This document shows, piece after piece, positions 1 through 64,000 of a stretch of DNA of 64,000 nucleotides (positions are counted from its first letter, which is position 1; each line of letters opens with the position of its first letter). The stretch is taken from contig JAEUSY010000004.1 in the NCBI GenBank assembly GCA_016788295.1, positions 62,001 to 126,000 of the forward strand. Direction: 5' to 3'. The notes below the pieces were generated by a model. It made no database searches. It was not told the DNA's origin and was given only the letters and a program-made list of their open reading frames with translations. The translations under genes were made by a program, and so were the position numbers. The stretch comes from Flavobacteriales bacterium (GTDB lineage Bacteria; Bacteroidota; Bacteroidia; Flavobacteriales_F; PHOS-HE28).

Positions 1-1
1 G

Positions 2-925
2 GTGGTGAACCGCCTGTTCCTGACCGGCGCGGCGGTGGTGATCTCGCTGGTGCTGCAGGTGCGCTTCTGGGGCCACTGGGCCGCCGACCACACGCCTATC
101 CATGCGTTGCGGGTAGACATGCTGCGCCACCTCTACGCCGTGGCCGCAGCCGTGCTGGGCTACGTGGTGGGCATGCTGGAGCTTGACTACCAGTTGCACC
201 GCGTGCTGCCCGCGGGCAGTGTGGCCATGTTCGAGATGGTGTACAACCTGCTGGTGGTGCTGCTGGTGGACCGCTACACACGCAGGGCGCCCGTGGTGGT
301 GCGCTACGCGGTGGGCGGCCTGTTCGCGCTGGTGGCGCTGCTGTACACAACGTGGCACTACACCAAGGGCATGGACCAGCTGCGCGCCATGCTGGCCGGG
401 GGCGAAGGCACGGCGCACATGGTAGCGCACTACCTGGCCTTTGCGCTGCTGGTGGCGGTGGTGCTGCGCATGATGCAATGGTCGCGCGCGGTGCTGCACC
501 TGCGTTCGCCCCAATGGAACATGTACGCCTGGGCCATGTGTACGCTGTTGGTGGTGATCGCCAGCCAGGAGCTGGACCACATCCTGCTGGCCCTGCAACC
601 CGCCACGGACAACGGCTTCGATAGCCACCACGCACTGTACCGCGCACGCACGGCGGGCTACCCCATCCTGTGGGGCGTGGGCAGTTTCCTCTTTATGACC
701 TACGGCATGAAGGCGCGGCTGCGCATGGTGCGCGTGATCGCGCTCACGCTCTTCGGCATCACACTCGTGAAGCTCTTCCTCTTCGACATCCGGGGCGCCA
801 GCGAGGGCGCGCGAGTAGCGGCCTTCATCAGCCTGGGCGTGCTGCTGCTGGTGGTGAGCTTCCTGTACCAGAAACTGAAAGTGCTGTTGAAGGATGATAC
901 CGATGCGCAAGCCAGCCAGCCTTAG
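2..925 (+). CDS. DUF2339 family membrane protein, C-terminal part (cut by window edge)
   Basis: This reading frame is open to the left edge, so only the C-terminal ~307 residues of a larger integral membrane protein are visible. Hydrophobic segments repeat through the whole piece, and the ending (KLFLFDIRGASEG followed by a last TM segment and YQKLKVLL) is the typical close of DUF2339 proteins, which are long polytopic inner-membrane proteins of unknown function. The downstream gene overlaps it by 23 bp and is a DUF3999 protein; these two families are often neighbours, which supports both calls. The true start lies outside the window, so the GTG at position 2 should not be taken as a start. 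Function is unknown. Confidence 0.8.
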   Translation: MVNRLFLTGAAVVISLVLQVRFWGHWAADHTPIHALRVDMLRHLYAVAAAVLGYVVGMLELDYQLHRVLPAGSVAMFEMVYNLLVVLLVDRYTRRAPVVVRYAVGGLFALVALLYTTWHYTKGMDQLRAMLAGGEGTAHMVAHYLAFALLVAVVLRMMQWSRAVLHLRSPQWNMYAWAMCTLLVVIASQELDHILLALQPATDNGFDSHHALYRARTAGYPILWGVGSFLFMTYGMKARLRMVRVIALTLFGITLVKLFLFDIRGASEGARVAAFISLGVLLLVVSFLYQKLKVLLKDDTDAQASQP

Positions 926-2126
926 CCTTGCCCTGTGTTGCGCCATGGGCGCCATGGCCCAGCACCCGCAATGGAGCACCACCCTGCCCCCGGTGCGGCA
1001 GGGCGGCCTGCATGCCGTGCGGCTATCGCCCGAAGTGGTGGGCCGCTCGCTACCGGGCCTGCAGGACATTCGCCTGTGGGCGGCGGACAGCGCCCTGGTG
1101 CCCTACCTGGTGCGCACCGAGGCCGAGACCATGAGCGCACCCCGCGCCGTGCCCTTCGCGGTGCTGCGCAACGAACGCGTGGGCAAACGCACCGTGGTGG
1201 AGTTCGAGGTGCCGGCCGGAACGCTGATGGACGGCCTGGAACTGGGCATCCGCAACGCGCAGGTGGACAAGCAGGCACGCATAACCGGCAGCGACGACCG
1301 CCTGCAGTGGTACATGGTGAAGGACCAGGGATTGACCCTGACCGGCGATGGGGCCACGCGCAGCTTGCGGTGGGTGGACCTGCCCTTGAGCGACCACCGC
1401 TACTACCGCATTGAACTGAACGATTCGCTGACGCCGCCCGTGCAGGTGCTGAGCGTGGGCCACACCATGCAGGCGCGCAGCGAAGGGCATTACGTGAGCG
1501 CCGGCAAGGTGCGTTGGGACCGTCGCGAAGAGAAAGGCCGCACGCTGCTGCGTATTTACGGCGACCATCCGCTGGTGGTGGATCGCGTACACTACACCAC
1601 GGCCGACACCATGCCCTACCTGCGCCATGCCGAGCTGTACACCATGCGCAGCGAATGGCGCACCGAACGCCGCCAACGCAAGCTCCTGCATCGCTGGCGC
1701 GAGGACCTGGGCACCGGAACGCTGGCCTCGTACCAACGCACCATACTGCCCTGCCCCGGCACTGCGGTGGACACCCTGTACATGGAAGTGCGCAACGGCG
1801 ACGACCGGCCGCTTTCCATTACCGAGCTGACCGTGCTGCAACGCCAACGAACGCTACTGGCGCCCTTGAGCCCCGGCCAGACCTACACGCTCACCACCGG
1901 CGATGCCCAAGCACAAGCCCCCCGCTTCGACATGGCCTACTTCAGCGACAGCCTGCCCCCCATTGTGGCCACGCTGGAACTGCCCGCACTGATCCGCACC
2001 GCCACCGATGCCCCCGCCGAAGAACCCTTCGACCTATCGAAGGTCTGGGTGTGGATAGCGATGGTGGTGGTGGGCGGCCTTTCCGCCTATGCAGCGGTGA
2101 AGGCGTTGCGCCAAGGAACGAGCTGA
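903..2126 (+). CDS. DUF3999 family exported membrane-anchored protein
   Basis: A 407-residue protein with an N-terminal signal peptide (MRKPASLSLALCCAMGAMAQ) and one C-terminal TM segment (VWVWIAMVVVGGLSAYAAV), so most of it should lie in the periplasm. The mid-region is rich in beta-strand-like sequence, as in DUF3999 proteins. I chose the ATG at 903 over the in-frame ATG at 894 because it begins directly with the basic n-region of the signal peptide and has AAGG about ten bases upstream. It overlaps the DUF2339 gene, so the two are probably translated from one message and may form a complex; that last point is inference. No catalytic motif is visible. Confidence 0.75.
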   Translation: MRKPASLSLALCCAMGAMAQHPQWSTTLPPVRQGGLHAVRLSPEVVGRSLPGLQDIRLWAADSALVPYLVRTEAETMSAPRAVPFAVLRNERVGKRTVVEFEVPAGTLMDGLELGIRNAQVDKQARITGSDDRLQWYMVKDQGLTLTGDGATRSLRWVDLPLSDHRYYRIELNDSLTPPVQVLSVGHTMQARSEGHYVSAGKVRWDRREEKGRTLLRIYGDHPLVVDRVHYTTADTMPYLRHAELYTMRSEWRTERRQRKLLHRWREDLGTGTLASYQRTILPCPGTAVDTLYMEVRNGDDRPLSITELTVLQRQRTLLAPLSPGQTYTLTTGDAQAQAPRFDMAYFSDSLPPIVATLELPALIRTATDAPAEEPFDLSKVWVWIAMVVVGGLSAYAAVKALRQGTS

Positions 2127-2138
2127 GAGGGCCCGTAC

Positions 2139-2165
2139 ATGTGGTCATGTGGGCACATGCTCGTA
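2139..2165 (+). repeat. Short ATGTGG-rich intergenic repeat, copy 1
   Basis: The stretch around ATGTGGTCATGTGGGCA just upstream of the dehydrogenase gene closely resembles the stretch just upstream of the ABC ATPase gene near 7727-7753 (roughly 22 of 28 positions agree by eye). A weaker, inverted relative may lie near 30772-30800. It may be a small dispersed intergenic element; no function can be assigned. Confidence 0.4.
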
Positions 2166-2182
2166 ACCGGTTCCTTTGCACC

Positions 2183-2962
2183 ATGTCCGCTCCCCTAATA
2201 CTCATCACCGGCGCCACCTCGGGGTTTGGCGAGGCCACGGCCCGCCGGTTCGCTGCCGAAGGGTGGCGCGTCATCATCACCGGTCGCCGCAAGGAACGGT
2301 TGGATGCCTTGCAACGCGAGCTTGAAGGGCTGCACGGCACCATGGACCGCCACGACCGTGTGCACTGCCTGCACTTCGATGTGCGCGACCACGATGCGGT
2401 GGTGCATGCCCTGGCAGCCTTGCCCAAGGAATGGCAGGAAATTGATGTATTGGTGAACAACGCCGGCCTGGCCGCGGGGCTTGACCCCATACAGGATGGT
2501 CGACTCGACGATTGGGAGCGCATGCTCGACACCAACGTGAAGGGCCTGCTGTACGTGAGCCGCGCCGTGATCCCCGGCATGATCGCACGCGGCAGGGGCC
2601 ACATCATCAACATCGGCAGCACGGCCGGCAAGGAGGTGTACCCGAAAGGCAATGTGTACTGCGCCAGCAAACACGCGGTGGATGCGCTGAGCAAAGGCAT
2701 GCGACAGGACCTGTTGCCCCACGGCATCAAGGTGACGCAGATCTGTCCGGGGCTTGCGGAAACCGAGTTCAGCGTGGTGCGCTTCCACGGCGATGAGCAG
2801 AAGGCCAAGGCACCCTACCAAGGCTTGACCCCACTGAAAGGCGAGGACATAGCCAACCTGGCCTGGTTCGCGGCAACGCTGCCCGCCCATGTGTGCGTCA
2901 ACGACCTGGTGGTAACGCCCACGGCGCAGGCCAGCAGCATGGTGGTACACCGCCAGGCATAG
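2183..2962 (+). CDS. Short-chain dehydrogenase/reductase (YdfG-like)
   Basis: A 259-residue classical SDR oxidoreductase. It has the nucleotide-binding motif TGATSGFGEA near residues 9-18, the NNAG motif at 92-95, catalytic Ser146 in INIGSTAGK, and the YxxxK pair Tyr159/Lys163 in YCASK. Arg residues after strand 2 (GRRKERLD) suggest NADP(H) preference. The overall sequence resembles the YdfG group, which reduces short 3-hydroxy acids or malonic semialdehyde, but the substrate cannot be fixed from sequence. The ATG at 2183 is preferred because the N-terminus then matches the family, and a TTCCTTTG box ends four bases before it. The open frame extends far upstream but without family resemblance. 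Confidence 0.9.
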   Translation: MSAPLILITGATSGFGEATARRFAAEGWRVIITGRRKERLDALQRELEGLHGTMDRHDRVHCLHFDVRDHDAVVHALAALPKEWQEIDVLVNNAGLAAGLDPIQDGRLDDWERMLDTNVKGLLYVSRAVIPGMIARGRGHIINIGSTAGKEVYPKGNVYCASKHAVDALSKGMRQDLLPHGIKVTQICPGLAETEFSVVRFHGDEQKAKAPYQGLTPLKGEDIANLAWFAATLPAHVCVNDLVVTPTAQASSMVVHRQA

Positions 2963-2977
2963 TGTAGTTTCGTTGGC

Positions 2978-3412
2978 ATGAACACCAACTGGGCCAAGAT
3001 CCTCCTCTTCAGTCTGCTCAGCTTCGCGCTGGGCGTTATCCTGTGCATGCTGATGTGCGGTCGCTGTGGCGGCGGCGCGTGCGGCGGCAAGAGCGAATGC
3101 CACAAGGAAACTTCTTGCGCGCACGGCACGGGCTACGGCGGCCGTTGCACAGGCGACAGCAAAGGCACGTGCGACGGCAGCTGCAAGGGCAAGTGCGGCC
3201 ACGGTTCGGGAGCGGCATGCTGCAAGGGCGGTGGTGGTGGCCACCATGGCGAAGGACCTGCGCACGGCATAGTGAAAGCGCTGGAGGCCGCCGATTTTCA
3301 AGGTGACACCACCATTGCGATAAACGGCGGCACGGTGAACGTGAAGCGCGACGGCAACCGCACCGAGGTGCGCGTGATGATGCAGGACAGCGTAAGCATC
3401 ACGAAGCCCTGA
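2978..3412 (+). CDS. Cys/Gly-rich membrane-anchored protein of unknown function
   Basis: A 144-residue protein I do not recognise. It starts with one hydrophobic TM segment (ILLFSLLSFALGVILCMLM), followed by about 65 residues extremely rich in Cys, Gly, Lys and His (for example CGRCGGGACGGKSEC and CDGSCKGKCGHGSG), and ends with a compact folded-looking part (residues ~95-144) that includes TTIAINGGTVNVKRDGN. The Cys/His pattern could bind metal or form disulfides, but no known metallothionein pattern is matched. A TAGTTTCG box ends five bases before the ATG, which supports this start and an own promoter. It lies 15 bp after the dehydrogenase stop. Confidence 0.65.
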   Translation: MNTNWAKILLFSLLSFALGVILCMLMCGRCGGGACGGKSECHKETSCAHGTGYGGRCTGDSKGTCDGSCKGKCGHGSGAACCKGGGGGHHGEGPAHGIVKALEAADFQGDTTIAINGGTVNVKRDGNRTEVRVMMQDSVSITKP

Positions 3413-3460
3413 CACTTGGGCAATATTGCCCGATTACATTTACGGCCCTTAACCCGACCC

Positions 3461-4012
3461 ATGCCCAAGTTCCTCAAATGGCTGCTGATCGTCCTGGCGG
3501 CCCTGTTCGTGATCGGCTTCTTCGGATTCAACTACATGAAGAGCCAGACCAAGAAGGCCAGCCCCGAGGAGGTGGTCACCTTCAACGTGGGCGAGCTGAG
3601 CATTGAGGTGGACTACAGCCGCCCCAGCAAGAAAGGCCGCGCCATTTTCGGCGGACTGGTGCCTTACGGCAAGGTGTGGCGCACGGGCGCCAACGAGGCC
3701 ACCACCGTTACAGTGAACAAGGACATGCTCTTCGGCAAGACCGTTGTGAAGGCCGGCAAGTATACCCTGTGGAGCATCCCCGGCGCCGACGAATGGTCGG
3801 TGATCCTGAACAGCAAGATGTACGGCTGGGGCGTGAACTTCGACGGCGAGGCCCAGCGCGACCCCATGGCCGATGTGGCCCTGGTGAAAGTGCCGGTCCG
3901 CCACATCCTGGTGCCCATGGAGCAATTCACCATTGCCGTGGAAGGCGACCCCGCCGAGCTCACCCTTACCTGGGACGATGTGCAGGTGGGCGTGCCCGTT
4001 GCAGCCCAATAG
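3461..4012 (+). CDS. DUF2911 family exported protein
   Basis: A 183-residue protein with an N-terminal hydrophobic signal or anchor (residues ~6-24), followed by a DUF2911 domain: VDYSRPSKKGRAIFGGLVPYGKVWRTGANEATT is partly visible as the conserved core YSRPSKKGR and VWRTGANEA. The family is widespread in Bacteroidota, is exported, and has no firmly established activity. I chose the ATG at 3461 because it begins the signal segment (MPKFLKWLLI); the upstream in-frame residues look like untranslated sequence. A possible promoter lies just upstream (TTG near 3416 and TACATTTA at 3435-3442). A good terminator hairpin follows at 4036-4068, so it appears to be transcribed alone. Confidence 0.85.
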   Translation: MPKFLKWLLIVLAALFVIGFFGFNYMKSQTKKASPEEVVTFNVGELSIEVDYSRPSKKGRAIFGGLVPYGKVWRTGANEATTVTVNKDMLFGKTVVKAGKYTLWSIPGADEWSVILNSKMYGWGVNFDGEAQRDPMADVALVKVPVRHILVPMEQFTIAVEGDPAELTLTWDDVQVGVPVAAQ

Positions 4013-4035
4013 TCCATTCCGAAACCCCATTGATC

Positions 4036-4068
4036 GGAGGGACGTCCTGAACGGAGGTCCCTCCTTTC
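4036..4068 (+). terminator. Intrinsic terminator after the DUF2911 gene
   Basis: GGAGGGAC at 4036-4043 pairs with GTCCCTCC at 4057-4064, an 8-bp perfect stem with a 13-nt loop, followed by TTTC. It sits 24 bp after the stop codon. Confidence 0.7.
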
Positions 4069-4137
4069 ATTCACCCCCGATCGACACCGTGGCCTTCATC
4101 GCTCCGCGCCCTCCATCCACCTCAGGGCGGACCACCG

Positions 4138-4300
4138 CGATGAACCCGTATTCCCTTCTGCGCTCTTCGCGCTCTTTGCGTCTTCGCGGTGAACCCCGCA
4201 TTCCCCTGCGCTCCTCCGCACCTCTGCGGTGAACCCGCATTCCCCTCTGCGCACCTCCGCGCTCTTTGCGTCTTTGCGGTGAACCCCACATTCCCCTCCG
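4138..4300 (+). repeat. Three tandem copies of a TTTGCGTCTTTGCGGTGAA-type dispersed repeat
   Basis: Between the DUF2911 terminator and lpxD the sequence consists of about three and a half tandem, imperfect copies of a unit ending in TTTGCGTCTTCGCGGTGAAC followed by CCGCATTCCCC. Units run at roughly 4151-4206, 4207-4244 and 4245-4296, with a partial copy before the first. Read on the other strand this yields artefact peptides such as [10 protein letters not shown], known as a widespread non-coding repeat in environmental bacterial genomes. It fills the gap upstream of lpxD and contains no gene. Confidence 0.8.
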
Positions 4301-4304
4301 CCCC

Positions 4305-4312
4305 TACCTTTG
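4305..4312 (+). promoter_or_regulatory. TACCTTTG -7 element of lpxD
   Basis: This is a perfect match to the Bacteroidota -7 consensus TAnnTTTG and ends four bases before the ATG of lpxD, so transcription would begin at or next to the start codon. No convincing -33 TTG lies at the usual distance; the nearest TTTG is about 28 bases away in the repeat cluster. Confidence 0.55.
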
Positions 4313-4316
4313 CCGC

Positions 4317-5366
4317 ATGCAATTCACCGCCGCGCAGATCGCTGAACTCCTCCACGGAGAGGTTGACGGCGACCCGCAGGTACTGGTGAACGACCTGGCC
4401 AAGATCGAAGAGGCCCGCAGCGGCACCCTCACCTTCCTGGCCAACCCCAAGTACACCGAGTTCATCTATTCCACCAAGGCCACCATCGCCATTGTGGAGA
4501 AGGGCTTCGAGGCGCACCGGCCCATCCCCAAGAGCCTCACGCTCATCCGCGTGGCCGACCCGCGCATGGCCTTCACGCAGCTGCTGGAACGCAACTACCA
4601 GCTGCAATATGAGAAGAAGGGTATTGAACAGCCCAGCTTCGTAAGCCCCTCGGCCAAGTTGGGCAAGGGCGTGTATATCGGCGCGTTCAGCTACATCAGC
4701 GAAGGCGTGGTGCTGGAGGACGGCGTGAAAGTGTTCCCCAACACCTTCATCGGCGAACGCGTCGTGGTGGGCAAGGGCACCCGCATCCACGCCGGCGTGA
4801 AGATCTACCACCAGACCGTGATCGGCGCGCAGTGCGTGATCCACAGCGGGGCGGTGATCGGGGCCGACGGCTTCGGCTTCGTGCCCAATGCCGAAGGGGT
4901 GTACGAGAAGATGCCGCAGGTGGGCAACGTGATCCTGGAGGACCAGGTGGAAGTGGGCGCCAACACCACCATCGACCGCGCCACCATCGGCCACACCATC
5001 ATCCGCCAGGGCACCAAGCTGGACAACCTGATCCAGGTGGGCCACAACGCCGAGATCGGCAAGCACAACGTGATCGTGTCGCAAACGGGCATCGCCGGCA
5101 GCACCAAAGTGGGCGACCACAACCAGATCGGTGGACAGGTGGGCATTGCCGGTCATTTGCACATCGGCAACCAAGTGCGCATCGCAGCACAGAGCGGCAT
5201 CGGCAGCAACCTGCCCGATGGTTCCATGGTGCAAGGCTCGCCCGCATTCGCCAAAGGGCTGTACGACCGCAGCTCGGTGATCTTCCGCCGCCTGCCCGAC
5301 CTGCAGAAGCGCGTGGATCAACTGGAGAAAGAGCTGGCCGCCCTGAAGGCCAAGCAGCAGGACTGA
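4317..5366 (+). CDS. lpxD: UDP-3-O-acylglucosamine N-acyltransferase LpxD
   Basis: A 349-residue LpxD, which adds the N-linked hydroxyacyl chain to UDP-3-O-acylglucosamine in lipid A synthesis. The N-terminal uridine-binding domain (residues ~1-100, [15 protein letters not shown]) is followed by a left-handed beta helix of hexapeptide repeats (~110-310) containing [10 protein letters not shown] with the expected catalytic His and [17 protein letters not shown], and a C-terminal coiled helix (residues ~320-349). Length matches the family. The start at 4317 is set by the family N-terminus [12 protein letters not shown] and by the adjacent TACCTTTG box. It leads the lipid A gene group lpxD, lpxC-fabZ, lpxA. 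A shorter second copy lies at 9223-10146. Confidence 0.95.
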
Positions 5367-5489
5367 CCGGGGTCCTGCACCAGTAAGCGGCGTCATCCTA
5401 CCTTCGCCGGGCAAGCACGGCGTCCTTGCACAACCCACTCAAGGATCCGCGCGACCACCTATTCCTGCACCCCCTTTGCCGCACCCTGC

Positions 5490-6929
5490 ATGAGCGACAA
5501 ACAGCACACCCTCCGCGCACCCATCACCCTCGAAGGCGTGGGCCTGCACAGCGGCGTAGCCGTGAAACTGACCCTGAACCCCGCCCCCGTGGGCCATGGG
5601 TACAAGTTCCAACGGGTGGACCTGCCCGACCAGCCCATAATTGATGCCGATGCCGACCTGGTGGTGAGCACCGCGCGCGGCACCACCCTGGGAAAGGGCG
5701 AAGTGGTGGTGAACACCACCGAGCACGTGCTGAGCGCCCTGTACGCACTGCAGGTGGACAACTGCCTGTTGCAGCTCACGGGACCCGAAGTGCCCATCAT
5801 GAACGGCAGCGCCCTACCCTTCGTGGAGGCTATTGAGGCCGTGGGCCTGGAGGAACAGGACGCCCCCCGCAACTGGTTCGTGCTGAAGGAACCGCTGTGG
5901 TTCGAGACGCAGGAGCGCGGCACCGAAATGCTCGGTGTGCCCACGCCCGGCGGCGAGTTCCGCGTAACGGTGATGGTGGACTACAACAGCCCCGTGCTCG
6001 GCACGCAGCATGCGAGCATGTACCGCGCCGATGAGTTCAAGAGCGAGATCGCGCCTTGCCGCACCTTCGTGTTCCTGCGCGAACTGGAGCAACTGGCAAA
6101 GGCCGGCCTCATCAAAGGCGGCGACCTTGATAACGCCATTGTGCTGGAGGACCGCGAAGGCACCACGCAAGAGGACCTGAAAGCCCTGGCTGAAGCGCTG
6201 GGCCGTCCGTACCAGGAAGTGGAGATCCGCCGAAACGGCGTGCTCAATACCACCGACCTCAAGTTCTTCAATGAACCTGCGCGCCACAAGCTCCTCGACA
6301 TCGTGGGCGACCTCGCGCTGGTGGGCCGCCCCATCAAGGGCCACATCCTCGCAGCGCGACCGGGCCACTTCGGCAACACCAGCTTCGCCAAGCGCATCAA
6401 GGAAAAGATCCGCGAAGAGGAGAAGAACCCCGTGGCGCACCTCGACCTGAGCAAGGAGCCCCTCTTCGACATCCAGCAGATCGAGAAGATGCTTCCCCAC
6501 CGCTACCCCTTCCTGCTGGTGGACAAGGTGATGCACATGGACAAGAACAGCATCATCGGTGTGAAGAACGTGACCATGAACGAGCCGCACTTCACCGGCC
6601 ACTTCCCCGGCAACCCGGTGATGCCCGGTGTGCTGCAAGTGGAGGCCATGGCGCAGGTGGGCGGCATCTTCGCGCTGAGCCAGGTGCCCGACCCCGAGAA
6701 CTACACCACCTACTTCCTGAAGACCGACGGCATCCGCTACCGCCGCAAGGTGATCCCCGGCGATACGCTGGTGTTCCACCTGGAACTGCTCACGCCCATC
6801 CGTCGCGGACTGGTGCACATGCAGGGCCGCGGCTACGTGGGCGGACAGCTCGCCGTGGAGGCCGAGATGATGGCACAGATCGTGAAGGACAAGGTCCCCG
6901 CCAAGACCACTGAAACGGCCACCGCCTGA
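5490..6929 (+). CDS. lpxC/fabZ: Bifunctional LpxC deacetylase / FabZ 3-hydroxyacyl-ACP dehydratase
   Basis: A 479-residue fusion typical of Bacteroidota. Residues ~1-310 are the zinc-dependent UDP-3-O-acyl-GlcNAc deacetylase LpxC: TTEHVLSALYAL carries a zinc-binding His, MNGSALPFVEA is the substrate region, and HKLLDIVGDLALVGRP holds the second zinc-site and catalytic residues. Residues ~335-479 are FabZ, with IEKMLPHRYPFLLVDKV and the active-site stretch HFPGNPVMPGVLQVEAMAQ. One half commits lipid A synthesis, the other works in fatty acid elongation, drawing on the same hydroxyacyl pool. It precedes lpxA by 11 bp, so both are likely co-transcribed. A TACCTTCG box at 5399-5406 and a CCCCTTTG box at 5471-5478 are possible -7 elements. 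Confidence 0.97.
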   Translation: MSDKQHTLRAPITLEGVGLHSGVAVKLTLNPAPVGHGYKFQRVDLPDQPIIDADADLVVSTARGTTLGKGEVVVNTTEHVLSALYALQVDNCLLQLTGPEVPIMNGSALPFVEAIEAVGLEEQDAPRNWFVLKEPLWFETQERGTEMLGVPTPGGEFRVTVMVDYNSPVLGTQHASMYRADEFKSEIAPCRTFVFLRELEQLAKAGLIKGGDLDNAIVLEDREGTTQEDLKALAEALGRPYQEVEIRRNGVLNTTDLKFFNEPARHKLLDIVGDLALVGRPIKGHILAARPGHFGNTSFAKRIKEKIREEEKNPVAHLDLSKEPLFDIQQIEKMLPHRYPFLLVDKVMHMDKNSIIGVKNVTMNEPHFTGHFPGNPVMPGVLQVEAMAQVGGIFALSQVPDPENYTTYFLKTDGIRYRRKVIPGDTLVFHLELLTPIRRGLVHMQGRGYVGGQLAVEAEMMAQIVKDKVPAKTTETATA

Positions 6930-6940
6930 CCCACAGCCCG

Positions 6941-7723
6941 ATGAGCATTTCACCACTCGCCTACGTACATCCCGACGCCCGCATCGGCAAGGATGTCACC
7001 GTGGAACCCTTCGCCACCATCTACGCGGACGTGGAGATCGGCGATGGCACTTGGATCGGTCCCAACGCGGTACTGATGGACGGTGCGCGCATCGGCAAAA
7101 AGTGCCGGATCTTCCCCGGTGCAGTGATCAGCGCCATACCGCAGGACCTGAAGTTCGCCGGCGAGCACACCACCGCCGAAGTGGGCGATGGCACCACCAT
7201 CCGCGAGTGCGTCACCATCAACCGCGGCACCGCCGACCGCTTGAAGACCGCGGTGGGCAGCAATTGTCTGTTGATGGCCTACGTGCACCTGGCGCACGAC
7301 TGCATCCTGGGCAACAACATCGTGATCGCCAACAGCGTGAACCTCGCGGGCCACGTGACCATTGACGATTGGGCGATCCTGGAAGGCAACGTGGCGGTGC
7401 AGCAATTCATCCACATCGGCGCGCACAGCTTCATTGCGGGTGCCAGCTTGGTGCGCAAGAACGTGCCGCCCTTCGTGAAAGCCGCCCGCGAACCGCTGAG
7501 CTACGTGGGCGTGAACGTGGTGGGCCTGCGTCGCCGTGGTTACGACGATGCCGCCGTGGCCCGCATCGAGGACATCTACCGCGAGATCTTCGTGCGCAAC
7601 AGCAACGTGGACCGCGCCGTGCAGAACGTGGAGCAGACCCTGCCCCGCAGCCCCGAACGCGGCCAGATACTCGACTTCATCCGCAACAGCCCGAAAGGCA
7701 TCATGCGCGGATTGGCGGAATAG
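6941..7723 (+). CDS. lpxA: UDP-N-acetylglucosamine O-acyltransferase LpxA
   Basis: A 260-residue cytoplasmic enzyme for the first lipid A step, transfer of a 3-hydroxyacyl group from ACP to UDP-GlcNAc. Hexapeptide repeats fill residues ~1-190 (VEIGDGTWIGPNAVLMDGARIG), the catalytic His119 is seen in YVHLAHDCILGN, and the C-terminal helical part contains VGLRRRGYD. Length and start agree with the family. It lies 11 bp behind lpxC-fabZ, giving a compact lipid A unit. Confidence 0.97.
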   Translation: MSISPLAYVHPDARIGKDVTVEPFATIYADVEIGDGTWIGPNAVLMDGARIGKKCRIFPGAVISAIPQDLKFAGEHTTAEVGDGTTIRECVTINRGTADRLKTAVGSNCLLMAYVHLAHDCILGNNIVIANSVNLAGHVTIDDWAILEGNVAVQQFIHIGAHSFIAGASLVRKNVPPFVKAAREPLSYVGVNVVGLRRRGYDDAAVARIEDIYREIFVRNSNVDRAVQNVEQTLPRSPERGQILDFIRNSPKGIMRGLAE

Positions 7724-7726
7724 AGG

Positions 7727-7752
7727 ATGTGGGCTTGTGGGCATATGCGTTA
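7727..7752 (+). repeat. Short ATGTGG-rich intergenic repeat, copy 2
   Basis: The sequence ATGTGGGCTTGTGGGCATAT directly before the ATP-binding protein gene resembles the stretch at 2139-2165. In both places the element lies between a stop codon and the following start. No known element matches. Confidence 0.4.
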
Positions 7753-8379
7753 ATGGAACTCCTCCTCACCAACATCTCCAAGCACTTCGGGCGTGAAGTA
7801 GTGTTCCAGGGCATCACACGCACCCTTGCGAGCGGTAGTCGCACCGCATTGCTTGGCGCGAACGGCAGTGGCAAAAGCACACTGCTGCAAGTGATCGGAG
7901 GTGCATTGACACCCACCGCGGGCACCATCGTACACCAGCTGCAAGGCCGCCCGATACCACAGGAGCAGGTGTACCGGCACGTGAGCATCGCCGCGCCCTA
8001 CCTCGGCCTCTACGAGGACCTCAGCCTGCGCGAAGTGATCGGATTCCACGCGGGCTTCAAGCCCCTGCGCCAAGGACTGAAGATCGCCGACGTTGCGCGC
8101 ATCGCCTACCTGGATCATGCCCTTGACAAGCCCGTGCTGCACTTCAGCAGTGGCATGAAACAACGCCTGAAGCTGGCACTGGCCATCCTCAGCGACACGC
8201 CCCTGCTCCTCCTGGACGAGCCCGCCAGCAACCTCGATGCGGAAGCCATTGCCTGGTACCGTGGCCTCTTGCAGCAACACATGGCCGGCCGCACATTGGT
8301 GATCGCCAGCAACCGCCAGGCCGACGAGCACGACCTGTGTACCGAAAGCGTGGAGATCGGGGATTACAAGGGGAAATAG
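7753..8379 (+). CDS. ABC transporter ATP-binding protein
   Basis: A 208-residue ATPase subunit. The Walker A motif GANGSGKST is at residues ~35-43, a degenerate signature HFSSGMKQRLKLALA follows, and Walker B LLLLDEPASNLD is seen near residue 155. The closing His switch is replaced: after Walker B the strand reads VIASNRQADEHDLC, with Asn where His is usual. Short length and single domain suggest a partner membrane protein, but none is adjacent. The start ATG at 7753 immediately follows the repeat at 7727-7752. Substrate unknown. Confidence 0.85.
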   Translation: MELLLTNISKHFGREVVFQGITRTLASGSRTALLGANGSGKSTLLQVIGGALTPTAGTIVHQLQGRPIPQEQVYRHVSIAAPYLGLYEDLSLREVIGFHAGFKPLRQGLKIADVARIAYLDHALDKPVLHFSSGMKQRLKLALAILSDTPLLLLDEPASNLDAEAIAWYRGLLQQHMAGRTLVIASNRQADEHDLCTESVEIGDYKGK

Positions 8380-8459
8380 GGGCATCGCTAGGAATCGCGT
8401 CGAACTGAATGCCCGCGAGGGGATGCTTATCACCCCATCGCTCCCACACCCGAAAACCC

Positions 8460-8467
8460 TATTTTCG
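8460..8467 (+). promoter_or_regulatory. TATTTTCG -7-like element upstream of efp
   Basis: The box fits the TAnnTTCG variant seen before several genes here. It ends 27 bases before the efp start codon, so unlike many other genes this one would have a short leader. No -33 TTG is evident. Confidence 0.35.
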
Positions 8468-8494
8468 CGGCCCGAACATCTGAATCTCAGCATC

Positions 8495-9058
8495 ATGGCC
8501 TCCACGTCCGACGTCAATATCGGTTCCTACATCCGCTTCAACGGCGAGATCTGCCAGATCATGGAATGGCAGCACCGCACGCCCGGAAACCTGCGCGCCT
8601 TCTACCAAGGCAAAATGCGCGTACTGCGCAACGGCAAGCTGAACGAGCATCGCTGGCGCAGTGGCGAGAGCATGGAGGTGCTGCGCGTGGAAGTACACGA
8701 ACTGCAATACCTCTATCGCGAAGGCGACAACCTGGTGTGCATGGACCAGGAGACCTTCGAGCAGAAGTACGTGCCCGCTGAGCTGTTCGGCGATGCCATG
8801 CGCTTCATCAAGGAGGAAATGGTGGTGCAGGTGGGCTTCGAGAGCGATACGCCCATCTTCGCCCGTCCGCCGAAAGTGGTGGAACTGGAAGTGACCTACA
8901 CCGAGCACGCCGTGAAGGGCGACACCAGCAACAAAGTGATGAAGGCCGCCACCCTCGCGGGCGGTGCCGAGATCAGCGTGCCCAGCTTCGTGGAGATCGG
9001 TACCGTGGTGCGCGTGGACACCGAGACCGGCGAATACCTGGACCGCGTAAAGAAGTAG
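8495..9058 (+). CDS. efp: Translation elongation factor P
   Basis: A 187-residue EF-P, which relieves ribosome stalling at polyproline. The three-domain layout is complete: KOW-like N-domain with the tip loop HRTPGNLRAFYQGKMR (residues ~27-42), the middle OB domain, and the C-terminal OB domain ending with VDTETGEYLDRVKK. The residue that aligns with the modified Lys34 of Escherichia coli is Asn32, so the lysyl-type modification is not possible at this site. The start at 8495 gives the expected family N-terminus. Followed by a palindrome and a terminator, so it is probably transcribed alone. Confidence 0.95.
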   Translation: MASTSDVNIGSYIRFNGEICQIMEWQHRTPGNLRAFYQGKMRVLRNGKLNEHRWRSGESMEVLRVEVHELQYLYREGDNLVCMDQETFEQKYVPAELFGDAMRFIKEEMVVQVGFESDTPIFARPPKVVELEVTYTEHAVKGDTSNKVMKAATLAGGAEISVPSFVEIGTVVRVDTETGEYLDRVKK

Positions 9059-9059
9059 C

Positions 9060-9077
9060 GTCGACCCATGGGTCGAC
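9060..9077 (+). repeat. Perfect 18-bp palindrome behind efp
   Basis: GTCGACCCATGGGTCGAC is a perfect palindrome starting two bases after the efp stop codon. It can form a short hairpin and stands in front of the terminator at 9099-9136. Confidence 0.6.
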
Positions 9078-9098
9078 CGAGACCCATACCAACACCGG

Positions 9099-9136
9099 GC
9101 CCCGCCACCAGCAATGGGAGGCGGGGTCTGCATTTT
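9099..9136 (+). terminator. Intrinsic terminator after efp
   Basis: CCCCGCC at 9100-9106 pairs with GGCGGGG at 9120-9126 across a 13-nt loop, followed by TCTGCATTTT. Position after efp and before the next promoter fits termination. Confidence 0.65.
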
Positions 9137-9197
9137 CAGGGGCACCGGACCTGCTGCCACCGACCCGAACCCGACCTGCTGACATCCGTTGCGCAGC

Positions 9198-9205
9198 TAC
9201 CTTTG
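9198..9205 (+). promoter_or_regulatory. TACCTTTG -7 element of the second lpxD-like gene
   Basis: A perfect TAnnTTTG match that ends 17 bases before the GTG start at 9223. No -33 TTG is found at the right distance. Confidence 0.45.
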
Positions 9206-9222
9206 GGCCACATCCACAGCAC

Positions 9223-10146
9223 GTGAAACTCTCCCCTCCACTGACCGCCGCCCAACTGGGCCAACTGATCAATGCCCAGGTGGTGGGCAACACCGAGCGC
9301 CTGGTCACCGGCCTCAACGAGATCAACCGCGTGGAAGAGGGCGACCTGGTGTTCGTGGACCACGAGAAGTACTACGACAAGGCCCTGAACAGCGCCGCCA
9401 CCACCATCCTGATCAACAAGGCCGTGGAGCCGCCATCTAGCAAGGCCCTGCTGATCAGCGACGACCCCTGCCGCGACTACAACGCGCTGATGCGCCGCTT
9501 CATGCCACGCGCGGGCTGGGCCGAGACCGGTATCCACATTGGTGCCGGCAGCGAGGTACACCCGAGCGCGGTGATCGGTCCGCACGTCACCATCGGAAAG
9601 GACTGCATCATCCACCCCGGTGTGGTCATCTACGAGCACACCACCATTGGGGACCGGGTCACCATACACGCCAACACCGTGATCGGCGCCGACCCCTTCT
9701 ACTACAAGAAGCGCCCCACCGGCTACGACAAGATGGCCCCCGGCGGCAGCGTGGTGATCGAGGACGATGTGGAGATCGGAGCGCTGTGCACCATTGATCG
9801 CGGCGTGAGCGCCGATACCCGCATCGGCCGAGGATGCAAGCTGGACAACCACATCCAGGTGGGCCACGATACGTTGATCGGTCCCGGCTGCCTCATCGCC
9901 TCGCACGTGGGCATCAGCGGTGCCGTGGTGGTGGAAGAGAACGTTACCCTCTGGGGCCAGGTGGGCGTGCCCAGCAAACTGCGCATCGGCAAGGGCGCCG
10001 TGGTGCTGGGCCAGAGCGGCCTCATCAACTCGCTGGAAGGCGGCCGTACCTACTTCGGCAGTCCGGCCGGCGAGTGGAAGGCCAAAATGCGCGAGATCGC
10101 CCTGCTGGGCCGCTTGCCCGAGCTGTACAAGAAACTGAAGGACTGA
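9223..10146 (+). CDS. LpxD-like UDP-3-O-acylglucosamine N-acyltransferase, second paralogue
   Basis: A 307-residue paralogue of the LpxD at 4317-5366. It has the same N-terminal domain (EGDLVFVDHEKYYDKAL) and left-handed beta helix, and keeps the catalytic-His region as IQVGHDTLIGPGCLIAS. It lacks the C-terminal coiled extension of the first copy and ends YKKLKD. In Bacteroidota a second LpxD-type protein next to efp is common; whether it acts on lipid A or another UDP-sugar is not known. Start GTG at 9223 gives the N-terminus VKLSPPLTAAQLGQL. The phosphatase gene begins 6 bp later, so the two may share a transcript. Confidence 0.85.
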   Translation: MKLSPPLTAAQLGQLINAQVVGNTERLVTGLNEINRVEEGDLVFVDHEKYYDKALNSAATTILINKAVEPPSSKALLISDDPCRDYNALMRRFMPRAGWAETGIHIGAGSEVHPSAVIGPHVTIGKDCIIHPGVVIYEHTTIGDRVTIHANTVIGADPFYYKKRPTGYDKMAPGGSVVIEDDVEIGALCTIDRGVSADTRIGRGCKLDNHIQVGHDTLIGPGCLIASHVGISGAVVVEENVTLWGQVGVPSKLRIGKGAVVLGQSGLINSLEGGRTYFGSPAGEWKAKMREIALLGRLPELYKKLKD

Positions 10147-10151
10147 GCCCC

Positions 10152-11372
10152 ATGGCCCGATTGGAGCGCATAGCGGAACGGCTCGAGCTGAAGGAATTCC
10201 AGCTCAAGGCCCTGCTTGATGTGACCAAGGCCATCAACGCCAACACCCCGCGCGAAGAACTGCTGCGGCTGTACGAGAAGATCGTGCGCGAGGACCTCGG
10301 CATCACGCGCCTTCTGCTCTTCGAACGCACCGACCGCTGGCAACAGGTGCTCGGCTTCGGGCATCCCGATGGCACCACCTTCGATGCGGAGCAGGCTTTC
10401 GGGCGCTTCACCGACATCCAGGTGATCGGCAGCGAGGCCGCGGGAAGTCTGGGCGCCTTCGATGTGGCCGTGCCCGTGTACCACCAGGACCGTCCGCTGG
10501 CCTTCCTGCTCATCGGCGACATAGATGAGGAAGAGCAGCGCATGAGCCCCACGGTGAAGCACCTCAACTTCATCCAAACGCTCACCAACCTCATTGTGGT
10601 GGCCATGGAGAACCGGCGCCTGGCGCAGGAGGCCCTGCAACGTGCCCGCGACCTCCGCGACCTGGAGCTGGCCCGCCAGATGCAGCGCATGCTGGTGCCC
10701 GCCACGCTTCCGGACAATGCACAGATCGCCGTGGACGCCTGGTACCAGCCCCACAGCCAGGTGGGCGGCGACCACTACGACCTCATCGCGCTGGCCGACG
10801 GCACCTATGTGGCCTGCGTGGCCGATGTGAGCGGCAAGGGCATGGCCGCCGCACTGCTCACCAGCAACTTCCAGGCGAACCTGCACGCCGCCGTGCGCCA
10901 CGCCACCGATCTGGTGGACCTGGTACACGACCTCAACACCAAGGTGTGGTCCAACGCCCGCGGAGAGCGCTTCATCACCTGCTTCATCGGCCACATCGAC
11001 TTGGGCACGCGCCGCATCCGCTACGTGAACGCGGGCCACAACGATCCGCTCCTGCACAGCAGCGCGGGCATCACCCCCCTGCATACCGGCAGCATCGCCC
11101 TCGGCATGATGCCCAAGCTGCCCTTCCTGCAAGTGGGCGAGGCCGACATCCCCGAGGGAAGCACACTACTGTGCTACACCGACGGACTGGTGGAACAGGA
11201 GGATGCGCACGGCAACGACTTCGGCACCGAGCGCCTGCACCACTTGCTGCGCGACCTACACGCCGCCACGCCCAAGGACATCAACGAGGCCCTGCAAGGC
11301 GCCTACGAGGCCCACCGTGCCGGCCAGCCCTACCTGGACGACATCGCGGTGCTGACGTGCCGGTTGAAGTGA
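10152..11372 (+). CDS. PP2C-type (SpoIIE/RsbU) serine phosphatase with GAF-like sensor
   Basis: A 406-residue cytoplasmic protein. Residues ~15-165 form a GAF-like sensor domain, a connecting helix follows (LAQEALQRARDLRDLELARQ), and residues ~190-406 are a SpoIIE/PP2C phosphatase with the metal-binding motifs VGGDHYDL, VADVSGKGMAAALL, YVNAGHNDPLL and CYTDGLVE and a final DDIAVL Asp pair. Such proteins dephosphorylate anti-sigma-factor antagonists in partner-switching pathways. No STAS or HPK partner is in the window, so its target is unknown. It converges on the polysaccharide operon. Confidence 0.9.
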   Translation: MARLERIAERLELKEFQLKALLDVTKAINANTPREELLRLYEKIVREDLGITRLLLFERTDRWQQVLGFGHPDGTTFDAEQAFGRFTDIQVIGSEAAGSLGAFDVAVPVYHQDRPLAFLLIGDIDEEEQRMSPTVKHLNFIQTLTNLIVVAMENRRLAQEALQRARDLRDLELARQMQRMLVPATLPDNAQIAVDAWYQPHSQVGGDHYDLIALADGTYVACVADVSGKGMAAALLTSNFQANLHAAVRHATDLVDLVHDLNTKVWSNARGERFITCFIGHIDLGTRRIRYVNAGHNDPLLHSSAGITPLHTGSIALGMMPKLPFLQVGEADIPEGSTLLCYTDGLVEQEDAHGNDFGTERLHHLLRDLHAATPKDINEALQGAYEAHRAGQPYLDDIAVLTCRLK

Positions 11373-11399
11373 GGTCGCTCAAGCGCTCACCTCCGCCAC

Positions 11400-12827
11400 T
11401 TACTTCTGCACGGGCGGGTTCTTCAGGTCCAGCAGTACGATGATGGCGGTGAAGGCCCAGAAGGGCACCGAGGCCTTGTCGGTATCGAGGAAGTTGTTGA
11501 GCGCGCCGTGCAGGTAGTAGGTGACCAGGCCCAGGTAGGTGGCGGCGAGCATGCGGCGGTCGGCACCATCGGGCAGGCGGTAGTAGAGGCGCAGTGCTGT
11601 CCAGGTAGTCACCACGATGAGGGCCAGCATCAGCAACATGCCGAACACGCCCTGCTCGCTGAGCGGGCCCAGGTATTCGCTGTGCGCGTTGCCTTGCACA
11701 CCGAAGTTGGTGCTGATGATGGTGCGGTCCTCGCTGGCCTGGAAAGGCGCGTACTGGAACATGTAGGTGCCCGGTCCCCAGCCGAACACGGGCCGTTCCT
11801 GCCACATGCGCATGGCCGAGTTCCAGCGGTTGATGCGCTCCAGGTTGCTGGCATCGCTGCTGATGTTGGAGATGGAGCGCACGTGCTCGCCCAGATCGTC
11901 CGATGATTCCTCGCGGTTGCGTTCCAGTGCGATGGTGATCTGGTCCTTGTTCACATAGTAGAGGCCGCCGGTCACCAGGGCCATCGCCAACAATGCCCAC
12001 ACCGGTATGCGCAGCTTCAGCACCAGGAAGAGGGCCAGTGCGCCCACCAGGCTTAGCCATGCGGCACGGGTATAGGAGAAGATGAGGCCCGTAACGAGCA
12101 GCGCGAGCATGAACACCGCCACCCCGCGCCGTGTGCGCGTGTAGCCCGGCAGAAAGAGCGCCGTGACACCGAAGGGAATGAAGAAGGCGATGAGCGCACC
12201 GTAGCTGGTGTGGTCCTTGAAGAAGGGGCTCATGACCCAGTGCGCGGGATCGTGCGCGAAGTGGAACTGCGCGTGGTGGATCACGGTGTAGGTGATCACA
12301 ATGGCCAGGCCGGAGAGGTAGGCCCAGATGAAGCGATGCCAGTTGCGTTCATCGCGGAACAGGCGCGTGGCCAGGAAGAACATGGTGCTCACGAACCATA
12401 GCCGCGCGGTGAAGTACTTGAATGACACCATGGGCATGCTGCTTGGCACAATGCATACGAGCATCCACACCAGCTGCGCCACGATGACCCAGGTGATGGG
12501 ATGCCGCCACACCCGCGGATCGATCACGTTGCGCTCCAGGGCCATCTTCAAAAGGAAGAGGAGCATGAGGCCCACCATCAGTGGCTCGGTGGGCAGCGCG
12601 ATGCCGATGCCGCCCAGGTCCAGTTCCTCCAGGTTGATGGAGAGCGGTGTGGCGAAGGCGATGAAGAGCACCAGGCGATCAACGGCGGCCACCATGGCCC
12701 ACACCACCAACAGCACGGCGGGCAGCGCGTTCAGCCAGTAGACCTCGTTGGCCACCAGCACGGCATTGAGCAGCACGAAGACCACGCACGTGGCGGCGAT
12801 CCAGTGGGCTTTCAGCGCGTGCAGCAT
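11400..12827 (-). CDS. O-antigen ligase / polymerase family membrane protein
   Basis: A 475-residue protein with about a dozen TM segments and one large periplasmic loop near residues 290-385. The loop holds the WaaL/Wzy signature stretch FGWGPGTY and NAHSEYLGPLSEQG, preceded by the TM-flanking SYTRAAWLSLVGA. Proteins of this family either ligate O-antigen to lipid A core or polymerise surface polysaccharide; sequence alone does not decide. It is the last gene of the minus-strand polysaccharide unit, 9 bp after the second Wzz-like gene. Start ATG at 12827 gives a natural N-terminal TM segment. Confidence 0.85.
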   Translation of the reverse strand: MLHALKAHWIAATCVVFVLLNAVLVANEVYWLNALPAVLLVVWAMVAAVDRLVLFIAFATPLSINLEELDLGGIGIALPTEPLMVGLMLLFLLKMALERNVIDPRVWRHPITWVIVAQLVWMLVCIVPSSMPMVSFKYFTARLWFVSTMFFLATRLFRDERNWHRFIWAYLSGLAIVITYTVIHHAQFHFAHDPAHWVMSPFFKDHTSYGALIAFFIPFGVTALFLPGYTRTRRGVAVFMLALLVTGLIFSYTRAAWLSLVGALALFLVLKLRIPVWALLAMALVTGGLYYVNKDQITIALERNREESSDDLGEHVRSISNISSDASNLERINRWNSAMRMWQERPVFGWGPGTYMFQYAPFQASEDRTIISTNFGVQGNAHSEYLGPLSEQGVFGMLLMLALIVVTTWTALRLYYRLPDGADRRMLAATYLGLVTYYLHGALNNFLDTDKASVPFWAFTAIIVLLDLKNPPVQK

Positions 12828-12836
12828 GGGCGGGGC

Positions 12837-13787
12837 TCAGGCGCGCGTGCGGCGATCATCTCGCCACAGCAACAGCACGAAACACAGGAAGAGCGCCGAG
12901 AAAGTGACCGACGAAACGATGACCCAGCGCACCGGGAACACCTTCTTGTCGCTCACCTCGGGGTACACCACCACGTTGGTGTAGGTGAGCTCCTTGGTCA
13001 CATCGTTCACCACCTTTTCGTATTCGGTGAGCAGGCGGTCATAGTTGCTTCGGAACAAGTTGCTGAGCTCGGTGAGCTGGCGGAACTCGCCTCCCTTCTC
13101 CTCCAGGTCGCGGATCATCTTCAACACCGCGTCCTTCTGGGCCTGCGACGTGGAGGTGCTCAGCATGCGCACATAGCCCTTGGTCAGCTCCTTGGTCTGG
13201 GCTTCGTAGTTCAACAGGCCACTGGTGCGGCGAAGCACATCCAGCTTCGCTTCCACCGAATCGAGCTTGTGGCGTTCGTGGCCCAAAGCGCGCTCGGCGA
13301 TCTGCAGCACCTCGGTGGACTTCTCGCGCTGCAGGCGACGGGCCAGCAGGTTCACCTGCTTCAGCATGCCGTTCACCAGATCGCGGGCACGCACCGGGTT
13401 CTCGTCCACCACTTCGATCTGCACGCTCTCGAAACGCGTCTTGGTGATGTCCACACGGTCATTGAACTCGTTGTAGAGGGCGAAGTAGCCGCCGTTCGCA
13501 GTGGTGTCCACCTCGTACCATTTGGCCAGATCGAACTGCTTGATGAGGCTGTCGCGGATACTGTTGCTCTCCAGCAGTTGAAGCAGCTGATCGGTGCGCG
13601 TCTCGATGCTGTAGCTGTTCAAGTTCACGGGGTACACCGTGGCGGTGCTCATGTACCTCGGCTTGATGAAGGTGGGTCCGCTGAAGATGCCCGACAGCGT
13701 GGCCGCGGTGATGCCCACCACCACGAACAGGCGCCAGTTGCGCTGCACAAGGGGCAGGAAGCCGTTGAAGTTCACTTCGCTGCTCAT
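12837..13787 (-). CDS. Wzz-like polysaccharide chain-length determinant protein (second)
   Basis: A 316-residue protein with TM segments near residues 18-38 and ~285-308 enclosing a long, largely coiled periplasmic domain. The second TM is preceded by VSDKKVFPVRW, the Pro-rich entry typical of Wzz/polysaccharide co-polymerase proteins. No cytoplasmic kinase domain is present. It should control chain length or export of the polysaccharide made with the neighbouring flippase and ligase. It overlaps the upstream Wzz-like gene by 4 bp, indicating translational coupling. The two Wzz copies are divergent, so they may form a mixed complex. Confidence 0.85.
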   Translation of the reverse strand: MSSEVNFNGFLPLVQRNWRLFVVVGITAATLSGIFSGPTFIKPRYMSTATVYPVNLNSYSIETRTDQLLQLLESNSIRDSLIKQFDLAKWYEVDTTANGGYFALYNEFNDRVDITKTRFESVQIEVVDENPVRARDLVNGMLKQVNLLARRLQREKSTEVLQIAERALGHERHKLDSVEAKLDVLRRTSGLLNYEAQTKELTKGYVRMLSTSTSQAQKDAVLKMIRDLEEKGGEFRQLTELSNLFRSNYDRLLTEYEKVVNDVTKELTYTNVVVYPEVSDKKVFPVRWVIVSSVTFSALFLCFVLLLWRDDRRTRA

Positions 13788-14797
13788 GCGTTGCGGATCT
13801 TTTTCACGTTCTCCTGCACCACGATCAGCAGCAGGGCCAACAACAGCGCCGCAATGCCGCTGATGGCCACCACCAGCCAGCGGATGGGATAGGCCTTCTT
13901 ATCGGCGGGTTGTGCGCGGTTCACCACGAACTTGTGGGGCAGGTCGCTCTCCAGGTCGGCCTGGGCCTGCTCCTGTTTCATCTTCAGCACGCTGAGGCGC
14001 TTGGTCTCGTTGAAGAGGCGGTCCTGCAGGGTAACGTAGGCGCCACCGTACTGGGCCAGCACCTTGAACCGCTCCTCGAACTCCTTCACGGCGCGCTGGT
14101 CGCCCTTCACAATGGCCGCGCCCAGATATTCGTTGTAGCGCTCGGTCTGCGTGTGGTAGTCGTGTACGCCCAGCTCACGCAGGATCCGCATGCTGTCGGC
14201 CATCTGCCGGATGTCCGCTTCCAATTGCTTCACCTTCGTATCCACCAGGCGGAACCCCTTCTCGGCACGCTCCTGCGCCATGTCCTTCCACACGCTGTCC
14301 ACCTGGTCGGCGATGTAGTTGGCGATGTCTGCCGCGCGTTCGGCCTTGGGGTCCAGCACTTCCACGCGCACACTGCTGAACTTGGTATACTCGAACTTGA
14401 TGTGCTCCTTGAAGGCCTCGGCCAGTTCGGAGTTCTTGTGCTTGCTGTCCGACTTGATCTTGTACACCTCCATCAGGTCGAACTTCCGGGCCACGCGGTC
14501 GCGCACCTTGTCGGAGTTCAGCATCTGCAGCAGTTGCTCGCTGTCCTCCTCGTCGCCCAGCGCCAGGATGTCGTCGCGACCGGTGGTCTGCTCGTTCAGC
14601 AGGGCCTTGGAGGCCGAGTTGGTGATGGCGGGGAACATGATCACCTCGCTGCGGTAGAGGGGGGTGATGACGTAGGCCGCCACCACACCTGCCACCAGTC
14701 CGAGCGCCGTAATGCCGATGATGAGCCGCCTGCGGGCCCAGAGGAACAGGACCAGGTCGAACGATGCCGGGCCTTGTCCCGAGTTTGCTTGCTGCAT
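13784..14797 (-). CDS. Wzz-like polysaccharide chain-length determinant protein (first)
   Basis: A 337-residue protein with the same two-TM layout as its downstream neighbour: TM1 near residues 25-46 and TM2 near 308-328 after PADKKAYPIRW, with a coiled periplasmic region between them. An N-terminal cytoplasmic tail of ~22 residues precedes TM1. It is the first of three closely packed minus-strand genes (this one, the second Wzz and the ligase). A TACTTTAG box at 14822-14829 on the minus strand is a plausible -7 element. Confidence 0.85.
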   Translation of the reverse strand: MQQANSGQGPASFDLVLFLWARRRLIIGITALGLVAGVVAAYVITPLYRSEVIMFPAITNSASKALLNEQTTGRDDILALGDEEDSEQLLQMLNSDKVRDRVARKFDLMEVYKIKSDSKHKNSELAEAFKEHIKFEYTKFSSVRVEVLDPKAERAADIANYIADQVDSVWKDMAQERAEKGFRLVDTKVKQLEADIRQMADSMRILRELGVHDYHTQTERYNEYLGAAIVKGDQRAVKEFEERFKVLAQYGGAYVTLQDRLFNETKRLSVLKMKQEQAQADLESDLPHKFVVNRAQPADKKAYPIRWLVVAISGIAALLLALLLIVVQENVKKIRNA

Positions 14798-14821
14798 GTG
14801 CGTTTCCGCTGAAAAGAGGGC

Positions 14822-14829
14822 CTAAAGTA
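14822..14829 (-). promoter_or_regulatory. TACTTTAG -7-like element of the wzz-wzz-ligase operon
   Basis: On the minus strand the box TACTTTAG, one base off TAnnTTTG, ends 24 bases before the ATG at 14797. No clear -33 TTG is seen. Confidence 0.4.
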
Positions 14830-14923
14830 AGGGTTCGGTCCGTGCGGACGGGCCATTAACGGCGGGCCGGGGCCGGTAGTATGGCCGCGCACCACTGCGC
14901 ATCAAGAAGGCCTAATGCACTTG

Positions 14924-14946
14924 AAAACCAGAGCAAAGGCCTCTGG
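14924..14946 (-). terminator. Intrinsic terminator after the flippase gene
   Basis: On the minus strand CCAGAG and CTCTGG form a 6-bp stem with a 7-nt loop, followed directly by TTTT. It lies 37 bp beyond the stop codon of the flippase gene and separates it from the wzz promoter. Confidence 0.5.
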
Positions 14947-14983
14947 CCTCGCCTTTCGCACCGCGTTGAACAGTGATGTGTAC

Positions 14984-16435
14984 CTATCGCCCGCGCTGCA
15001 ACAAGGCCTGCACTTGCGGTAGCGAGCGCACATCCAGCAGGCCCGTGGCCACCGCGGCCACCACCGCCAGGGTACCAAATGCCAAGGCCTGTGCCCCAAG
15101 GCCCATTGCGGTGCCGCCCATCCACCAGGCCGCGGCCACCAGCACCACGGCATATACCAGTGCGCCGAGCACCACCCTCGCCACACCGGGCAACTTGCGC
15201 GACCGCAGCACCAACACCACCTGCAGCAGGGCCGTGCCCACCTGGGTGACCAGGCTGGCCCAAGCAGCGCCATCGGCCTTCCACGCGGGAATGAGCCAGA
15301 GGTTGAGGCCGATGTTGACCAGTGCCCCGGCGGCGGCCATGCGGTTCAGCAGGCGCAGATCGCCGGCGGCGGTGAGCAGCGTACCGAACACATAGGTGGT
15401 GCTCACCGCCACGAAGCACCACAGCAGCAGCGTAAAGGGCATGGCGGCCGCGGTGGTATCCTCGCTGTAGCGCAGATCGAGCACGGCACCCGCGTTGAGC
15501 GCACCGAAGGCCGCCACCGCCAGCGAGCCCGCCAGCAGCAGGCGCCAGGCCAGCAGCGTAAGGGGCGCCACATCCTCGTGTGCCCGCAACATGCGACTGA
15601 AGATGGGCAGCAGCAATCCGGCGAAGAGGTAGCCCAGCATGTTCAAGGCCTCCACGAAACGGAAGCCCTGCGAGTAGATGCCCGCCTGCAACGCGCCATC
15701 GGGCAGCAAGCGTTCCAGCATCAGGGTATCGATGCGGTAGTAGAGCGTCATCAGCAGGATCAGCAGGGCGTAGGGGAAGCTCTGGCGCAGCACCACCAGG
15801 CTGAAGGTGGGCCGCACGGAAAGACGCACGGGACCGCTGAGCCGGAGCACCAGCAGCAACGCCACCAACGTGGCCACCGCATAAGCGCCGGTCTGCGCCC
15901 ACACGAACCACTCGATGCGGAAGGCCCCGCCACCGGCACGTCCCCACAGCAGCCAGCCCACCACCCCGATCAGCAGGATGCGGTCCAGTACGCTCAGCAG
16001 GCTGTCCTGCCGGTAGCGTTGTGCGCCGGCGATGTTGCTGCGCAGGTACAACAAGGTGGCTGCCAGCGCCTGGTTGAGCACCAACCAGCCGAGCATGCCC
16101 AACTGCGCGCCCCGGTAGCCCAAGGCAAGACCGGTGCCCACGGTGAGCAACGCATAGCCCCCCACCAGCGCGAACCGCATGCCCGCCAGGCCCCCGAGGG
16201 TCTTGCCCATGAGGTGCGTGTGCTGGGCAATGTGGCGCGTGTTGAAATTGGTGATGCCCAGGTCCAGCACGATGTTGAGCAGGAAGCTGAGGCTGAGCAG
16301 TGCCGCATACACCCCATAGCCCTCGGCCCCCACCGCATCCTGCACCCCGGCATCGATGCCCAGGATGTAGAACGGCTTCACCAGCAGGTTCAGCACCAGC
16401 AGCAAGGCCAGGTTGGTAAGGAAGGTGCGCTTCAT
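14984..16435 (-). CDS. Wzx-type polysaccharide flippase
   Basis: A 483-residue polytopic membrane protein with about 14 predicted TM segments. The N-terminus (MKRTFLTNLALLLVLNLLVK) and the spacing of TM segments match the polysaccharide transporter branch of the MOP superfamily, with internal LGITNFNTRHIAQH and FPYALLILLMTLYYRID. It should translocate lipid-linked sugar units across the inner membrane. I use the ATG at 16435 because it begins the first TM segment; the open frame upstream is not hydrophobic. It is transcribed in the same direction as the Wzz and ligase genes but from its own unit. Confidence 0.88.
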   Translation of the reverse strand: MKRTFLTNLALLLVLNLLVKPFYILGIDAGVQDAVGAEGYGVYAALLSLSFLLNIVLDLGITNFNTRHIAQHTHLMGKTLGGLAGMRFALVGGYALLTVGTGLALGYRGAQLGMLGWLVLNQALAATLLYLRSNIAGAQRYRQDSLLSVLDRILLIGVVGWLLWGRAGGGAFRIEWFVWAQTGAYAVATLVALLLVLRLSGPVRLSVRPTFSLVVLRQSFPYALLILLMTLYYRIDTLMLERLLPDGALQAGIYSQGFRFVEALNMLGYLFAGLLLPIFSRMLRAHEDVAPLTLLAWRLLLAGSLAVAAFGALNAGAVLDLRYSEDTTAAAMPFTLLLWCFVAVSTTYVFGTLLTAAGDLRLLNRMAAAGALVNIGLNLWLIPAWKADGAAWASLVTQVGTALLQVVLVLRSRKLPGVARVVLGALVYAVVLVAAAWWMGGTAMGLGAQALAFGTLAVVAAVATGLLDVRSLPQVQALLQRGR

Positions 16436-16541
16436 ACGGCGGTGTGAAGATGGGGAGTGCGGACGGAAACACCGTGCATGGATGAACAAAGCCCTGCCGA
16501 TGGACCATTCCAACGGCAGGGCTTCCATTATCCGCAAGCAG

Positions 16542-18968
16542 TTACCGCGACACCTTCACGGCCTTCTTCACCAAAGGCTCGCCATCGAGGAGGAGCGTGA
16601 CATAGTACACTCCTGGCACCAGATCGCCGGTGTTCCATGTGTATTGGTATTGGCCGGCCACTTGCTCGGCCTCATACAGGGCCTTCAGTTGTTTGCCATC
16701 GGCGCTGTTCACCAGGAGCTGGGCACGACCACTGCGCTCCAGGGTGTAGCTCAGTGTGGTTTGCTCGTTGAACGGATTGGGCTGGATGAGCAGACTGCGC
16801 GCATCGCCTTGAAGGGTCTCCTGTTCACTGCCTGATGTCTTGCCATCGGCAGGCACGGAGGGGTTGGCGCAGCAGGCGGCGAGTAGTTCATTCATCTGCA
16901 CGATCTGGCGCTGTTGCTCTTGCATGGCTGCGACCAGCAGCGGAATAAGGCTGATGTAATCAACGGCCTTGTACGTTAACGACTCGCTTTCCACAGCTCC
17001 ATCGACGTTCAGCTCAGCAGGCTTCTTGGTTTCAAGTACCAACTCCGGTAGCACCTCCTGTAACTCTTGTGCAATGAAGCCCATATGCCTTCCATCAGGC
17101 AGGTCCATGGCCGAAATTCCAAAGTCGTTGAAGGCATAACTACGCGGCCTAAGCGCACCAAGCAGGTCCAATGCGCCAGTTAGATCCTGTACATCAGTCT
17201 TGAACTGGCCATCCGATGTAATTGCTATGGTACCGTTGACAAATCCATTACCAGTGATCTTCACCTGTCCGTCAAAATAGCCCGCCCACCGATTCGCCGG
17301 ATTACCTCCATTTGCTTTTGCCCATACACCATACACTTCCGCATTCGCATCATTGGCGAAGGCTTCGAAGTAGCCCGCATAATCCCGAGCAGTTGTTGAT
17401 TGATTGAACGTCCGGGCATACACTCCATAGTTGTTCGTGATCGTGGCTGTGGCTTGGCATGTGGTAGTTGCCTCCAGACCGTAATTGGCAGTCACAGTGG
17501 AAGTACCTATAACATCGCCCCCAAAGCGAGCGCCGTGATTACTAGCGACACTCACTGTGGCGTTGGCCAAACCAAAAACCCCAAAGTTGCCTTCGCTGCC
17601 AAGCGTACTGCTCGCACCGCTGGCTATTGCCCGTATTGCCTGATGCACGGTTCCTGTTCCGGACACGCTAAAGTCGCCTGCGCGCTTGCCATTGGAGGTG
17701 CCATCCAATTGGAAGGCGCCCGCGTAAGCATCACCGGTAGTACCGGTCCATTTTACATGCAGCTTGGCCGAAGGCGCATTGGTGCCGATCCCAACAAAGC
17801 GGTCGTATTGTGGACAGCCAGGATTACCGGGGTAAGCGGTAGCGATATTGGCGTTTCCTGTGCCGAGTAACGTCCACTTACAATCTGCGCCACCACCACC
17901 GCTACCGAAAACCGAGGGAGGAACCCATTTCACCACACCACGTTCCTGGTTGGTGGACGTAAGGGTTGTGCGGTCAACCACCATCACGTAAAATGAATCC
18001 GTGGCCGCTACATCGTCCGGAAGCTGCCTGATACGCAGTCGACCGTTCAGGATATCCAGCCGTTCCGTAGGATCTTGCACAAGCGTCGGGGTGATCTGGT
18101 TCCCGGCAAAAAAGTCGCCTATCCCCACATTGACCAATTGGGTACTTTGAGGCCATAGCCGAATGGCTTCCAACCCTTCTACGGATGTGGCGCCGCGTGT
18201 AGCCCCTGGAACGAACTGCGTGGTGAATACGAACCTCATGCGGTCGGTACCCCAAGGACTTCCGTTGGGGTTATCGCTCCACTGGATTACAAAGTCGGTA
18301 TTGTCATCACCCGCGTACCGATGCCCTATGTAGCTCTGGTCGCTGTTCCCGGTGAAGGTGATACCATTGCGCTGCCATGGACGGAAGCCGATGGTCTGGG
18401 CATACGTTATGGGGTCCGCAGGCCCGACACCATCGATCAAATGAAGCCGCGTGAACGGCGCACTGTTTCCGGCGTTCACGAACGCGTTCGGTTGTCCGCT
18501 TAACATCAGGAAGCCATCCCTGTTTATCGCTGGAAATAGCCCAATTGGCCCGAGCACATTCCCATTGAAGCGAGCACGCTGCACATTCTGTGTAAGCAAC
18601 AGAAAGCCACCGTTGGGCGCATTGATGTTGAAATTGGTGTTGGCCGGATCAGCAAAGAGCTGCCCCCGCTCAAAACCCGCCGTGGTGCCACCCTGGAACA
18701 TGCGCCAGCTGGTTAGTCCTGTGGTGGGGGCTATCGTGCGAAAGACCTCCGGCGTAACGCTGGTACCGCCCATCTGGTCCCCGCGGATGTTGAAGGCGGA
18801 TGCGCCTGTGAGGAACTGGCTTCCGATCGTGAAAGAGCGAGGCGCATTGTTGCCCGTGTTCAGGGTCAGGCGGTAATCACCATTGACATTATTCACTACT
18901 TGGGCCTGCAAGCCCACGGTGCAGAGCAGTACCATCATGGCCGTTGCCTGCCTTTGCTTGGTATTCAT
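16542..18968 (-). CDS. T9SS-sorted surface protein with S74 intramolecular chaperone domain
   Basis: An 808-residue secreted protein. A signal peptide (MNTKQRQATAMMVLLCTVGLQAQ) is followed by a long beta-rich adhesin or fibre-like region (residues ~24-580) with repeats such as NYGVYARTFNQ and HGARFGGDV. Residues ~583-705 form a Peptidase S74 / endosialidase chaperone domain: TSDGQFKTDV with Ser585 and Lys590 in the order of the autoproteolytic dyad, MGFIAQELQEVLPELV, then a C-terminal helix (LIPLLVAAMQEQQRQIV). Residues ~728-808 are a type A T9SS sorting domain (LLIQPNPFNEQTTLSYTL, DGEPLVKKAVKV). The trimeric-fibre fold and cell-surface location are inferred from these domains. The start is fixed by the signal peptide. 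Confidence 0.85.
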   Translation of the reverse strand: MNTKQRQATAMMVLLCTVGLQAQVVNNVNGDYRLTLNTGNNAPRSFTIGSQFLTGASAFNIRGDQMGGTSVTPEVFRTIAPTTGLTSWRMFQGGTTAGFERGQLFADPANTNFNINAPNGGFLLLTQNVQRARFNGNVLGPIGLFPAINRDGFLMLSGQPNAFVNAGNSAPFTRLHLIDGVGPADPITYAQTIGFRPWQRNGITFTGNSDQSYIGHRYAGDDNTDFVIQWSDNPNGSPWGTDRMRFVFTTQFVPGATRGATSVEGLEAIRLWPQSTQLVNVGIGDFFAGNQITPTLVQDPTERLDILNGRLRIRQLPDDVAATDSFYVMVVDRTTLTSTNQERGVVKWVPPSVFGSGGGGADCKWTLLGTGNANIATAYPGNPGCPQYDRFVGIGTNAPSAKLHVKWTGTTGDAYAGAFQLDGTSNGKRAGDFSVSGTGTVHQAIRAIASGASSTLGSEGNFGVFGLANATVSVASNHGARFGGDVIGTSTVTANYGLEATTTCQATATITNNYGVYARTFNQSTTARDYAGYFEAFANDANAEVYGVWAKANGGNPANRWAGYFDGQVKITGNGFVNGTIAITSDGQFKTDVQDLTGALDLLGALRPRSYAFNDFGISAMDLPDGRHMGFIAQELQEVLPELVLETKKPAELNVDGAVESESLTYKAVDYISLIPLLVAAMQEQQRQIVQMNELLAACCANPSVPADGKTSGSEQETLQGDARSLLIQPNPFNEQTTLSYTLERSGRAQLLVNSADGKQLKALYEAEQVAGQYQYTWNTGDLVPGVYYVTLLLDGEPLVKKAVKVSR

Positions 18969-18986
18969 CGTTCATCGGATCAAGTT

Positions 18987-19958
18987 TCAGTACTTCAATG
19001 AACGGATACGAACGGACGGACGGTCGCGTAGCTGCACTACCAGCACGTACAAACCGGTGGGGATGTCCGCCAACTGCCATTGCAGTGTTGACCGGCCTTC
19101 AACCCCACTGCTTCTCAACAGGCGCCCACGTGCATCGAACAGGTCCGCATATTCTGCGGCACCCTTCAAGCCCCACGCCTCCAAGGGAATCTCCAACACG
19201 TCGCTAAAAGCAATGCCTTGGGGCAAGCTTGCTGCCATCTGCTCACCCAGGCCGCTCACTGGATCGCACACTCCGGGCTGCTGACTCACACACACCATGT
19301 CCACGAAGGCATAGGCTGCCCATATTCCATCGGGTGCAGCATCCACCTCCTCCCATTGCGTCAGGCTGTCGGCGAAGAAGTTGCCGATCTGGAGGTGGGC
19401 GTAGGCCGAGTCGGGTATAAAGGCGGTGCTGAGCATCGTCCAGTTCGCGGTGTCGTTGAGGATCGTGGGCAGGTAGAGCGCCGCGGCATTGAACTCAAGC
19501 GACCCGTATGCGGTCTGGGCACCTAAGGCTTGCGTGCTGAAACGCAAGCCGATGTGGCTTGCCATGAGCTTGGGCGAGGTCCAGCCGGGGTAGCCGAAGC
19601 CACCGGGCGAAACCCGCATGCTCACGTAAGTGAGCACACCCGGCTGCAACGGCGCTTCCAGCCTCCCTTGCATGTACTCCTTGAACCAGATGTCGAAGAA
19701 CCCCAATCCCGCGTAGCCCGATCCATCGCTCGGCCATTGGTAGCCTAATGGGTTGTAGGGCACCGTCATAGTGTCATCCGCACAGGCGTTGAAGTAGTCG
19801 GGAGACGAGAAGATACTTTCCCACCCAACAACACTATCGATCTGTGTAAAATCGGTTGGGCAGTGTACATACTCCTCAAAGCTCGGGTTCACCACCAGGT
19901 TCTGCGCCCAGATGGTAAGCGGCGTATGTGCCAACACGATGAAACCTATGCAACGCAT
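18987..19958 (-). CDS. T9SS-sorted secreted protein with NLVVNPSFEE-type N-terminal domain
   Basis: A 323-residue protein. The signal peptide MRCIGFIVLAHTPLTIWAQ is followed by NLVVNPSFEEYVHCP and PDYFNACA, a galactose-binding-like domain common in Bacteroidota secreted proteins, often linked to an OmpA domain but not here. The C-terminus (residues ~250-323) is a T9SS type A sorting domain with DLFDARGRLLRSS and IPTGLYVLVVQLRD. The ATG at 19958 is chosen because it starts the signal peptide. It lies 18 bp upstream of the S74 gene in the same direction, so the two are probably co-expressed. Inverted copies of a ~22-bp sequence lie in its 3' end and just upstream. Confidence 0.8.
   Translation of the reverse strand: MRCIGFIVLAHTPLTIWAQNLVVNPSFEEYVHCPTDFTQIDSVVGWESIFSSPDYFNACADDTMTVPYNPLGYQWPSDGSGYAGLGFFDIWFKEYMQGRLEAPLQPGVLTYVSMRVSPGGFGYPGWTSPKLMASHIGLRFSTQALGAQTAYGSLEFNAAALYLPTILNDTANWTMLSTAFIPDSAYAHLQIGNFFADSLTQWEEVDAAPDGIWAAYAFVDMVCVSQQPGVCDPVSGLGEQMAASLPQGIAFSDVLEIPLEAWGLKGAAEYADLFDARGRLLRSSGVEGRSTLQWQLADIPTGLYVLVVQLRDRPSVRIRSLKY
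19002..19023 (+). repeat. Left arm of inverted repeat (ACGGATACGAACGGACGGAC)
   Basis: This copy lies inside the 3' coding end of the T9SS gene. Its reverse complement, with a one-base insertion, occurs at 19980-20004, about 980 bp away. Together the arms bracket nearly the whole gene. Confidence 0.6.
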
Positions 19959-19979
19959 GGGGCTGTGGCTGTTCACGAC

Positions 19980-20004
19980 GTTCGTCCGTCCGTTCGTTAT
20001 CCGT
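19980..20004 (-). repeat. Right arm of inverted repeat (CGGATAACGAACGGACGGAC)
   Basis: On the minus strand this reads the same as the left arm apart from one extra A. It lies 22 bp upstream of the start codon of the T9SS gene, where the promoter or leader should be. Part of the match is a GGAC tandem, which lowers the significance somewhat. Confidence 0.6.
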
Positions 20005-20088
20005 ACCGCTCGGCACATGGAGGACGAGCCCACCCGCAGGTACGCTGCCTCCGCTTCCGGCCTGCCTTGCAGCACCGGGTGCTCACCG

Positions 20089-20121
20089 CCCCGCCAGGCT
20101 TGCGGCTTGTTCCTGGCGGGG
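20089..20121 (+). other. 10-bp perfect hairpin overlapping a promoter
   Basis: CCCCGCCAGG at 20089-20098 pairs perfectly with CCTGGCGGGG at 20112-20121 across a 13-nt loop. It has no T-tract on either strand, so it is not a standard terminator. It covers the -33 region of the promoter at 20107-20133 and could be an operator. Confidence 0.45.
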
Positions 20122-20133
20122 TCGGTACCTTTG
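20107..20133 (+). promoter_or_regulatory. Promoter of a short plus-strand transcript
   Basis: TTG at 20107-20109 and a perfect TACCTTTG at 20126-20133 are 16 bases apart, close to the usual Bacteroidota -33/-7 spacing. No protein gene follows; a terminator comes about 55 bases later. Confidence 0.5.
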
Positions 20134-20139
20134 TGCTAG

Positions 20140-20218
20140 CTTGTGTTCATCTTACGTCGCAGTTGGGTGGCACATGAGTGACCAAGGCCCCTGGTGTTAG
20201 CGCACCGGGGGCTTTTTT
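20140..20218 (+). ncRNA. Candidate small RNA of about 80 nt
   Basis: The stretch between the promoter at 20107-20133 and the strong terminator at 20187-20218 contains no gene on this strand and the neighbouring upstream genes all run the other way, so the terminator has no other obvious purpose. The only ORF is ATG at 20174 encoding MSDQGPWC, which runs into the terminator stem. Possible pairing of TTCAT near 20147 with ATGAG at 20174 would form a second stem. No known RNA family is recognised. Transcript start is estimated as ~6 bases after the -7 box. Confidence 0.4.
20187..20218 (+). terminator. Strong intrinsic terminator
   Basis: GCCCCTGGTG at 20187-20196 pairs with CACCGGGGGC at 20203-20212 (10 bp including one G-U) over a six-base loop, followed by six T residues. 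This is the best intrinsic terminator in the window. Confidence 0.85.
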
Positions 20219-20242
20219 GTATACGCCATAAAGGCGCGTCAT

Positions 20243-20638
<396 letters not shown>

Positions 20639-20650
20639 CAACTTTACCCC

Positions 20651-21457
20651 ATGCGCCAATTGATACCGCTCCTGCTCTTGCTGTTGGTACCGCAGCCTGC
20701 CCTTGCCCAGAAACGCAAGAAGGAGAAAGGCCCCAACGAGCAGGAGGTGCGGCAAGCCCTGGTGGTGGAGGCCGAGGCCGCCTTCAAGGCCGGTGATCTG
20801 GCCACGGCGGAAACGAAGTACACGCAGGCCCTGCGCCTGTGGAACGACCGCGCCGACCGCTACCAACGGGCGCTGGTGCGTGTGGCACAAGGCGACTCGG
20901 CCGGTTATTGCACCGACCTGGCCACCTTCGGCGGCAACGATGAACTGCAGAAGCAACTGTACCGTAGTGGCTGTACCAAGCGCGACAGTGTGCCCTTCGC
21001 TTCCACTGGCCTTTCGGCCACGCGCTTTCCCGGCGCCACGGAGGCGTTGACCTACACCTACCGGCACGAGGGTCGCACGGTCTACAAGCTGTACAATGCG
21101 CAGAAGGAGCACATGGTGTCGTTCTTCGTGCTGGCCGGCGATACGGCGTTCGCCTATTGCGATACCCTGCCCAGCTTCCCAGGTGGCGAAAAAGCGTTGT
21201 ACAGCTTCCTGGGCAGCAACACCAAGTACCCGGCAGTGGCCATTGAGAACGAACGCAGCGGCACGGTCTACGTGCGGTTCCGCGTGGGCACGGATGGGAG
21301 CATCGGCAACATCCAGGTGTTCAAAGGCGTCTACCATGCACTTGATGATGAGGCCGTGCGCGTGGTGGGCACCATGCCCCCTTGGACACCCGGCCAATGG
21401 CAAGGGCGGCCCGTGCCGGTGCTGTACAACCTGCCCGTTCGCTTCACGCTGCGCTGA
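20651..21457 (+). CDS. TonB C-terminal domain protein with TPR-like N-terminus
   Basis: A 268-residue exported protein. A signal peptide (MRQLIPLLLLLLVPQPALAQ) is followed by a helical TPR-like unit (residues ~28-70, AEAAFKAGDLATAETKYTQA), a middle segment, and a TonB C-terminal domain (residues ~180-268) with GTVYVRFRVGTDGSIGNIQV and GRPVPVLYNLPVRFTLR. It lacks the N-terminal TM anchor and Pro-rich spacer of energy-transducing TonB, so it probably does not power transporters and may work free in the periplasm; this is inference. A CAACTTTA box ends four bases before the ATG. Confidence 0.82.
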   Translation: MRQLIPLLLLLLVPQPALAQKRKKEKGPNEQEVRQALVVEAEAAFKAGDLATAETKYTQALRLWNDRADRYQRALVRVAQGDSAGYCTDLATFGGNDELQKQLYRSGCTKRDSVPFASTGLSATRFPGATEALTYTYRHEGRTVYKLYNAQKEHMVSFFVLAGDTAFAYCDTLPSFPGGEKALYSFLGSNTKYPAVAIENERSGTVYVRFRVGTDGSIGNIQVFKGVYHALDDEAVRVVGTMPPWTPGQWQGRPVPVLYNLPVRFTLR

Positions 21458-21532
21458 TCCACCTGACCTTGCCCAGGCGCCAACACGATCGCCTTTCGCA
21501 CCTTTGGGCCTGTAGCCAGAACGACCACCCAC

Positions 21533-22687
21533 GTGCGCATCGCTGTAAACACCCGCCTGTTGCTGCCCGACAAGCTCGAGGGCATCGGCTGGTTCACGCA
21601 TGAGACCATGCAGCGTGTGGTGAAGGCGCACCCCGAGCACGAGTTCCTCTTCCTTTTCGACCGGGCCTACGACAAGCGCTTCGTCTACGCGCCGAACGTA
21701 ACGCCGGTGGTGATGGGCCCGCCCACGCGCCACCCGCTGCTGTACCGCCTTTGGTTCGACTGGCTGTTACCGCGCAAGTTGAAGGCATTGAAGGCCGATG
21801 CCTTCATCAGTCCCGATGGGTTCCTGGCGCTGCGCAGTAATGTGCCCACGTTAGCGGTGCTGCACGACCTCAACTTCGAGCACTATCCCGAAGACCTGCC
21901 GCACGCCTACAGCCGATACTACCGCCGCTACTTCCCGCTCTTTGCGCGCCACGCCACACGCCTGGCCACAGTGAGCGAATACAGCCGTCGCGACATTGCG
22001 CAGCGCTACGAAGTGAACGCCGACCGCATTGATGTGGTGTACAACGGTGTGGGCCCCGCCTTTGCGCCGCTGAGCGAGGCGGACCGCGCGGAGGCCCGCA
22101 CCACACTGGCCGGTGGTGCGCCCTACTTCGTCTGTGTGGGTTCCATCCATCCGCGCAAGAACATCGCCCGGCTGCTGCTTGCCTTCGATCGCATGCTGAA
22201 CGAACACCCCAGCGACCTGCGCCTGGTGATCGTGGGCGAGCGCTTCTGGTGGGACGACCGCCTGAAAGAGGCCTGGGAACAGGTGCGCCACAAGGACCAG
22301 GTGGTCTTTACCGGACGCCTGGGACAGGACCGTTTGCGACTGGCCGTTGGTGGCGCCCTGGCGTTGGTCTTCCCCAGCTACTTCGAGGGCTTTGGCATAC
22401 CGGTGGCCGAAGCAATGCGCTGCGGAGTGCCCGTGGTGGCGGCCGAGGCCACCAGCCTGCCCGAGGTGGCCGGTGATGCCGCGCACTACTGCGACCCCTT
22501 CAGTGTGCAGGACATTGCGCGCGCACTGCACACCGTGGCCGGCGATGCCGCGCTGCGCGAACAGTTGGGCGCCGTGGGCCGACGGCGATCGCAGCGCTAC
22601 ACATGGGAGAACGCCGCGCGCGACCTGTGGGGCAGTTTCGAGCGGATGTGCGCCGATGCCGGTGTTCAGTTGCGCGCCACCCGCTGA
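21533..22687 (+). CDS. Glycosyltransferase family 4 (GT-B fold)
   Basis: A 384-residue glycosyltransferase. The C-terminal Rossmann half contains VCVGSIHPRKNIARLLLAF and the donor-binding E-x7-E motif in EGFGIPVAEAMRCGVPVVA. The N-terminal acceptor half contains GIGWFTHETMQRVV, which fits the mannosyl/glucosyl branch of GT4. It probably adds a sugar in surface-polysaccharide or lipid glycosylation; donor and acceptor are unknown. The GTG at 21533 gives the family N-terminus VRIAVNTRLLL. A CACCTTTG box lies at 21499-21506. Its 3' end overlaps the convergent hydrolase gene by 22 bp. Confidence 0.9.
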   Translation: MRIAVNTRLLLPDKLEGIGWFTHETMQRVVKAHPEHEFLFLFDRAYDKRFVYAPNVTPVVMGPPTRHPLLYRLWFDWLLPRKLKALKADAFISPDGFLALRSNVPTLAVLHDLNFEHYPEDLPHAYSRYYRRYFPLFARHATRLATVSEYSRRDIAQRYEVNADRIDVVYNGVGPAFAPLSEADRAEARTTLAGGAPYFVCVGSIHPRKNIARLLLAFDRMLNEHPSDLRLVIVGERFWWDDRLKEAWEQVRHKDQVVFTGRLGQDRLRLAVGGALALVFPSYFEGFGIPVAEAMRCGVPVVAAEATSLPEVAGDAAHYCDPFSVQDIARALHTVAGDAALREQLGAVGRRRSQRYTWENAARDLWGSFERMCADAGVQLRATR

Positions 22688-23511
22688 GGGGTGGATGCCT
22701 CGCCCAACAGCACATTGCGCATGGTGCGGTTGAAGCGCACGAAACGCGCGAGGTCGCTGTGGTGCCCGCGCGGAAAGGAGAACAGCTCGCGGTGCACCGT
22801 GGACGGAATGCTGGCGTAGAGCTTCAGGGCGCTGGCGTAGGGCACCACGGTATCGTGCTGTCCGTGGAAGATGTACACCGGCACCTGCACACGCGCCATG
22901 GCCTTGTCGTTGCGGAAGGGGTAGCGCAGCAGCAGGCGGTAGGGCAGCACGGGCAGGTAGTGCGTGGCCACATCGTAGAGGTTGGCGAAGGGCGTTTCGA
23001 GCACCAACATGCGTGGCCTGTTGGAGGCAGCGACCGGCGTGGCCAATCCACTGCCCAAGGAGCGGCCGTACACGATGATCTCCGCCTCGGGACGTTCGGC
23101 GCGCGCGCGCTCGTACCAGCGCTGCGCATCGGCATGGAGGGCCTGCTCGGTGAGCTTGCCGCGGCTCTTGCCATAACCGCGGTGATCGGGCATCAGCACA
23201 TCGAAGCCCAACTTGGTGAAGCGGTTCGCATAGCGTCCCCAGCGGCGCAGGCTGCCCGTGTTGCCGTGGAAATAGAGGATGAGGCCACGTGAGCCCTCCG
23301 CCTTGAACCGCAGGGCATGCAGGCGTGCCCCATCGGGCGTGTCCATGAACTGCTCAGTGAACGGCACCCCATGCTTGAACCGGAAGCGGTACCCATCGCG
23401 CAGCGGGAAACGGATGAAGATGAAGCGCTCCTGGAAAAGCCAGTAGAACGCGGCGAGCAAGGCATAGCCCACCACCACCAGCGTCAACAGCGAACCCAAG
23501 GCCAGCCACAT
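22666..23511 (-). CDS. Membrane-anchored alpha/beta hydrolase
   Basis: A 281-residue protein with one N-terminal TM helix (residues ~4-26) and an alpha/beta hydrolase domain. The oxyanion-region motif FHGNTGSLRRWG, the nucleophile elbow GRSLGSG, an acid in HGQHDTVVP and the final His in RGHHSDL are all present, so the catalytic triad looks intact. It resembles the BEM46/YfhR-type group of unknown substrate. The ATG at 23511 is preferred because it starts the TM helix and lies four bases after a perfect TACCTTTG box on this strand; the longer upstream frame overlaps the divergent gene's promoter. Confidence 0.85.
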   Translation of the reverse strand: MWLALGSLLTLVVVGYALLAAFYWLFQERFIFIRFPLRDGYRFRFKHGVPFTEQFMDTPDGARLHALRFKAEGSRGLILYFHGNTGSLRRWGRYANRFTKLGFDVLMPDHRGYGKSRGKLTEQALHADAQRWYERARAERPEAEIIVYGRSLGSGLATPVAASNRPRMLVLETPFANLYDVATHYLPVLPYRLLLRYPFRNDKAMARVQVPVYIFHGQHDTVVPYASALKLYASIPSTVHRELFSFPRGHHSDLARFVRFNRTMRNVLLGEASTPQRVARN

Positions 23512-23515
23512 GGCG

Positions 23516-23523
23516 CAAAGGTA
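23516..23523 (-). promoter_or_regulatory. TACCTTTG -7 element of the hydrolase gene
   Basis: On the minus strand a perfect TAnnTTTG match ends four bases before the ATG at 23511, the same geometry as lpxD. It faces the divergent GATCTTTG box at 23549-23556, which ends four bases before the GTG of the next gene; only 49 bp separate the two start codons. Confidence 0.55.
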
Positions 23524-23560
23524 CCGGGGCCACCTCGCGATCTGCGACGATCTTTGCACC

Positions 23561-24172
23561 GTGCATCATCGGTGTTCACTGTCCCTGTTGGCCCTGCTCT
23601 TCGCTGGTGTGCTGAGCGGGCAGGCCGTGCAGCGCAAGCACCTGCTGATCGCGCTCGGCGGCGGCGGCGCCATCACCGAGCTTTCCGGCCCGGCCGACAG
23701 TCTGCGCATGCAACCGACCAGCAGCGGCGTGGTGCACTTCAGCTTCGCCTATGCCCTGGGCGATCGCTGGTCGCTGGGACTGCGCTTCGATCGCATCGGT
23801 ACCGAGGACCAGGTGGAACCCATGGACCGCATGCGGGTGAACAGTTTCCTGCTGCAGGGCGCGTACCGGCCGTGGATCGCGCGACGCTCGGCTGTGGAAG
23901 TACACCTCGCCTTGGGCACTTCGGTCATCTACGTGGACCCCGAGAACGAACTACTGCCCGTGACCGCCAACCCCGGCGCGGTGCTTTACGGCGTTCGCTT
24001 CATCCAACTTATTGGCGGCACAATGGGCCTCTATGCCGCGTTGGAGAAAGGCGTCTCGAACACGGACGCTGCGAAGTTCAGTGAACAAGCGCTGTTGGAT
24101 GCCGAGGCACAGCCCGTGATGCTCTCGTGGAAGGCCACACGGGCAACGATCGGGCTTGTCGTACGGTTCTAA
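23561..24172 (+). CDS. Small outer-membrane beta-barrel-like protein
   Basis: A 203-residue protein of unknown function. A signal peptide (CSLSLLALLFAGVLSGQA) is followed by alternating hydrophobic strands such as FSFAYALGDRWSLGLRFDR, VEVHLALGTSVIY and TRATIGLVVRF; the last residue is Phe, as is usual for outer-membrane barrels. About eight strands are likely. The GTG at 23561 is chosen because it begins the signal peptide and has a GATCTTTG box four bases upstream; an ATG at 23510 would start inside the divergent promoter. Confidence 0.7.
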   Translation: MHHRCSLSLLALLFAGVLSGQAVQRKHLLIALGGGGAITELSGPADSLRMQPTSSGVVHFSFAYALGDRWSLGLRFDRIGTEDQVEPMDRMRVNSFLLQGAYRPWIARRSAVEVHLALGTSVIYVDPENELLPVTANPGAVLYGVRFIQLIGGTMGLYAALEKGVSNTDAAKFSEQALLDAEAQPVMLSWKATRATIGLVVRF

Positions 24173-24942
24173 CGCTTGTCGCGCAGGAACACCCATTCGC
24201 TCTCGGTGCTCTCCGCTGGCGCGAAAAGGTAGCCGTCGCCATCGTAGGCCTTCAGTTGTTCGGGTTCCAGCAAGCGGTGTTGGATGATGTGGCGGGCCAT
24301 GGCCCCACGCTGGTGCTTGGCGTACATCATCACCACCTTATAGCCACCGGGCCCTTTGTCCTTGAACACCGGTGTGATGACCCGCGCGTTCAGCACCTTG
24401 GGTCGCACGGCCTTGAAGTACTCGGTGCTCGCGAGGTTCACCACCACGGCATCGTGGTTCGCAGCGAGGTCGGCATTGATCTGTTCAGTGATGCGGTCGC
24501 CCCAGTAGGCGTAGAGATCCTTGGCGCGGCCCACCGGCAACCTGGTGCCCATTTCAAGGCGGTAGTCCTGCATGAGGTCCAGCGGACGCAGCACACCGTA
24601 AAGACCGCTAAGGATGCGCAGGTGCCGTTGTGCGAAGCGCATGTCGTCGGCATCGAGCGTGGCGGCATCGAGGCCCCGGTAGGCCTCGCCATTGAAGACA
24701 TGCACGGCGGTGCGCGCGTTCTTCGCAGTGAAGGGAACGCCCCACGCCTGGTAGCGCGCGTGGTTCAGCTCGGCCAGCTTCGGACTGATGTCCATCAACG
24801 CGGCCAGCTTCTTCGCGCTCATGCCGCGCAGTTTCTGCACCAACGGGGCGCTCTGTTCCAACAAGGCGGGCTGTGTGGCGCCCTTGATGGTCGGGGCCTT
24901 AACGGCGGAGAGGTCCTTGGCGGGCGAGAGCAGGATGATCAT
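24169..24942 (-). CDS. yaaA: Peroxide stress protein YaaA
   Basis: A 257-residue YaaA (DUF328/UPF0246) protein. The N-terminus MIILLSPAKDLS and the motifs FNGEAYRGLDA, LRILSGLYGVLRPLDLMQDYRLEMGT (split here as ILSGLYGVLRPLD and YRLEMGT) and VVNLASTEYF are family hallmarks. In Escherichia coli YaaA lowers free intracellular iron and protects DNA during peroxide stress; the same role here is an extrapolation. I use the ATG at 24942 rather than the in-frame TTG two codons upstream. It overlaps the end of the convergent barrel gene by 4 bp. Confidence 0.93.
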   Translation of the reverse strand: MIILLSPAKDLSAVKAPTIKGATQPALLEQSAPLVQKLRGMSAKKLAALMDISPKLAELNHARYQAWGVPFTAKNARTAVHVFNGEAYRGLDAATLDADDMRFAQRHLRILSGLYGVLRPLDLMQDYRLEMGTRLPVGRAKDLYAYWGDRITEQINADLAANHDAVVVNLASTEYFKAVRPKVLNARVITPVFKDKGPGGYKVVMMYAKHQRGAMARHIIQHRLLEPEQLKAYDGDGYLFAPAESTESEWVFLRDKR

Positions 24943-25004
24943 GGACAATGCGTTAACGGACCGCGAATTAACACCGGCCCGGGCACAGCTGTTCGTGCCT
25001 CAGG

Positions 25005-25745
25005 TCACTTCAACCCGCGCTGCTTCTGCACGGTCTCGTAAGCCTCCTGCACTTTCTTGAACTTCTCATTGGCGGCCTTCTGCACCTCCTCGCCCAACTG
25101 CGCCACCTTGTCGGGGTGGTACTTCATGGCCATGCGGCGGTAGGCCTTCTTCACCTCCTCGTCGGTGGCATTCGCATCGATCTCCAAGATGCTGTACGCC
25201 GCGCTGGGGTCGGCGGTGCGGAACATGGCACTGAGCGAACCGAGGTCCTTGTCGCTGACGCCCATATCGTGCGCAATGCGGCGCAGCAGGTCATACTCGG
25301 CGCGGTCCACATGGCCATCGGCGTGTGCGAGACCGATGAGGTAGTGCATGAGCTGCAGGCGCACCGGATGCGGCATGTTCTGCCGTATCTGCACGCACAC
25401 ATCGTGTACGGGGATCTCGCGCTTCAGCACATCGCGCAGAAGCACCAACAACTGTTGCGCCTGCAATGCACCGAATTGCTGCATGAAGAACTGCCGCACG
25501 TGGTCGAGCTCGCGCTGGGTCACACGTCCATCGGCCTTCATCAGCGCAGCGGTGAGCACCACGAGGCTCATGGCGAGATCGCCGCCGGTGGTGGTGTGTT
25601 GGCGGGGACCTTGTTGTGGGGCGGGCGCCTCATCGGGACCGCGCCAGGTGTCAAGCATGGCGCCGAGGGCAAAGCCCAGCAGCCCGCCGATGGGTCCACC
25701 GAAGGCCCAACCGAGGCCGCCACCGATCCATTTGGAAAAGCTCAC
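25005..25745 (-). CDS. TerB-like and J-domain protein (DjlA-like)
   Basis: A 246-residue protein with three parts: a Gly-rich hydrophobic N-terminus ([21 protein letters not shown], residues ~8-28) that may insert in a membrane, a TerB-like helical domain (~55-170, [16 protein letters not shown] and [15 protein letters not shown] with two acidic loops), and a C-terminal J domain (~180-246) with the HPD motif in [10 protein letters not shown]. The J domain should stimulate a DnaK ATPase. The order matches DjlA-type co-chaperones. Start is GTG at 25745. Confidence 0.88.
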
Positions 25746-25799
25746 GAGAGGGGGACGATTTACTGTAGGGGTGCGAAATTGCGGAAATGGTGAAGGATG

Positions 25800-26600
25800 C
25801 TACCAGCTGCCGCCCGCACCGCCGCCGCCGAAGCTGCCTCCGCCGAAGCCACCGAAACCGCCGCCGCCGCCACCGCTCCAGCCACCACCGCCTCCACCAC
25901 CGTTCCAGCGACCGCTGTGCTTGCGGTCCATTTGGCTCAGCAGCCACATGGCGGTCCAGAAATCGACCTGGTTGGTGCGGGCATAGCGGTTCACACGACC
26001 GCGCCATGCGGCGATCATCACCACGAAGAAGAGCAGGAAGAAGATCAGCACCTTCCAGGGGAACTTCTGCTTGCCGTAGCTCTTCTCGTTGAACTCGCCC
26101 TTGGCCAGCGCCATCAGCACTTCGGTGGCTTGATCGATGCCCGCGAAGTATTGGCCCTCGCGGAAATGAGGCAGAAGCTCTTTATCGATGACGCGCTTTG
26201 CCGTGAGATCGGGGATGGCGCCTTCGAGCCCGTAGCCTGTGGCGATGAAGACCTTGCGTTGACCGGGCGGCCCGTTGGGCTTGATCAGCAACACGATGCC
26301 ATTGTCGAAGCCCTTTTTGCCGATGCCCCAACGCTCACCGATCGCGAAGGCAAGGTCCGCCTCGGACTGGTCGCACAGCGTGTCCACGATGATCACCAGC
26401 AGTTGGTTGCTGGTCTCGCGTGCGAACTGCACCAACTTGGCGTTGAGGCGCTGTTCCTCAGAGGCGGAAAGCAGTTCGGCGTAGGACCACAGCAGGCGGT
26501 CCTGTTCGCGTTCCTTGGGCGGCGTGAGGGAACAATCGAAACGCGCGGCCTGCGCGGTGGTGGCCAGAAGCAACAGGACGATGGCGGCGAGCTTCCTCAT
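25800..26600 (-). CDS. TPM domain protein with signal peptide and Gly-rich tail
   Basis: A 266-residue protein, the last gene of the lemA operon. It has a signal peptide (MRKLAAIVLLLLATTAQA), a TPM domain (residues ~35-165, LLVIIVDTLCDQSEADLAFAIGERWGIG and GIVLLIKPN), a TM helix (~200-220, VLIFFLLFFVVMIAAW) and a Gly-rich C-terminal tail ending GGGGAGGSW. This YgcG-like layout is common next to lemA. The function is unsettled: TPM domains have been linked to phosphatase activity and to photosystem repair in plants. The start overlaps the stop of the previous gene by 4 bp. Confidence 0.87.
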   Translation of the reverse strand: MRKLAAIVLLLLATTAQAARFDCSLTPPKEREQDRLLWSYAELLSASEEQRLNAKLVQFARETSNQLLVIIVDTLCDQSEADLAFAIGERWGIGKKGFDNGIVLLIKPNGPPGQRKVFIATGYGLEGAIPDLTAKRVIDKELLPHFREGQYFAGIDQATEVLMALAKGEFNEKSYGKQKFPWKVLIFFLLFFVVMIAAWRGRVNRYARTNQVDFWTAMWLLSQMDRKHSGRWNGGGGGGGWSGGGGGGFGGFGGGSFGGGGAGGSW

Positions 26601-27046
26601 CGGCGCGAGAAACTGACCTCGTTGGAAAGCTCGTTGCGGTCGTTGGCCAGCAAGGGGAAATGTTGCTTGAGCTTGGAGGCCACCATGTGCACGGCCTCGG
26701 CCAATCCATCGGCCCGGCGACCGGCGGCGAAGTGCAACTTCAGCACGGCCACCACATCGGTCCAGAAACCTTCCGGAACACGTTCGTTGATGCCCTTGTC
26801 GCCGATGACGGCCACCTTGCGATCGGCCACGCACACGTAGATCAGTACGCCGTTGCGCTGGTCGGTGCGGTGCATGCCGAGCTCCTCGAACACGAAGGCG
26901 GCATGGTCCAGCACATCATCCTCGATGTGGTCCTCCAGGTGCACACGGATCTCGCCCGAGGTGAGCCGTTCGGCTTCACCAATCGCCTGCGCAATACGTT
27001 CGCGCTCGGCATTCGAAAGGAAATCCTCTGCGGTGAGGGTGGTCAC
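26597..27046 (-). CDS. TPM domain protein, cytoplasmic form
   Basis: A 149-residue TPM-domain protein without a signal peptide or TM segment. It shows AIGEAERLTSGEIRVHLEDH, NGVLIYVCVADRKVAVIGDKGIN and a helical C-terminus. It sits between lemA and the exported TPM gene with 4-bp overlaps on both sides, which indicates a translationally coupled operon. The three products probably work together at the inner membrane, but their task is not known. Confidence 0.87.
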   Translation of the reverse strand: MTTLTAEDFLSNAERERIAQAIGEAERLTSGEIRVHLEDHIEDDVLDHAAFVFEELGMHRTDQRNGVLIYVCVADRKVAVIGDKGINERVPEGFWTDVVAVLKLHFAAGRRADGLAEAVHMVASKLKQHFPLLANDRNELSNEVSFSRR

Positions 27047-27630
27047 TTGAAAGAGATATCAGGCGCGTTCTCGGTGCCCTCCTGCGCCTTGAAATAACCC
27101 TTCTCCTCGAAGTTGAACATGCCGGCCAGCAGGTTGCCGGGGAAGCGCTTGATGCGCGTGTTGTATTGGCGCACCACATCGTTGAACTTGCGGCGCTCCA
27201 CACTGATGCGGTTCTCCATGCCTTCGTACTGGGCCTGGAAATCGCGGAACGCGGCCACGGCCTTCAGGTCGGGATACCGTTCAACGGTGACCATGAGGCG
27301 GCTGAGCGCACCGGTGAACTGGGCCTGCGCGTCCTCGAAGGCCTTCAGGTTCTCGGGGGTGAGCTGGTCAGCGTTCAGGTTGATGCTCGACGCCTTGCTG
27401 CGTGCTTCGATCACCTGGGTGAGGGTCTCCTGCTCGAAGTCGGCAGCACCCTTCACGATCTCCAACAGGTTCTTGGTCTTGTCGGCCCGCTCCTGGTAGC
27501 GCACGAGGACATCGCCCCATTGCTTTTCCACTTGCTCGTTGATGCCGATGGTGCCGTTGTAGAAGGTCCAGGCCCAGAAAATAATGAGGGCAAGGAAGCC
27601 GAGTCCGATATAACGACCGAGGTTCTTCAT
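27043..27630 (-). CDS. lemA: LemA family protein
   Basis: A 195-residue protein with an N-terminal TM segment (LGFLALIIFWAWTFYNG) and a long helical domain containing the LemA hallmarks NEQVEKQWGDVLVRYQERAD, ARSKASSI, SRLMVTVERYPDLKA and RFPGNLLAGMF. Orientation should be N-in or N-tail anchored with the helical domain on one side of the inner membrane. It is the first gene of lemA-TPM-TPM. A TAGTTTTG box at 27668-27675 on this strand is a good -7 candidate. Confidence 0.93.
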   Translation of the reverse strand: MKNLGRYIGLGFLALIIFWAWTFYNGTIGINEQVEKQWGDVLVRYQERADKTKNLLEIVKGAADFEQETLTQVIEARSKASSINLNADQLTPENLKAFEDAQAQFTGALSRLMVTVERYPDLKAVAAFRDFQAQYEGMENRISVERRKFNDVVRQYNTRIKRFPGNLLAGMFNFEEKGYFKAQEGTENAPDISFK

Positions 27631-27667
27631 GGATGGTGTGCGATGAGCGTTTCTGTTGATCGCGGGA

Positions 27668-27675
27668 CAAAACTA
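27668..27675 (-). promoter_or_regulatory. TAGTTTTG -7 element of the lemA operon
   Basis: A perfect TAnnTTTG match on the minus strand, ending 37 bases before the lemA start codon. No -33 TTG was found at the usual spacing. Confidence 0.45.
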
Positions 27676-27784
27676 TTGCGTTAAGCCCGGCCATCGACCG
27701 TGCGGATCACATGCCATGACCAGCGGTCGGCCAAGTTGACAGGCGGCGTGTAGAGCAGCACGAACATTGCACTGGGCGGGCGCG

Positions 27785-28363
27785 ATGACCGGATCCGAAG
27801 AGACACGTTTCAATGAAGCGAACGTGATGGTGCTCCACGCGGTGACCGGCATCACAACGGAGCGCCTACGCCGGGTACACCTTCGCCCCAGGAGCTCCAA
27901 TGCGCTCTACCTGCCCTGGTACGCTGAACGACCGGGCGGCGCTTTCGTGCACGGGGATCGCATCACGGTGACCGACGAACTGCACAGGGCACTGCAGGAA
28001 CGGGACGCCGCACGCACCTTGCGCTGGCTGCTGTTGATGGCGCACGAGGTAATGCATGTGGAACAGGCCTGGCGAACAGGCCGCAATCGGGCCAGCAAAT
28101 GGCGGTTCACGGCACGGACAGTGGCAGGATATGTTTCCTCCTTTCTCCGCCACGGGACCGCTGCGCACCGCATGGCCACCATGGAGCAGGAAGCGGAAAT
28201 AGGACGCACTCGCATGCGCGAACTAATGCGCAGAACAGGGGGCGTACATCCTGGTCATCAAGTGATCGACCTCGTGCTGCGAAATGATGTGACCGGCATG
28301 AAGGGCTTCCTCGACCGGAACGACGCGCTGATCCGCCAACTGCGGAGCGAGTTCGTGGTGTAG
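27785..28363 (+). CDS. Putative zinc metallopeptidase-like protein (HEVMH motif)
   Basis: A 192-residue protein I cannot assign to a named family. LLLMAHEVMHVEQAWRTG carries an HExxH zinc-binding motif near residue 90, and MEQEAEIGRTRM about 40 residues later could give the third ligand (Glu). This arrangement, preceded by FVHGDRITVTDELH, resembles the DUF4157-like metallopeptidase fold. No signal peptide is seen. It lies alone between divergent or convergent neighbours. The upstream in-frame TTG at 27767 is less likely as a start than the ATG at 27785. Confidence 0.6.
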   Translation: MTGSEETRFNEANVMVLHAVTGITTERLRRVHLRPRSSNALYLPWYAERPGGAFVHGDRITVTDELHRALQERDAARTLRWLLLMAHEVMHVEQAWRTGRNRASKWRFTARTVAGYVSSFLRHGTAAHRMATMEQEAEIGRTRMRELMRRTGGVHPGHQVIDLVLRNDVTGMKGFLDRNDALIRQLRSEFVV

Positions 28364-28371
28364 CGAAGGGC

Positions 28372-29442
28372 TCAGTGCTGCACCTGCAGGCGCGTGCTCC
28401 AAGCCGACGTGCTTCCACCCACGCGGACAGTGTAGCTGCCATTGGCCAGGTTGCCCAGGTCCATTTGTACCGTGGAACCACCACGCACCGGCGGACCGGC
28501 GAGCACCACGCGACCCGCGGCATCAAGCACTTCGAGCATACCATTCACGCCCGCTGGCACAGCCACGTTCATGGTGCCATTGGCCGGGTTGGGGTACAGT
28601 ACCAATTGGTCATTGGCATTCAACTGCGCCACGGAGGTGTTCACGTTCTCGGGATCGTAGTAGAAGCGGGCGGTGGTGGCCTGTCCGGCGAGCGTGGTCA
28701 CGATAAGCACCGGCGCATCCATGCCCAGCGCGATCCACTTGTACTCCACGGTCTCTGGCTCGTTAATGCGGAATCCCTGACCGAACTGGTTCACGTAGAT
28801 GGAATCCGAACGCTGCAGCACCGAACGCACGCGCAACACCTGGAAGGTATCGGCGGGCAGGTAGATGGTGCCCCATCCATCCACGTTGTTGATGCGGAGC
28901 TGGTCCTGCATGAAACTGAACAAGGTGGGCACACTGAGCGTGAAACTGCTGAAGGAGCTGTCCTCATCCCCGAAGTTCATCGGGAAGCGATGGATGTAGT
29001 CCACCGGCACGCGGCGCGTGCTGGAAGGCAGACCGTTGATGTTGGCGCCGAAGCCCACGTTGCGGTAACCGGAAGCGTCCTTCTTGTAGTAGTCGTACAG
29101 GTTGGAAACGGTGAGGAAGGTCTGGAAGCTGAAGTCCTGCCCCTTCATCGCGAAGTTGGCCTGATGCTGGGGGTACAGGATGGCATTATTGAAGAAGAGC
29201 TGGTAGGCGAAGGGCGTGGAAGAGACCGCAACCGCTGTATCGGCACCGGGCAGGTCGGGGGACAGGTCGCTGAAGTCCCAAACAACGTCAGCGCCGGTGA
29301 GGCCCAGGTCCACGCCAGCGGCTACGGTGTTGCGGTATCGCATGGTGTCGCCTGAAGAGGGCATATCGGCCGTCCCGATGGTGATCTGGGCGAAGGCGGG
29401 GGCGAACAATACGAGAGTACAGAGGGTAAGGATGGATCGCAT
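28372..29442 (-). CDS. T9SS-sorted secreted protein
   Basis: A 356-residue secreted protein. The signal peptide MRSILTLCTLVLFAPAFAQ is followed by a beta-rich region with no recognised domain (VVWDFSDLSPDLPGADTAV, GQDFSFQTFLTVSNLYDYY) and a T9SS type A sorting domain (residues ~280-356: LVLYPNPANGTMNVAVPAG, VLDAAGRVVL, LANGSYTVRVGG). The ATG at 29442 is chosen as the signal peptide start; a TAGCTTTG box at 29460-29467 on the minus strand lies 17 bases upstream. Function unknown; surface attachment or secretion is inferred from the sorting domain. Confidence 0.82.
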   Translation of the reverse strand: MRSILTLCTLVLFAPAFAQITIGTADMPSSGDTMRYRNTVAAGVDLGLTGADVVWDFSDLSPDLPGADTAVAVSSTPFAYQLFFNNAILYPQHQANFAMKGQDFSFQTFLTVSNLYDYYKKDASGYRNVGFGANINGLPSSTRRVPVDYIHRFPMNFGDEDSSFSSFTLSVPTLFSFMQDQLRINNVDGWGTIYLPADTFQVLRVRSVLQRSDSIYVNQFGQGFRINEPETVEYKWIALGMDAPVLIVTTLAGQATTARFYYDPENVNTSVAQLNANDQLVLYPNPANGTMNVAVPAGVNGMLEVLDAAGRVVLAGPPVRGGSTVQMDLGNLANGSYTVRVGGSTSAWSTRLQVQH

Positions 29443-29516
29443 GGGGTTCCGGTTGCCACCAAAGCTACCGGAAGCGGCCATACCGGATCGGCCCGATGGT
29501 TGCCGCAGTAGTGACC

Positions 29517-29524
29517 TACCTTTG
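29517..29524 (+). promoter_or_regulatory. TACCTTTG -7 element before the carboxypeptidase-like domain gene
   Basis: A perfect TAnnTTTG match ending seven bases before the ATG at 29532. A TTG at 29500-29502 is 14 bases upstream, shorter than usual. The divergent T9SS gene has its own box at 29460-29467. Confidence 0.5.
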
Positions 29525-29531
29525 TTTCCCA

Positions 29532-30155
29532 ATGCGTCATCTACTCCTGATAGCTGCGGCCCTGCTCGCTCTTCATGTGCATGCCCAGCCGAACCAACCC
29601 ATGCTGGTGCAGTTCAGCGGCGTGGTGGTCACCGACAGCCTACTGCCCGTTCCCTTCACCAACATCCTGGTGAAGAACACCTATCGCGGCACCATGACCG
29701 ATGTGTTCGGCTACTTCAGCTTCGTGGCGCAGGAAGGTGATACCATCCTGTTCAGTGCCGTGGGCTTCCAGCGCTCGCAATACGTGATCCCCGACAGCCT
29801 CACGGAGAACAAGTACTCCATGATCCACGTGATGAACCGAGACACGGTGCAATTGCGTGAGATCGCGGTGTACCCTTGGCCTTCGCGCGAGCAGTTCCGC
29901 GAAGCCTTCCTGAACCTGCGCCTGCCTGCGGATGACTACCAGCTGGCCATGCGGAACCTTTCGCCCGCCGAGATGGTGCAGCGTATGGAAAACCTGCCGC
30001 CCGACGCCTACCAGAGCTTCCGCTACCAGATGCAGATGGACCACACCAAGCTGTATTGGGCGGGTGGCACACCACCGATCAATCTGTTCAATCCCATTGC
30101 CTGGGCGCAGTTCGTGCAGGCCTGGCAGAACGGTGCCTACAAGAAGAAGGATTGA
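29532..30155 (+). CDS. Exported protein with carboxypeptidase-like regulatory domain
   Basis: A 207-residue protein. After a signal peptide (MRHLLLIAAALLALHVHAQ) residues ~26-110 form a carboxypeptidase D regulatory-like domain (FSGVVVTDSLLPVPFTNILV, GTMTDVFGYFSFVAQEGDT, ILFSAVGF), the plug-side module seen in TonB-dependent receptors, here without a barrel. The C-terminal ~90 residues (YPWPSREQFREAFLNLRLP) are conserved in Bacteroidota copies of unknown role. It is followed 9 bp later by rnhB in the same direction. Confidence 0.82.
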   Translation: MRHLLLIAAALLALHVHAQPNQPMLVQFSGVVVTDSLLPVPFTNILVKNTYRGTMTDVFGYFSFVAQEGDTILFSAVGFQRSQYVIPDSLTENKYSMIHVMNRDTVQLREIAVYPWPSREQFREAFLNLRLPADDYQLAMRNLSPAEMVQRMENLPPDAYQSFRYQMQMDHTKLYWAGGTPPINLFNPIAWAQFVQAWQNGAYKKKD

Positions 30156-30164
30156 CGCGGCCCC

Positions 30165-30767
30165 ATGGCCACCCTGCTCCCCTACCTGAACAAAGGCCTG
30201 CTGGAGGCCGGGTGCGACGAGGCGGGGCGTGGATGCCTGGCCGGACCAGTGGTCGCCGCGGCTGTGATCCTGCCACCGCGTGTGCGGATACCCGGATTGG
30301 ACGACAGCAAGAAGTTGACGCACGAACGGCGCGAGGCCTTGCGTCCACTGATCGAAGAACGTGCCCTAGCGTGGGCCGTGGCCTTCGTGGAGCCCACCGA
30401 GATCGATGTGATCAACATCCAGCGGGCGAGCTTCCTGGCCATGCACCGCGCCTTGGACCAACTGGCACAACGCCCCGAGCACCTGCTGATAGACGGCAAC
30501 CGCTTCACGCCCTATGCGGGCATTGCGCACACCTGTCTGGTAAAGGGTGATGCGCGTTTCAGGAGCATTGCGGCAGCGAGCATCTTGGCGAAGACCCACC
30601 GCGATGCGCACATGGCCAAGCTGCATGCGCACCACCCCGATTACAATTGGGCGGTGAACAAGGGCTACCCCACGCCTGACCACCGTGCCGCCATTGAGCG
30701 CGTGGGGCCTTGCGAGCACCACCGGCGCAGCTTCCGCCTGCTGAAAGAGCAGCTCGACCTCTTCTGA
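30165..30767 (+). CDS. rnhB: Ribonuclease HII
   Basis: A 200-residue enzyme that nicks RNA in RNA-DNA hybrids and removes misincorporated ribonucleotides. The catalytic acids are all present: Asp18 and Glu19 in [13 protein letters not shown], Asp110 in LLIDGNRF and Asp129 in VKGDARF; DDSKKL and [14 protein letters not shown] are further family motifs. Length is normal. It follows the previous gene by 9 bp and probably shares its promoter. Confidence 0.97.
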
Positions 30768-30868
30768 GTCCCTGTACACGTGTCCACATGCGGGTGTGCA
30801 AAGGCCGCGTGGATCGCGGCGTTCCGGCGTTCGGGCACGGATAATTTCGCACACGTCCCTACCACACC

Positions 30869-33520
30869 ATGCGCCGCCTTCCCGCTATTCTCCTGCTCCT
30901 GCTGATCGCGGGCGCCGCAGCATGGACCCTTTACCGCTGGAACGCATCGGCCCTGGGCAGTTCGGACCCGTGGCAAGCAGTGCCCGCGCAGAGCGCCATG
31001 GTGCTGGAGTTCCCCGATGCGCTGGCCGGATGGGACCGCATCATGCACACCTCGCAGCACTGGAACGCGCTGGAACAGTTGCCCGGCATGGCGGCCACCG
31101 GCAGGCTCGTGGCGCGCATCAACGCACGCAAGGAGGACGACCCTGCATTACGCACGGCACTGAGCGGCGCTTCGATTCTGGTGAGCGTGCAACGTGTGGG
31201 TGGCCAAGGCTGCGGAGCCTTGATCGTATGCGCACCACGCCAGACCAACGAGGCCGCACTGAACGCGCTGGCCAATGCACTGGCCATGGACGCCGCCAGC
31301 GTGGAACAAGTGCGCAATGGTGCTTCGGTACAATTGGTGCTGGACACGGCCTTGACCGGACCGGTATTGGCCCAAGCGCACGGACTCTGGTTGATGGCCA
31401 CTTCGCGCGATGTGCTCGACGAGGCCTTGCTGGAACTGAACAACGGACAGGGCCTGGTTGCTGACAGCCTTTTGAGAACGGCACGCAGCACCTTGGGCGG
31501 TGGCACCGATGCCCATGTACTGATCCACCTGGAACGTACGCGGAACCTGCTCGCTAACTGGTTCACACCCGATGCCCTAATGGCACTTGACGACATGCCC
31601 AACGGCTGGGCCGCGCTGGACCTGCGGGTACGCTCCGATGCCCTGCTGATGAGCGGCCTGGTGGCACCCGAAGGCCCGCACCGCGCGTGGACCATCCTGC
31701 AGGAGCAAGGCAGCGGTGAGCTCGCCTTGTTGCGCAGCATACCGGCCGGGGCCGAACAACTGGACATGCGCCACATCGGCGATACGAGGCAATGGGTGGC
31801 AGCGAACGAAGTGGCCATTGACGACAGCCTCTACGAAGGCCTGCTCTCATGGGTGAACGGAACGGTGACCATCGCCACAGCGCACCGTGACTCCACCGCC
31901 GCCCTGTGGGCCTTCTTCGGCACAGCGGATACCGAACAGGCCAGCACGACATTGGCCACCTACCGTCCGGTGGCTCAGCCCAACGACACGCTGCATTACC
32001 GCGGACAGCGGCTCACGCGCCTACCCACGGCACAGGAACATGAACGTATCCTGGGCACGGCGTTCGCCGGGCTGGAAAAGCCTTGGTGGACGGCACTGGG
32101 CGACCATGTGGTGTTCGCGGCCACACCACAATTGCTCTCGCAGGCCGTGGACGCGTGGTACGACGGCAACAGCCTTGCGGAAGATGGTCGCACCAGCGCT
32201 TGGGCCGCACGGATGAGCGCCACGGCAGGGCGTGCATGGTGGTGCGATGTGTCGCGTGCGTACACCGGCCTCATCCAACAGCTGAAACCCGCCGAGCAGC
32301 TCAAGGCCACGGCGCTCGCAAACCTGTGGGGCCGGTTCGGTGGCGTTACCGTGCAGCTCTCGCCTGGACAGCGGGGCATGCACCACTTGGTGGTGGGCAT
32401 ACAGCACGTGCCGTTGGAAGTGCGCACAGAGAAGACCCTTTGGAGCGCGGGCATTGGCGCACCGGCCAACCGCCAACCGGACATCGTAATGAACCACACC
32501 AACAACACCCGCGAAGTGCTGGTGCAGGACGAACAGCACCGCATCCACCTGATCAGCGCGGCGGGCAAGGTGCTGTGGCAACACGCACTGGACGGACCGA
32601 TCATGGGTGCCGTGCACCAAGTGGACCGCTTCCGCAACGGAAAACTGCAGTTGCTGTTCAACACGGCCGGTCGCGTGTACATGATCGACCGCAATGGCAA
32701 GGACGTGGGCGGGTTCCCAGTGAACCTGAAGGAACAGGCCTCCTCAGCGCTCTCGGTGTTCGACTACGAAGGCCAGCGTGACTACCGCGTGATCGTGCCG
32801 CTGAAGGATGGCCGACTGTTCAACATCGGTGTGGACGGACTCCCGGTGAAAGGGTGGGAAGCCCCCAAGCTGGCACATGCGGCCAACAGCCCGGTAACGC
32901 ACTTGCGCATCCGCAACAAGGACCACTTACTGGTATTCCCGGCCCCGGGCCGTGTGCAGGTGCTGGACCGAAGAGGAAGTGAGCGCGAAAAAGTGAAATT
33001 GGAACTACCCGAAGGCGCGAAAGTCGCTCAGGTACACGCGGGCACCGAGCTGGCCAATACCGAAGTGTTATGGACCGACCATGAGGGCACCGCTTACCGC
33101 AGCACGCTTGGCGGCACCACCACACCACTGGCGAAGGGCGTTGCGGGCGCCATCAGCATCAGTGGCAACTGGCGTAACGTTGGGCCTGAGCTGGCGCAGG
33201 TGCTGGGGGACAGTATCCGCGTGCTGCATGGCGACCAACAGGTCTGGCACAAGGGCTTTGCAGCTGCTCCCCTAACGGCCGTGCAGTGGTATGAAGTGGC
33301 CGGCGTGGGAACGGTGATCGGCGTTGTACTGCCCACCCGCGAAGAGCTGTTGTTGCTGGATGATGCCGGCGCAGCGCTGCCCGGCATGCCCCTGAAAGGT
33401 GCCACACTATGCGCAATTGCCGACCTCGACCTGGACGGACGACCCGAGGTGGTGAGCGTACTACGCAACGGCCAGGTGGTCGCTCAGGCGTTGCCACAAC
33501 GAAAGATCACCGCACCCTGA
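30869..33520 (+). CDS. Large exported protein, DUF3352-like N-terminus and beta-propeller-like C-terminus
   Basis: An 883-residue protein with an N-terminal TM or signal segment (LPAILLLLLIAGAAAWTLY). Residues ~30-540 resemble DUF3352-type exported proteins (QSAMVLEFPDALAGWDRI) and include ALWAFFGTADTEQA. Residues ~545-880 show repeated beta units of PQQ/FG-GAP propeller style: HLISAAGKVLWQHALDGPI, VYMIDRNGKDVGGFPVNL and AIADLDLDGRPEVVSVLRNG. Such a layout suggests a periplasmic or outer-surface scaffold; no enzyme motif is visible. A TAATTTCG box at 30842-30849 is a plausible -7 element. It stands alone between rnhB and the potassium transporter. Confidence 0.65.
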   Translation: MRRLPAILLLLLIAGAAAWTLYRWNASALGSSDPWQAVPAQSAMVLEFPDALAGWDRIMHTSQHWNALEQLPGMAATGRLVARINARKEDDPALRTALSGASILVSVQRVGGQGCGALIVCAPRQTNEAALNALANALAMDAASVEQVRNGASVQLVLDTALTGPVLAQAHGLWLMATSRDVLDEALLELNNGQGLVADSLLRTARSTLGGGTDAHVLIHLERTRNLLANWFTPDALMALDDMPNGWAALDLRVRSDALLMSGLVAPEGPHRAWTILQEQGSGELALLRSIPAGAEQLDMRHIGDTRQWVAANEVAIDDSLYEGLLSWVNGTVTIATAHRDSTAALWAFFGTADTEQASTTLATYRPVAQPNDTLHYRGQRLTRLPTAQEHERILGTAFAGLEKPWWTALGDHVVFAATPQLLSQAVDAWYDGNSLAEDGRTSAWAARMSATAGRAWWCDVSRAYTGLIQQLKPAEQLKATALANLWGRFGGVTVQLSPGQRGMHHLVVGIQHVPLEVRTEKTLWSAGIGAPANRQPDIVMNHTNNTREVLVQDEQHRIHLISAAGKVLWQHALDGPIMGAVHQVDRFRNGKLQLLFNTAGRVYMIDRNGKDVGGFPVNLKEQASSALSVFDYEGQRDYRVIVPLKDGRLFNIGVDGLPVKGWEAPKLAHAANSPVTHLRIRNKDHLLVFPAPGRVQVLDRRGSEREKVKLELPEGAKVAQVHAGTELANTEVLWTDHEGTAYRSTLGGTTTPLAKGVAGAISISGNWRNVGPELAQVLGDSIRVLHGDQQVWHKGFAAAPLTAVQWYEVAGVGTVIGVVLPTREELLLLDDAGAALPGMPLKGATLCAIADLDLDGRPEVVSVLRNGQVVAQALPQRKITAP

Positions 33521-33522
33521 TA

Positions 33523-33552
33523 TTGCGGCAACACCACGCTCCACTAAGTTTG
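33523..33552 (+). promoter_or_regulatory. Complete -33/-7 promoter of the potassium uptake operon
   Basis: TTG at 33523-33525 and a perfect TAAGTTTG at 33545-33552 are exactly 19 bases apart, the best match to the Bacteroidota promoter in the window. The start codon at 33588 would have a leader of about 30 nt. It lies directly after the preceding stop codon (33520). Confidence 0.75.
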
Positions 33553-33587
33553 TCACCTACAAGCTCCGGGCATGCTGGCCCGGTCCG

Positions 33588-35348
33588 ATGAAAAAGTCGC
33601 TCCTACGCACCGTGCTGCGCAAGGAGGTGGTCGGCCTGGCCCGCATCACCGTGATCATCCTGGCGGTGTTCCTATTCCTTTTGGAGTTCGGCTTCCGCAG
33701 CGATGACGCCACGGCACAACTACTGGACCAACTGAGCTATGGCCTGGTGATCGCCGCCGCGTTCGTGACGTTGGGCAGCCTGATGCGCACCAGCCTGCGG
33801 CAACAGCATGTGCGCAAGGCCGAGCTGATCTGGTTCTTCGCGGCCCTCCTGCTCATCTTCATCAAACCGGCGGGCATTGCTGTTTGGCATCATGCCTATC
33901 ACTGGCCCAACCTGGTGTTCCTGCTGGGCTTCATCTTCATTGAACTGTCGCGCTTGGAGCTCGGTCGCAACAGCACGCTGTTCAACCCGGCACTGCTGTT
34001 CACCACCAGCTTCGTGCTCATCATCGCCATCGGCACAGCGCTCTTCCTGCTGCCCAAGGCCGGTACACGGCACATCACGCTCATCGAAGCGCTGTTCACC
34101 TCCACCTCGGCCGTGTGCGTTACCGGGCTCAGCGTCATCGATGTCAGCAAGGACCTCACCTTCGCCGGGCAATGTGTGCTGCTCTTCCTGATCCAGATCG
34201 GCGGCTTGGGCGTCATGACCTTCACCAGCTTCTTCGCTTTCTTCTTCAAGGGCCGCACCTCGCTGGAAGAACAACTGCGCATCCGCGACATTGCCAACAC
34301 CTCGCTGGTGAACGCCCGCTCGTTCATCACACAGGTGATCCTGTTCACCATCGGTGTGGAGCTCATCGGCACGGGCTTCATCTACTACAGCGTTCCCTCA
34401 ACGGCTTTCGCCAATACCGGCGACCACCTCTTCTTCTCCGTGTTCCACGCCATCTCGGCCTTCAACAATGCCGGCTTCTCCACCATGAGCGCAGGCATGT
34501 ACGAACCCGTGCTCCGCTACAACTACGGGCTGATGTGGATCATCGGGTTGCTGCTCATTTTCGGTGGCCTGGGCTTCGGCATCATCTTCAACTTCAGCAA
34601 GTATGTGCGGCTGTGGATCCGGGAACGCATCAAACGTTTCTTCACTGGAACGCCCTGCCAGCGGCACCCGCGCCTGGTGAACCTGGGGTCGCGCATGGCC
34701 TTGCAGGTCACCGTGATCCTGATCGCTGTTGGCACCATGGCCGTGATGGTGTTCGAGTGGAACGGCGCCCTGGTGGAACACCAGAGCTGGTGGGGCCGCA
34801 TCAGTACGGCGTTCTTCACCGGCATCACCCCGCGCACGGCCGGTTTCAACGTGGTGGACTACGGCCTGCTCTCGGTACCCACGTTGATGGTGACGCTTCT
34901 GTTGATGTACATCGGTGCCTCACCGGGCTCCACGGGCGGCGGCATCAAGACCACCACCTTCGCCGTGGCCACGCTCAACATCTTCGCCACGGCACGCGGC
35001 AGGCGCCGGATCGAGTATGGCGGCCGCGAGATCAGCAACCTGAGCACCCGTCGTGCGTTCGCGGCCATCGTGCTATCGCTCATCTTCCTCGGGCTCAGCA
35101 TCACCGTGATCGCCTCGCTGGAAAAGGACCTGCCCCTGATGCCCATCGCGTTCGAGTGCTTCAGCGCGTTCAGCACCGTGGGCCTCACCATGAACCTGAC
35201 CCCGCACCTGGGCGATGCCGCACGCGTGGCCTTGGTGGTGGTGATGTTCGTGGGACGCGTGAGCGCACTTACCTTGTTGGTGGGTGTGCTGCGCCAAGTG
35301 CAGACAACGCCCTACCGTTACCCCAAGGAGGACATCCTTATCAACTGA
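33588..35348 (+). CDS. trkH: TrkH/KtrB family potassium transporter
   Basis: A 586-residue inner-membrane potassium uptake subunit. The four pore loops with their selectivity glycines are visible: STSAVCVTGLSV, HAISAFNNAGFSTMS, TGITPRTAGFNVVD and FSAFSTVGLTMNLT. Around 130 extra residues with 3-4 TM segments precede the first pore unit, longer than classical KtrB. Pore positions fit the KtrB/TrkH fold. The NAD-binding regulatory partner lies 34 bp downstream, so the pair should form the working transporter. Confidence 0.93.
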   Translation: MKKSLLRTVLRKEVVGLARITVIILAVFLFLLEFGFRSDDATAQLLDQLSYGLVIAAAFVTLGSLMRTSLRQQHVRKAELIWFFAALLLIFIKPAGIAVWHHAYHWPNLVFLLGFIFIELSRLELGRNSTLFNPALLFTTSFVLIIAIGTALFLLPKAGTRHITLIEALFTSTSAVCVTGLSVIDVSKDLTFAGQCVLLFLIQIGGLGVMTFTSFFAFFFKGRTSLEEQLRIRDIANTSLVNARSFITQVILFTIGVELIGTGFIYYSVPSTAFANTGDHLFFSVFHAISAFNNAGFSTMSAGMYEPVLRYNYGLMWIIGLLLIFGGLGFGIIFNFSKYVRLWIRERIKRFFTGTPCQRHPRLVNLGSRMALQVTVILIAVGTMAVMVFEWNGALVEHQSWWGRISTAFFTGITPRTAGFNVVDYGLLSVPTLMVTLLLMYIGASPGSTGGGIKTTTFAVATLNIFATARGRRRIEYGGREISNLSTRRAFAAIVLSLIFLGLSITVIASLEKDLPLMPIAFECFSAFSTVGLTMNLTPHLGDAARVALVVVMFVGRVSALTLLVGVLRQVQTTPYRYPKEDILIN

Positions 35349-35382
35349 CCCAACGCCTTCGCCGGGCTACGGCGCACAACGC

Positions 35383-36072
35383 ATGAAGATCGCAGTGTTC
35401 GGCCTCGGCAATTTCGGCAAGCACCTCGCCATCAAGCTCACCGGCATGGGCCACGAGGTGATCGCCATTGATCACGACATGGAGAAGATCGATGCGATAA
35501 AGACCGAAGTGAGCTATGCCGTTTGCCTGGAGAGCAACGACCCACAGGCCGTAAGCTCGCTCCCCCTGAACGAGGTGGACGCGGCCGTGGTGGCCATTGG
35601 CGAGCATGAGGGCGCCAACATCATGACCACCGCGCTGCTTGTGAACCTGAAGGTGAAGCGCGTGATCAGCCGCGCCATCAACCCGCTGCACGAGATGGTG
35701 CTCAATTCCATGGGCGTTACGGACATTGTACACCCCGAGGAAAAAGCGGCCGAAGGCCTCGCCCGCAAACTGAACCTGCGCCGGTTGGTCGACCAGTTCG
35801 AGCTGCCCGGCGGATTCATTATTGCCGAGATCGTGGTGCCCGACCGCTTCGTGGGCAAGCCGCTTAGCGGTATCGCCGAATTGCGCCAACGGCAACTGGG
35901 CCTGGTGACGGTGCTGCGCAAGGAGAGCGAGAAGAGCTTTCTGGGCCGCCGCTCAATCAAGCTGGGCGCGCTTGGCGTAATGGACCCCGACTTCGTGCCC
36001 GAGAAGGGCGACATCCTGGTGCTGTTCGGCACCAAGGAGGAAGTGGTGCGCTTCACCGGCGAGAACGACTGA
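35383..36072 (+). CDS. trkA: TrkA/KtrA-type potassium channel regulator (RCK)
   Basis: A 229-residue cytoplasmic protein with one TrkA-N domain (KIAVFGLGNFGKHLAIKL, with the GxGxxG nucleotide motif, and the acidic end of strand 2 in VIAIDHDMEKID) and one TrkA-C domain (residues ~140-225). One N/C pair identifies the KtrA type rather than the double-domain TrkA of enterobacteria. It gates the adjacent TrkH-like pore in response to nucleotides. The ATG at 35383 starts at the first beta strand. Confidence 0.94.
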   Translation: MKIAVFGLGNFGKHLAIKLTGMGHEVIAIDHDMEKIDAIKTEVSYAVCLESNDPQAVSSLPLNEVDAAVVAIGEHEGANIMTTALLVNLKVKRVISRAINPLHEMVLNSMGVTDIVHPEEKAAEGLARKLNLRRLVDQFELPGGFIIAEIVVPDRFVGKPLSGIAELRQRQLGLVTVLRKESEKSFLGRRSIKLGALGVMDPDFVPEKGDILVLFGTKEEVVRFTGEND

Positions 36073-36116
36073 CGCTGGTCAGCCGCGCAACGTCTGCCCC
36101 TGCGAGCTTTGTCCGC

Positions 36117-36488
36117 GTGAACCACCGGACCGACATCACTTCACCTGCTGATGTCCGCTTGCTCATTGAGCGGTTCTATGGAAAGGCGCGGCCCGATCCG
36201 ATCATCGGCCACTTCTTCACCGGCCTGGACTGGGACCACCACATCCCGCTGATCACCTCCTTCTGGGAAATGGTGTTGTTCGGCACCGAGGGCTACACCG
36301 GCGACCCCATGACCGCACACGTGAAGCTGCACCGCCACATGCCCATGCAGCCCACCGACTTTCAACATTGGGTGCGGTTGTTCACCAGCACGGTCGACGA
36401 GCTGTTCGCAGGTGCGAAGGCCGAGGAAGCCAAGCAAAGGGCCACCAGCATTGCTGCGGTGATGGCCTACAAGGTCAGGGTGAACTGA
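36117..36488 (+). CDS. Group III truncated haemoglobin
   Basis: A 123-residue haem protein of the truncated globin group III. IERFYGKARPDPIIGHFF forms the B helix region with Phe/Tyr, FWEMVLFG is a group III hallmark, and His in KLHRHMPM is the likely proximal ligand. Such globins bind oxygen, NO or sulfide; the role here is unknown. GTG start at 36117; a GAGCTTTG box ends five bases before it. It converges on the LysM gene with a 4-bp gap. Confidence 0.92.
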   Translation: MNHRTDITSPADVRLLIERFYGKARPDPIIGHFFTGLDWDHHIPLITSFWEMVLFGTEGYTGDPMTAHVKLHRHMPMQPTDFQHWVRLFTSTVDELFAGAKAEEAKQRATSIAAVMAYKVRVN

Positions 36489-36492
36489 GCGC

Positions 36493-37482
36493 CTACCGCT
36501 TCGGCTTTTTCAACCACACGCGCTGGCCCTCGGTCAGCTTGGCATCCGTGCTGAGGCCGTTGTACTTGGCCAGCTTGGCAAGCTTCACGCCATACTGCTG
36601 GCTTACGCCCCACAGCGTTTCGCCGCCCTTGGCCGTGTGTTGCTCGGCGGTCTTGGAGGCTGCACGCTTGGGCTGGATGTAGATCCGTTGGCCCTCGGAC
36701 AATGAGGCCTCCTTGTCCATGTCGTTCCAACGGGCCAGCATGCCGTGGGTCATCTCCAGTTCATCGGCCAACTTGCGGAACGTATCGCCCTGCTTGGCGC
36801 GTACATACTTGATGCGCCCCTCGAACACCTCCACCGAGCGACCAGCGCCGATGGTCACCACATCGCCGCCCACGGTGGGTTTGCGGCCCTGGCGCGCTGG
36901 CGCGGGCTTGGGATCAGCCTTCGCAGCGGGCTTGTAGGTAACGTCCACGCCCTGATCCAGCTTGTAAAGCTCGTAGCGCTCGATCAGGTTGATGAGCTTC
37001 TGCGGATAGGCGGGATCGGTGGCGTAGCCGGCCTTCTTCAGTCCATGCGCCCAGCCCTTGTAATCCGTGGGTTTCAGCTCGAACAAGGAAGCATAACGCG
37101 ACCGCTGCAGGAATTTCGCATGGTCTTCGTAGCTCTGGGCCGCATCGTTGTACTTGCGGAAACACTCGTTCTTGGCGTCGTCGTCGTGGTAGCTTTTGCC
37201 ACCGGTCCAATCGGGCGTGCACTTGATACCGAAGTGGTTGTTCGCCTTGCGGGCCAGTTCGCTATTGCCGTTGCCGCTCTCCAGCAGTCCCTGCGCCAGC
37301 GTGATGGACGCCGGGATGCCGTGCTCCTTCATCTTCTTCACGGCCACGGCCTTCCACTGCTCGATGTACTGTTCGGCGGTAATGCGATCGGTGCCGGGCT
37401 GGCCGGGCGCGGAAAGGGCGGTGCTGAGCACGGCCACAAGGGCCAGCAGCAGGGTTTTCAACAGATCAACACGCTTCACCAT
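36493..37482 (-). CDS. Glucosaminidase with two LysM domains
   Basis: A 329-residue exported peptidoglycan hydrolase. The signal peptide lies at residues ~1-28 (LLKTLLLALVAVLSTALS). Residues ~38-175 form a GH73-type glucosaminidase domain (PASITLAQGLLESGNGNSEL with the catalytic Glu, and NNHFGIKC). LysM domains follow at ~225-270 (KQGDTFRKLADELEMTHGML) and ~285-328 (KGGETLWGVSQQYGVKLAKL). It should cleave the glycan backbone during wall growth. The ATG at 37482 is preferred to one four codons upstream because it begins the signal peptide. A TAGTTTCG box lies at 37510-37517 on this strand. Confidence 0.92.
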   Translation of the reverse strand: MVKRVDLLKTLLLALVAVLSTALSAPGQPGTDRITAEQYIEQWKAVAVKKMKEHGIPASITLAQGLLESGNGNSELARKANNHFGIKCTPDWTGGKSYHDDDAKNECFRKYNDAAQSYEDHAKFLQRSRYASLFELKPTDYKGWAHGLKKAGYATDPAYPQKLINLIERYELYKLDQGVDVTYKPAAKADPKPAPARQGRKPTVGGDVVTIGAGRSVEVFEGRIKYVRAKQGDTFRKLADELEMTHGMLARWNDMDKEASLSEGQRIYIQPKRAASKTAEQHTAKGGETLWGVSQQYGVKLAKLAKYNGLSTDAKLTEGQRVWLKKPKR

Positions 37483-37655
37483 CGGTCCGGGCACTGGTTC
37501 TACAAGGTGCGAAACTACTGGGGTACAGAGGGGTTATCCACGATCCGTCCACCGCTTCGTACACAGCCGATCGTGGAAATAACGTGCCACGAACGGCCCA
37601 GCGCATGGCAGGTCCGGGAACTTTGTGCCGCCCAGCGAACCATCCACTGCCTTGT

Positions 37656-37898
37656 ATGTTCCAAGGGCGTAAGGGAATTCAGGAAAAGACCGTGCAAGCG
37701 AACAGCAACGAACAGGACGAGCGGTCCGAACGCATGCGGCGCCTTGGGCTGCAGGACGGCGACTACTACTTCTCGGAGGAAGGCTACCTGGTCTTCACCG
37801 AGCAGTACCACCTGCGCCGCGGCTACTGCTGCCAAAGCGGCTGCCGGCACTGCCCCTTCGGCTTCCACGACAAGAAAGGCAAGGGGAAGGCGGTCTGA
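37656..37898 (+). CDS. DUF5522 family protein
   Basis: A small protein of about 80 residues. The C-terminal two-thirds match DUF5522: DYYFSEEGYLVFTEQYHLRRG followed by the Cys motif YCCQSGCRHCPFGFHDKK, which could bind a metal. Function is unknown. I give the ATG at 37656 as start; the GTG at 37692, giving 68 residues and a size closer to the conserved domain, is also plausible. Confidence 0.8.
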   Translation: MFQGRKGIQEKTVQANSNEQDERSERMRRLGLQDGDYYFSEEGYLVFTEQYHLRRGYCCQSGCRHCPFGFHDKKGKGKAV

Positions 37899-37944
37899 AG
37901 CGGCGTGGCCGAACTTTCCTGTTACCTTCAGGGTGCCGAACGTC

Positions 37945-39423
37945 ATGCGCGCCCTCTTTGCCACTCTACTCATTGCCGCAGTCGGTCCTACCCTCGGGCA
38001 GGACTGGGCCCTGCTCAACCCCGCCTACCGCTACAACTACAGCAACGACGGCACGGACACCATCAGCAACCAGATCCGGGTGATGGGGGTGGATACGTTG
38101 GGGGTGGATAGCGTGCGGTACACCTTGAACCTCATCGGGGTGGTGTGCGATACGTGCCCGGCGATCTTGGGCGGGCCTTGCAATGGCTGCTTCGTATGGG
38201 TGGACCAGCCCCAATTCCTGGGATACGATTGCATACGGGTGGGCAACGATTGGCACTTCAACGGACGGGACACCTTTCTGCTGCGAACGAATGTGGAAGT
38301 TGGTGAGACCTGGCCATGGGATACGGCCGGCACAACGATGGCCACCGTCGATGCCGAGTGGGAGCAGGAGTTGCTCGGGGTTAATGACACGTTGCGACGC
38401 ATTCTCTTGAGCACCGGAGACGCGGTCCTGGTGAGCCGATCGTTCGGGATCATTCGCTTCCCTGGCATGGTCGGGAACTACCAATTGATCGGGGTCGAAG
38501 GGGATGGCATTGGTCGATCATTGCCTGATCCGCTATCATTTTTCGATTACAATCCAGGGGATCAGCTGGTCTACAAGATCGTCAGCACCTACACTGCATC
38601 TCCACCGGGGGGGCCATGGTTTCCACAGACCCAGACCTATTACTGGCAGGCGATCTTCACGGGGCGGGAGAACTTTCCGGACAGCGTCCGGTATGCCGTC
38701 TCCGTAGCTCGTTCTGCAGTGTCATACGGTTATTCGGGTGGTTGAGGGACCGCCTCGTTCTGGCCCATGCCGCCGAACCCATGGGTTATTGATCGCACGA
38801 CATTGGCCCAGCAACATCCCGTGCTCAGTTCATTTCCAATGCAGTTACTGGACCGTACGGCGGTATGGTCATCAACGGCTTACACCGGTTACCTGGCTGA
38901 ACATGGTCTCACCGAGGATGGTCGTCAGGTTATTCGCTCCGCCCAGTTGCTGGCCAACAATGACGGCATCAACCTATACTCCTCGCCAATACCTGGCCTA
39001 CATCCCTTCCATACCGGGTACGACGCATCCGCATCAGTCAAGGTCAAGTACGAAGAAGGACTCGGATTGGTGACCGTTCTTCTGCGACGACAATCCATTA
39101 TCGAGTATAGCGTGACATTGGTCGGAGCCATCATTGATGGAGATACTATCATTCCACCTCCCAACATCAATTGGACGGTCGGTGTGGAAGAGTCTTCGTT
39201 GGGAGTATTGATGCTCTACCCCAATCCGGCCGACCACACCTGCTTCATTTCCGGCTTGATCGGCAGCGAGCAGGCCAGGGTGTTCGACCTGGAAGGGCGC
39301 GTAGTGCTCACCACCCAACTGGCCGTTGAGCGCGCTGCATTGGATGTCAGCGGTCTGGCACCCGGGACCTATGTGGTGAACGCGGAAGGAATGCGACCCC
39401 AACGGTTGATCATCGCCCGTTGA
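37945..39423 (+). pseudogene. T9SS-sorted secreted protein interrupted by an in-frame TGA
   Basis: Two reading frames in the same phase are separated only by TGA at 38743-38745. The first part (266 residues) has a signal peptide (MRALFATLLIAAVGPTLGQ) and no sorting domain. The second (from 38767 if a new ATG were used) has no signal peptide but ends in a T9SS type A domain (LMLYPNPADHTCFISGLIG, VFDLEGRVVLTTQ, LAPGTYVVNAEG). Reading through the stop gives one 492-residue protein with both. A single C-to-G change (TCA to TGA, in GGT-TGA-GGG) would explain it. The gene could be dead, a sequencing error could be present, or the stop could be read through. A TACCTTCA box lies at 37923-37930. Confidence 0.75.
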
Positions 39424-39453
39424 ACCCTTCTCGGGACCGGGCGTTTAGCTTTG
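39420..39453 (+). promoter_or_regulatory. Promoter of hutU
   Basis: TTG at 39420-39422 and a perfect TAGCTTTG at 39446-39453 are 23 bases apart, at the long end of the accepted spacing. The -33 TTG overlaps the stop codon of the preceding gene. The ATG at 39474 gives a short leader. Confidence 0.5.
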
Positions 39454-39473
39454 CTGAACCCTGTACGACCCCG

Positions 39474-41519
<2,046 letters not shown>

Positions 41520-41619
41520 AGCGTTGGTCACAGTTCCGTCATGTCGTTCTGTTGAGGCGGCGTAGCACAACGTGCAACCGTCATCGTTCCAGTTCACCCC
41601 GAACGTGAATGAGCATCCC

Positions 41620-44013
41620 ATGAGACCATTTCGCACGTTGCTCGCCCTACCGACGATCATGCTGGCCTGCAGCACGATCGCACAGCCCTTCACCGTTCAA
41701 CTGAGCGGAACCGTTCCCGCCTGCGCTCCCAACAGCGTGGTGGAGATCTATGTGGAATCCGGGCTGTTGCAGACCGTGGTCGCAGTGGATGACAACTGCG
41801 CCTTCAACGCCACCTTCGAGGTGTTCCTGCCCATCGGCACGCTGAGCTTCTATGGAAGTTGCAGTAACAGCGCCACGGCATACACCTTCTTCAACTTCGA
41901 GTTCGCAGCACCGGGCGATACCTTGTTCGCATCGGTCGCGCTGGTCTGCGGCAGTTCGCAGGTGGACTGCCAGGGCGTGACCGGTGGCACTGCATTTCCG
42001 GGGCATCCGTGCGACGATGGTTCTGCACAGACCGTGCTGGACCTGTGGTCAGCGGATTGCCAATGCGTGGGTCTGGACTCCAGCCAGGTCGTGTTCGATT
42101 GCCTGGGCATCCCCAACGGGCACAACCTACCGGGATCTCCGTGCCTGCTGGAAGACCTCAACAGCCCCTTCCCGGTCGGTCTCTGGAGCGCGGATTGCCA
42201 ATGCCTGCCGGACAGCATTTTCGGCAGCTACACGGATTGCCTGGGTGTGACCAATGGACCTGCTGTAGCCGGGTCACCCTGTAATGATGGCAACGCCAAC
42301 ACGCCGATCGACCTGTGGGATGCGAGCTGCCAGTGCGTTGGCTACGACTCCTCTGCTGTTGTTTTCGATTGCCTCGGAGTGGCGTTCGGCGGAGCACTGC
42401 CCGGAGCGCCATGCTTGGTCGACAGCCTGCCGTTCTTCTCCATCGGTGTTTGGGACAGCAACTGTACTTGTGTACCGGACACCACGTTCGGGACCTTTGA
42501 TTGCCTGGGTATCGCCGGTGGTGGGAACCTGCCCGGAACGCCTTGCTTCACTGGTATCAACGAACTTCCGGCCGGCTTCTGGAGCACAGCGTGTGAATGT
42601 GTGCCCGACAGCGCACAGATCCTCTACTTCGATTGCACCGGGATCCCGAACGGTCCCAACGTGGCGGGTGCGAGCTGTTCGTTCACGGCGGATGGGGTCA
42701 CCTTTGGCCCCGGCATCTGGACCGCGGACTGTGTGTGCATCGCTGACACCAGCGCCGGTCCGTTGGACTGTGCGGGCATCGCCAATGGACCGAACCAACC
42801 CGGCACCCCCTGCTTCGACATCAGCAATCCGATCGGCATCGGGTTCTGGGACCTGAACTGCACGTGCGTCATCGACACCACGAACGCACCGGTGGATTGC
42901 CTGGGCATCCCTGGTGGGCCGAACATGCCGGGCATGCCGTGCAGCCTCCTGCCCGACTCGTCGAACACGGTGGTGGGCGTTTGGGGACCGGATTGCATCT
43001 GCTACGCCAATACGTTCGACTGTCTGGGCCTACCCGGTGGAAGCAACCTGCCCGGCGCACCTTGCCAAAGCATCGCGCAGGACGGCACACCGTACGAAGG
43101 GATATGGGGCCCTGATTGTTTCTGCTACGGGGACAGCAGCACCTTCGTGCTGGATTGCTTGGGTCAGCCGAACGGTCCGAACATGCCCGGTACGATCTGC
43201 ATACCCGTGAACGAATTCCCCTTCGCACCCGTCGGCTATTGGAGCGCCGACTGCCAGTGCCTGCCGGACACCAGCCTTTTCTACACGGACTGTCTGGGCA
43301 TCGAGAACGGACCCAACACCATAGGTTCCGTATGCGATACCGGCGACCCCAATGTGCTCGGCTACTGGAACAATGCGTGCCAATGCGAAGCCTACAGCAT
43401 GCCACCGTGCACCGCAGACTTTCTCGTAGCACCGGGCATCGTGGATACGACCGGCTCCACCCCGGTGCAGCTGTGGATCTTCAATACCAGCTACGGTGGC
43501 TCGGGCAACTACAGCTACCTGTGGGATTTCGGCGATGGCAACACCTCCACCGATCCGTGGCCGCTGCACGAGTACGAGACCTTCGGGCCGTACGTGCTGT
43601 GCCTGACCATCACCGATGATGCCGGTTGCAGCAGCTCCTATTGCGACACCTTGCAAGTGGATGAGAACGGCTTCTTCGGCGGACGGAGCAACGGCTTCTC
43701 GGTGCAGGTCCGCCCGGATGAAGCGCCCACGGGCATCGACGAAGCAAGCAGGGTGGCTCCGGAGCTAAGCCTTGCTCCAAATCCCACAGTGGATGAGCTC
43801 ACCATCCGGTGCGACCTTGGCGATGCAGGCATGGCCGTGGTCAGCATCGTGGACCTGGAAGGTCGTGTAGTGCGCGAGGAGCGCTGGTCGACCAGCAGCG
43901 GGTCCAACGCCTTCACCCTTTCCACCGCGGACCTGGCCCCGGGCCTGTACGTACTGCGCTTTCAAAAGGGCAGCATAGCGGCTGCCGCGCGTTTTGCGCG
44001 TGTAGAGCGATGA
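41620..44013 (+). CDS. T9SS-sorted surface protein with eleven Cys-rich repeats and a PKD domain
   Basis: A 797-residue secreted protein. After a signal peptide (LLALPTIMLACSTIAQ) and an N-terminal beta domain (~20-110), eleven tandem repeats of ~40 residues follow (~111-600). Each starts DCLGxxxGxxxPGxPC and ends with WxxDCxC, giving four Cys per repeat. A PKD domain comes next (YLWDFGDGNTSTDPWPLHEY), and then a T9SS type A sorting domain (LSLAPNPTVDELTIRCDLG, DLEGRVVREERW, APGLYVLRFQKG). The repeats probably form disulfide-locked units on the cell surface. Two shorter paralogues follow at 44655 and 46160. No ligand is known. Confidence 0.85.
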   Translation: MRPFRTLLALPTIMLACSTIAQPFTVQLSGTVPACAPNSVVEIYVESGLLQTVVAVDDNCAFNATFEVFLPIGTLSFYGSCSNSATAYTFFNFEFAAPGDTLFASVALVCGSSQVDCQGVTGGTAFPGHPCDDGSAQTVLDLWSADCQCVGLDSSQVVFDCLGIPNGHNLPGSPCLLEDLNSPFPVGLWSADCQCLPDSIFGSYTDCLGVTNGPAVAGSPCNDGNANTPIDLWDASCQCVGYDSSAVVFDCLGVAFGGALPGAPCLVDSLPFFSIGVWDSNCTCVPDTTFGTFDCLGIAGGGNLPGTPCFTGINELPAGFWSTACECVPDSAQILYFDCTGIPNGPNVAGASCSFTADGVTFGPGIWTADCVCIADTSAGPLDCAGIANGPNQPGTPCFDISNPIGIGFWDLNCTCVIDTTNAPVDCLGIPGGPNMPGMPCSLLPDSSNTVVGVWGPDCICYANTFDCLGLPGGSNLPGAPCQSIAQDGTPYEGIWGPDCFCYGDSSTFVLDCLGQPNGPNMPGTICIPVNEFPFAPVGYWSADCQCLPDTSLFYTDCLGIENGPNTIGSVCDTGDPNVLGYWNNACQCEAYSMPPCTADFLVAPGIVDTTGSTPVQLWIFNTSYGGSGNYSYLWDFGDGNTSTDPWPLHEYETFGPYVLCLTITDDAGCSSSYCDTLQVDENGFFGGRSNGFSVQVRPDEAPTGIDEASRVAPELSLAPNPTVDELTIRCDLGDAGMAVVSIVDLEGRVVREERWSTSSGSNAFTLSTADLAPGLYVLRFQKGSIAAAARFARVER

Positions 44014-44095
44014 GCATGCCCCTGTTCAGGTACGTGCAACTTTGTATTGAGCTGGCATCGCCTTAATGAACAAGACCCTTCGGCATGATGAAAAA

Positions 44096-44289
44096 TGACG
44101 GCCTCGACAGCGACCGTCGCTTGAAGAGCATGCTGTACTGGGACGTGAACAACGGCATCGCGTGCCGCGCCTGGGCCCGCAAACCCAACGCGGTGTGGAG
44201 CATCGAGCAGGAGATAGCGCACACCACTGCTGAAGGTGACCCTGCCGAACGAGGCGGAGGATGGGTTGGTCGACGATGTGATCGGTTGA
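44096..44289 (+). pseudogene. Decayed duplicate of the 3' end of hutU
   Basis: This stretch copies the last ~195 bp of hutU (41324-41519), about nine in ten bases identical by eye, including SDRRLKSMLYWDVNNGIA and NAVWSIEQE. After that a 2-bp deletion shifts the frame, so the remaining residues differ and the stop is reached in another frame. Upstream of 44096 no hutU homology is left. It has no start context of its own. It forms a direct repeat with intact hutU around the 2.5-kb Cys-rich-repeat gene. Confidence 0.85.
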
Positions 44290-44296
44290 ACAGCAC

Positions 44297-44551
44297 ATGA
44301 GGCGAGTGATCTGTTGGGCAGCCATTTTGCTCTCGCTCCTCGCATCGGTCCTCTTTGGCCTGCTGTGGTTTGCTCGCTCGCAAATGGACTTCAACACCGA
44401 AGGCCGCTACCTTGATGAAGCGACACTTGTTGTTCATGTGGAGAGCATCAAGCTGGCATACGGTACACTGAGTCTGCTCTTCCTGGCCTTGGCGCTGGTG
44501 TTGTTCGCGTATGTGCGGTGGAATGCGAAGAGTTCGCGCCTCGGCAACTGA
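44297..44551 (+). CDS. Small two-TM membrane protein
   Basis: An 84-residue protein of unknown function with two TM segments (residues ~4-26, VICWAAILLSLLASVLFGLL; and ~54-73, LSLLFLALALVLFAYV). It begins 7 bp after the decayed hutU copy, so it may have been the original downstream neighbour of hutU before the duplication. No promoter or Shine-Dalgarno site is evident, so expression is uncertain. Confidence 0.5.
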   Translation: MRRVICWAAILLSLLASVLFGLLWFARSQMDFNTEGRYLDEATLVVHVESIKLAYGTLSLLFLALALVLFAYVRWNAKSSRLGN

Positions 44552-44654
44552 TCGTCCGAATACCTAGTGGCTGATCTTTTTTCATGCGTCACCCAACCCT
44601 GTGGACGGAAACGTCGTGTATGTGATTGAACGACCAAAAACCGACCTTCACACC

Positions 44655-46007
44655 ATGAGAACCACTCTCCGCTCCCTCACCCTTGTGCTGGCTGGGGCCT
44701 TCGGCCTGGCAGCCTTTGCGCAGCCTACACCACCCTACCCGATCCTCATCACGGGATATGTCCAGGGATGCATGCCCAACAGCCAAGTGAACATTGCGTC
44801 CATGCCAGGGGCGCAACCCACTTGGAATTACACCCTCGACCTCGTGAACTGTGGATTTGACACCGTGGCCTGGATGCAGAGCCCCGGTGGCGGATTCGTC
44901 ATCACGGTACCCTGCAATGGGGCCCTGCTCACCGCCGTGGGCCAGTACCAAGTAGATCCTTCCGGATCAGATTCGATCATGGTGGTCCTGAACTGCGGTG
45001 GTGGCGGCACACCCGATTGCCTGGGAGTGCCAGGTGGCAGCGCGCTGCCCGGCACGGCATGCACCACGGCACTTGGCCAGGCGGGTGTTTGGAGCGCCGA
45101 CTGCGAATGTTTAACGAACGCACTTGTGGATTGCGAAGGCATTCCCAATGGTCCGGCCATGCCTGGCACGCCTTGCACCAACCCGGCCACAGGACTTTCG
45201 GGCTTCTGGAGCCCTGACTGTGTTTGCCAGGCGGATACGATGGGTGGCAACTACGACTGCCTCGGTGTGCTTAACGGCAGCAACCTGCCCGGTACGCCCT
45301 GCTGGACGCCCGGCACCAACTTCATCGGCACCTGGGATGCGAACTGCAACTGCACAAACGGTGGTGGACTGCCCTGCCAGGCCGGCTTCTGGGTGATCCA
45401 GGCCTATGGCCAGGACAGCCTGCCCGTGCCCAACGAAGTATGGGTGTGGAACCTGAGCACCGGCAACGGCGCACTGACCTACCTGTGGAACTTCGGTGAT
45501 GGCACCAGCAGCACCAGCGCATTCCCAACGCACACTTACAGCCAGAACGGCCCCTATCTGCTCTGCCTCACCATTGCCGATGCCAGCGGCTGCACCAGCA
45601 CTACCTGCGACACCATCTCCATCGGCGAGAACGGCCTGCTCAATGGAATGATCCTCGGTGGCCACCAAGTGGCGAACACGGAACGCACCGATGGCTTCAC
45701 GCTGAACGTGCAGAACCCGCTGACCACCTCCATTGCCGACATGCAGGAACTGACCAACGCCGCCATCTGGCCGAACCCCAGCAATGGCGACCTCAACCTG
45801 GCCCTGGTGGCCACGGCTGACGGCCTGCTGCGCGTGAGCTTCTTCGATGTGAACGGTCGCGAAGTGCGCCAGGAGAGCCGCACGATGAACGCCGGTCGCA
45901 GCCAGCACCGTTTCGACACCAACGACCTGCCGGCAGGCATCTACACCCTGCGCGCCACCGACAGTAAAGGTCACAACATCAGCATCCGGTTCGTGAAAGC
46001 GGATTGA
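44655..46007 (+). CDS. T9SS-sorted surface protein with three Cys-rich repeats and a PKD domain
   Basis: A 450-residue paralogue of the 41620 protein. A signal peptide (SLTLVLAGAFGLAAFAQ) and a beta N-domain (~20-125, ITGYVQGCMPNSQVNIAS) are followed by three DCLGxxxGxxxPGxxC repeats (~130-255), a PKD domain (YLWNFGDGTSSTSAFPTHTY) and a T9SS type A domain (AAIWPNPSNGDLNLALVA, VNGREVRQESR, LPAGIYTLRATD). N-domain, PKD and sorting domain closely match the next gene. A terminator hairpin follows at 46030-46060. Confidence 0.85.
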   Translation: MRTTLRSLTLVLAGAFGLAAFAQPTPPYPILITGYVQGCMPNSQVNIASMPGAQPTWNYTLDLVNCGFDTVAWMQSPGGGFVITVPCNGALLTAVGQYQVDPSGSDSIMVVLNCGGGGTPDCLGVPGGSALPGTACTTALGQAGVWSADCECLTNALVDCEGIPNGPAMPGTPCTNPATGLSGFWSPDCVCQADTMGGNYDCLGVLNGSNLPGTPCWTPGTNFIGTWDANCNCTNGGGLPCQAGFWVIQAYGQDSLPVPNEVWVWNLSTGNGALTYLWNFGDGTSSTSAFPTHTYSQNGPYLLCLTIADASGCTSTTCDTISIGENGLLNGMILGGHQVANTERTDGFTLNVQNPLTTSIADMQELTNAAIWPNPSNGDLNLALVATADGLLRVSFFDVNGREVRQESRTMNAGRSQHRFDTNDLPAGIYTLRATDSKGHNISIRFVKAD

Positions 46008-46029
46008 TCCGCCGTCCGATCCTTCCAGG

Positions 46030-46060
46030 AGCGCCTCGCAGCAATGCGGGGCGCTTCTGC
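46030..46060 (+). terminator. Hairpin after the three-repeat T9SS gene
   Basis: AGCGCC and GGCGCT form a 6-bp stem, extended after a mismatch by CGC/GCG, followed by TTCTGCGTT. The T content after the stem is modest, so efficiency is uncertain. Confidence 0.5.
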
Positions 46061-46159
46061 GTTCGGGGTGGCAGGTGGATTAATTTTCGGTCGCACCCAA
46101 CCCCTCGGCGGTCGGCTCCGTGTATGAGAGTGAACGCCCAACGAACGAAACGCACTCCC

Positions 46160-47689
46160 ATGAAACACATACTGCGCTCCCTGGCCCTTTCCGCCGCCCT
46201 ATCTGGCGGTGTGGCCGCCATGGCCCAGCAACCGTACACGGTCACCATAGGTGGCCAAGTGACCGGATGCACGGGCAACTCCTTTGTGAACATTGTGACA
46301 CTGCCTGGCACCGAGCCAGCGGTGGACATTGACGTCCCCGTTCTACCTTCAAGCTGCACCTTCAGCGCCACGTTGCTTTTTGCCTACCCCACTGGTGGGT
46401 TCACCATCAGCACACCATGCCAAGGTGCCATTCAAACGGACACGGTGCTGTACGAAACGGACCCGATCATGGACTCGGCCTTGGTGTACGTGGTGTTCAA
46501 CTGCGGCGGCACCGCACCGGACTGCCTTGGCATACCCGGTGGTAGTGCCCTGCCCGGAACAGCCTGCACCACCTTCCTCGGAATTGCCGGTACTTGGAGC
46601 GCGGATTGCGAATGCATCCCGAACGCCTCCTCATGCCAGGCCTGCTTCACCGTAGAGCAGTCCACTTCCGGTGGTAACGCTATCCCGTTCACTGCTGACC
46701 TCACCAGTTGCAGCATCAGTTCGGGAGGCTCATACTTGCTCGGCTGGGAATTGCCCAACGGCGGTGCGGCCACAGGAGAAAGCACCACCTTCACATTCCC
46801 CGGCAGTGGCTTCTATAATGTTTGCCTATGGATGGCAGGTACGGATAACAACTGCGTGAGCACGATGTGCGATTCCGTATTCGTTGACACCGACGGTACA
46901 GTATCCATGGGTTCGACCGTGAACTGGGATTGCCTCGGCATACCCAATGGACCCGATCTGCCAGGAACGCCATGCACCCATCCGACCCTTGGTGCAGGCA
47001 CATGGGATGCCAACTGTTTCTGTGATCCTGACAGTACGACCATCACCTGCCAGGCCGGCTTCTGGGTGATGCAGGCCTACACGTACACCGATACCATCAA
47101 CAACCCCGGCGGTGGTGTGGAACCCATCCCCAACGAAGTGTGGGTGTGGAACCTGAGCAGCGGTGGCGATGGCAACTACCAGTTCCTGTGGAACTTCGGT
47201 GATGGCACCACAAGCACCGATCCTTACCCCACACACGTGTACGCAACGGGAGGCCCCTACCAGCTGTGCCTCACCATGGTGGACGGCACGGGCTGCACCT
47301 CCACCTTCTGCGACACGGTATCCATTGATGAGAACGGTCTTTACGACGGCATGCGACCCGGTAACGGTGAAGTACGCTCGGGCTTTACGCTCAATGTGAT
47401 CGCCCAACTGCCCACGGCTGTTCCCGCGCATGAGCAACTGAACGACATCGCACTGTGGCCCAACCCTGTGGAGGACATGATCGGCCTTTCGCTGAACAGC
47501 GCGATGAACAGCAACCTCACCATGGACATCATCGACCTGAACGGCCGTGTGGTGCGCAGCACGAACGAGGCCGTGGCCGGTGGCCGCAACCGCTTCGAGG
47601 TGAACGTGAGCGACCTGAACGCAGGCCTTTACATGATCCGCTTGACCAACGGCCAACAGACCACCACCCGCCGTTTCGTGAAGCGCTGA
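46160..47689 (+). CDS. T9SS-sorted surface protein with two Cys-rich repeats and PKD-like domains
   Basis: A 509-residue paralogue of the two preceding repeat proteins. A signal peptide (SLALSAALSGGVAAMAQ) and the beta N-domain (GGQVTGCTGNSFVNIVTLPG) are followed by one Cys-rich repeat (DCLGIPGGSALPGTACTT), a PKD-like domain (~165-255, CQACFTVEQSTSGG to VSTMCDSVFVDT), a second repeat (DCLGIPNGPDLPGTPCTH), a second PKD domain (FLWNFGDGTTSTDPYPTHVY) and a T9SS type A domain (IALWPNPVEDMIGLSLNS, LNGRVVRSTN, LNAGLYMIRLTN). Its ~70-bp leader resembles that of the 44655 gene, so the two arose by tandem duplication including upstream DNA. The sigma factor gene follows. Confidence 0.85.
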   Translation: MKHILRSLALSAALSGGVAAMAQQPYTVTIGGQVTGCTGNSFVNIVTLPGTEPAVDIDVPVLPSSCTFSATLLFAYPTGGFTISTPCQGAIQTDTVLYETDPIMDSALVYVVFNCGGTAPDCLGIPGGSALPGTACTTFLGIAGTWSADCECIPNASSCQACFTVEQSTSGGNAIPFTADLTSCSISSGGSYLLGWELPNGGAATGESTTFTFPGSGFYNVCLWMAGTDNNCVSTMCDSVFVDTDGTVSMGSTVNWDCLGIPNGPDLPGTPCTHPTLGAGTWDANCFCDPDSTTITCQAGFWVMQAYTYTDTINNPGGGVEPIPNEVWVWNLSSGGDGNYQFLWNFGDGTTSTDPYPTHVYATGGPYQLCLTMVDGTGCTSTFCDTVSIDENGLYDGMRPGNGEVRSGFTLNVIAQLPTAVPAHEQLNDIALWPNPVEDMIGLSLNSAMNSNLTMDIIDLNGRVVRSTNEAVAGGRNRFEVNVSDLNAGLYMIRLTNGQQTTTRRFVKR

Positions 47690-47706
47690 ACCGAACGCTG
47701 ATGAAC

Positions 47707-47743
47707 GCCGAAGGGCCTTCGTTCTGATGGAAGGCCCTTCGGC
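47707..47743 (+). other. Perfect 14-bp hairpin just upstream of the ECF sigma gene
   Basis: GCCGAAGGGCCTTC at 47707-47720 pairs perfectly with GAAGGCCCTTCGGC at 47730-47743 across a nine-base loop. No T-tract follows on either strand, so it is not a classical terminator, but it could block readthrough from the T9SS gene. It ends nine bases before the sigma factor ATG, leaving almost no room for a separate promoter; a CCCTTCG -7-like box lies inside its right arm. Confidence 0.7.
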
Positions 47744-47752
47744 ACATCGCCG

Positions 47753-48316
47753 ATGATACCAGAGACCCTCATAGCACGCTGCATCCGCGAGGAGCCCAAG
47801 GCACAGTACGAACTGTACCGGGCGCTGTATGGCCAGATGATGGCCATTTGCTGCCGCTATGAACGCAACAAACAGGACGCCGTGGCCCGCATGAACCAAG
47901 GCTTTCTGAAGATCCTGACCAACCTGGGCAAACGACGGCCCGACGTGCCCTTTGAACTGTGGACCCGACGCATCATGATCAACACGGTGATCGACGAATA
48001 CCGCAAGGACCGCCAGCGAAAGGCCAGCGAAAGCCTGGACGCCTCGTTGGATGAGTCCACGTTGGTGGAAGTGAACGACTACCTGCGCCACATGGAATCC
48101 GACGCCTTCGCAGAGCTGCTGCAACGCGTGCCGGACATGTCGCGCAAGGTCTTCAACCTCTTCGCCATCGATGGCTTCGGCCACCAGGAGATCGCACAGA
48201 TGCTGGGCATCAGCGAAGGCACCTCGAAATGGCATGTGGCCAACGCGCGCCAAACGCTTCAACAGGCCATTGCACAGCTGGCCGGACAGACCACCGCAAA
48301 GACCGCCATCCGATGA
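47753..48316 (+). CDS. ECF-type RNA polymerase sigma factor
   Basis: A 187-residue sigma factor. Region 2 (residues ~20-85) includes ELYRALYGQMMAICCRYERN and FELWTRRIMINTVIDEYRKD; region 4 (~120-175) holds the helix-turn-helix AIDGFGHQEIAQMLGISEGT. No N- or C-terminal extension is present. The stop codon overlaps the start of the next gene in ATGA, so the anti-sigma partner is translationally coupled. It likely directs a small regulon; the T9SS genes upstream are candidates, but no recognition site was identified. Confidence 0.93.
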   Translation: MIPETLIARCIREEPKAQYELYRALYGQMMAICCRYERNKQDAVARMNQGFLKILTNLGKRRPDVPFELWTRRIMINTVIDEYRKDRQRKASESLDASLDESTLVEVNDYLRHMESDAFAELLQRVPDMSRKVFNLFAIDGFGHQEIAQMLGISEGTSKWHVANARQTLQQAIAQLAGQTTAKTAIR

Positions 48317-49998
48317 ACCACGACAACGAATTCGACGAGCTGGCCCGGCGCAAGCTGAGCGAACAGGCGTTCCCTTTTGAGGAGGCGCACTGGGAGCTGG
48401 CCGAGCAGGCGATCGCCGCACAACGCGGCCGTAAACGCGGCGGCTTCTGGCTGCTGGGCGCCGCCGCACTGCTGTTGGTGAGCACCGCCGCTTGGTGGAC
48501 GCTTCGCGAAACAGAGCTCAAAGCGGAGCCGCTGGCTGCTGCGACCACCGAACAGAACACGGACAAGGCAACAACAGCGCCCCACACATCGGAGAAGATC
48601 ACCGAGACCGCACCGTCCTCTTTTTCGTTATCGGAAATTCCTTCGGAAAACACGGCAGCGAACACGAACACCACGTCCTCCACTTCGACTGACGTCAATA
48701 GTTCGAGTACATCTACCACTGCGTCTTCGGCTTCCACAGTGAAGAGCACATCCACAGCACAGGTATCATCTACGAAGACCACGACCGCGGCTACCGGCAA
48801 GGCCAGCTTAAGTATGCCGCGAACGGAACGTACTGCAACGCCCAAGAACTCGGGCAATGCACCCACGGCGAACGCAGCCAGCAACGCCACTGCGACCACC
48901 AGTTCAACCGGAACAACACTGGGCACAAGCATTCCGCAAGCCGAAGGGAACGGAGCGAGCACATTGCCCGCAACCACCGCTTCCACAGGCGCTTCGCTCA
49001 GCGCAGGTACAACCCCGGTCCAAGACCCCTTGGCATCACCCGAAGCCAATGCTTCGGAGGCGAACGTGGCACCTTCCGCAGTGAGCAGCAATGCTCAAGC
49101 AGTGGACGCTGACACGCCGGACCACACGGAACTGATCACGATCCTCACTTCAGTATCAACGACAGTTCCAGCAGACAGCGCCAACTCAGCACCAGCCGTA
49201 GCTGCACCGCTCGTGGCGCCGATCATTCCGGACCGTGCCCCCTGGGAGATCAGCATGCTGGGTGGTGCGTTCTCATCCACCGGCAATTACAGCGGAGGCA
49301 ACAGCGACAGTTGGTCCAACGGCATCACGCCGGAAACCACCATGGGGTATGGTGCCGAGCTGATGCACATGGGCCGCAACATCGGCCTCGGCTTCGGTGT
49401 GCACTATGGCACCTATGCCGAACGGATCAAGGTGGATGCCATCGACAACACCACGGTGGAACGCTGGAACTACTGGTACCTCGCTCCGGTCGACACCACC
49501 ATCCTCTTCATCACGGACACCATCATTCAGAACGGACAGGTCTATTACGTGGGCCAATCCATCAACACCACGGTGAACGTGATCACACTGGGCAGCGACA
49601 GCACCGTCACGACGATGCGTGTGCGCGATGCGCGCGAGCTACGCGTTACCACCAGCTACTTCGAGATCCCGATGTTGTTCGATGCGCACGTGGTGCAAGG
49701 CCGCTGGAGCCTGGGCCTGCGCGGTGGTCCCACGGTGGGTCTGCTCAGTGGCCGTACCGGAGCGCTACCCAACAGCACCAACGATGGCTACACCGAGCTG
49801 GGTGATCAGGCCTTCCGCGAGGTGGTCTTCGGCTACACGGCGCGCGCCTACATCCGCTACCGCTGGAACGCCGCTTGGTCCGTGGGCATTGAACCGGCCC
49901 TTCGTGGCCAGTTCAGCAACAGCCTGAGCGATGGCGACGTGCAGCGCCACAGCCGCGCTTTCGGGGGCATGATCAGCCTCTCGTACCGCCTGCGTTGA
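48313..49998 (+). CDS. Predicted dual-membrane-spanning anti-sigma factor (cytoplasmic tail, TM, linker, OM barrel)
   Basis: A 561-residue protein with four parts. Residues 1-43 are a charged cytoplasmic segment (FDELARRKLSEQAFPFEEAH, WELAEQAI) of the type found in anti-sigma proteins paired with Bacteroidota ECF sigma factors. Residues ~44-62 are a single TM helix (GFWLLGAAALLLVSTAAWW). Residues ~63-306 are a low-complexity Ser/Thr/Ala/Asn-rich linker, long enough to cross the periplasm. Residues ~307-561 look like an eight-stranded outer-membrane barrel (WEISMLGGAFSSTGNYSG to FGGMISLSYRLR). This plan matches the dual membrane-spanning anti-sigma factors described in Bacteroides. The 4-bp overlap with the sigma gene supports the pairing. 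Confidence 0.8.
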   Translation: MNHDNEFDELARRKLSEQAFPFEEAHWELAEQAIAAQRGRKRGGFWLLGAAALLLVSTAAWWTLRETELKAEPLAAATTEQNTDKATTAPHTSEKITETAPSSFSLSEIPSENTAANTNTTSSTSTDVNSSSTSTTASSASTVKSTSTAQVSSTKTTTAATGKASLSMPRTERTATPKNSGNAPTANAASNATATTSSTGTTLGTSIPQAEGNGASTLPATTASTGASLSAGTTPVQDPLASPEANASEANVAPSAVSSNAQAVDADTPDHTELITILTSVSTTVPADSANSAPAVAAPLVAPIIPDRAPWEISMLGGAFSSTGNYSGGNSDSWSNGITPETTMGYGAELMHMGRNIGLGFGVHYGTYAERIKVDAIDNTTVERWNYWYLAPVDTTILFITDTIIQNGQVYYVGQSINTTVNVITLGSDSTVTTMRVRDARELRVTTSYFEIPMLFDAHVVQGRWSLGLRGGPTVGLLSGRTGALPNSTNDGYTELGDQAFREVVFGYTARAYIRYRWNAAWSVGIEPALRGQFSNSLSDGDVQRHSRAFGGMISLSYRLR

Positions 49999-50020
49999 TC
50001 GCGTTGCCGATCTTCGGGGC

Positions 50021-50626
50021 ATGAAGCGTTTCGCGCCCTTGCTCCTGCTGGCCATGGTGGGCTGTGCCGATGCGCCAACACCTGAAGCCACAACGATGTC
50101 CAATTTGGAAGAACTGAACGCATCGCCTCGCGCGGGCATCCTCCGTGCCGTGATCGAGATACCTGCGGGCACAGTGGAAAAGCGTCAGTACGATCCGGCC
50201 ACGAACACCTTCCCCATCGACCTGCGCAACGGCCAGCCCCGCCTGATCCGTTTCCTGCCCTACCCGGCCAACTACGGCTTCATCCCGGGCACCAAGATGA
50301 ACAAGGAGGAAGGCGGCGATGGCGATGCGGTGGACGTGTTCGTGCTGTGCGGGGCCGTGCCCAGCGGCACCGTGCTGGAGGTGGAACCCATCGGCATCAT
50401 CGAACTGCTCGATGCCGGTGAACGCGACGACAAATTGGTGGCCCTGCCCATCGATCCGGCATTGCGCACCGTGGAGGCCGGTGATATCCATGAACTGCCG
50501 CAGGCCGCACGCGACATCCTGGTGACCTGGCTGCTCAACTACGACCCCGAGGACGGTGCCGAGCTGGTCGCCGTGAAAGGCAAGGCCGATGCGCTCGCCA
50601 CGGTGGAGCGCTGGCGCACGAAGTGA
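50021..50626 (+). CDS. ppa: Lipoprotein inorganic pyrophosphatase (family I)
   Basis: A 201-residue pyrophosphatase. The family I core is complete: PANYGFIPGTKMNKEEGGDGD and DAVDVFVLCG provide the metal-binding Asp residues. Unusually it starts with a lipoprotein signal peptide (FAPLLLLAMVGCADA, Cys15), so it should be an envelope lipoprotein; such forms are known in Bacteroidota. If exported it cannot pull biosynthetic reactions in the cytoplasm. An internal ATG at 50097 (MSNLEELNASPRAGIL) could give a cytoplasmic form. It abuts the convergent pheT gene. Confidence 0.9.
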   Translation: MKRFAPLLLLAMVGCADAPTPEATTMSNLEELNASPRAGILRAVIEIPAGTVEKRQYDPATNTFPIDLRNGQPRLIRFLPYPANYGFIPGTKMNKEEGGDGDAVDVFVLCGAVPSGTVLEVEPIGIIELLDAGERDDKLVALPIDPALRTVEAGDIHELPQAARDILVTWLLNYDPEDGAELVAVKGKADALATVERWRTK

Positions 50627-53062
50627 TCATCTGCGCAGTTCCGCGCCCAGCTCCTTCTCGAAAGCCTGGCGGATGCGGCCCATGGCCTTGTCCACCTGCT
50701 CATCGGTCAGCGTCCTCTCGGCATCCTGCAGCGTGAAGCTGAGCGCGTAGCTCTTCTTGCCCGCCGGCAGTTTGTCGCCCTGGTACACATCGAAGAGGCC
50801 CACCTCGCGCAGCAGCTTGCGCTCCGCGTTGAAGGCCAGCTTGCGCAACTGCTCGAAGCGCACGCCCTGCTCCAGCAACAGGCTGAGGTCGCGGCGTACG
50901 CTCGGGAATCGCGGCACCTCGGTGAAGCCCACGGCCTGTGCGTGGCAGGCATCCAGCAGGGCCTGTTCATCCAGTTCAGCGAACACCACGGGCTGGTTCA
51001 CATCCGCGGCCTTCAGCGCCGGCTTGCGTACCGCGCCGATCAGGCCCACCGGACGGCCCTTGAGCAGCACGGTGCACGCCTTCTCCAGCAGGGCATGGCC
51101 CAGCGGCTCCCAATGCACCAGCTCGGCGAGGCCGAGGCGTTCCAACAGCACCTCCAGCTCCTCCTTCAGGTCGTAGAGATCGCTCTTGGCATCGTCGCTG
51201 CGCCAGCTCTCGCGCTCGCGCCGCCCGGTGATGACCAGGCCCAATGTCTCGCGCTCCACGATGCGGTCGCCGTCCTTGGTGTAGGTGCGGCCCCGCTCGA
51301 AGAAGCGGAGGTCGCGCTGCTGGCGGTTCAGGTTGTAGGCCAGTGCACCGAGCAGGCCCGGCAGCATGGTGGGACGCAGCACGTCCAGCTCGGCGCTGAG
51401 CGCATTGGCCAGCGTTACCAGCTGCTCCGCGGAGTGGCTGCCACCCTTCACCACGCGCTCGCCGCTCACCAGCGAGGGCGTCATTACCTCGCGCAGTCCG
51501 CGGGCGGCGAGGTGGTGGCCCACTTGGGCACGCAGCGATTCCAACGTAAGCGCCTCATGCAGCACTGGTGGTAGCTGCAAGTGCTTCGGCAATGGCACGT
51601 GGTCGTAGCCGTGGATGCGCAGCACCTCCTCCACCACATCGGCCGGGCGATGCACGTCCACGCGGTAGGCGGGCACCTGCACATGCAGGCCCTGTGCATT
51701 GCGCTCGCGGATGCGGAAGTCGAGCAGCTCCAGGATGTGCACCACCTGATCGGCGGGAATGTGCAGACCGGCGAGGCGTTCGAGGTCGGCGAACTTGAGG
51801 TGTACCTCCGAACGGTGCTTCGCCGTGTGGTCGATGTCGGTGATGGACGAGCTGATGCGCGCACCGGCCACCTCCTTCAGCAGCAGGGCCGCGCGCTTCA
51901 GCGCATACACGGTGATCTCGGGGTCCACGCCGCGCTCGAAGCGGAACGAGGCATCGGTGTTCAGTGCGTGGCGGCGGGCGGTGCGGCGGATGGTGGAGGC
52001 CTCGAAGCAGGCGCTCTCCAGGAACACCGTGGTGGTGGCATCGGACACGCCACTACGCAGGCCACCGAACACGCCCGCGATGCAGGCCGGCTTCGTGGCA
52101 TCGGCGATCACCAGGTCATCGGCATCCAAGGTGCGCTCCTTCTCATCGAGGGTGAGGAAGGGCTCGCCCGCGGCCGCCTTGCGCACCACGATGCGGCCGC
52201 CTTCCAACTGGTCGGCATCGAAGGCGTGGAGGGGCTGGCCCAGCTCGTGCTGCACGTAGTTGGTCACGTCCACCACGTTGTTGATGGGCTTCAGGCCGAT
52301 GGCCAGGAGGCGGTCCTGCAGCCACTTGGGCGAGGGGCCCACGCGGATGCCGGTGAGCATAAGGCCCGCATAGCGCGGACAGGCCTTGGCGTCATGCACC
52401 TCCACGGGCACGGTGCGCGCCTCGTCGTCCTGCGCAAAGGCCGACACATCGGGCAGCTTCAGTTCCAACGTGGCGCCGGTGCGGTGGTTCTGGGCGGCGA
52501 TGAGGTCGCGCGCCACGCCCAAATGGCCCAGGGCATCGGTGCGGTTGGGCGTGAGGCCGATCTCCAGCACATGGTCGCTGTGCAGGCCCAGGTGCTGCGC
52601 GGCGGGCGTGCCCACCACGGCGGTGGGGTCCAGCACCAGGATGCCGTCATGGCTCTGGCCCAGGCCCAGTTCGTCCTCGGCGCAGATCATACCATGGCTC
52701 TCCTGCCCGCGGATCTTGCTCTTCTTGATGATGATGCAGGTGCCGTCGGTCATGCACAGGTTGGCGCCCACGGTGGCCACCAGCACCTTCTGCCCGGCCG
52801 CCACGTTGGGGGCGCCGCACACGATCTGCACGGGCTCGCCGCTTCCCAGGTCCACCAGTGTCACACTGAGGCGATCGGCATCGGGGTGCTTGCGGCACTC
52901 CAGCACCTGGCCCACCACCACACCGGCCAGCATGCCCTTGATGGGCTCGTGCAGCTCCACGCTCTCGCACTCCAGCCCGGTGCTGGTGAGGATGGCCGCC
53001 GCCTGCTGGGGCGTGAGGCCGGGTTCAACGTATTGCGTGAGCCAGTTCCAGGAGATGCGCAT
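50627..53062 (-). CDS. pheT: Phenylalanyl-tRNA synthetase beta subunit
   Basis: An 811-residue PheRS beta chain that, with PheS, charges tRNA-Phe. The N-terminal tRNA-binding OB domain (residues ~40-155, GVVVGQVLECRKHPDADRLS), the B3/B4 editing domain (~210-390), B5 (~405-475), the inactive synthetase core (~480-700) and the ferredoxin-fold anticodon domain (~715-811, FPSVRRDLSLLL) are all present in order. pheS is not in the window. The start MRISWNWLTQYV is the family start. A TATCTTCG box at 53117-53124 on this strand is a likely -7 element. Confidence 0.97.
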   Translation of the reverse strand: MRISWNWLTQYVEPGLTPQQAAAILTSTGLECESVELHEPIKGMLAGVVVGQVLECRKHPDADRLSVTLVDLGSGEPVQIVCGAPNVAAGQKVLVATVGANLCMTDGTCIIIKKSKIRGQESHGMICAEDELGLGQSHDGILVLDPTAVVGTPAAQHLGLHSDHVLEIGLTPNRTDALGHLGVARDLIAAQNHRTGATLELKLPDVSAFAQDDEARTVPVEVHDAKACPRYAGLMLTGIRVGPSPKWLQDRLLAIGLKPINNVVDVTNYVQHELGQPLHAFDADQLEGGRIVVRKAAAGEPFLTLDEKERTLDADDLVIADATKPACIAGVFGGLRSGVSDATTTVFLESACFEASTIRRTARRHALNTDASFRFERGVDPEITVYALKRAALLLKEVAGARISSSITDIDHTAKHRSEVHLKFADLERLAGLHIPADQVVHILELLDFRIRERNAQGLHVQVPAYRVDVHRPADVVEEVLRIHGYDHVPLPKHLQLPPVLHEALTLESLRAQVGHHLAARGLREVMTPSLVSGERVVKGGSHSAEQLVTLANALSAELDVLRPTMLPGLLGALAYNLNRQQRDLRFFERGRTYTKDGDRIVERETLGLVITGRRERESWRSDDAKSDLYDLKEELEVLLERLGLAELVHWEPLGHALLEKACTVLLKGRPVGLIGAVRKPALKAADVNQPVVFAELDEQALLDACHAQAVGFTEVPRFPSVRRDLSLLLEQGVRFEQLRKLAFNAERKLLREVGLFDVYQGDKLPAGKKSYALSFTLQDAERTLTDEQVDKAMGRIRQAFEKELGAELRR

Positions 53063-53116
53063 GGTATCCGCCGTAGCCTCGGCGAAGGTGGATGGGGTTC
53101 GGAAAATTGCGGACGG

Positions 53117-53124
53117 CGAAGATA
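53117..53124 (-). promoter_or_regulatory. TATCTTCG -7-like element of pheT
   Basis: On the minus strand this TAnnTTCG box ends 54 bases before the pheT start codon. No -33 TTG is seen at the normal distance. Confidence 0.35.
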
Positions 53125-53288
53125 CTTGGTGGGCGTGGAGGGCGGGTGGCGACGGGCCGCAGTGCTCCGGGCGCCCGGTGGCCGGACCGGGGAACGGACC
53201 ACGGTTTCGCGCCGATCGCGGGATCCAAGAGGGCGGCTAGGGTCGCACACGATGCGTTGTGCCTGGAAATGACCTGTGCGCCTGAAAC

Positions 53289-53319
53289 CATTGCAGGTGC
53301 GGGGAGATCTTGTCAGGCG
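53289..53319 (+). repeat. Direct repeat, copy 1
   Basis: CATTGCAGGTGCGGGGAGAT continuing to CTTGTCAGGCG; copy 2 at 53394-53424 differs at two positions. The copies are 105 bp apart start to start. Confidence 0.75.
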
Positions 53320-53393
53320 TACGGCCGAACACACGACGCGGCAACATTGGAACACGACGCTCACACCCGCGTTCACGCGACGAACACTGACGT

Positions 53394-53424
53394 CATTGCA
53401 GGTGCAGGGTGATCTTGTCAGGCG
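53394..53424 (+). repeat. Direct repeat, copy 2
   Basis: CATTGCAGGTGCAGGGTGAT continuing to CTTGTCAGGCG, 29 of 31 bases as in copy 1. Confidence 0.75.
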
Positions 53425-53729
53425 GCGAGGGAAGAATTCGATGCGTCAAGCCGAACAACGCACCGGGACAGGAAAACGAACGAGGGTGATCGCGCCGAGA
53501 AGGAGATGTACGGTGGAGCAACGCGGGATGAACCCGTACCAACTGATCGTTGAACGAGGCCGAAGGCCCATCCAAGGGCAATGAAGCGCCCGGATGTGGA
53601 AGCGATCGCACTGTGACGAAGAACGAACGAAGCGCGTGCGATGGCTTGCAAGGGAGGTAAGCGCTAGATGATGCCCGACCCGACGGTGCTCAGTTACGGT
53701 GGTGGCGGGAAGGTGTATCTTGGAGCTAA

Positions 53730-53918
53730 ATGAAGGTCAAATGGAGCGATCAGCACAATGGAGCACAATGTTCTCCACGGATCACAGATCCGCGGGAGCG
53801 AGGGAATCTGACGGCCACGCGCTTGCAACTATCCGCTAGCCGATTCGCCATGGGGGCCTATTGGGTGCAGGTCACTTCGAATGGTCGCATGAAGACCAAG
53901 AAACTGATCATCCACTGA
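53730..53918 (+). pseudogene. Orphan T9SS sorting-domain C-terminal fragment
   Basis: The last ~35 residues of this 62-residue frame (LQLSASRFAMGAYWVQVTSN then GRMKTKKLIIH) match the final strands of a type A sorting domain, but the rest of the domain and any cargo are missing. It ends three bases before the next T9SS gene. A TATCTTGG box ends six bases before its ATG, so it might still be transcribed. The best reading is the remnant of a deleted T9SS gene. Confidence 0.6.
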
Positions 53919-53921
53919 GTC

Positions 53922-55514
53922 ATGAGAGCAACAAGCTTCTTTGCCTTCGCCTTCGCATGGACCTGCGCAGCGCATGCGCAGCCGACCTTCATGAGACTCT
54001 ATCGGTCTGCGACGAGCTACTCATTCGACCTCATAGAGCTTCCCGGCGGGAACACGCTCACTTGTATGGCTGCTATTCACTTACTAGATCCTGATGGTTA
54101 CATCCAGCATTCGTCCTACTATCATGACATCGGTACTGATATGACCCAGATCCTGAAGCAGGTAAGAGCCAATCGATTCTACTTCACAACATCCACCACA
54201 CCGCTGGATTGTCCATGGAACCCGAACAACGAACTTGGTTTGGTACAACCGGTTATCGGGCTCACAGACTCTCTCGGCAATACCGATGTTATGCTAAAGT
54301 ATGACATGAACTTGGCGGTATGTGACGGATCAATCGGCGGATTGGAAGTGACAAGTAATAAAGGAGCGATCATATGGGGGCGTGGCAAGAACTTCTTCAC
54401 TATGCGGGTCGACAGCCTCTTGGAACCAGTTTGGACATGGAGGATCGAGCGCTCGGGGGGCTTCCAGTTTATTAAGGAACTGCCCAACGGCGATCTACTC
54501 GCAGGCATCAACATGGATACTGCGGGAGTAGTGGTGGCCCGCATGGATGCAGATGGCAACTTCCTTTGGACCAAGAGTTACATGCGCCCCGGGGGCATGA
54601 TCCACGACGCCTTGATCGAATCGGACGATTCGTTCATCATCACGGGCTATACCGATAGCACACAATTGCTCTTCACCCAGCCACTGCCGGCCAGCTTTCA
54701 GCCCAAGCTCTTCATGATGAAGCTTGATGGCGCTGGAGAGGTGCAATGGTGCAAGGGTTGGTACAGCACACCCTTCCTGTGGTACACCGGAAGACCGTCA
54801 AAGATCAGAAGAACGCTTGATGGACAGTATGCTATGCTCGCTACCCTTGGGGTCCCCCAGAACAACTTCCACTATCACCCCTTCCTAATGAAAACTGACA
54901 CCAATGGCGACACCTTGTGGACGCGTGCAGTGGGAGAGGATGGATACGTCTACATCGCCCAGGACCTGCTCGCCCATTCGGATGGTAGCTACATGCTCAG
55001 TGGTATCATATATGGGAATCTGCCAGGAAATGCGAGCAAATTCATCTACAAGACTGATTCCTTGGGGCGGTTCGATTGCCTGGAGCATCCCAACCCCTTA
55101 CAGGTCGCTGATCTCTTCCCGGCGGATAGCAGTTTCGTACTGACAAGCACTACGAGTGTGGCCACGGCAACGACGATCTTGGTGAACGACAGCATTTTGG
55201 ACCCAAGCATTTTCACCACCTACGATGCCTGCACCTTCGCCACCAACCTCCCCCCCCGCATGGAGCGGCACACGCCCATGTCCGTCCGCCCCAACCCTAA
55301 CACCGGCACCTTCACCCTCTCCTTCGCCTCCCCCCTGATGGCCGATAGCTACTACAGCGTGTACGACACCATGGGCAAATTGCTCTTCGAGCAACGGCTG
55401 CAACCCGGTCAAGAGAGCGAGGCGGTGGACCTATCACGCTTTGGAAAGGGCATCTTCCTTGTTCGTGTGAGCGCCGCCCAAGGCTTCTATTCCGAGCGGG
55501 TAGTGGTGGAGTGA
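53922..55514 (+). CDS. T9SS-sorted secreted protein, beta-propeller-like
   Basis: A 530-residue secreted protein. A signal peptide (MRATSFFAFAFAWTCAAHAQ) is followed by repeated beta units such as VVARMDADGNFLWTKSYMRP and LMKTDTNGDTLWTRAVGEDG, which suggest a propeller of the kind seen in many Bacteroidota secreted proteins. A T9SS type A sorting domain closes it (residues ~450-530: MSVRPNPNTGTFTLSFASPL, VYDTMGKLLFEQ, FGKGIFLVRVSA). The body is visibly less GC-rich than its neighbours, hinting at different origin or relaxed constraint. Function unknown. Confidence 0.82.
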   Translation: MRATSFFAFAFAWTCAAHAQPTFMRLYRSATSYSFDLIELPGGNTLTCMAAIHLLDPDGYIQHSSYYHDIGTDMTQILKQVRANRFYFTTSTTPLDCPWNPNNELGLVQPVIGLTDSLGNTDVMLKYDMNLAVCDGSIGGLEVTSNKGAIIWGRGKNFFTMRVDSLLEPVWTWRIERSGGFQFIKELPNGDLLAGINMDTAGVVVARMDADGNFLWTKSYMRPGGMIHDALIESDDSFIITGYTDSTQLLFTQPLPASFQPKLFMMKLDGAGEVQWCKGWYSTPFLWYTGRPSKIRRTLDGQYAMLATLGVPQNNFHYHPFLMKTDTNGDTLWTRAVGEDGYVYIAQDLLAHSDGSYMLSGIIYGNLPGNASKFIYKTDSLGRFDCLEHPNPLQVADLFPADSSFVLTSTTSVATATTILVNDSILDPSIFTTYDACTFATNLPPRMERHTPMSVRPNPNTGTFTLSFASPLMADSYYSVYDTMGKLLFEQRLQPGQESEAVDLSRFGKGIFLVRVSAAQGFYSERVVVE

Positions 55515-55571
55515 CCGCCATCGACCCGGAGCTACAGGCCGCCCCGCCGGCCCCGTAATTTCGCTCCACCC

Positions 55572-56813
55572 ATGGACTACATCGCGCTGGCCATTCCCCT
55601 CTTCTTCGTGCTGATGGGCGCGGAGCTGGCGTGGAGCGCGTTCGCGCACCGGAAGGTGTACCGCTTCAACGACTTCGTGGCCAACCTGGGCTGCGGCATC
55701 GGCTCGCAGGTGGTGGGGGCCTTTTCCAAGACGGTGATCTTCGCCATCTACCTCTGGACCTACGACCACCTGCGCCTCTTCACCCTGGAGCGCAGCGTGC
55801 TCACATGGATCGTGGCCTTCCTGCTGGTGGACCTGCTGTACTACTGGTTCCACCGGCTGAGCCACGAGATCAACTTCCTGTGGGCGGCGCACATCGTACA
55901 CCACCAGAGCGAGGAGTACAACCTGAGCGTGGCGCTGCGCCAGAGCTGGTGGCAGGGCCTGTTCAGCTGGTGGTTCTACCTGCCTATGGCGGTGATCGGC
56001 ATCCACCCGGTGGTGATCGTTACGGTGGGCGCCTTCAACACGCTGTACCAGTTCTGGATCCACACCAAGGCCATCGGGCACCTGGGGCCCTTCGAGTGGC
56101 TGTTCAACACACCGAGCCACCACCGCGTGCACCACGGCAGCGACCCGAAATACATCGACCGCAACCACGCGGGCACGCTGATCGTGTGGGACAAGCTCTT
56201 CGGCACCTTCCAGCGCGAGGAGGATGAGCCGGTGTACGGCATCACCACGCCGCTGTCGCGCTGGGACCCGCTCACGGCCAACTTCCACTACTGGGGCGAC
56301 CTCTTCCGGCTGGCCGCGCAGGCCCGCAGTTGGGGCGACAAGCTCCGCGTGTTCATCAAGCCACCGGGCTGGCGGCCGGCGTACCTCGGCGGCTACGCGG
56401 GGCCCGTGGGCAAGGACCGGCGCACCTTCCGCAAGTTCGACACGCGGGTGCCGGCGGCCGTGGGCGGCTACGTGGCCGTGCAGTTCACGCTGCTGCTGGT
56501 GGTCACCACCTTCTTCCTGTTCCGCCAGGCCGACCTGGGCGCCACCCGCCAGTGGGCCACCGCCGCGCTGATCGTGGTGTGGGTGATGAACATGGGTCTG
56601 CTGATGGAGGGCCGGCGCTGGGCCACGGGCGCCGAAGTGGTGCGTGTGGTCACCCTGTCGTTGCTGCTCTGGCATAGCACCGACCTGCTACCCGGCACAG
56701 CGACCATTGCAGCGAACGCCTTGGTAACATTGGGCTCGTTGGCCTTGCTGTGGAACGCGCACCGCACAATGGCTTCAGCATCCGTGAACGGCACCGTAAC
56801 ACCTGCTGATTAA
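55572..56813 (+). CDS. Fatty acid hydroxylase / sterol desaturase family protein
   Basis: A 413-residue membrane di-iron oxygenase. Five or more TM segments surround the His clusters HRLSHE, HIVHHQ and HHRVHHG that bind iron in this superfamily. The extra C-terminal membrane part and YNLSVALRQSWWQ near the second cluster resemble alkylglycerol monooxygenase-type members. It probably hydroxylates a lipid; the substrate is not known. A TAATTTCG box ends eight bases before the ATG. The YhhN gene follows, also a lipid-linked family. Confidence 0.9.
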   Translation: MDYIALAIPLFFVLMGAELAWSAFAHRKVYRFNDFVANLGCGIGSQVVGAFSKTVIFAIYLWTYDHLRLFTLERSVLTWIVAFLLVDLLYYWFHRLSHEINFLWAAHIVHHQSEEYNLSVALRQSWWQGLFSWWFYLPMAVIGIHPVVIVTVGAFNTLYQFWIHTKAIGHLGPFEWLFNTPSHHRVHHGSDPKYIDRNHAGTLIVWDKLFGTFQREEDEPVYGITTPLSRWDPLTANFHYWGDLFRLAAQARSWGDKLRVFIKPPGWRPAYLGGYAGPVGKDRRTFRKFDTRVPAAVGGYVAVQFTLLLVVTTFFLFRQADLGATRQWATAALIVVWVMNMGLLMEGRRWATGAEVVRVVTLSLLLWHSTDLLPGTATIAANALVTLGSLALLWNAHRTMASASVNGTVTPAD

Positions 56814-56858
56814 CTTGCCCGCGCTCCGGTACGGCGAACATTCGTCGCGCCACCATTG

Positions 56859-57590
56859 ATGGACATTCGGAAGAACACACCCTTGAACGGCGTGGTGTAC
56901 GGGCTGGCCCTGCTCGGCACCATTGTCGGTGGCTCGCTCGGCGTGCAGTGGCTCGTGTACCTGTGCAAGCCGCTGCTGATGCTGGTGCTGAGCAGCTGGT
57001 TCTACTTCCACAGCCGCCGCGTTGGCGACCGCTTCACGCTATTGGTGCAGGCCGGCCTCTTCTTCTCCTGGATCGGCGATATGGCGCTTATGTTCCAACA
57101 CCGCGACCAGTTCAACTTCCTCATCGGCCTCGCGGCGTTCCTCATCGCACAACTGTGCTACACCATGGCCTTCGCGCACAACGTGGCCGATGTGCCGGGC
57201 GGTCCCTTCCCCTGGCCCTCCATCGTGCTCTCGGTGGTGATCGCGGCCTACGGTTACTTCTTCGCCGGGCGCATTGTGCCCACGGTTGATGATGGCATCG
57301 CGATCCCCATCATCGTGTACGCCATCGCCATCAGCCTGATGGGCATTGCTTCCGCGTTCCGCTTCGGGCGCACCTTTCCGCGCAGCTTCTTCGCCGTACT
57401 GACCGGGGCCTTCCTCTTCATCGCCAGCGACAGCCTGCTTGCCTTCAACCGTTTTGTGCGCCCGCTTGAGGGTGCCGAGTGGATGGTGATGCTGACCTAC
57501 GGTCTTGCGCAGGTGCTGATCGCCGGTGGTTGCCTGGCGCATGTGCTGGACCCCGAGGAGATCCGGCGTCGTGCAGCGCTCAACACCTGA
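56859..57590 (+). CDS. YhhN family (lysoplasmalogenase-like) membrane protein
   Basis: A 243-residue protein with about eight TM segments. YLCKPLLMLVLSSWFY, FFSWIGDMALMF and TGAFLFIASDSLLAFNRF are the family signature regions carrying conserved acidic residues. In animals TMEM86 members split lysoplasmalogens; bacterial substrates are unclear. Sitting next to a fatty acid hydroxylase of the ether-lipid-cleaving type makes a role in ether lipid turnover plausible, but this is inference. The ATG at 56859 is used; an upstream TTG is less likely. It converges on recG. Confidence 0.87.
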   Translation: MDIRKNTPLNGVVYGLALLGTIVGGSLGVQWLVYLCKPLLMLVLSSWFYFHSRRVGDRFTLLVQAGLFFSWIGDMALMFQHRDQFNFLIGLAAFLIAQLCYTMAFAHNVADVPGGPFPWPSIVLSVVIAAYGYFFAGRIVPTVDDGIAIPIIVYAIAISLMGIASAFRFGRTFPRSFFAVLTGAFLFIASDSLLAFNRFVRPLEGAEWMVMLTYGLAQVLIAGGCLAHVLDPEEIRRRAALNT

Positions 57591-57598
57591 TCACGCGA

Positions 57599-59701
57599 TC
57601 AGCTGATGCGGCCCCACACGGCCTGCCCTTTCAACTGCTCGTGCAAGGCTCGTGCGATGGGCGCGTGGCGCGGTTCGGCGAGTCCGGGATCCGTATCCAA
57701 CAGGCGCATGGCGGCCTGACGCGCCTGTTGCAGCAAGGCGCTGTCTTCCACCAGATCGGCGATGTGCAGCTGCGGCAATCCGCTCTGTTGGGTGCCCATC
57801 AGATCACCGGGGCCGCGCAGCCGAAGGTCGGTCTCGGCGATCTCAAAACCATCGTTGGTGCGCACCATGGTCTCGATGCGTGCGCGGGCATCGTTGCCCA
57901 GTTTCTCGCCGGTCATGAGGATGCAGAAGCTCTGCTCGGCACCGCGACCAACGCGTCCGCGCAACTGGTGCAGCTGCGATAGACCGAAGCGCTCGGCGTT
58001 CTCGATCACCATCACACTGGCGTTCGGAACGTCCACCCCCACCTCGATCACCGTGGTGGCCACCAGGATGTTCGTTTCGCCCTTCTTGAACCGCGCCATC
58101 TCGTAGTCCTTGGTGGCCTGGTCCATGCGGCCGTGCACAATGCTCACGGCGTACTTGGGCAGCGGAAAGCGGCGCACCATGCTCTCGAAGCCATCGTTCA
58201 GGTCCTTGAGGTCGCTCTTCTCGCTCTCCTCAATGAGCGGGTACACCACGTAGACCTGTCGCCCCTTCGCCATCTCCTCTTCCATGAACCCGAACACCGC
58301 GTTGCGCGCGGAATCGAAGCGATGCACGGTGCGGATGGGCTTGCGTCCCGGCGGCAGCTCGTCGATCACGCTGCTGTCAAGATCCCCATAGAGCGTCATG
58401 GCCAAAGTGCGCGGGATCGGTGTGGCGGTCATCACCAGCACGTGCGGTGGGATCTCGCTCTTGGCCCAGAGGCGCGCGCGTTGTGCCACCCCGAAGCGGT
58501 GCTGCTCATCGATCACCACCAGCCCCAGGCGCTGGAACTGTACGCGGTCCTCCAGCAACGCGTGGGTGCCCACGATAATGTGCACCTCGCCCGCCTGCAG
58601 TGCAGTGAGGATGCTGCGTCGCTCGGCCGTGCGCGTGCTGCCGGTGAGCAAACGCAACACCACGGGCATGCCCTCCAGCATGCGGCTGATGGAGTGGAAG
58701 TGCTGCTGCGCGAGGATCTCGGTGGGCGCCATCAGCGCGGCCTGGAAACCATTGTCCAACGCGATCAGCATGCTGAGCAGCGAAACCACCGTCTTGCCGC
58801 TGCCTACATCGCCCTGCACCAGGCGGTTCATCTGGCGGCCGGTCCCCATGTCCTTGCGGATCTCCTTCACCACGCGTTTCTGCGCACCGGTAAGCTCGAA
58901 GGGCAGGTGGTGGTGGTAGAAGCGGTTGAAGTGCTCGCCCACCTGCGTGAACACGTTGCCGCGCAGGCTTTGCTGCAACAGCAGTTTCTGCTTGAGCAGT
59001 TGCAGTTGAATGAAGAAGAGCTCCTCGAACTTGAGGCGACGAACGGCCGCATCGAGCTTGGTGCGGTCCTGCGGGGCATGTACCTGGCGGAAGGCCTCTT
59101 CGCGCCCCACGCCGCCCACGAGGTCCAGGAGTTCGCGGCTGAGCGTTTCGGGCAACTGGCCCATTACCGTTGGCAGCAGTGCCTTCTGCAATTTCCAGAT
59201 GGCGCGACTGGTGAGCCCGCGTGCCGTGAGTTTCTCAGTGGTGCTGTACACGGGCTGCAAGGCCACATCGAGGCCCTGGTCCCAGGTGGCGGCCAGCTCC
59301 AGTTCGGGGTGCGCCAGGTTGAAGCGACCATTGAACACCGTGGGCTTCCCGAAAACCACGTATTCCTGTCCGGGCTTCAAGGAGGTCTGCAGCCAGCGGA
59401 TTCCCTTGAACCACACGAGCTCGATGGAGCCGGTGGCATCGGTGAACTGCACCGCTAGGCGCCTGCCCTGTTTCTCACCCAACATCTTCAGGGGGCCGAT
59501 CACGCCGCGCAGCTGCACCTGCGTCAGCTCCTCGTTGATCTCGCGCACGCAGTGGAACACGCTGCGGTCCACATAGCGGAAGGGGAAGTGCTGGAGCAGT
59601 TCGCCGTAGGTGCCGATGGAAAGGTCCTTGCGCAGGAGCTCGCCCCGCTGGGGACCAACGCCCTTGAGGAACTCGATCGGTGTATCCAGCACGCTCGGCA
59701 C
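57599..59701 (-). CDS. recG: ATP-dependent DNA helicase RecG
   Basis: A 700-residue helicase that remodels stalled replication forks and recombination intermediates. The N-terminal wedge OB domain (~60-150), Walker A in VQGDVGSGKTVVSLL, the DEQH box in VVIDEQHRFGVAQR, MTATPIPRTLAMTLYGDLD, LPPGRKPI and the C-terminal QLRGRVGRG are all present. Length fits the family. The start is GTG at 59701, preceded by a TACTTTCG box that ends four bases before it on this strand. Confidence 0.97.
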   Translation of the reverse strand: MPSVLDTPIEFLKGVGPQRGELLRKDLSIGTYGELLQHFPFRYVDRSVFHCVREINEELTQVQLRGVIGPLKMLGEKQGRRLAVQFTDATGSIELVWFKGIRWLQTSLKPGQEYVVFGKPTVFNGRFNLAHPELELAATWDQGLDVALQPVYSTTEKLTARGLTSRAIWKLQKALLPTVMGQLPETLSRELLDLVGGVGREEAFRQVHAPQDRTKLDAAVRRLKFEELFFIQLQLLKQKLLLQQSLRGNVFTQVGEHFNRFYHHHLPFELTGAQKRVVKEIRKDMGTGRQMNRLVQGDVGSGKTVVSLLSMLIALDNGFQAALMAPTEILAQQHFHSISRMLEGMPVVLRLLTGSTRTAERRSILTALQAGEVHIIVGTHALLEDRVQFQRLGLVVIDEQHRFGVAQRARLWAKSEIPPHVLVMTATPIPRTLAMTLYGDLDSSVIDELPPGRKPIRTVHRFDSARNAVFGFMEEEMAKGRQVYVVYPLIEESEKSDLKDLNDGFESMVRRFPLPKYAVSIVHGRMDQATKDYEMARFKKGETNILVATTVIEVGVDVPNASVMVIENAERFGLSQLHQLRGRVGRGAEQSFCILMTGEKLGNDARARIETMVRTNDGFEIAETDLRLRGPGDLMGTQQSGLPQLHIADLVEDSALLQQARQAAMRLLDTDPGLAEPRHAPIARALHEQLKGQAVWGRIS

Positions 59702-59705
59702 CGGC

Positions 59706-59713
59706 CGAAAGTA
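59706..59713 (-). promoter_or_regulatory. TACTTTCG -7-like element of recG
   Basis: On the minus strand TACTTTCG ends exactly four bases before the GTG start of recG, the same spacing as for lpxD and the hydrolase gene. Confidence 0.45.
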
Positions 59714-59782
59714 CAGCGGTCCCGGCGGAGGCGATATCGGTCAGGTGCGGCGAAGGCCTGCGCTCGTAGCTTGGGCAGTGGA

Positions 59783-60616
59783 ATGGAGTTGCGCAACACG
59801 GCCATCAGCACACTTCAGCGCTACCGTAGCGCCTTGGAGCGAACACGTCTGCGCACCGACACCGAGGGCCTCCACCGGCTGCGTGTGCGCTTGAAGAAGA
59901 CACGATCGCTCCTGCGTTTCCTGAGGCACCTGGACCGTGATGCACCACCGCCGAAAGGGGTCGTGCGTCGCAGCAATGATCTGTTCAGGGCCGCAGGTGC
60001 ATTGCGCGAAGTGCAGGTGAACTGTGCGCGGATGAACGAACTGCGGAACGTTCCTGCGGAAGCGCGCACCATCGGACTTGCCCATCTGCGCAAGCAGGAG
60101 GAACGTCTTGCCAAGGAACTCCGCCGATCACTGGAGCGCATCCGGCCGGAGGACTTCCAGCGCTTGGAGCTTCATGCCTTGCGTGTACTTCAGGGTCGTA
60201 CGATGAACGACCTGCGCGCCGCCGCGCAGAAGTACGTGAAAGCCGAGCTCGATCGCGCCAAGGGCCTGACACGGGCAGCCGATGCGCACCTGCACTTGCA
60301 CGAGGTCCGCAAGCACCTGAAGCACGTGCGCCACCTCCACGAACTACTGGACCCTGGCGTGCCGGAACCCAACGGCCTCGGGAAGGTGCTGGGTCGACTG
60401 GGTACCTGGCATGATGAACTGGTGTTGCGCACCAGCTTACAGGAACTGCGCAAGTATCCGGAACAACGGAGCGAATTGCTCGCTGCTGTTGACCAACGAC
60501 TTATCACCCTACGGACCTACGCAGTGCATCGCCTGCAGTTGCTGTTCGGCGAACGGGATCACTCCCCGCGCACGAAGAGCCAGCGTACGCCCTTCCACAG
60601 GCCCACGAAGACATAG
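59783..60616 (+). CDS. CHAD domain protein
   Basis: A 277-residue all-helical protein of the CHAD family. Conserved His in LHRLRVRLKKTRSLLRFL and a second repeat HLHEVRKHLKHVRHLHELL mark the two helical halves. CHAD proteins bind inorganic polyphosphate through basic faces, and this one is very basic. No CYTH or ppk gene is nearby. The ATG at 59783 starts the conserved domain; a TAGCTTGG box at 59767-59774 lies upstream. Its last ~58 bp overlap the convergent DUF4349 gene, so the final residues may not be conserved. Confidence 0.88.
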   Translation: MELRNTAISTLQRYRSALERTRLRTDTEGLHRLRVRLKKTRSLLRFLRHLDRDAPPPKGVVRRSNDLFRAAGALREVQVNCARMNELRNVPAEARTIGLAHLRKQEERLAKELRRSLERIRPEDFQRLELHALRVLQGRTMNDLRAAAQKYVKAELDRAKGLTRAADAHLHLHEVRKHLKHVRHLHELLDPGVPEPNGLGKVLGRLGTWHDELVLRTSLQELRKYPEQRSELLAAVDQRLITLRTYAVHRLQLLFGERDHSPRTKSQRTPFHRPTKT

Positions 60617-61218
60617 CCCAGCGGACCGAGCTTCTCTTTCTCCTGCAACTGCACGGTAATGGTGGCCATGTCGGCGAGGTGGGTGAGCTTGTTCAGCTTG
60701 CCCTCGAACGATTCGATGTCACCGTTCACGCGCTCCAGCTCCTTTTCCACGGCCAGAGCGGCCTGCACGTTCTCGGCCTGTTGCAGCAATTGCAGGTAAC
60801 GCTCGCGGGCGCGGCGTGCGTTCTCCAAGCGCGCCGTGAGGTCCACGTACTGCTCGGTCACATCCTCGCCCTTGAAGGCCTTGCTGCGCAACTTGCCCAG
60901 TGCGGCCACCTCATCCACGGCTGCGGCCAGTTGGGGTTGTTTCACCCGGATCACCGATCGGCCATCGGCCAACGAGACCACGTAGCCCTGATGCTTCTCA
61001 GCGATGGCCCGCAGATGCACGTTGGTGCTGTCGGCCTCTTTCACTTTCAACTCCAGTGTGGCCGCGTATTGCACCACGCGTTCCCCTGGAGCGTATTGCG
61101 CCTTGCCGTCGGCGAGGTAGCGGGCGTTGGAATAGGCCGTGCTGCTTGCACGCTGGCTGCCACCGCATGAAGTGGCGACCAGTATATACAGGAGCAAGAA
61201 GAGCGGTGCGAGGCGCAT
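60559..61218 (-). CDS. DUF4349 family lipoprotein
   Basis: A 219-residue lipoprotein. Lipobox VATSC in FLLLYILVATSCGG sets the start at 61218. The DUF4349 domain shows VVQYAATLELKVKEADSTNV, a long helical coil (KLRSKAFKGEDVTEQYVDLT, ARLENARRARERYLQLLQQA, ENVQAALAVEKELERVNGDI) and a final TM-like segment (LGPLGYVFVGLWKGVRWLFV). Members are envelope proteins of unknown function. It lies downstream of the rhomboid gene in the same direction, 61 bp apart. Confidence 0.87.
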   Translation of the reverse strand: MRLAPLFLLLYILVATSCGGSQRASSTAYSNARYLADGKAQYAPGERVVQYAATLELKVKEADSTNVHLRAIAEKHQGYVVSLADGRSVIRVKQPQLAAAVDEVAALGKLRSKAFKGEDVTEQYVDLTARLENARRARERYLQLLQQAENVQAALAVEKELERVNGDIESFEGKLNKLTHLADMATITVQLQEKEKLGPLGYVFVGLWKGVRWLFVRGE

Positions 61219-61279
61219 GGTGATGATCGGAGTTGGGTGAGCGCAGAACGCGGACGGTCCAGCCGTTCGTGTGAACGCA

Positions 61280-62728
61280 TTATTGCATCTCGGTGAACAT
61301 GGAGTCGATGCGTGTGAAACTCTGTTGAACGGCACTGTCCAGCGCTGCACTTGGGGTTGTGAGCGACTGGCGGATGAGCCCGGTGCTCAGGGCACGCTCA
61401 CGTGCATAGTCCAGCAGGCGATCGCGGCGGTAGGCCACATCGGATGAAAGTTCCAGCGTGAGCGTACCTTCCAATAGGGCCACGGCGCTGTCCCATGCCG
61501 GTGCACTGCGTTCATCAAGCAGAACGAGCTGCTGTTCCACGGTCCCCTCATCGCCCAGCCGGAACATCGCCAGGCCTTCCTCCTCCATGCGTGCGAAGTC
61601 GGCCATGCGGGTCTCGAACACATGGTCGTCCGCGGGCAAGGTGCTTACGGCCCAACCACCGGCCAACGCAAGCAACACCGCTGGAGCGGCCATGGAGGCC
61701 CATTGCAGGCCGGCCGCTTCGGGCTTGCGCAGGGCGGGATAGAGCGCAAAGCCCATGAGCACACCGCTGAGCAGACCACCGATGTGCGCGGCATTGTCCA
61801 CGCCGCCTTTCATTCCGTAGATGAGGTTGTACACCACGAACACGCCGATGCTGGAGAGCAATTGCTGCCGCGTCTCTTTGTGCAACAGGTCCGTGGTGAG
61901 CAGCGCGAGGAACACGCCATACAGCCCGAAGATGGCACCCGAAGCGCCGGCGCTCACGGTATTGTCGTGCCACCACAGGCTGGCCAAACTGGCGAAAACA
62001 CCCGTGATCACATACAGCATCAGCACGCGTTTGCTGCCGAGCAGCGGCTCCAGTTGCAGGCCCACCATCAGCAGCGCATACATGTTGAAGAGCAGGTGGA
62101 TCACCCCGATGTGCACGAAACAGCAGGTGAGCAGGCGCCACCACTCGCCGGACATGGTGACCGCGCGGTAGTTGCCACCCCAGGTGAGCAGGTCCTCGCC
62201 GGTGGGCGACATGAAGTGTACTCCCGTGGCCACCATCAGGATGTACACGAGCACGCTGATGTCCAGCAACAAGGGCGTGGCGAAGAAGTCGCGGCGCGGA
62301 ATGAACACGGAACCGATGTCCTTCCAATGGAACTCGTTGGCGTGAGAGGTGCTGGCATCCAGCTGCATCACACCGCTCTCCTCCAGTTCCTTCAGTTCGG
62401 CGGCCATCACTTCGGGCGTGGTGGAAACGCGTGCCAGGGCGAAGGCCTCGATCAGTTTGTCGAGGTTGACCTGATGACGCTTCTTCTTGGCAAATGGGCT
62501 CCACTCCGATGGTTTGCTCAAGGCCGTGAAGCCATGCTCATCGAATTCGATCACCACATCCTCTCCTTTGGCGAAGCCCGTGGCCGGGGTCTTGGCCACC
62601 ACGCGCATGGGGTGCAGGTGCTCCACGCCCCAGTTCAATGCGCGGAACGCTTGGAACAACAGGACGATGACCTCGGCCCGCGAAAGGCCTTCGGTGGAAT
62701 AGCGGATGGTGGGGCGTTCAGCGGCCAT
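61280..62728 (-). CDS. Rhomboid family serine protease with N-terminal cytoplasmic domain
   Basis: A 482-residue intramembrane protease. The rhomboid core (residues ~155-345) shows WWRLLTCCFVHIGVIHLLFN, the catalytic Ser in SAGASGAIFGLYG and the catalytic His in NAAHIGGLLSGVLMGF. An unusual N-terminal soluble part (~1-140, YSTEGLSRAEVIVLLFQAFR) and a C-terminal soluble part (~370-482) flank it. Substrates are unknown. A TATCTTGA box lies six bases upstream of the ATG. Confidence 0.9.
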   Translation of the reverse strand: MAAERPTIRYSTEGLSRAEVIVLLFQAFRALNWGVEHLHPMRVVAKTPATGFAKGEDVVIEFDEHGFTALSKPSEWSPFAKKKRHQVNLDKLIEAFALARVSTTPEVMAAELKELEESGVMQLDASTSHANEFHWKDIGSVFIPRRDFFATPLLLDISVLVYILMVATGVHFMSPTGEDLLTWGGNYRAVTMSGEWWRLLTCCFVHIGVIHLLFNMYALLMVGLQLEPLLGSKRVLMLYVITGVFASLASLWWHDNTVSAGASGAIFGLYGVFLALLTTDLLHKETRQQLLSSIGVFVVYNLIYGMKGGVDNAAHIGGLLSGVLMGFALYPALRKPEAAGLQWASMAAPAVLLALAGGWAVSTLPADDHVFETRMADFARMEEEGLAMFRLGDEGTVEQQLVLLDERSAPAWDSAVALLEGTLTLELSSDVAYRRDRLLDYARERALSTGLIRQSLTTPSAALDSAVQQSFTRIDSMFTEMQ

Positions 62729-62769
62729 GGTCGGTCAAGATAGGCAACCGACAGAACGACGGCAGCACC

Positions 62770-64000
62770 TCAGATCGCCCCGAGGCCCAGCAGCAATGCC
62801 GGTTCCTCCAGCAACTGCTTGAAGGTGTTGAGGAAGGCTGCGCCCGTGGCACCGTCCACCACGCGGTGGTCGCAACTCAGGGTCACCTTCATGGTGTGAC
62901 CGGGCACGATGGCACCGTTGCGCACAACGGGTTTCTCCACGATGCCGCCCACCGCCAGGATGCACGCATCGGGCGGATTGATGATGGCCGTGAACTCCTC
63001 GATGCCGAACATGCCCAGGTTGGAGATGGTGAAGGTGTTGCCTTCCCAATCCGCAGGCTGGAGCTTTTTCTCCTTGGCCTTCTTCGCGTAGTCGCGCACC
63101 TCGGCACCAATGGTGCGCAGGGGCTTGCCATCGGCAAAGCGCACCACCGGCACCAGCAATCCCTCCTCCACCGCCACAGCCACACCGATGTGTACGTGGT
63201 GGTTGGTGCGGATGCGGTCGCCGAGCCAGCTGCTGTTCACCTTGGGATGCTGTTTCAGGGCCACGGCAGCGGCCTTGATCACCAGGTCGTTGAAGCTGAT
63301 CTTGTCCGGCGCGATGTGCTTGTTGATCGCCTCGCGGGCGTCCATGGCACGGGCCATGTCGATCTCCAACGTAAGATAGAAGTGCGGTGCGGTGAACTTG
63401 CTCTCCGCGAGGCGACGGGCAATGGTCTTGCGCATCTGGCTCACGGCCACTTCCTCAAAGCTCTCCACCTGCGGACCGGCGTAGGCCATGCCGCCACCAG
63501 TGTATCCTTCCACATCGCGCTTGGTAATGCGGCCCTCGGGACCACTGCCCTTCACACGAGCGATGTCGATGCCTTTCTCTTCGGCCAAGCGGCGCGCGAG
63601 CGGACTGGCATGCAAGCGGCCATTGGAGGCCACAGCGGGCGCAGGCGCAGCCACCGGTGCAGGACGCGGAGCTGCAACTGGTGCAGGCGCAGGTGCCGCG
63701 GCCACAGGAGCAGCAGCGGGCGCAGGAGCAGGAGCAGGAGCAGGTGCAGTTGCCTCAGCCGCGGGAGCCGGAGCGCTCTGTGCGGCATCGGCCAGCAACG
63801 CCGTGATGTCCTCACCGGCCTTGCCCAGCACGGCCAGCACGCTATCCACGGGAGCGGCCTTGCCCTTCTCCACGCCGATGTGCAACAGCACACCGTCGGT
63901 GAAGCTCTCGAACTCCATGGTGGCCTTGTCGGTCTCGATCTCGGCGAGCACCTCGCCGCTCTTCACCTTATCCCCCACCTTCTTGTGCCACGCGCTCACC
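62770..64000 (-). CDS. pdhC: Pyruvate dehydrogenase E2 component (dihydrolipoamide acetyltransferase), N-terminus beyond the window
   Basis: The visible ~409 residues cover part of a lipoyl domain with the lipoylated Lys in IETDKATMEFES, an Ala/Pro-rich flexible linker (~85-130), a peripheral subunit-binding domain (HASPLARRLAEEKGIDIARV, GPEGRITKRDV) and the catalytic acetyltransferase domain ending in CDHRVVDGATGAAFLNT with the DHRxxDG active site. It transfers acetyl groups to CoA in the pyruvate dehydrogenase complex. The 5' end is missing, so a second lipoyl domain upstream cannot be excluded. Branched-chain or 2-oxoglutarate specificity is less likely given the sequence. Confidence 0.92.
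   Translation of the reverse strand, partial: VSAWHKKVGDKVKSGEVLAEIETDKATMEFESFTDGVLLHIGVEKGKAAPVDSVLAVLGKAGEDITALLADAAQSAPAPAAEATAPAPAPAPAPAAAPVAAAPAPAPVAAPRPAPVAAPAPAVASNGRLHASPLARRLAEEKGIDIARVKGSGPEGRITKRDVEGYTGGGMAYAGPQVESFEEVAVSQMRKTIARRLAESKFTAPHFYLTLEIDMARAMDAREAINKHIAPDKISFNDLVIKAAAVALKQHPKVNSSWLGDRIRTNHHVHIGVAVAVEEGLLVPVVRFADGKPLRTIGAEVRDYAKKAKEKKLQPADWEGNTFTISNLGMFGIEEFTAIINPPDACILAVGGIVEKPVVRNGAIVPGHTMKVTLSCDHRVVDGATGAAFLNTFKQLLEEPALLLGLGAI

Follow-up and report, generated by a model that had tools for sequence, protein, structure and literature searches.

In the FecI/FecR systems, the state of the outer membrane is relayed to an ECF sigma factor by an anti-sigma factor with one transmembrane (TM) helix, and a separate TonB-dependent receptor is required. 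Dma1-3 of Bacteroides thetaiotaomicron form, together with the Das sigma factors, a published family in which one chain has an N-terminal sigma-binding domain, a TM helix, a long disordered tether and a C-terminal β-barrel, and adjoins an ECF sigma gene; Dma1 and Dma2 control vesiculation, and Dma2 controls PULs as well (PMC13088901). Two other systems connect an ECF sigma factor with the type IX secretion system (T9SS). The SM6 promoters of Flavobacterium psychrophilum, whose CGT -10 box has been attributed to an ECF sigma factor, include T9SS genes and one ECF/anti-sigma pair among their targets (PMC9723704). They resemble the promoters described below in the -10 box, and differ in that their targets are T9SS machinery (GldN, PorU). 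In the PorA-PorXY-SigP system of Porphyromonas gingivalis, T9SS control likewise links an ECF sigma factor to a T9SS protein at the surface, but through a two-component system, without a single-chain anti-sigma factor, and it is the machinery that is regulated (PMC7712824).

The locus studied here lies in a 64,000-nt stretch of Flavobacteriales DNA (hereafter the window). On its forward strand, the ORF at 47753-48316 (187 aa) matches Pfam Sigma70_r2 and Sigma70_r4 as well as the general NCBIfam sigma70-ECF model; it stayed under the cut-off of TIGR02985 (60.5 versus 126.4 bits) and of the other specific NCBIfam models shown. Its end and the start of the following 561-codon ORF (48313-49998, forward strand) share the sequence ATGA. 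The 4-bp overlap that a previous sequence-only reading of the window had reported is therefore genuine, and it is conserved across the genus: it was exact in 21 of 21 same-genus loci of one set and in 28 of 28 genus-level loci of another (those with a downstream chain called). An orthologue was present in 20 of the 22 other same-genus genomes covered by the first protein search.

The sequence-only reading had seen in the 561-residue protein a single chain made of a cytoplasmic tail, one TM helix, a linker of ~240 residues and an outer-membrane barrel, similar to the dual membrane-spanning anti-sigma factors of Bacteroides. AlphaFold2, run on a 26-sequence orthologue alignment, together with Pfam and composition, recovered every one of these features. 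Residues 1-42 (48313-48438) are predicted to form a cytoplasmic helix-loop-helix (helices 6-17 and 24-39) with an invariant Trp27; conservation and profile comparison make it the presumed sigma-binding module. The inner-membrane TM helix spans residues 43-65 (48439-48507) in the model, a hydrophobic segment is found at this position in nearly all orthologues, and the RGRKRGG sequence ahead of it is consistent with a cytoplasmic N-terminus. The periplasmic linker (residues 66-305; 48508-49227) consists for 55% of Ser, Thr and Ala and is predicted to be disordered, residues 68-302 being almost entirely at pLDDT <50. The barrel (residues 306-561; 49228-49995) has 10 long strands within 311-560 (block means mostly 87-96, barrel pLDDT about 92), matches Pfam OMP_b-brl_2 (E=5.6e-8) and structurally resembles OmpA, OmpW and OprF (Foldseek; VIA alignment Z about 15-17). 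OMP_b-brl_2 was the sole Pfam match in the chain. No FecR domain was found. What the pair shares with FecI/FecR is a one-TM anti-sigma factor between the outer membrane and an ECF sigma factor. Because the plan is that of the published Dma proteins (PMC13088901), we class the 561-residue protein as a Dma-type chain, an assignment made by architecture and sigma adjacency; on these two grounds the resemblance noted earlier is borne out. Immediately after it, 22 bp past the anti-sigma gene, comes an inorganic pyrophosphatase gene (50021-50626) with a lipoprotein-type signal (LLLLAMVGC); other members of the genus often have it in this position too.

Homologous pairs are found well beyond the genus. 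A profile of the sigma factor identified more than 500 relatives in GTDB genomes, and 80 of their loci were fetched from Flavobacteriales, Saprospiraceae, Sphingobacteriaceae, Chitinophagaceae and others, i.e. from several Bacteroidota orders. In nearly all 80, sigma was followed by a chain built on this plan, sharing the N-terminal motif and the TM helix (410-616 residues for the complete ones), and 50 of 72 of the relatives' chains matched OMP_b-brl_2. In these Bacteroidota loci, ECF sigma factors of the window type thus occur together with Dma-type chains.

The genome to which the window belongs (G000, 3.8 Mb) contains two further related ECF sigma genes, each with a downstream inhibitor chain (L107 2048-3091 and L108 2069-3340, contigs C53 and C35; orthologues L148-L170 and L173-L193). 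These paralogous chains share the N-terminal module with the window family (HHalign probability 94-96%, against less than 2% for column-shuffled controls), and one of them has it doubled in tandem. After the module come a TM helix, a linker, PKD domains in one case, and a C-terminal CHU_C, the T9SS type-B sorting domain, which Pfam detected in 21 of 21 and 20 of 20 orthologues scanned. These paralogues would be anti-sigma factors that are themselves tagged for T9SS export (41/41 orthologues scanned); no paper on anti-sigma factors of this kind turned up in our literature search.

When a homologous sigma-inhibitor pair whose two genes lie in one frame (L094) was modelled as a fusion, with the stop codon read as Ser, AlphaFold gave a pTM of 0.40 on 41 rows, of which only 6 covered the inhibitor, and the N-terminal inhibitor helices came out without clear confidence; sigma binding is thus not predicted. 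This modelling result is one of two points in favour of a quite different explanation, which we regard as very unlikely: the 561-residue protein would be an outer-membrane protein anchored by its N-terminus, without any inhibition of sigma, and the promoter element presented below would belong to another sigma factor or regulator. Against it stands the module itself, which is common to chains located beside related sigma factors but otherwise unrelated in their C-termini. In the reading that we prefer, the N-terminus would bind sigma and the chain would inhibit it.

The third part of the sequence-only reading was the proximity to three large T9SS surface proteins, and each of the three does carry a Por_Secre_tail and PKD domains. 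The most distant is encoded at 41572-44013; the two others, hereafter c3 (44655-46007, forward strand) and c2 (46160-47689, forward strand), are Cys-rich. For both, the listed starts (44601 and 46004) are too far upstream, the likely ones being ATG 44655 and ATG 46160. Cys motifs on the pattern DCLGIPGGSALPGTACTT...GTWSADCEC recur in the T9SS proteins of 44655-47689. A c2 homologue, i.e. a T9SS PKD/Cys-rich gene, lies directly 5' of sigma in 29 of 29 genus-level loci, mostly about 62 bp away. Adjacency by itself is weak evidence, since proteins ending in a T9SS sorting domain number at least 150 in this genome. Nor is gene order within the genus independent evidence, because synteny there spans a wider region, from urocanase to PheT, with the pyrophosphatase included. 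We therefore set aside T9SS adjacency alone as an argument. Outside the genus, that synteny is gone and a T9SS-tail gene is found directly 5' of sigma in 11 of 51 loci, versus 21 of 663 for other genes there (binomial p 5e-7, phylogeny being ignored). Placed on the sigma tree, the upstream-T9SS label requires at least six changes, which means that the association has either arisen more than once or been lost several times.

Stronger evidence for a link with T9SS comes from the leaders of c3 and c2. Both carry the sequence ACCCAACC-N16-CGTGTATG, an ECF-type promoter element situated about 33 nt 5' of the likely start codons (44591-44622 for c3, without mismatch, and 46095-46126 for c2 and the sigma operon, both on the forward strand). 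The pattern was first spotted by eye in these two leaders, then tested elsewhere. The c2 promoter is kept in the genus, at the same place and with the same spacer, in nearly all loci whose contig extends that far. In the whole genome of origin there are two exact sites, those of c3 and c2; no promoter of this type precedes the gene of the remaining T9SS neighbour (41572-44013). With up to one mismatch, the element was found in 40 of 45 genus genomes, at 74 sites and mostly 1-3 per genome, as compared to 3 sites for the reversed pattern. Most of the examined sites precede genes for exported proteins, largely T9SS cargo. The third-best site of the genome of origin (1 mismatch; L240, C53:98500-103500) is 68 nt 5' of a lipoprotein gene; G009 has a nearly identical site that matches exactly, and similar lipoprotein targets exist in G016 (L241) and G333 (L243).

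Presence of the element goes with presence of the sigma gene: it was missing from three of the five genus genomes without sigma versus two of the 40 with sigma (Fisher p=0.0065), and in both of the latter the sigma gene is near a contig end. The two other genomes without sigma retain motif sites, and this persistence is the second point in favour of another regulator. One of them is G016 (L239, C5:44000-53000), where c2, sigma and dma are gone, apparently deleted, and where the c2-type promoter now precedes the pyrophosphatase gene.

The gap that separates c2 from the start codon of sigma holds a GC-rich hairpin (47707-47743, forward strand) with a 14-bp stem and no T-run. Its position is constant across 27 genus-level loci, and it is supported by covariation, 11 of its 12 consensus pairs showing changes on both sides. 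In the window, the main stem ends 9 nt 5' of the sigma start codon, which leaves little space for a separate promoter. The sigma-70 promoter and terminator scan of the region gave nothing above shuffles, and Rfam had no family match at 41000-51000. The hairpin may lower the expression of sigma and dma relative to c2.

For the other families, the core AACY-N16-CGTR was used; it was shortened after a first look at AAC/CGT matches in those loci, and the weight consequently rests on shuffles and on strand and position controls, not on the choice of pattern. Of the 39 loci where no T9SS gene lies upstream, 33 have the core immediately ahead of sigma (mean of 0.3 for the shuffles, 0 of 39 on the reverse strand). 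Where there is one, the core precedes that gene in 8 of 11 loci and sigma in 1 of 11. A spacer of 16 was found in 41 loci, the next best in 6, and the flanks outside the search pattern match the genus -35 (ACCC). In L063, L087, L091 and L101, a second copy is located before a T9SS gene 3.1-3.3 kb 3' of the sigma start; sites before T9SS genes thus recur where gene order differs. A more stringent version of the element has 0-3 sites in each of ten outgroup genomes (2.3-9.5 Mb). The promoter of the paralogous sigma (set B) is related but different, AACC-N15-CGTC.

This displacement of the promoter to the upstream T9SS gene, when one is present, suggests that the neighbours are probable targets and not just context. 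The connection with T9SS drawn by the sequence-only reading is real, but falls short in one respect: judging by their promoters, two of the three neighbours are probably targets of sigma, beyond mere context. The overall pattern is what would be predicted for an autoregulated ECF sigma factor with a narrow regulon, and we infer that this sigma factor reads the ACCCAACC-N16-CGTGTATG promoter. Assigning the element to another regulator fits poorly with its being the sigma operon's own promoter across families; besides, AACC and CGT boxes at such a distance are typical of ECF sigma factors.

We consider it likely that the ECF sigma factor and its Dma-type single-chain inhibitor constitute a switch, itself autoregulated, that controls surface proteins exported by the T9SS. 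Sequence, structure prediction and comparison back the architecture of the chain, the coupling of the two genes and the promoter element with its position and narrow distribution. The N-terminal helix-loop-helix of ~40 residues (residues 1-42) would sequester sigma at the inner membrane, the TM helix and the disordered linker tethering this module to the 10-strand outer-membrane barrel. The barrel end would sense a change at the outer membrane or at the surface, and sigma would be released. Freed sigma would then direct RNA polymerase to the ACCCAACC-N16-CGTGTA promoters of T9SS surface-protein genes and of its own operon, in the order promoter, c2, hairpin, sigma and anti-sigma. The pair may monitor secretion or the state of the outer membrane, as had been suggested.

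Dma-type inhibition could also serve another purpose. The regulon could be one of general envelope stress or vesiculation, the T9SS genes being in the operon by history only. The Bacteroides precedents, where Dma1 and Dma2 act on vesiculation and Dma2 on PULs (PMC13088901), lend this some credit, and so does the location of some promoter sites before lipoprotein genes. We find it improbable, although less so than a role for another regulator, since the examined sites are mostly before genes for exported proteins with T9SS cargo in large part, since most genomes have just 1-3 strong sites, and since the T9SS-gene sites recur in spite of differing gene order.

With the switch for T9SS cargo as the preferred reading, the kind of protein is already known and the regulon is the new addition. 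As compared to the published Dma family (PMC13088901), the pairs described here belong to T9SS-bearing Flavobacteriales and relatives, a T9SS surface-protein gene often comes first in their operon, and their predicted regulon is T9SS cargo instead of nigD1, PULs or vesiculation. The promoter element connects the system with type IX secretion beyond Bacteroides, and such a regulon would explain why these pairs recur beside T9SS surface-protein genes. Being simple, conserved across orders and limited to one or a few strong sites in each genome, the element defines a regulon that can be tested. A broader view, which we put forward tentatively and would not yet bet on, is that of a single Bacteroidota family of anti-sigma factors, in which the sigma-binding module is tied to the surface either by a barrel or by a T9SS type-B signal; with the barrel type acting on T9SS cargo, its members may form feedback circuits that read the status of the outer membrane or of T9SS export directly into RNA polymerase. 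Anti-sigma chains with such a sorting signal at their C-terminus would wire secretion to transcription in a new way.
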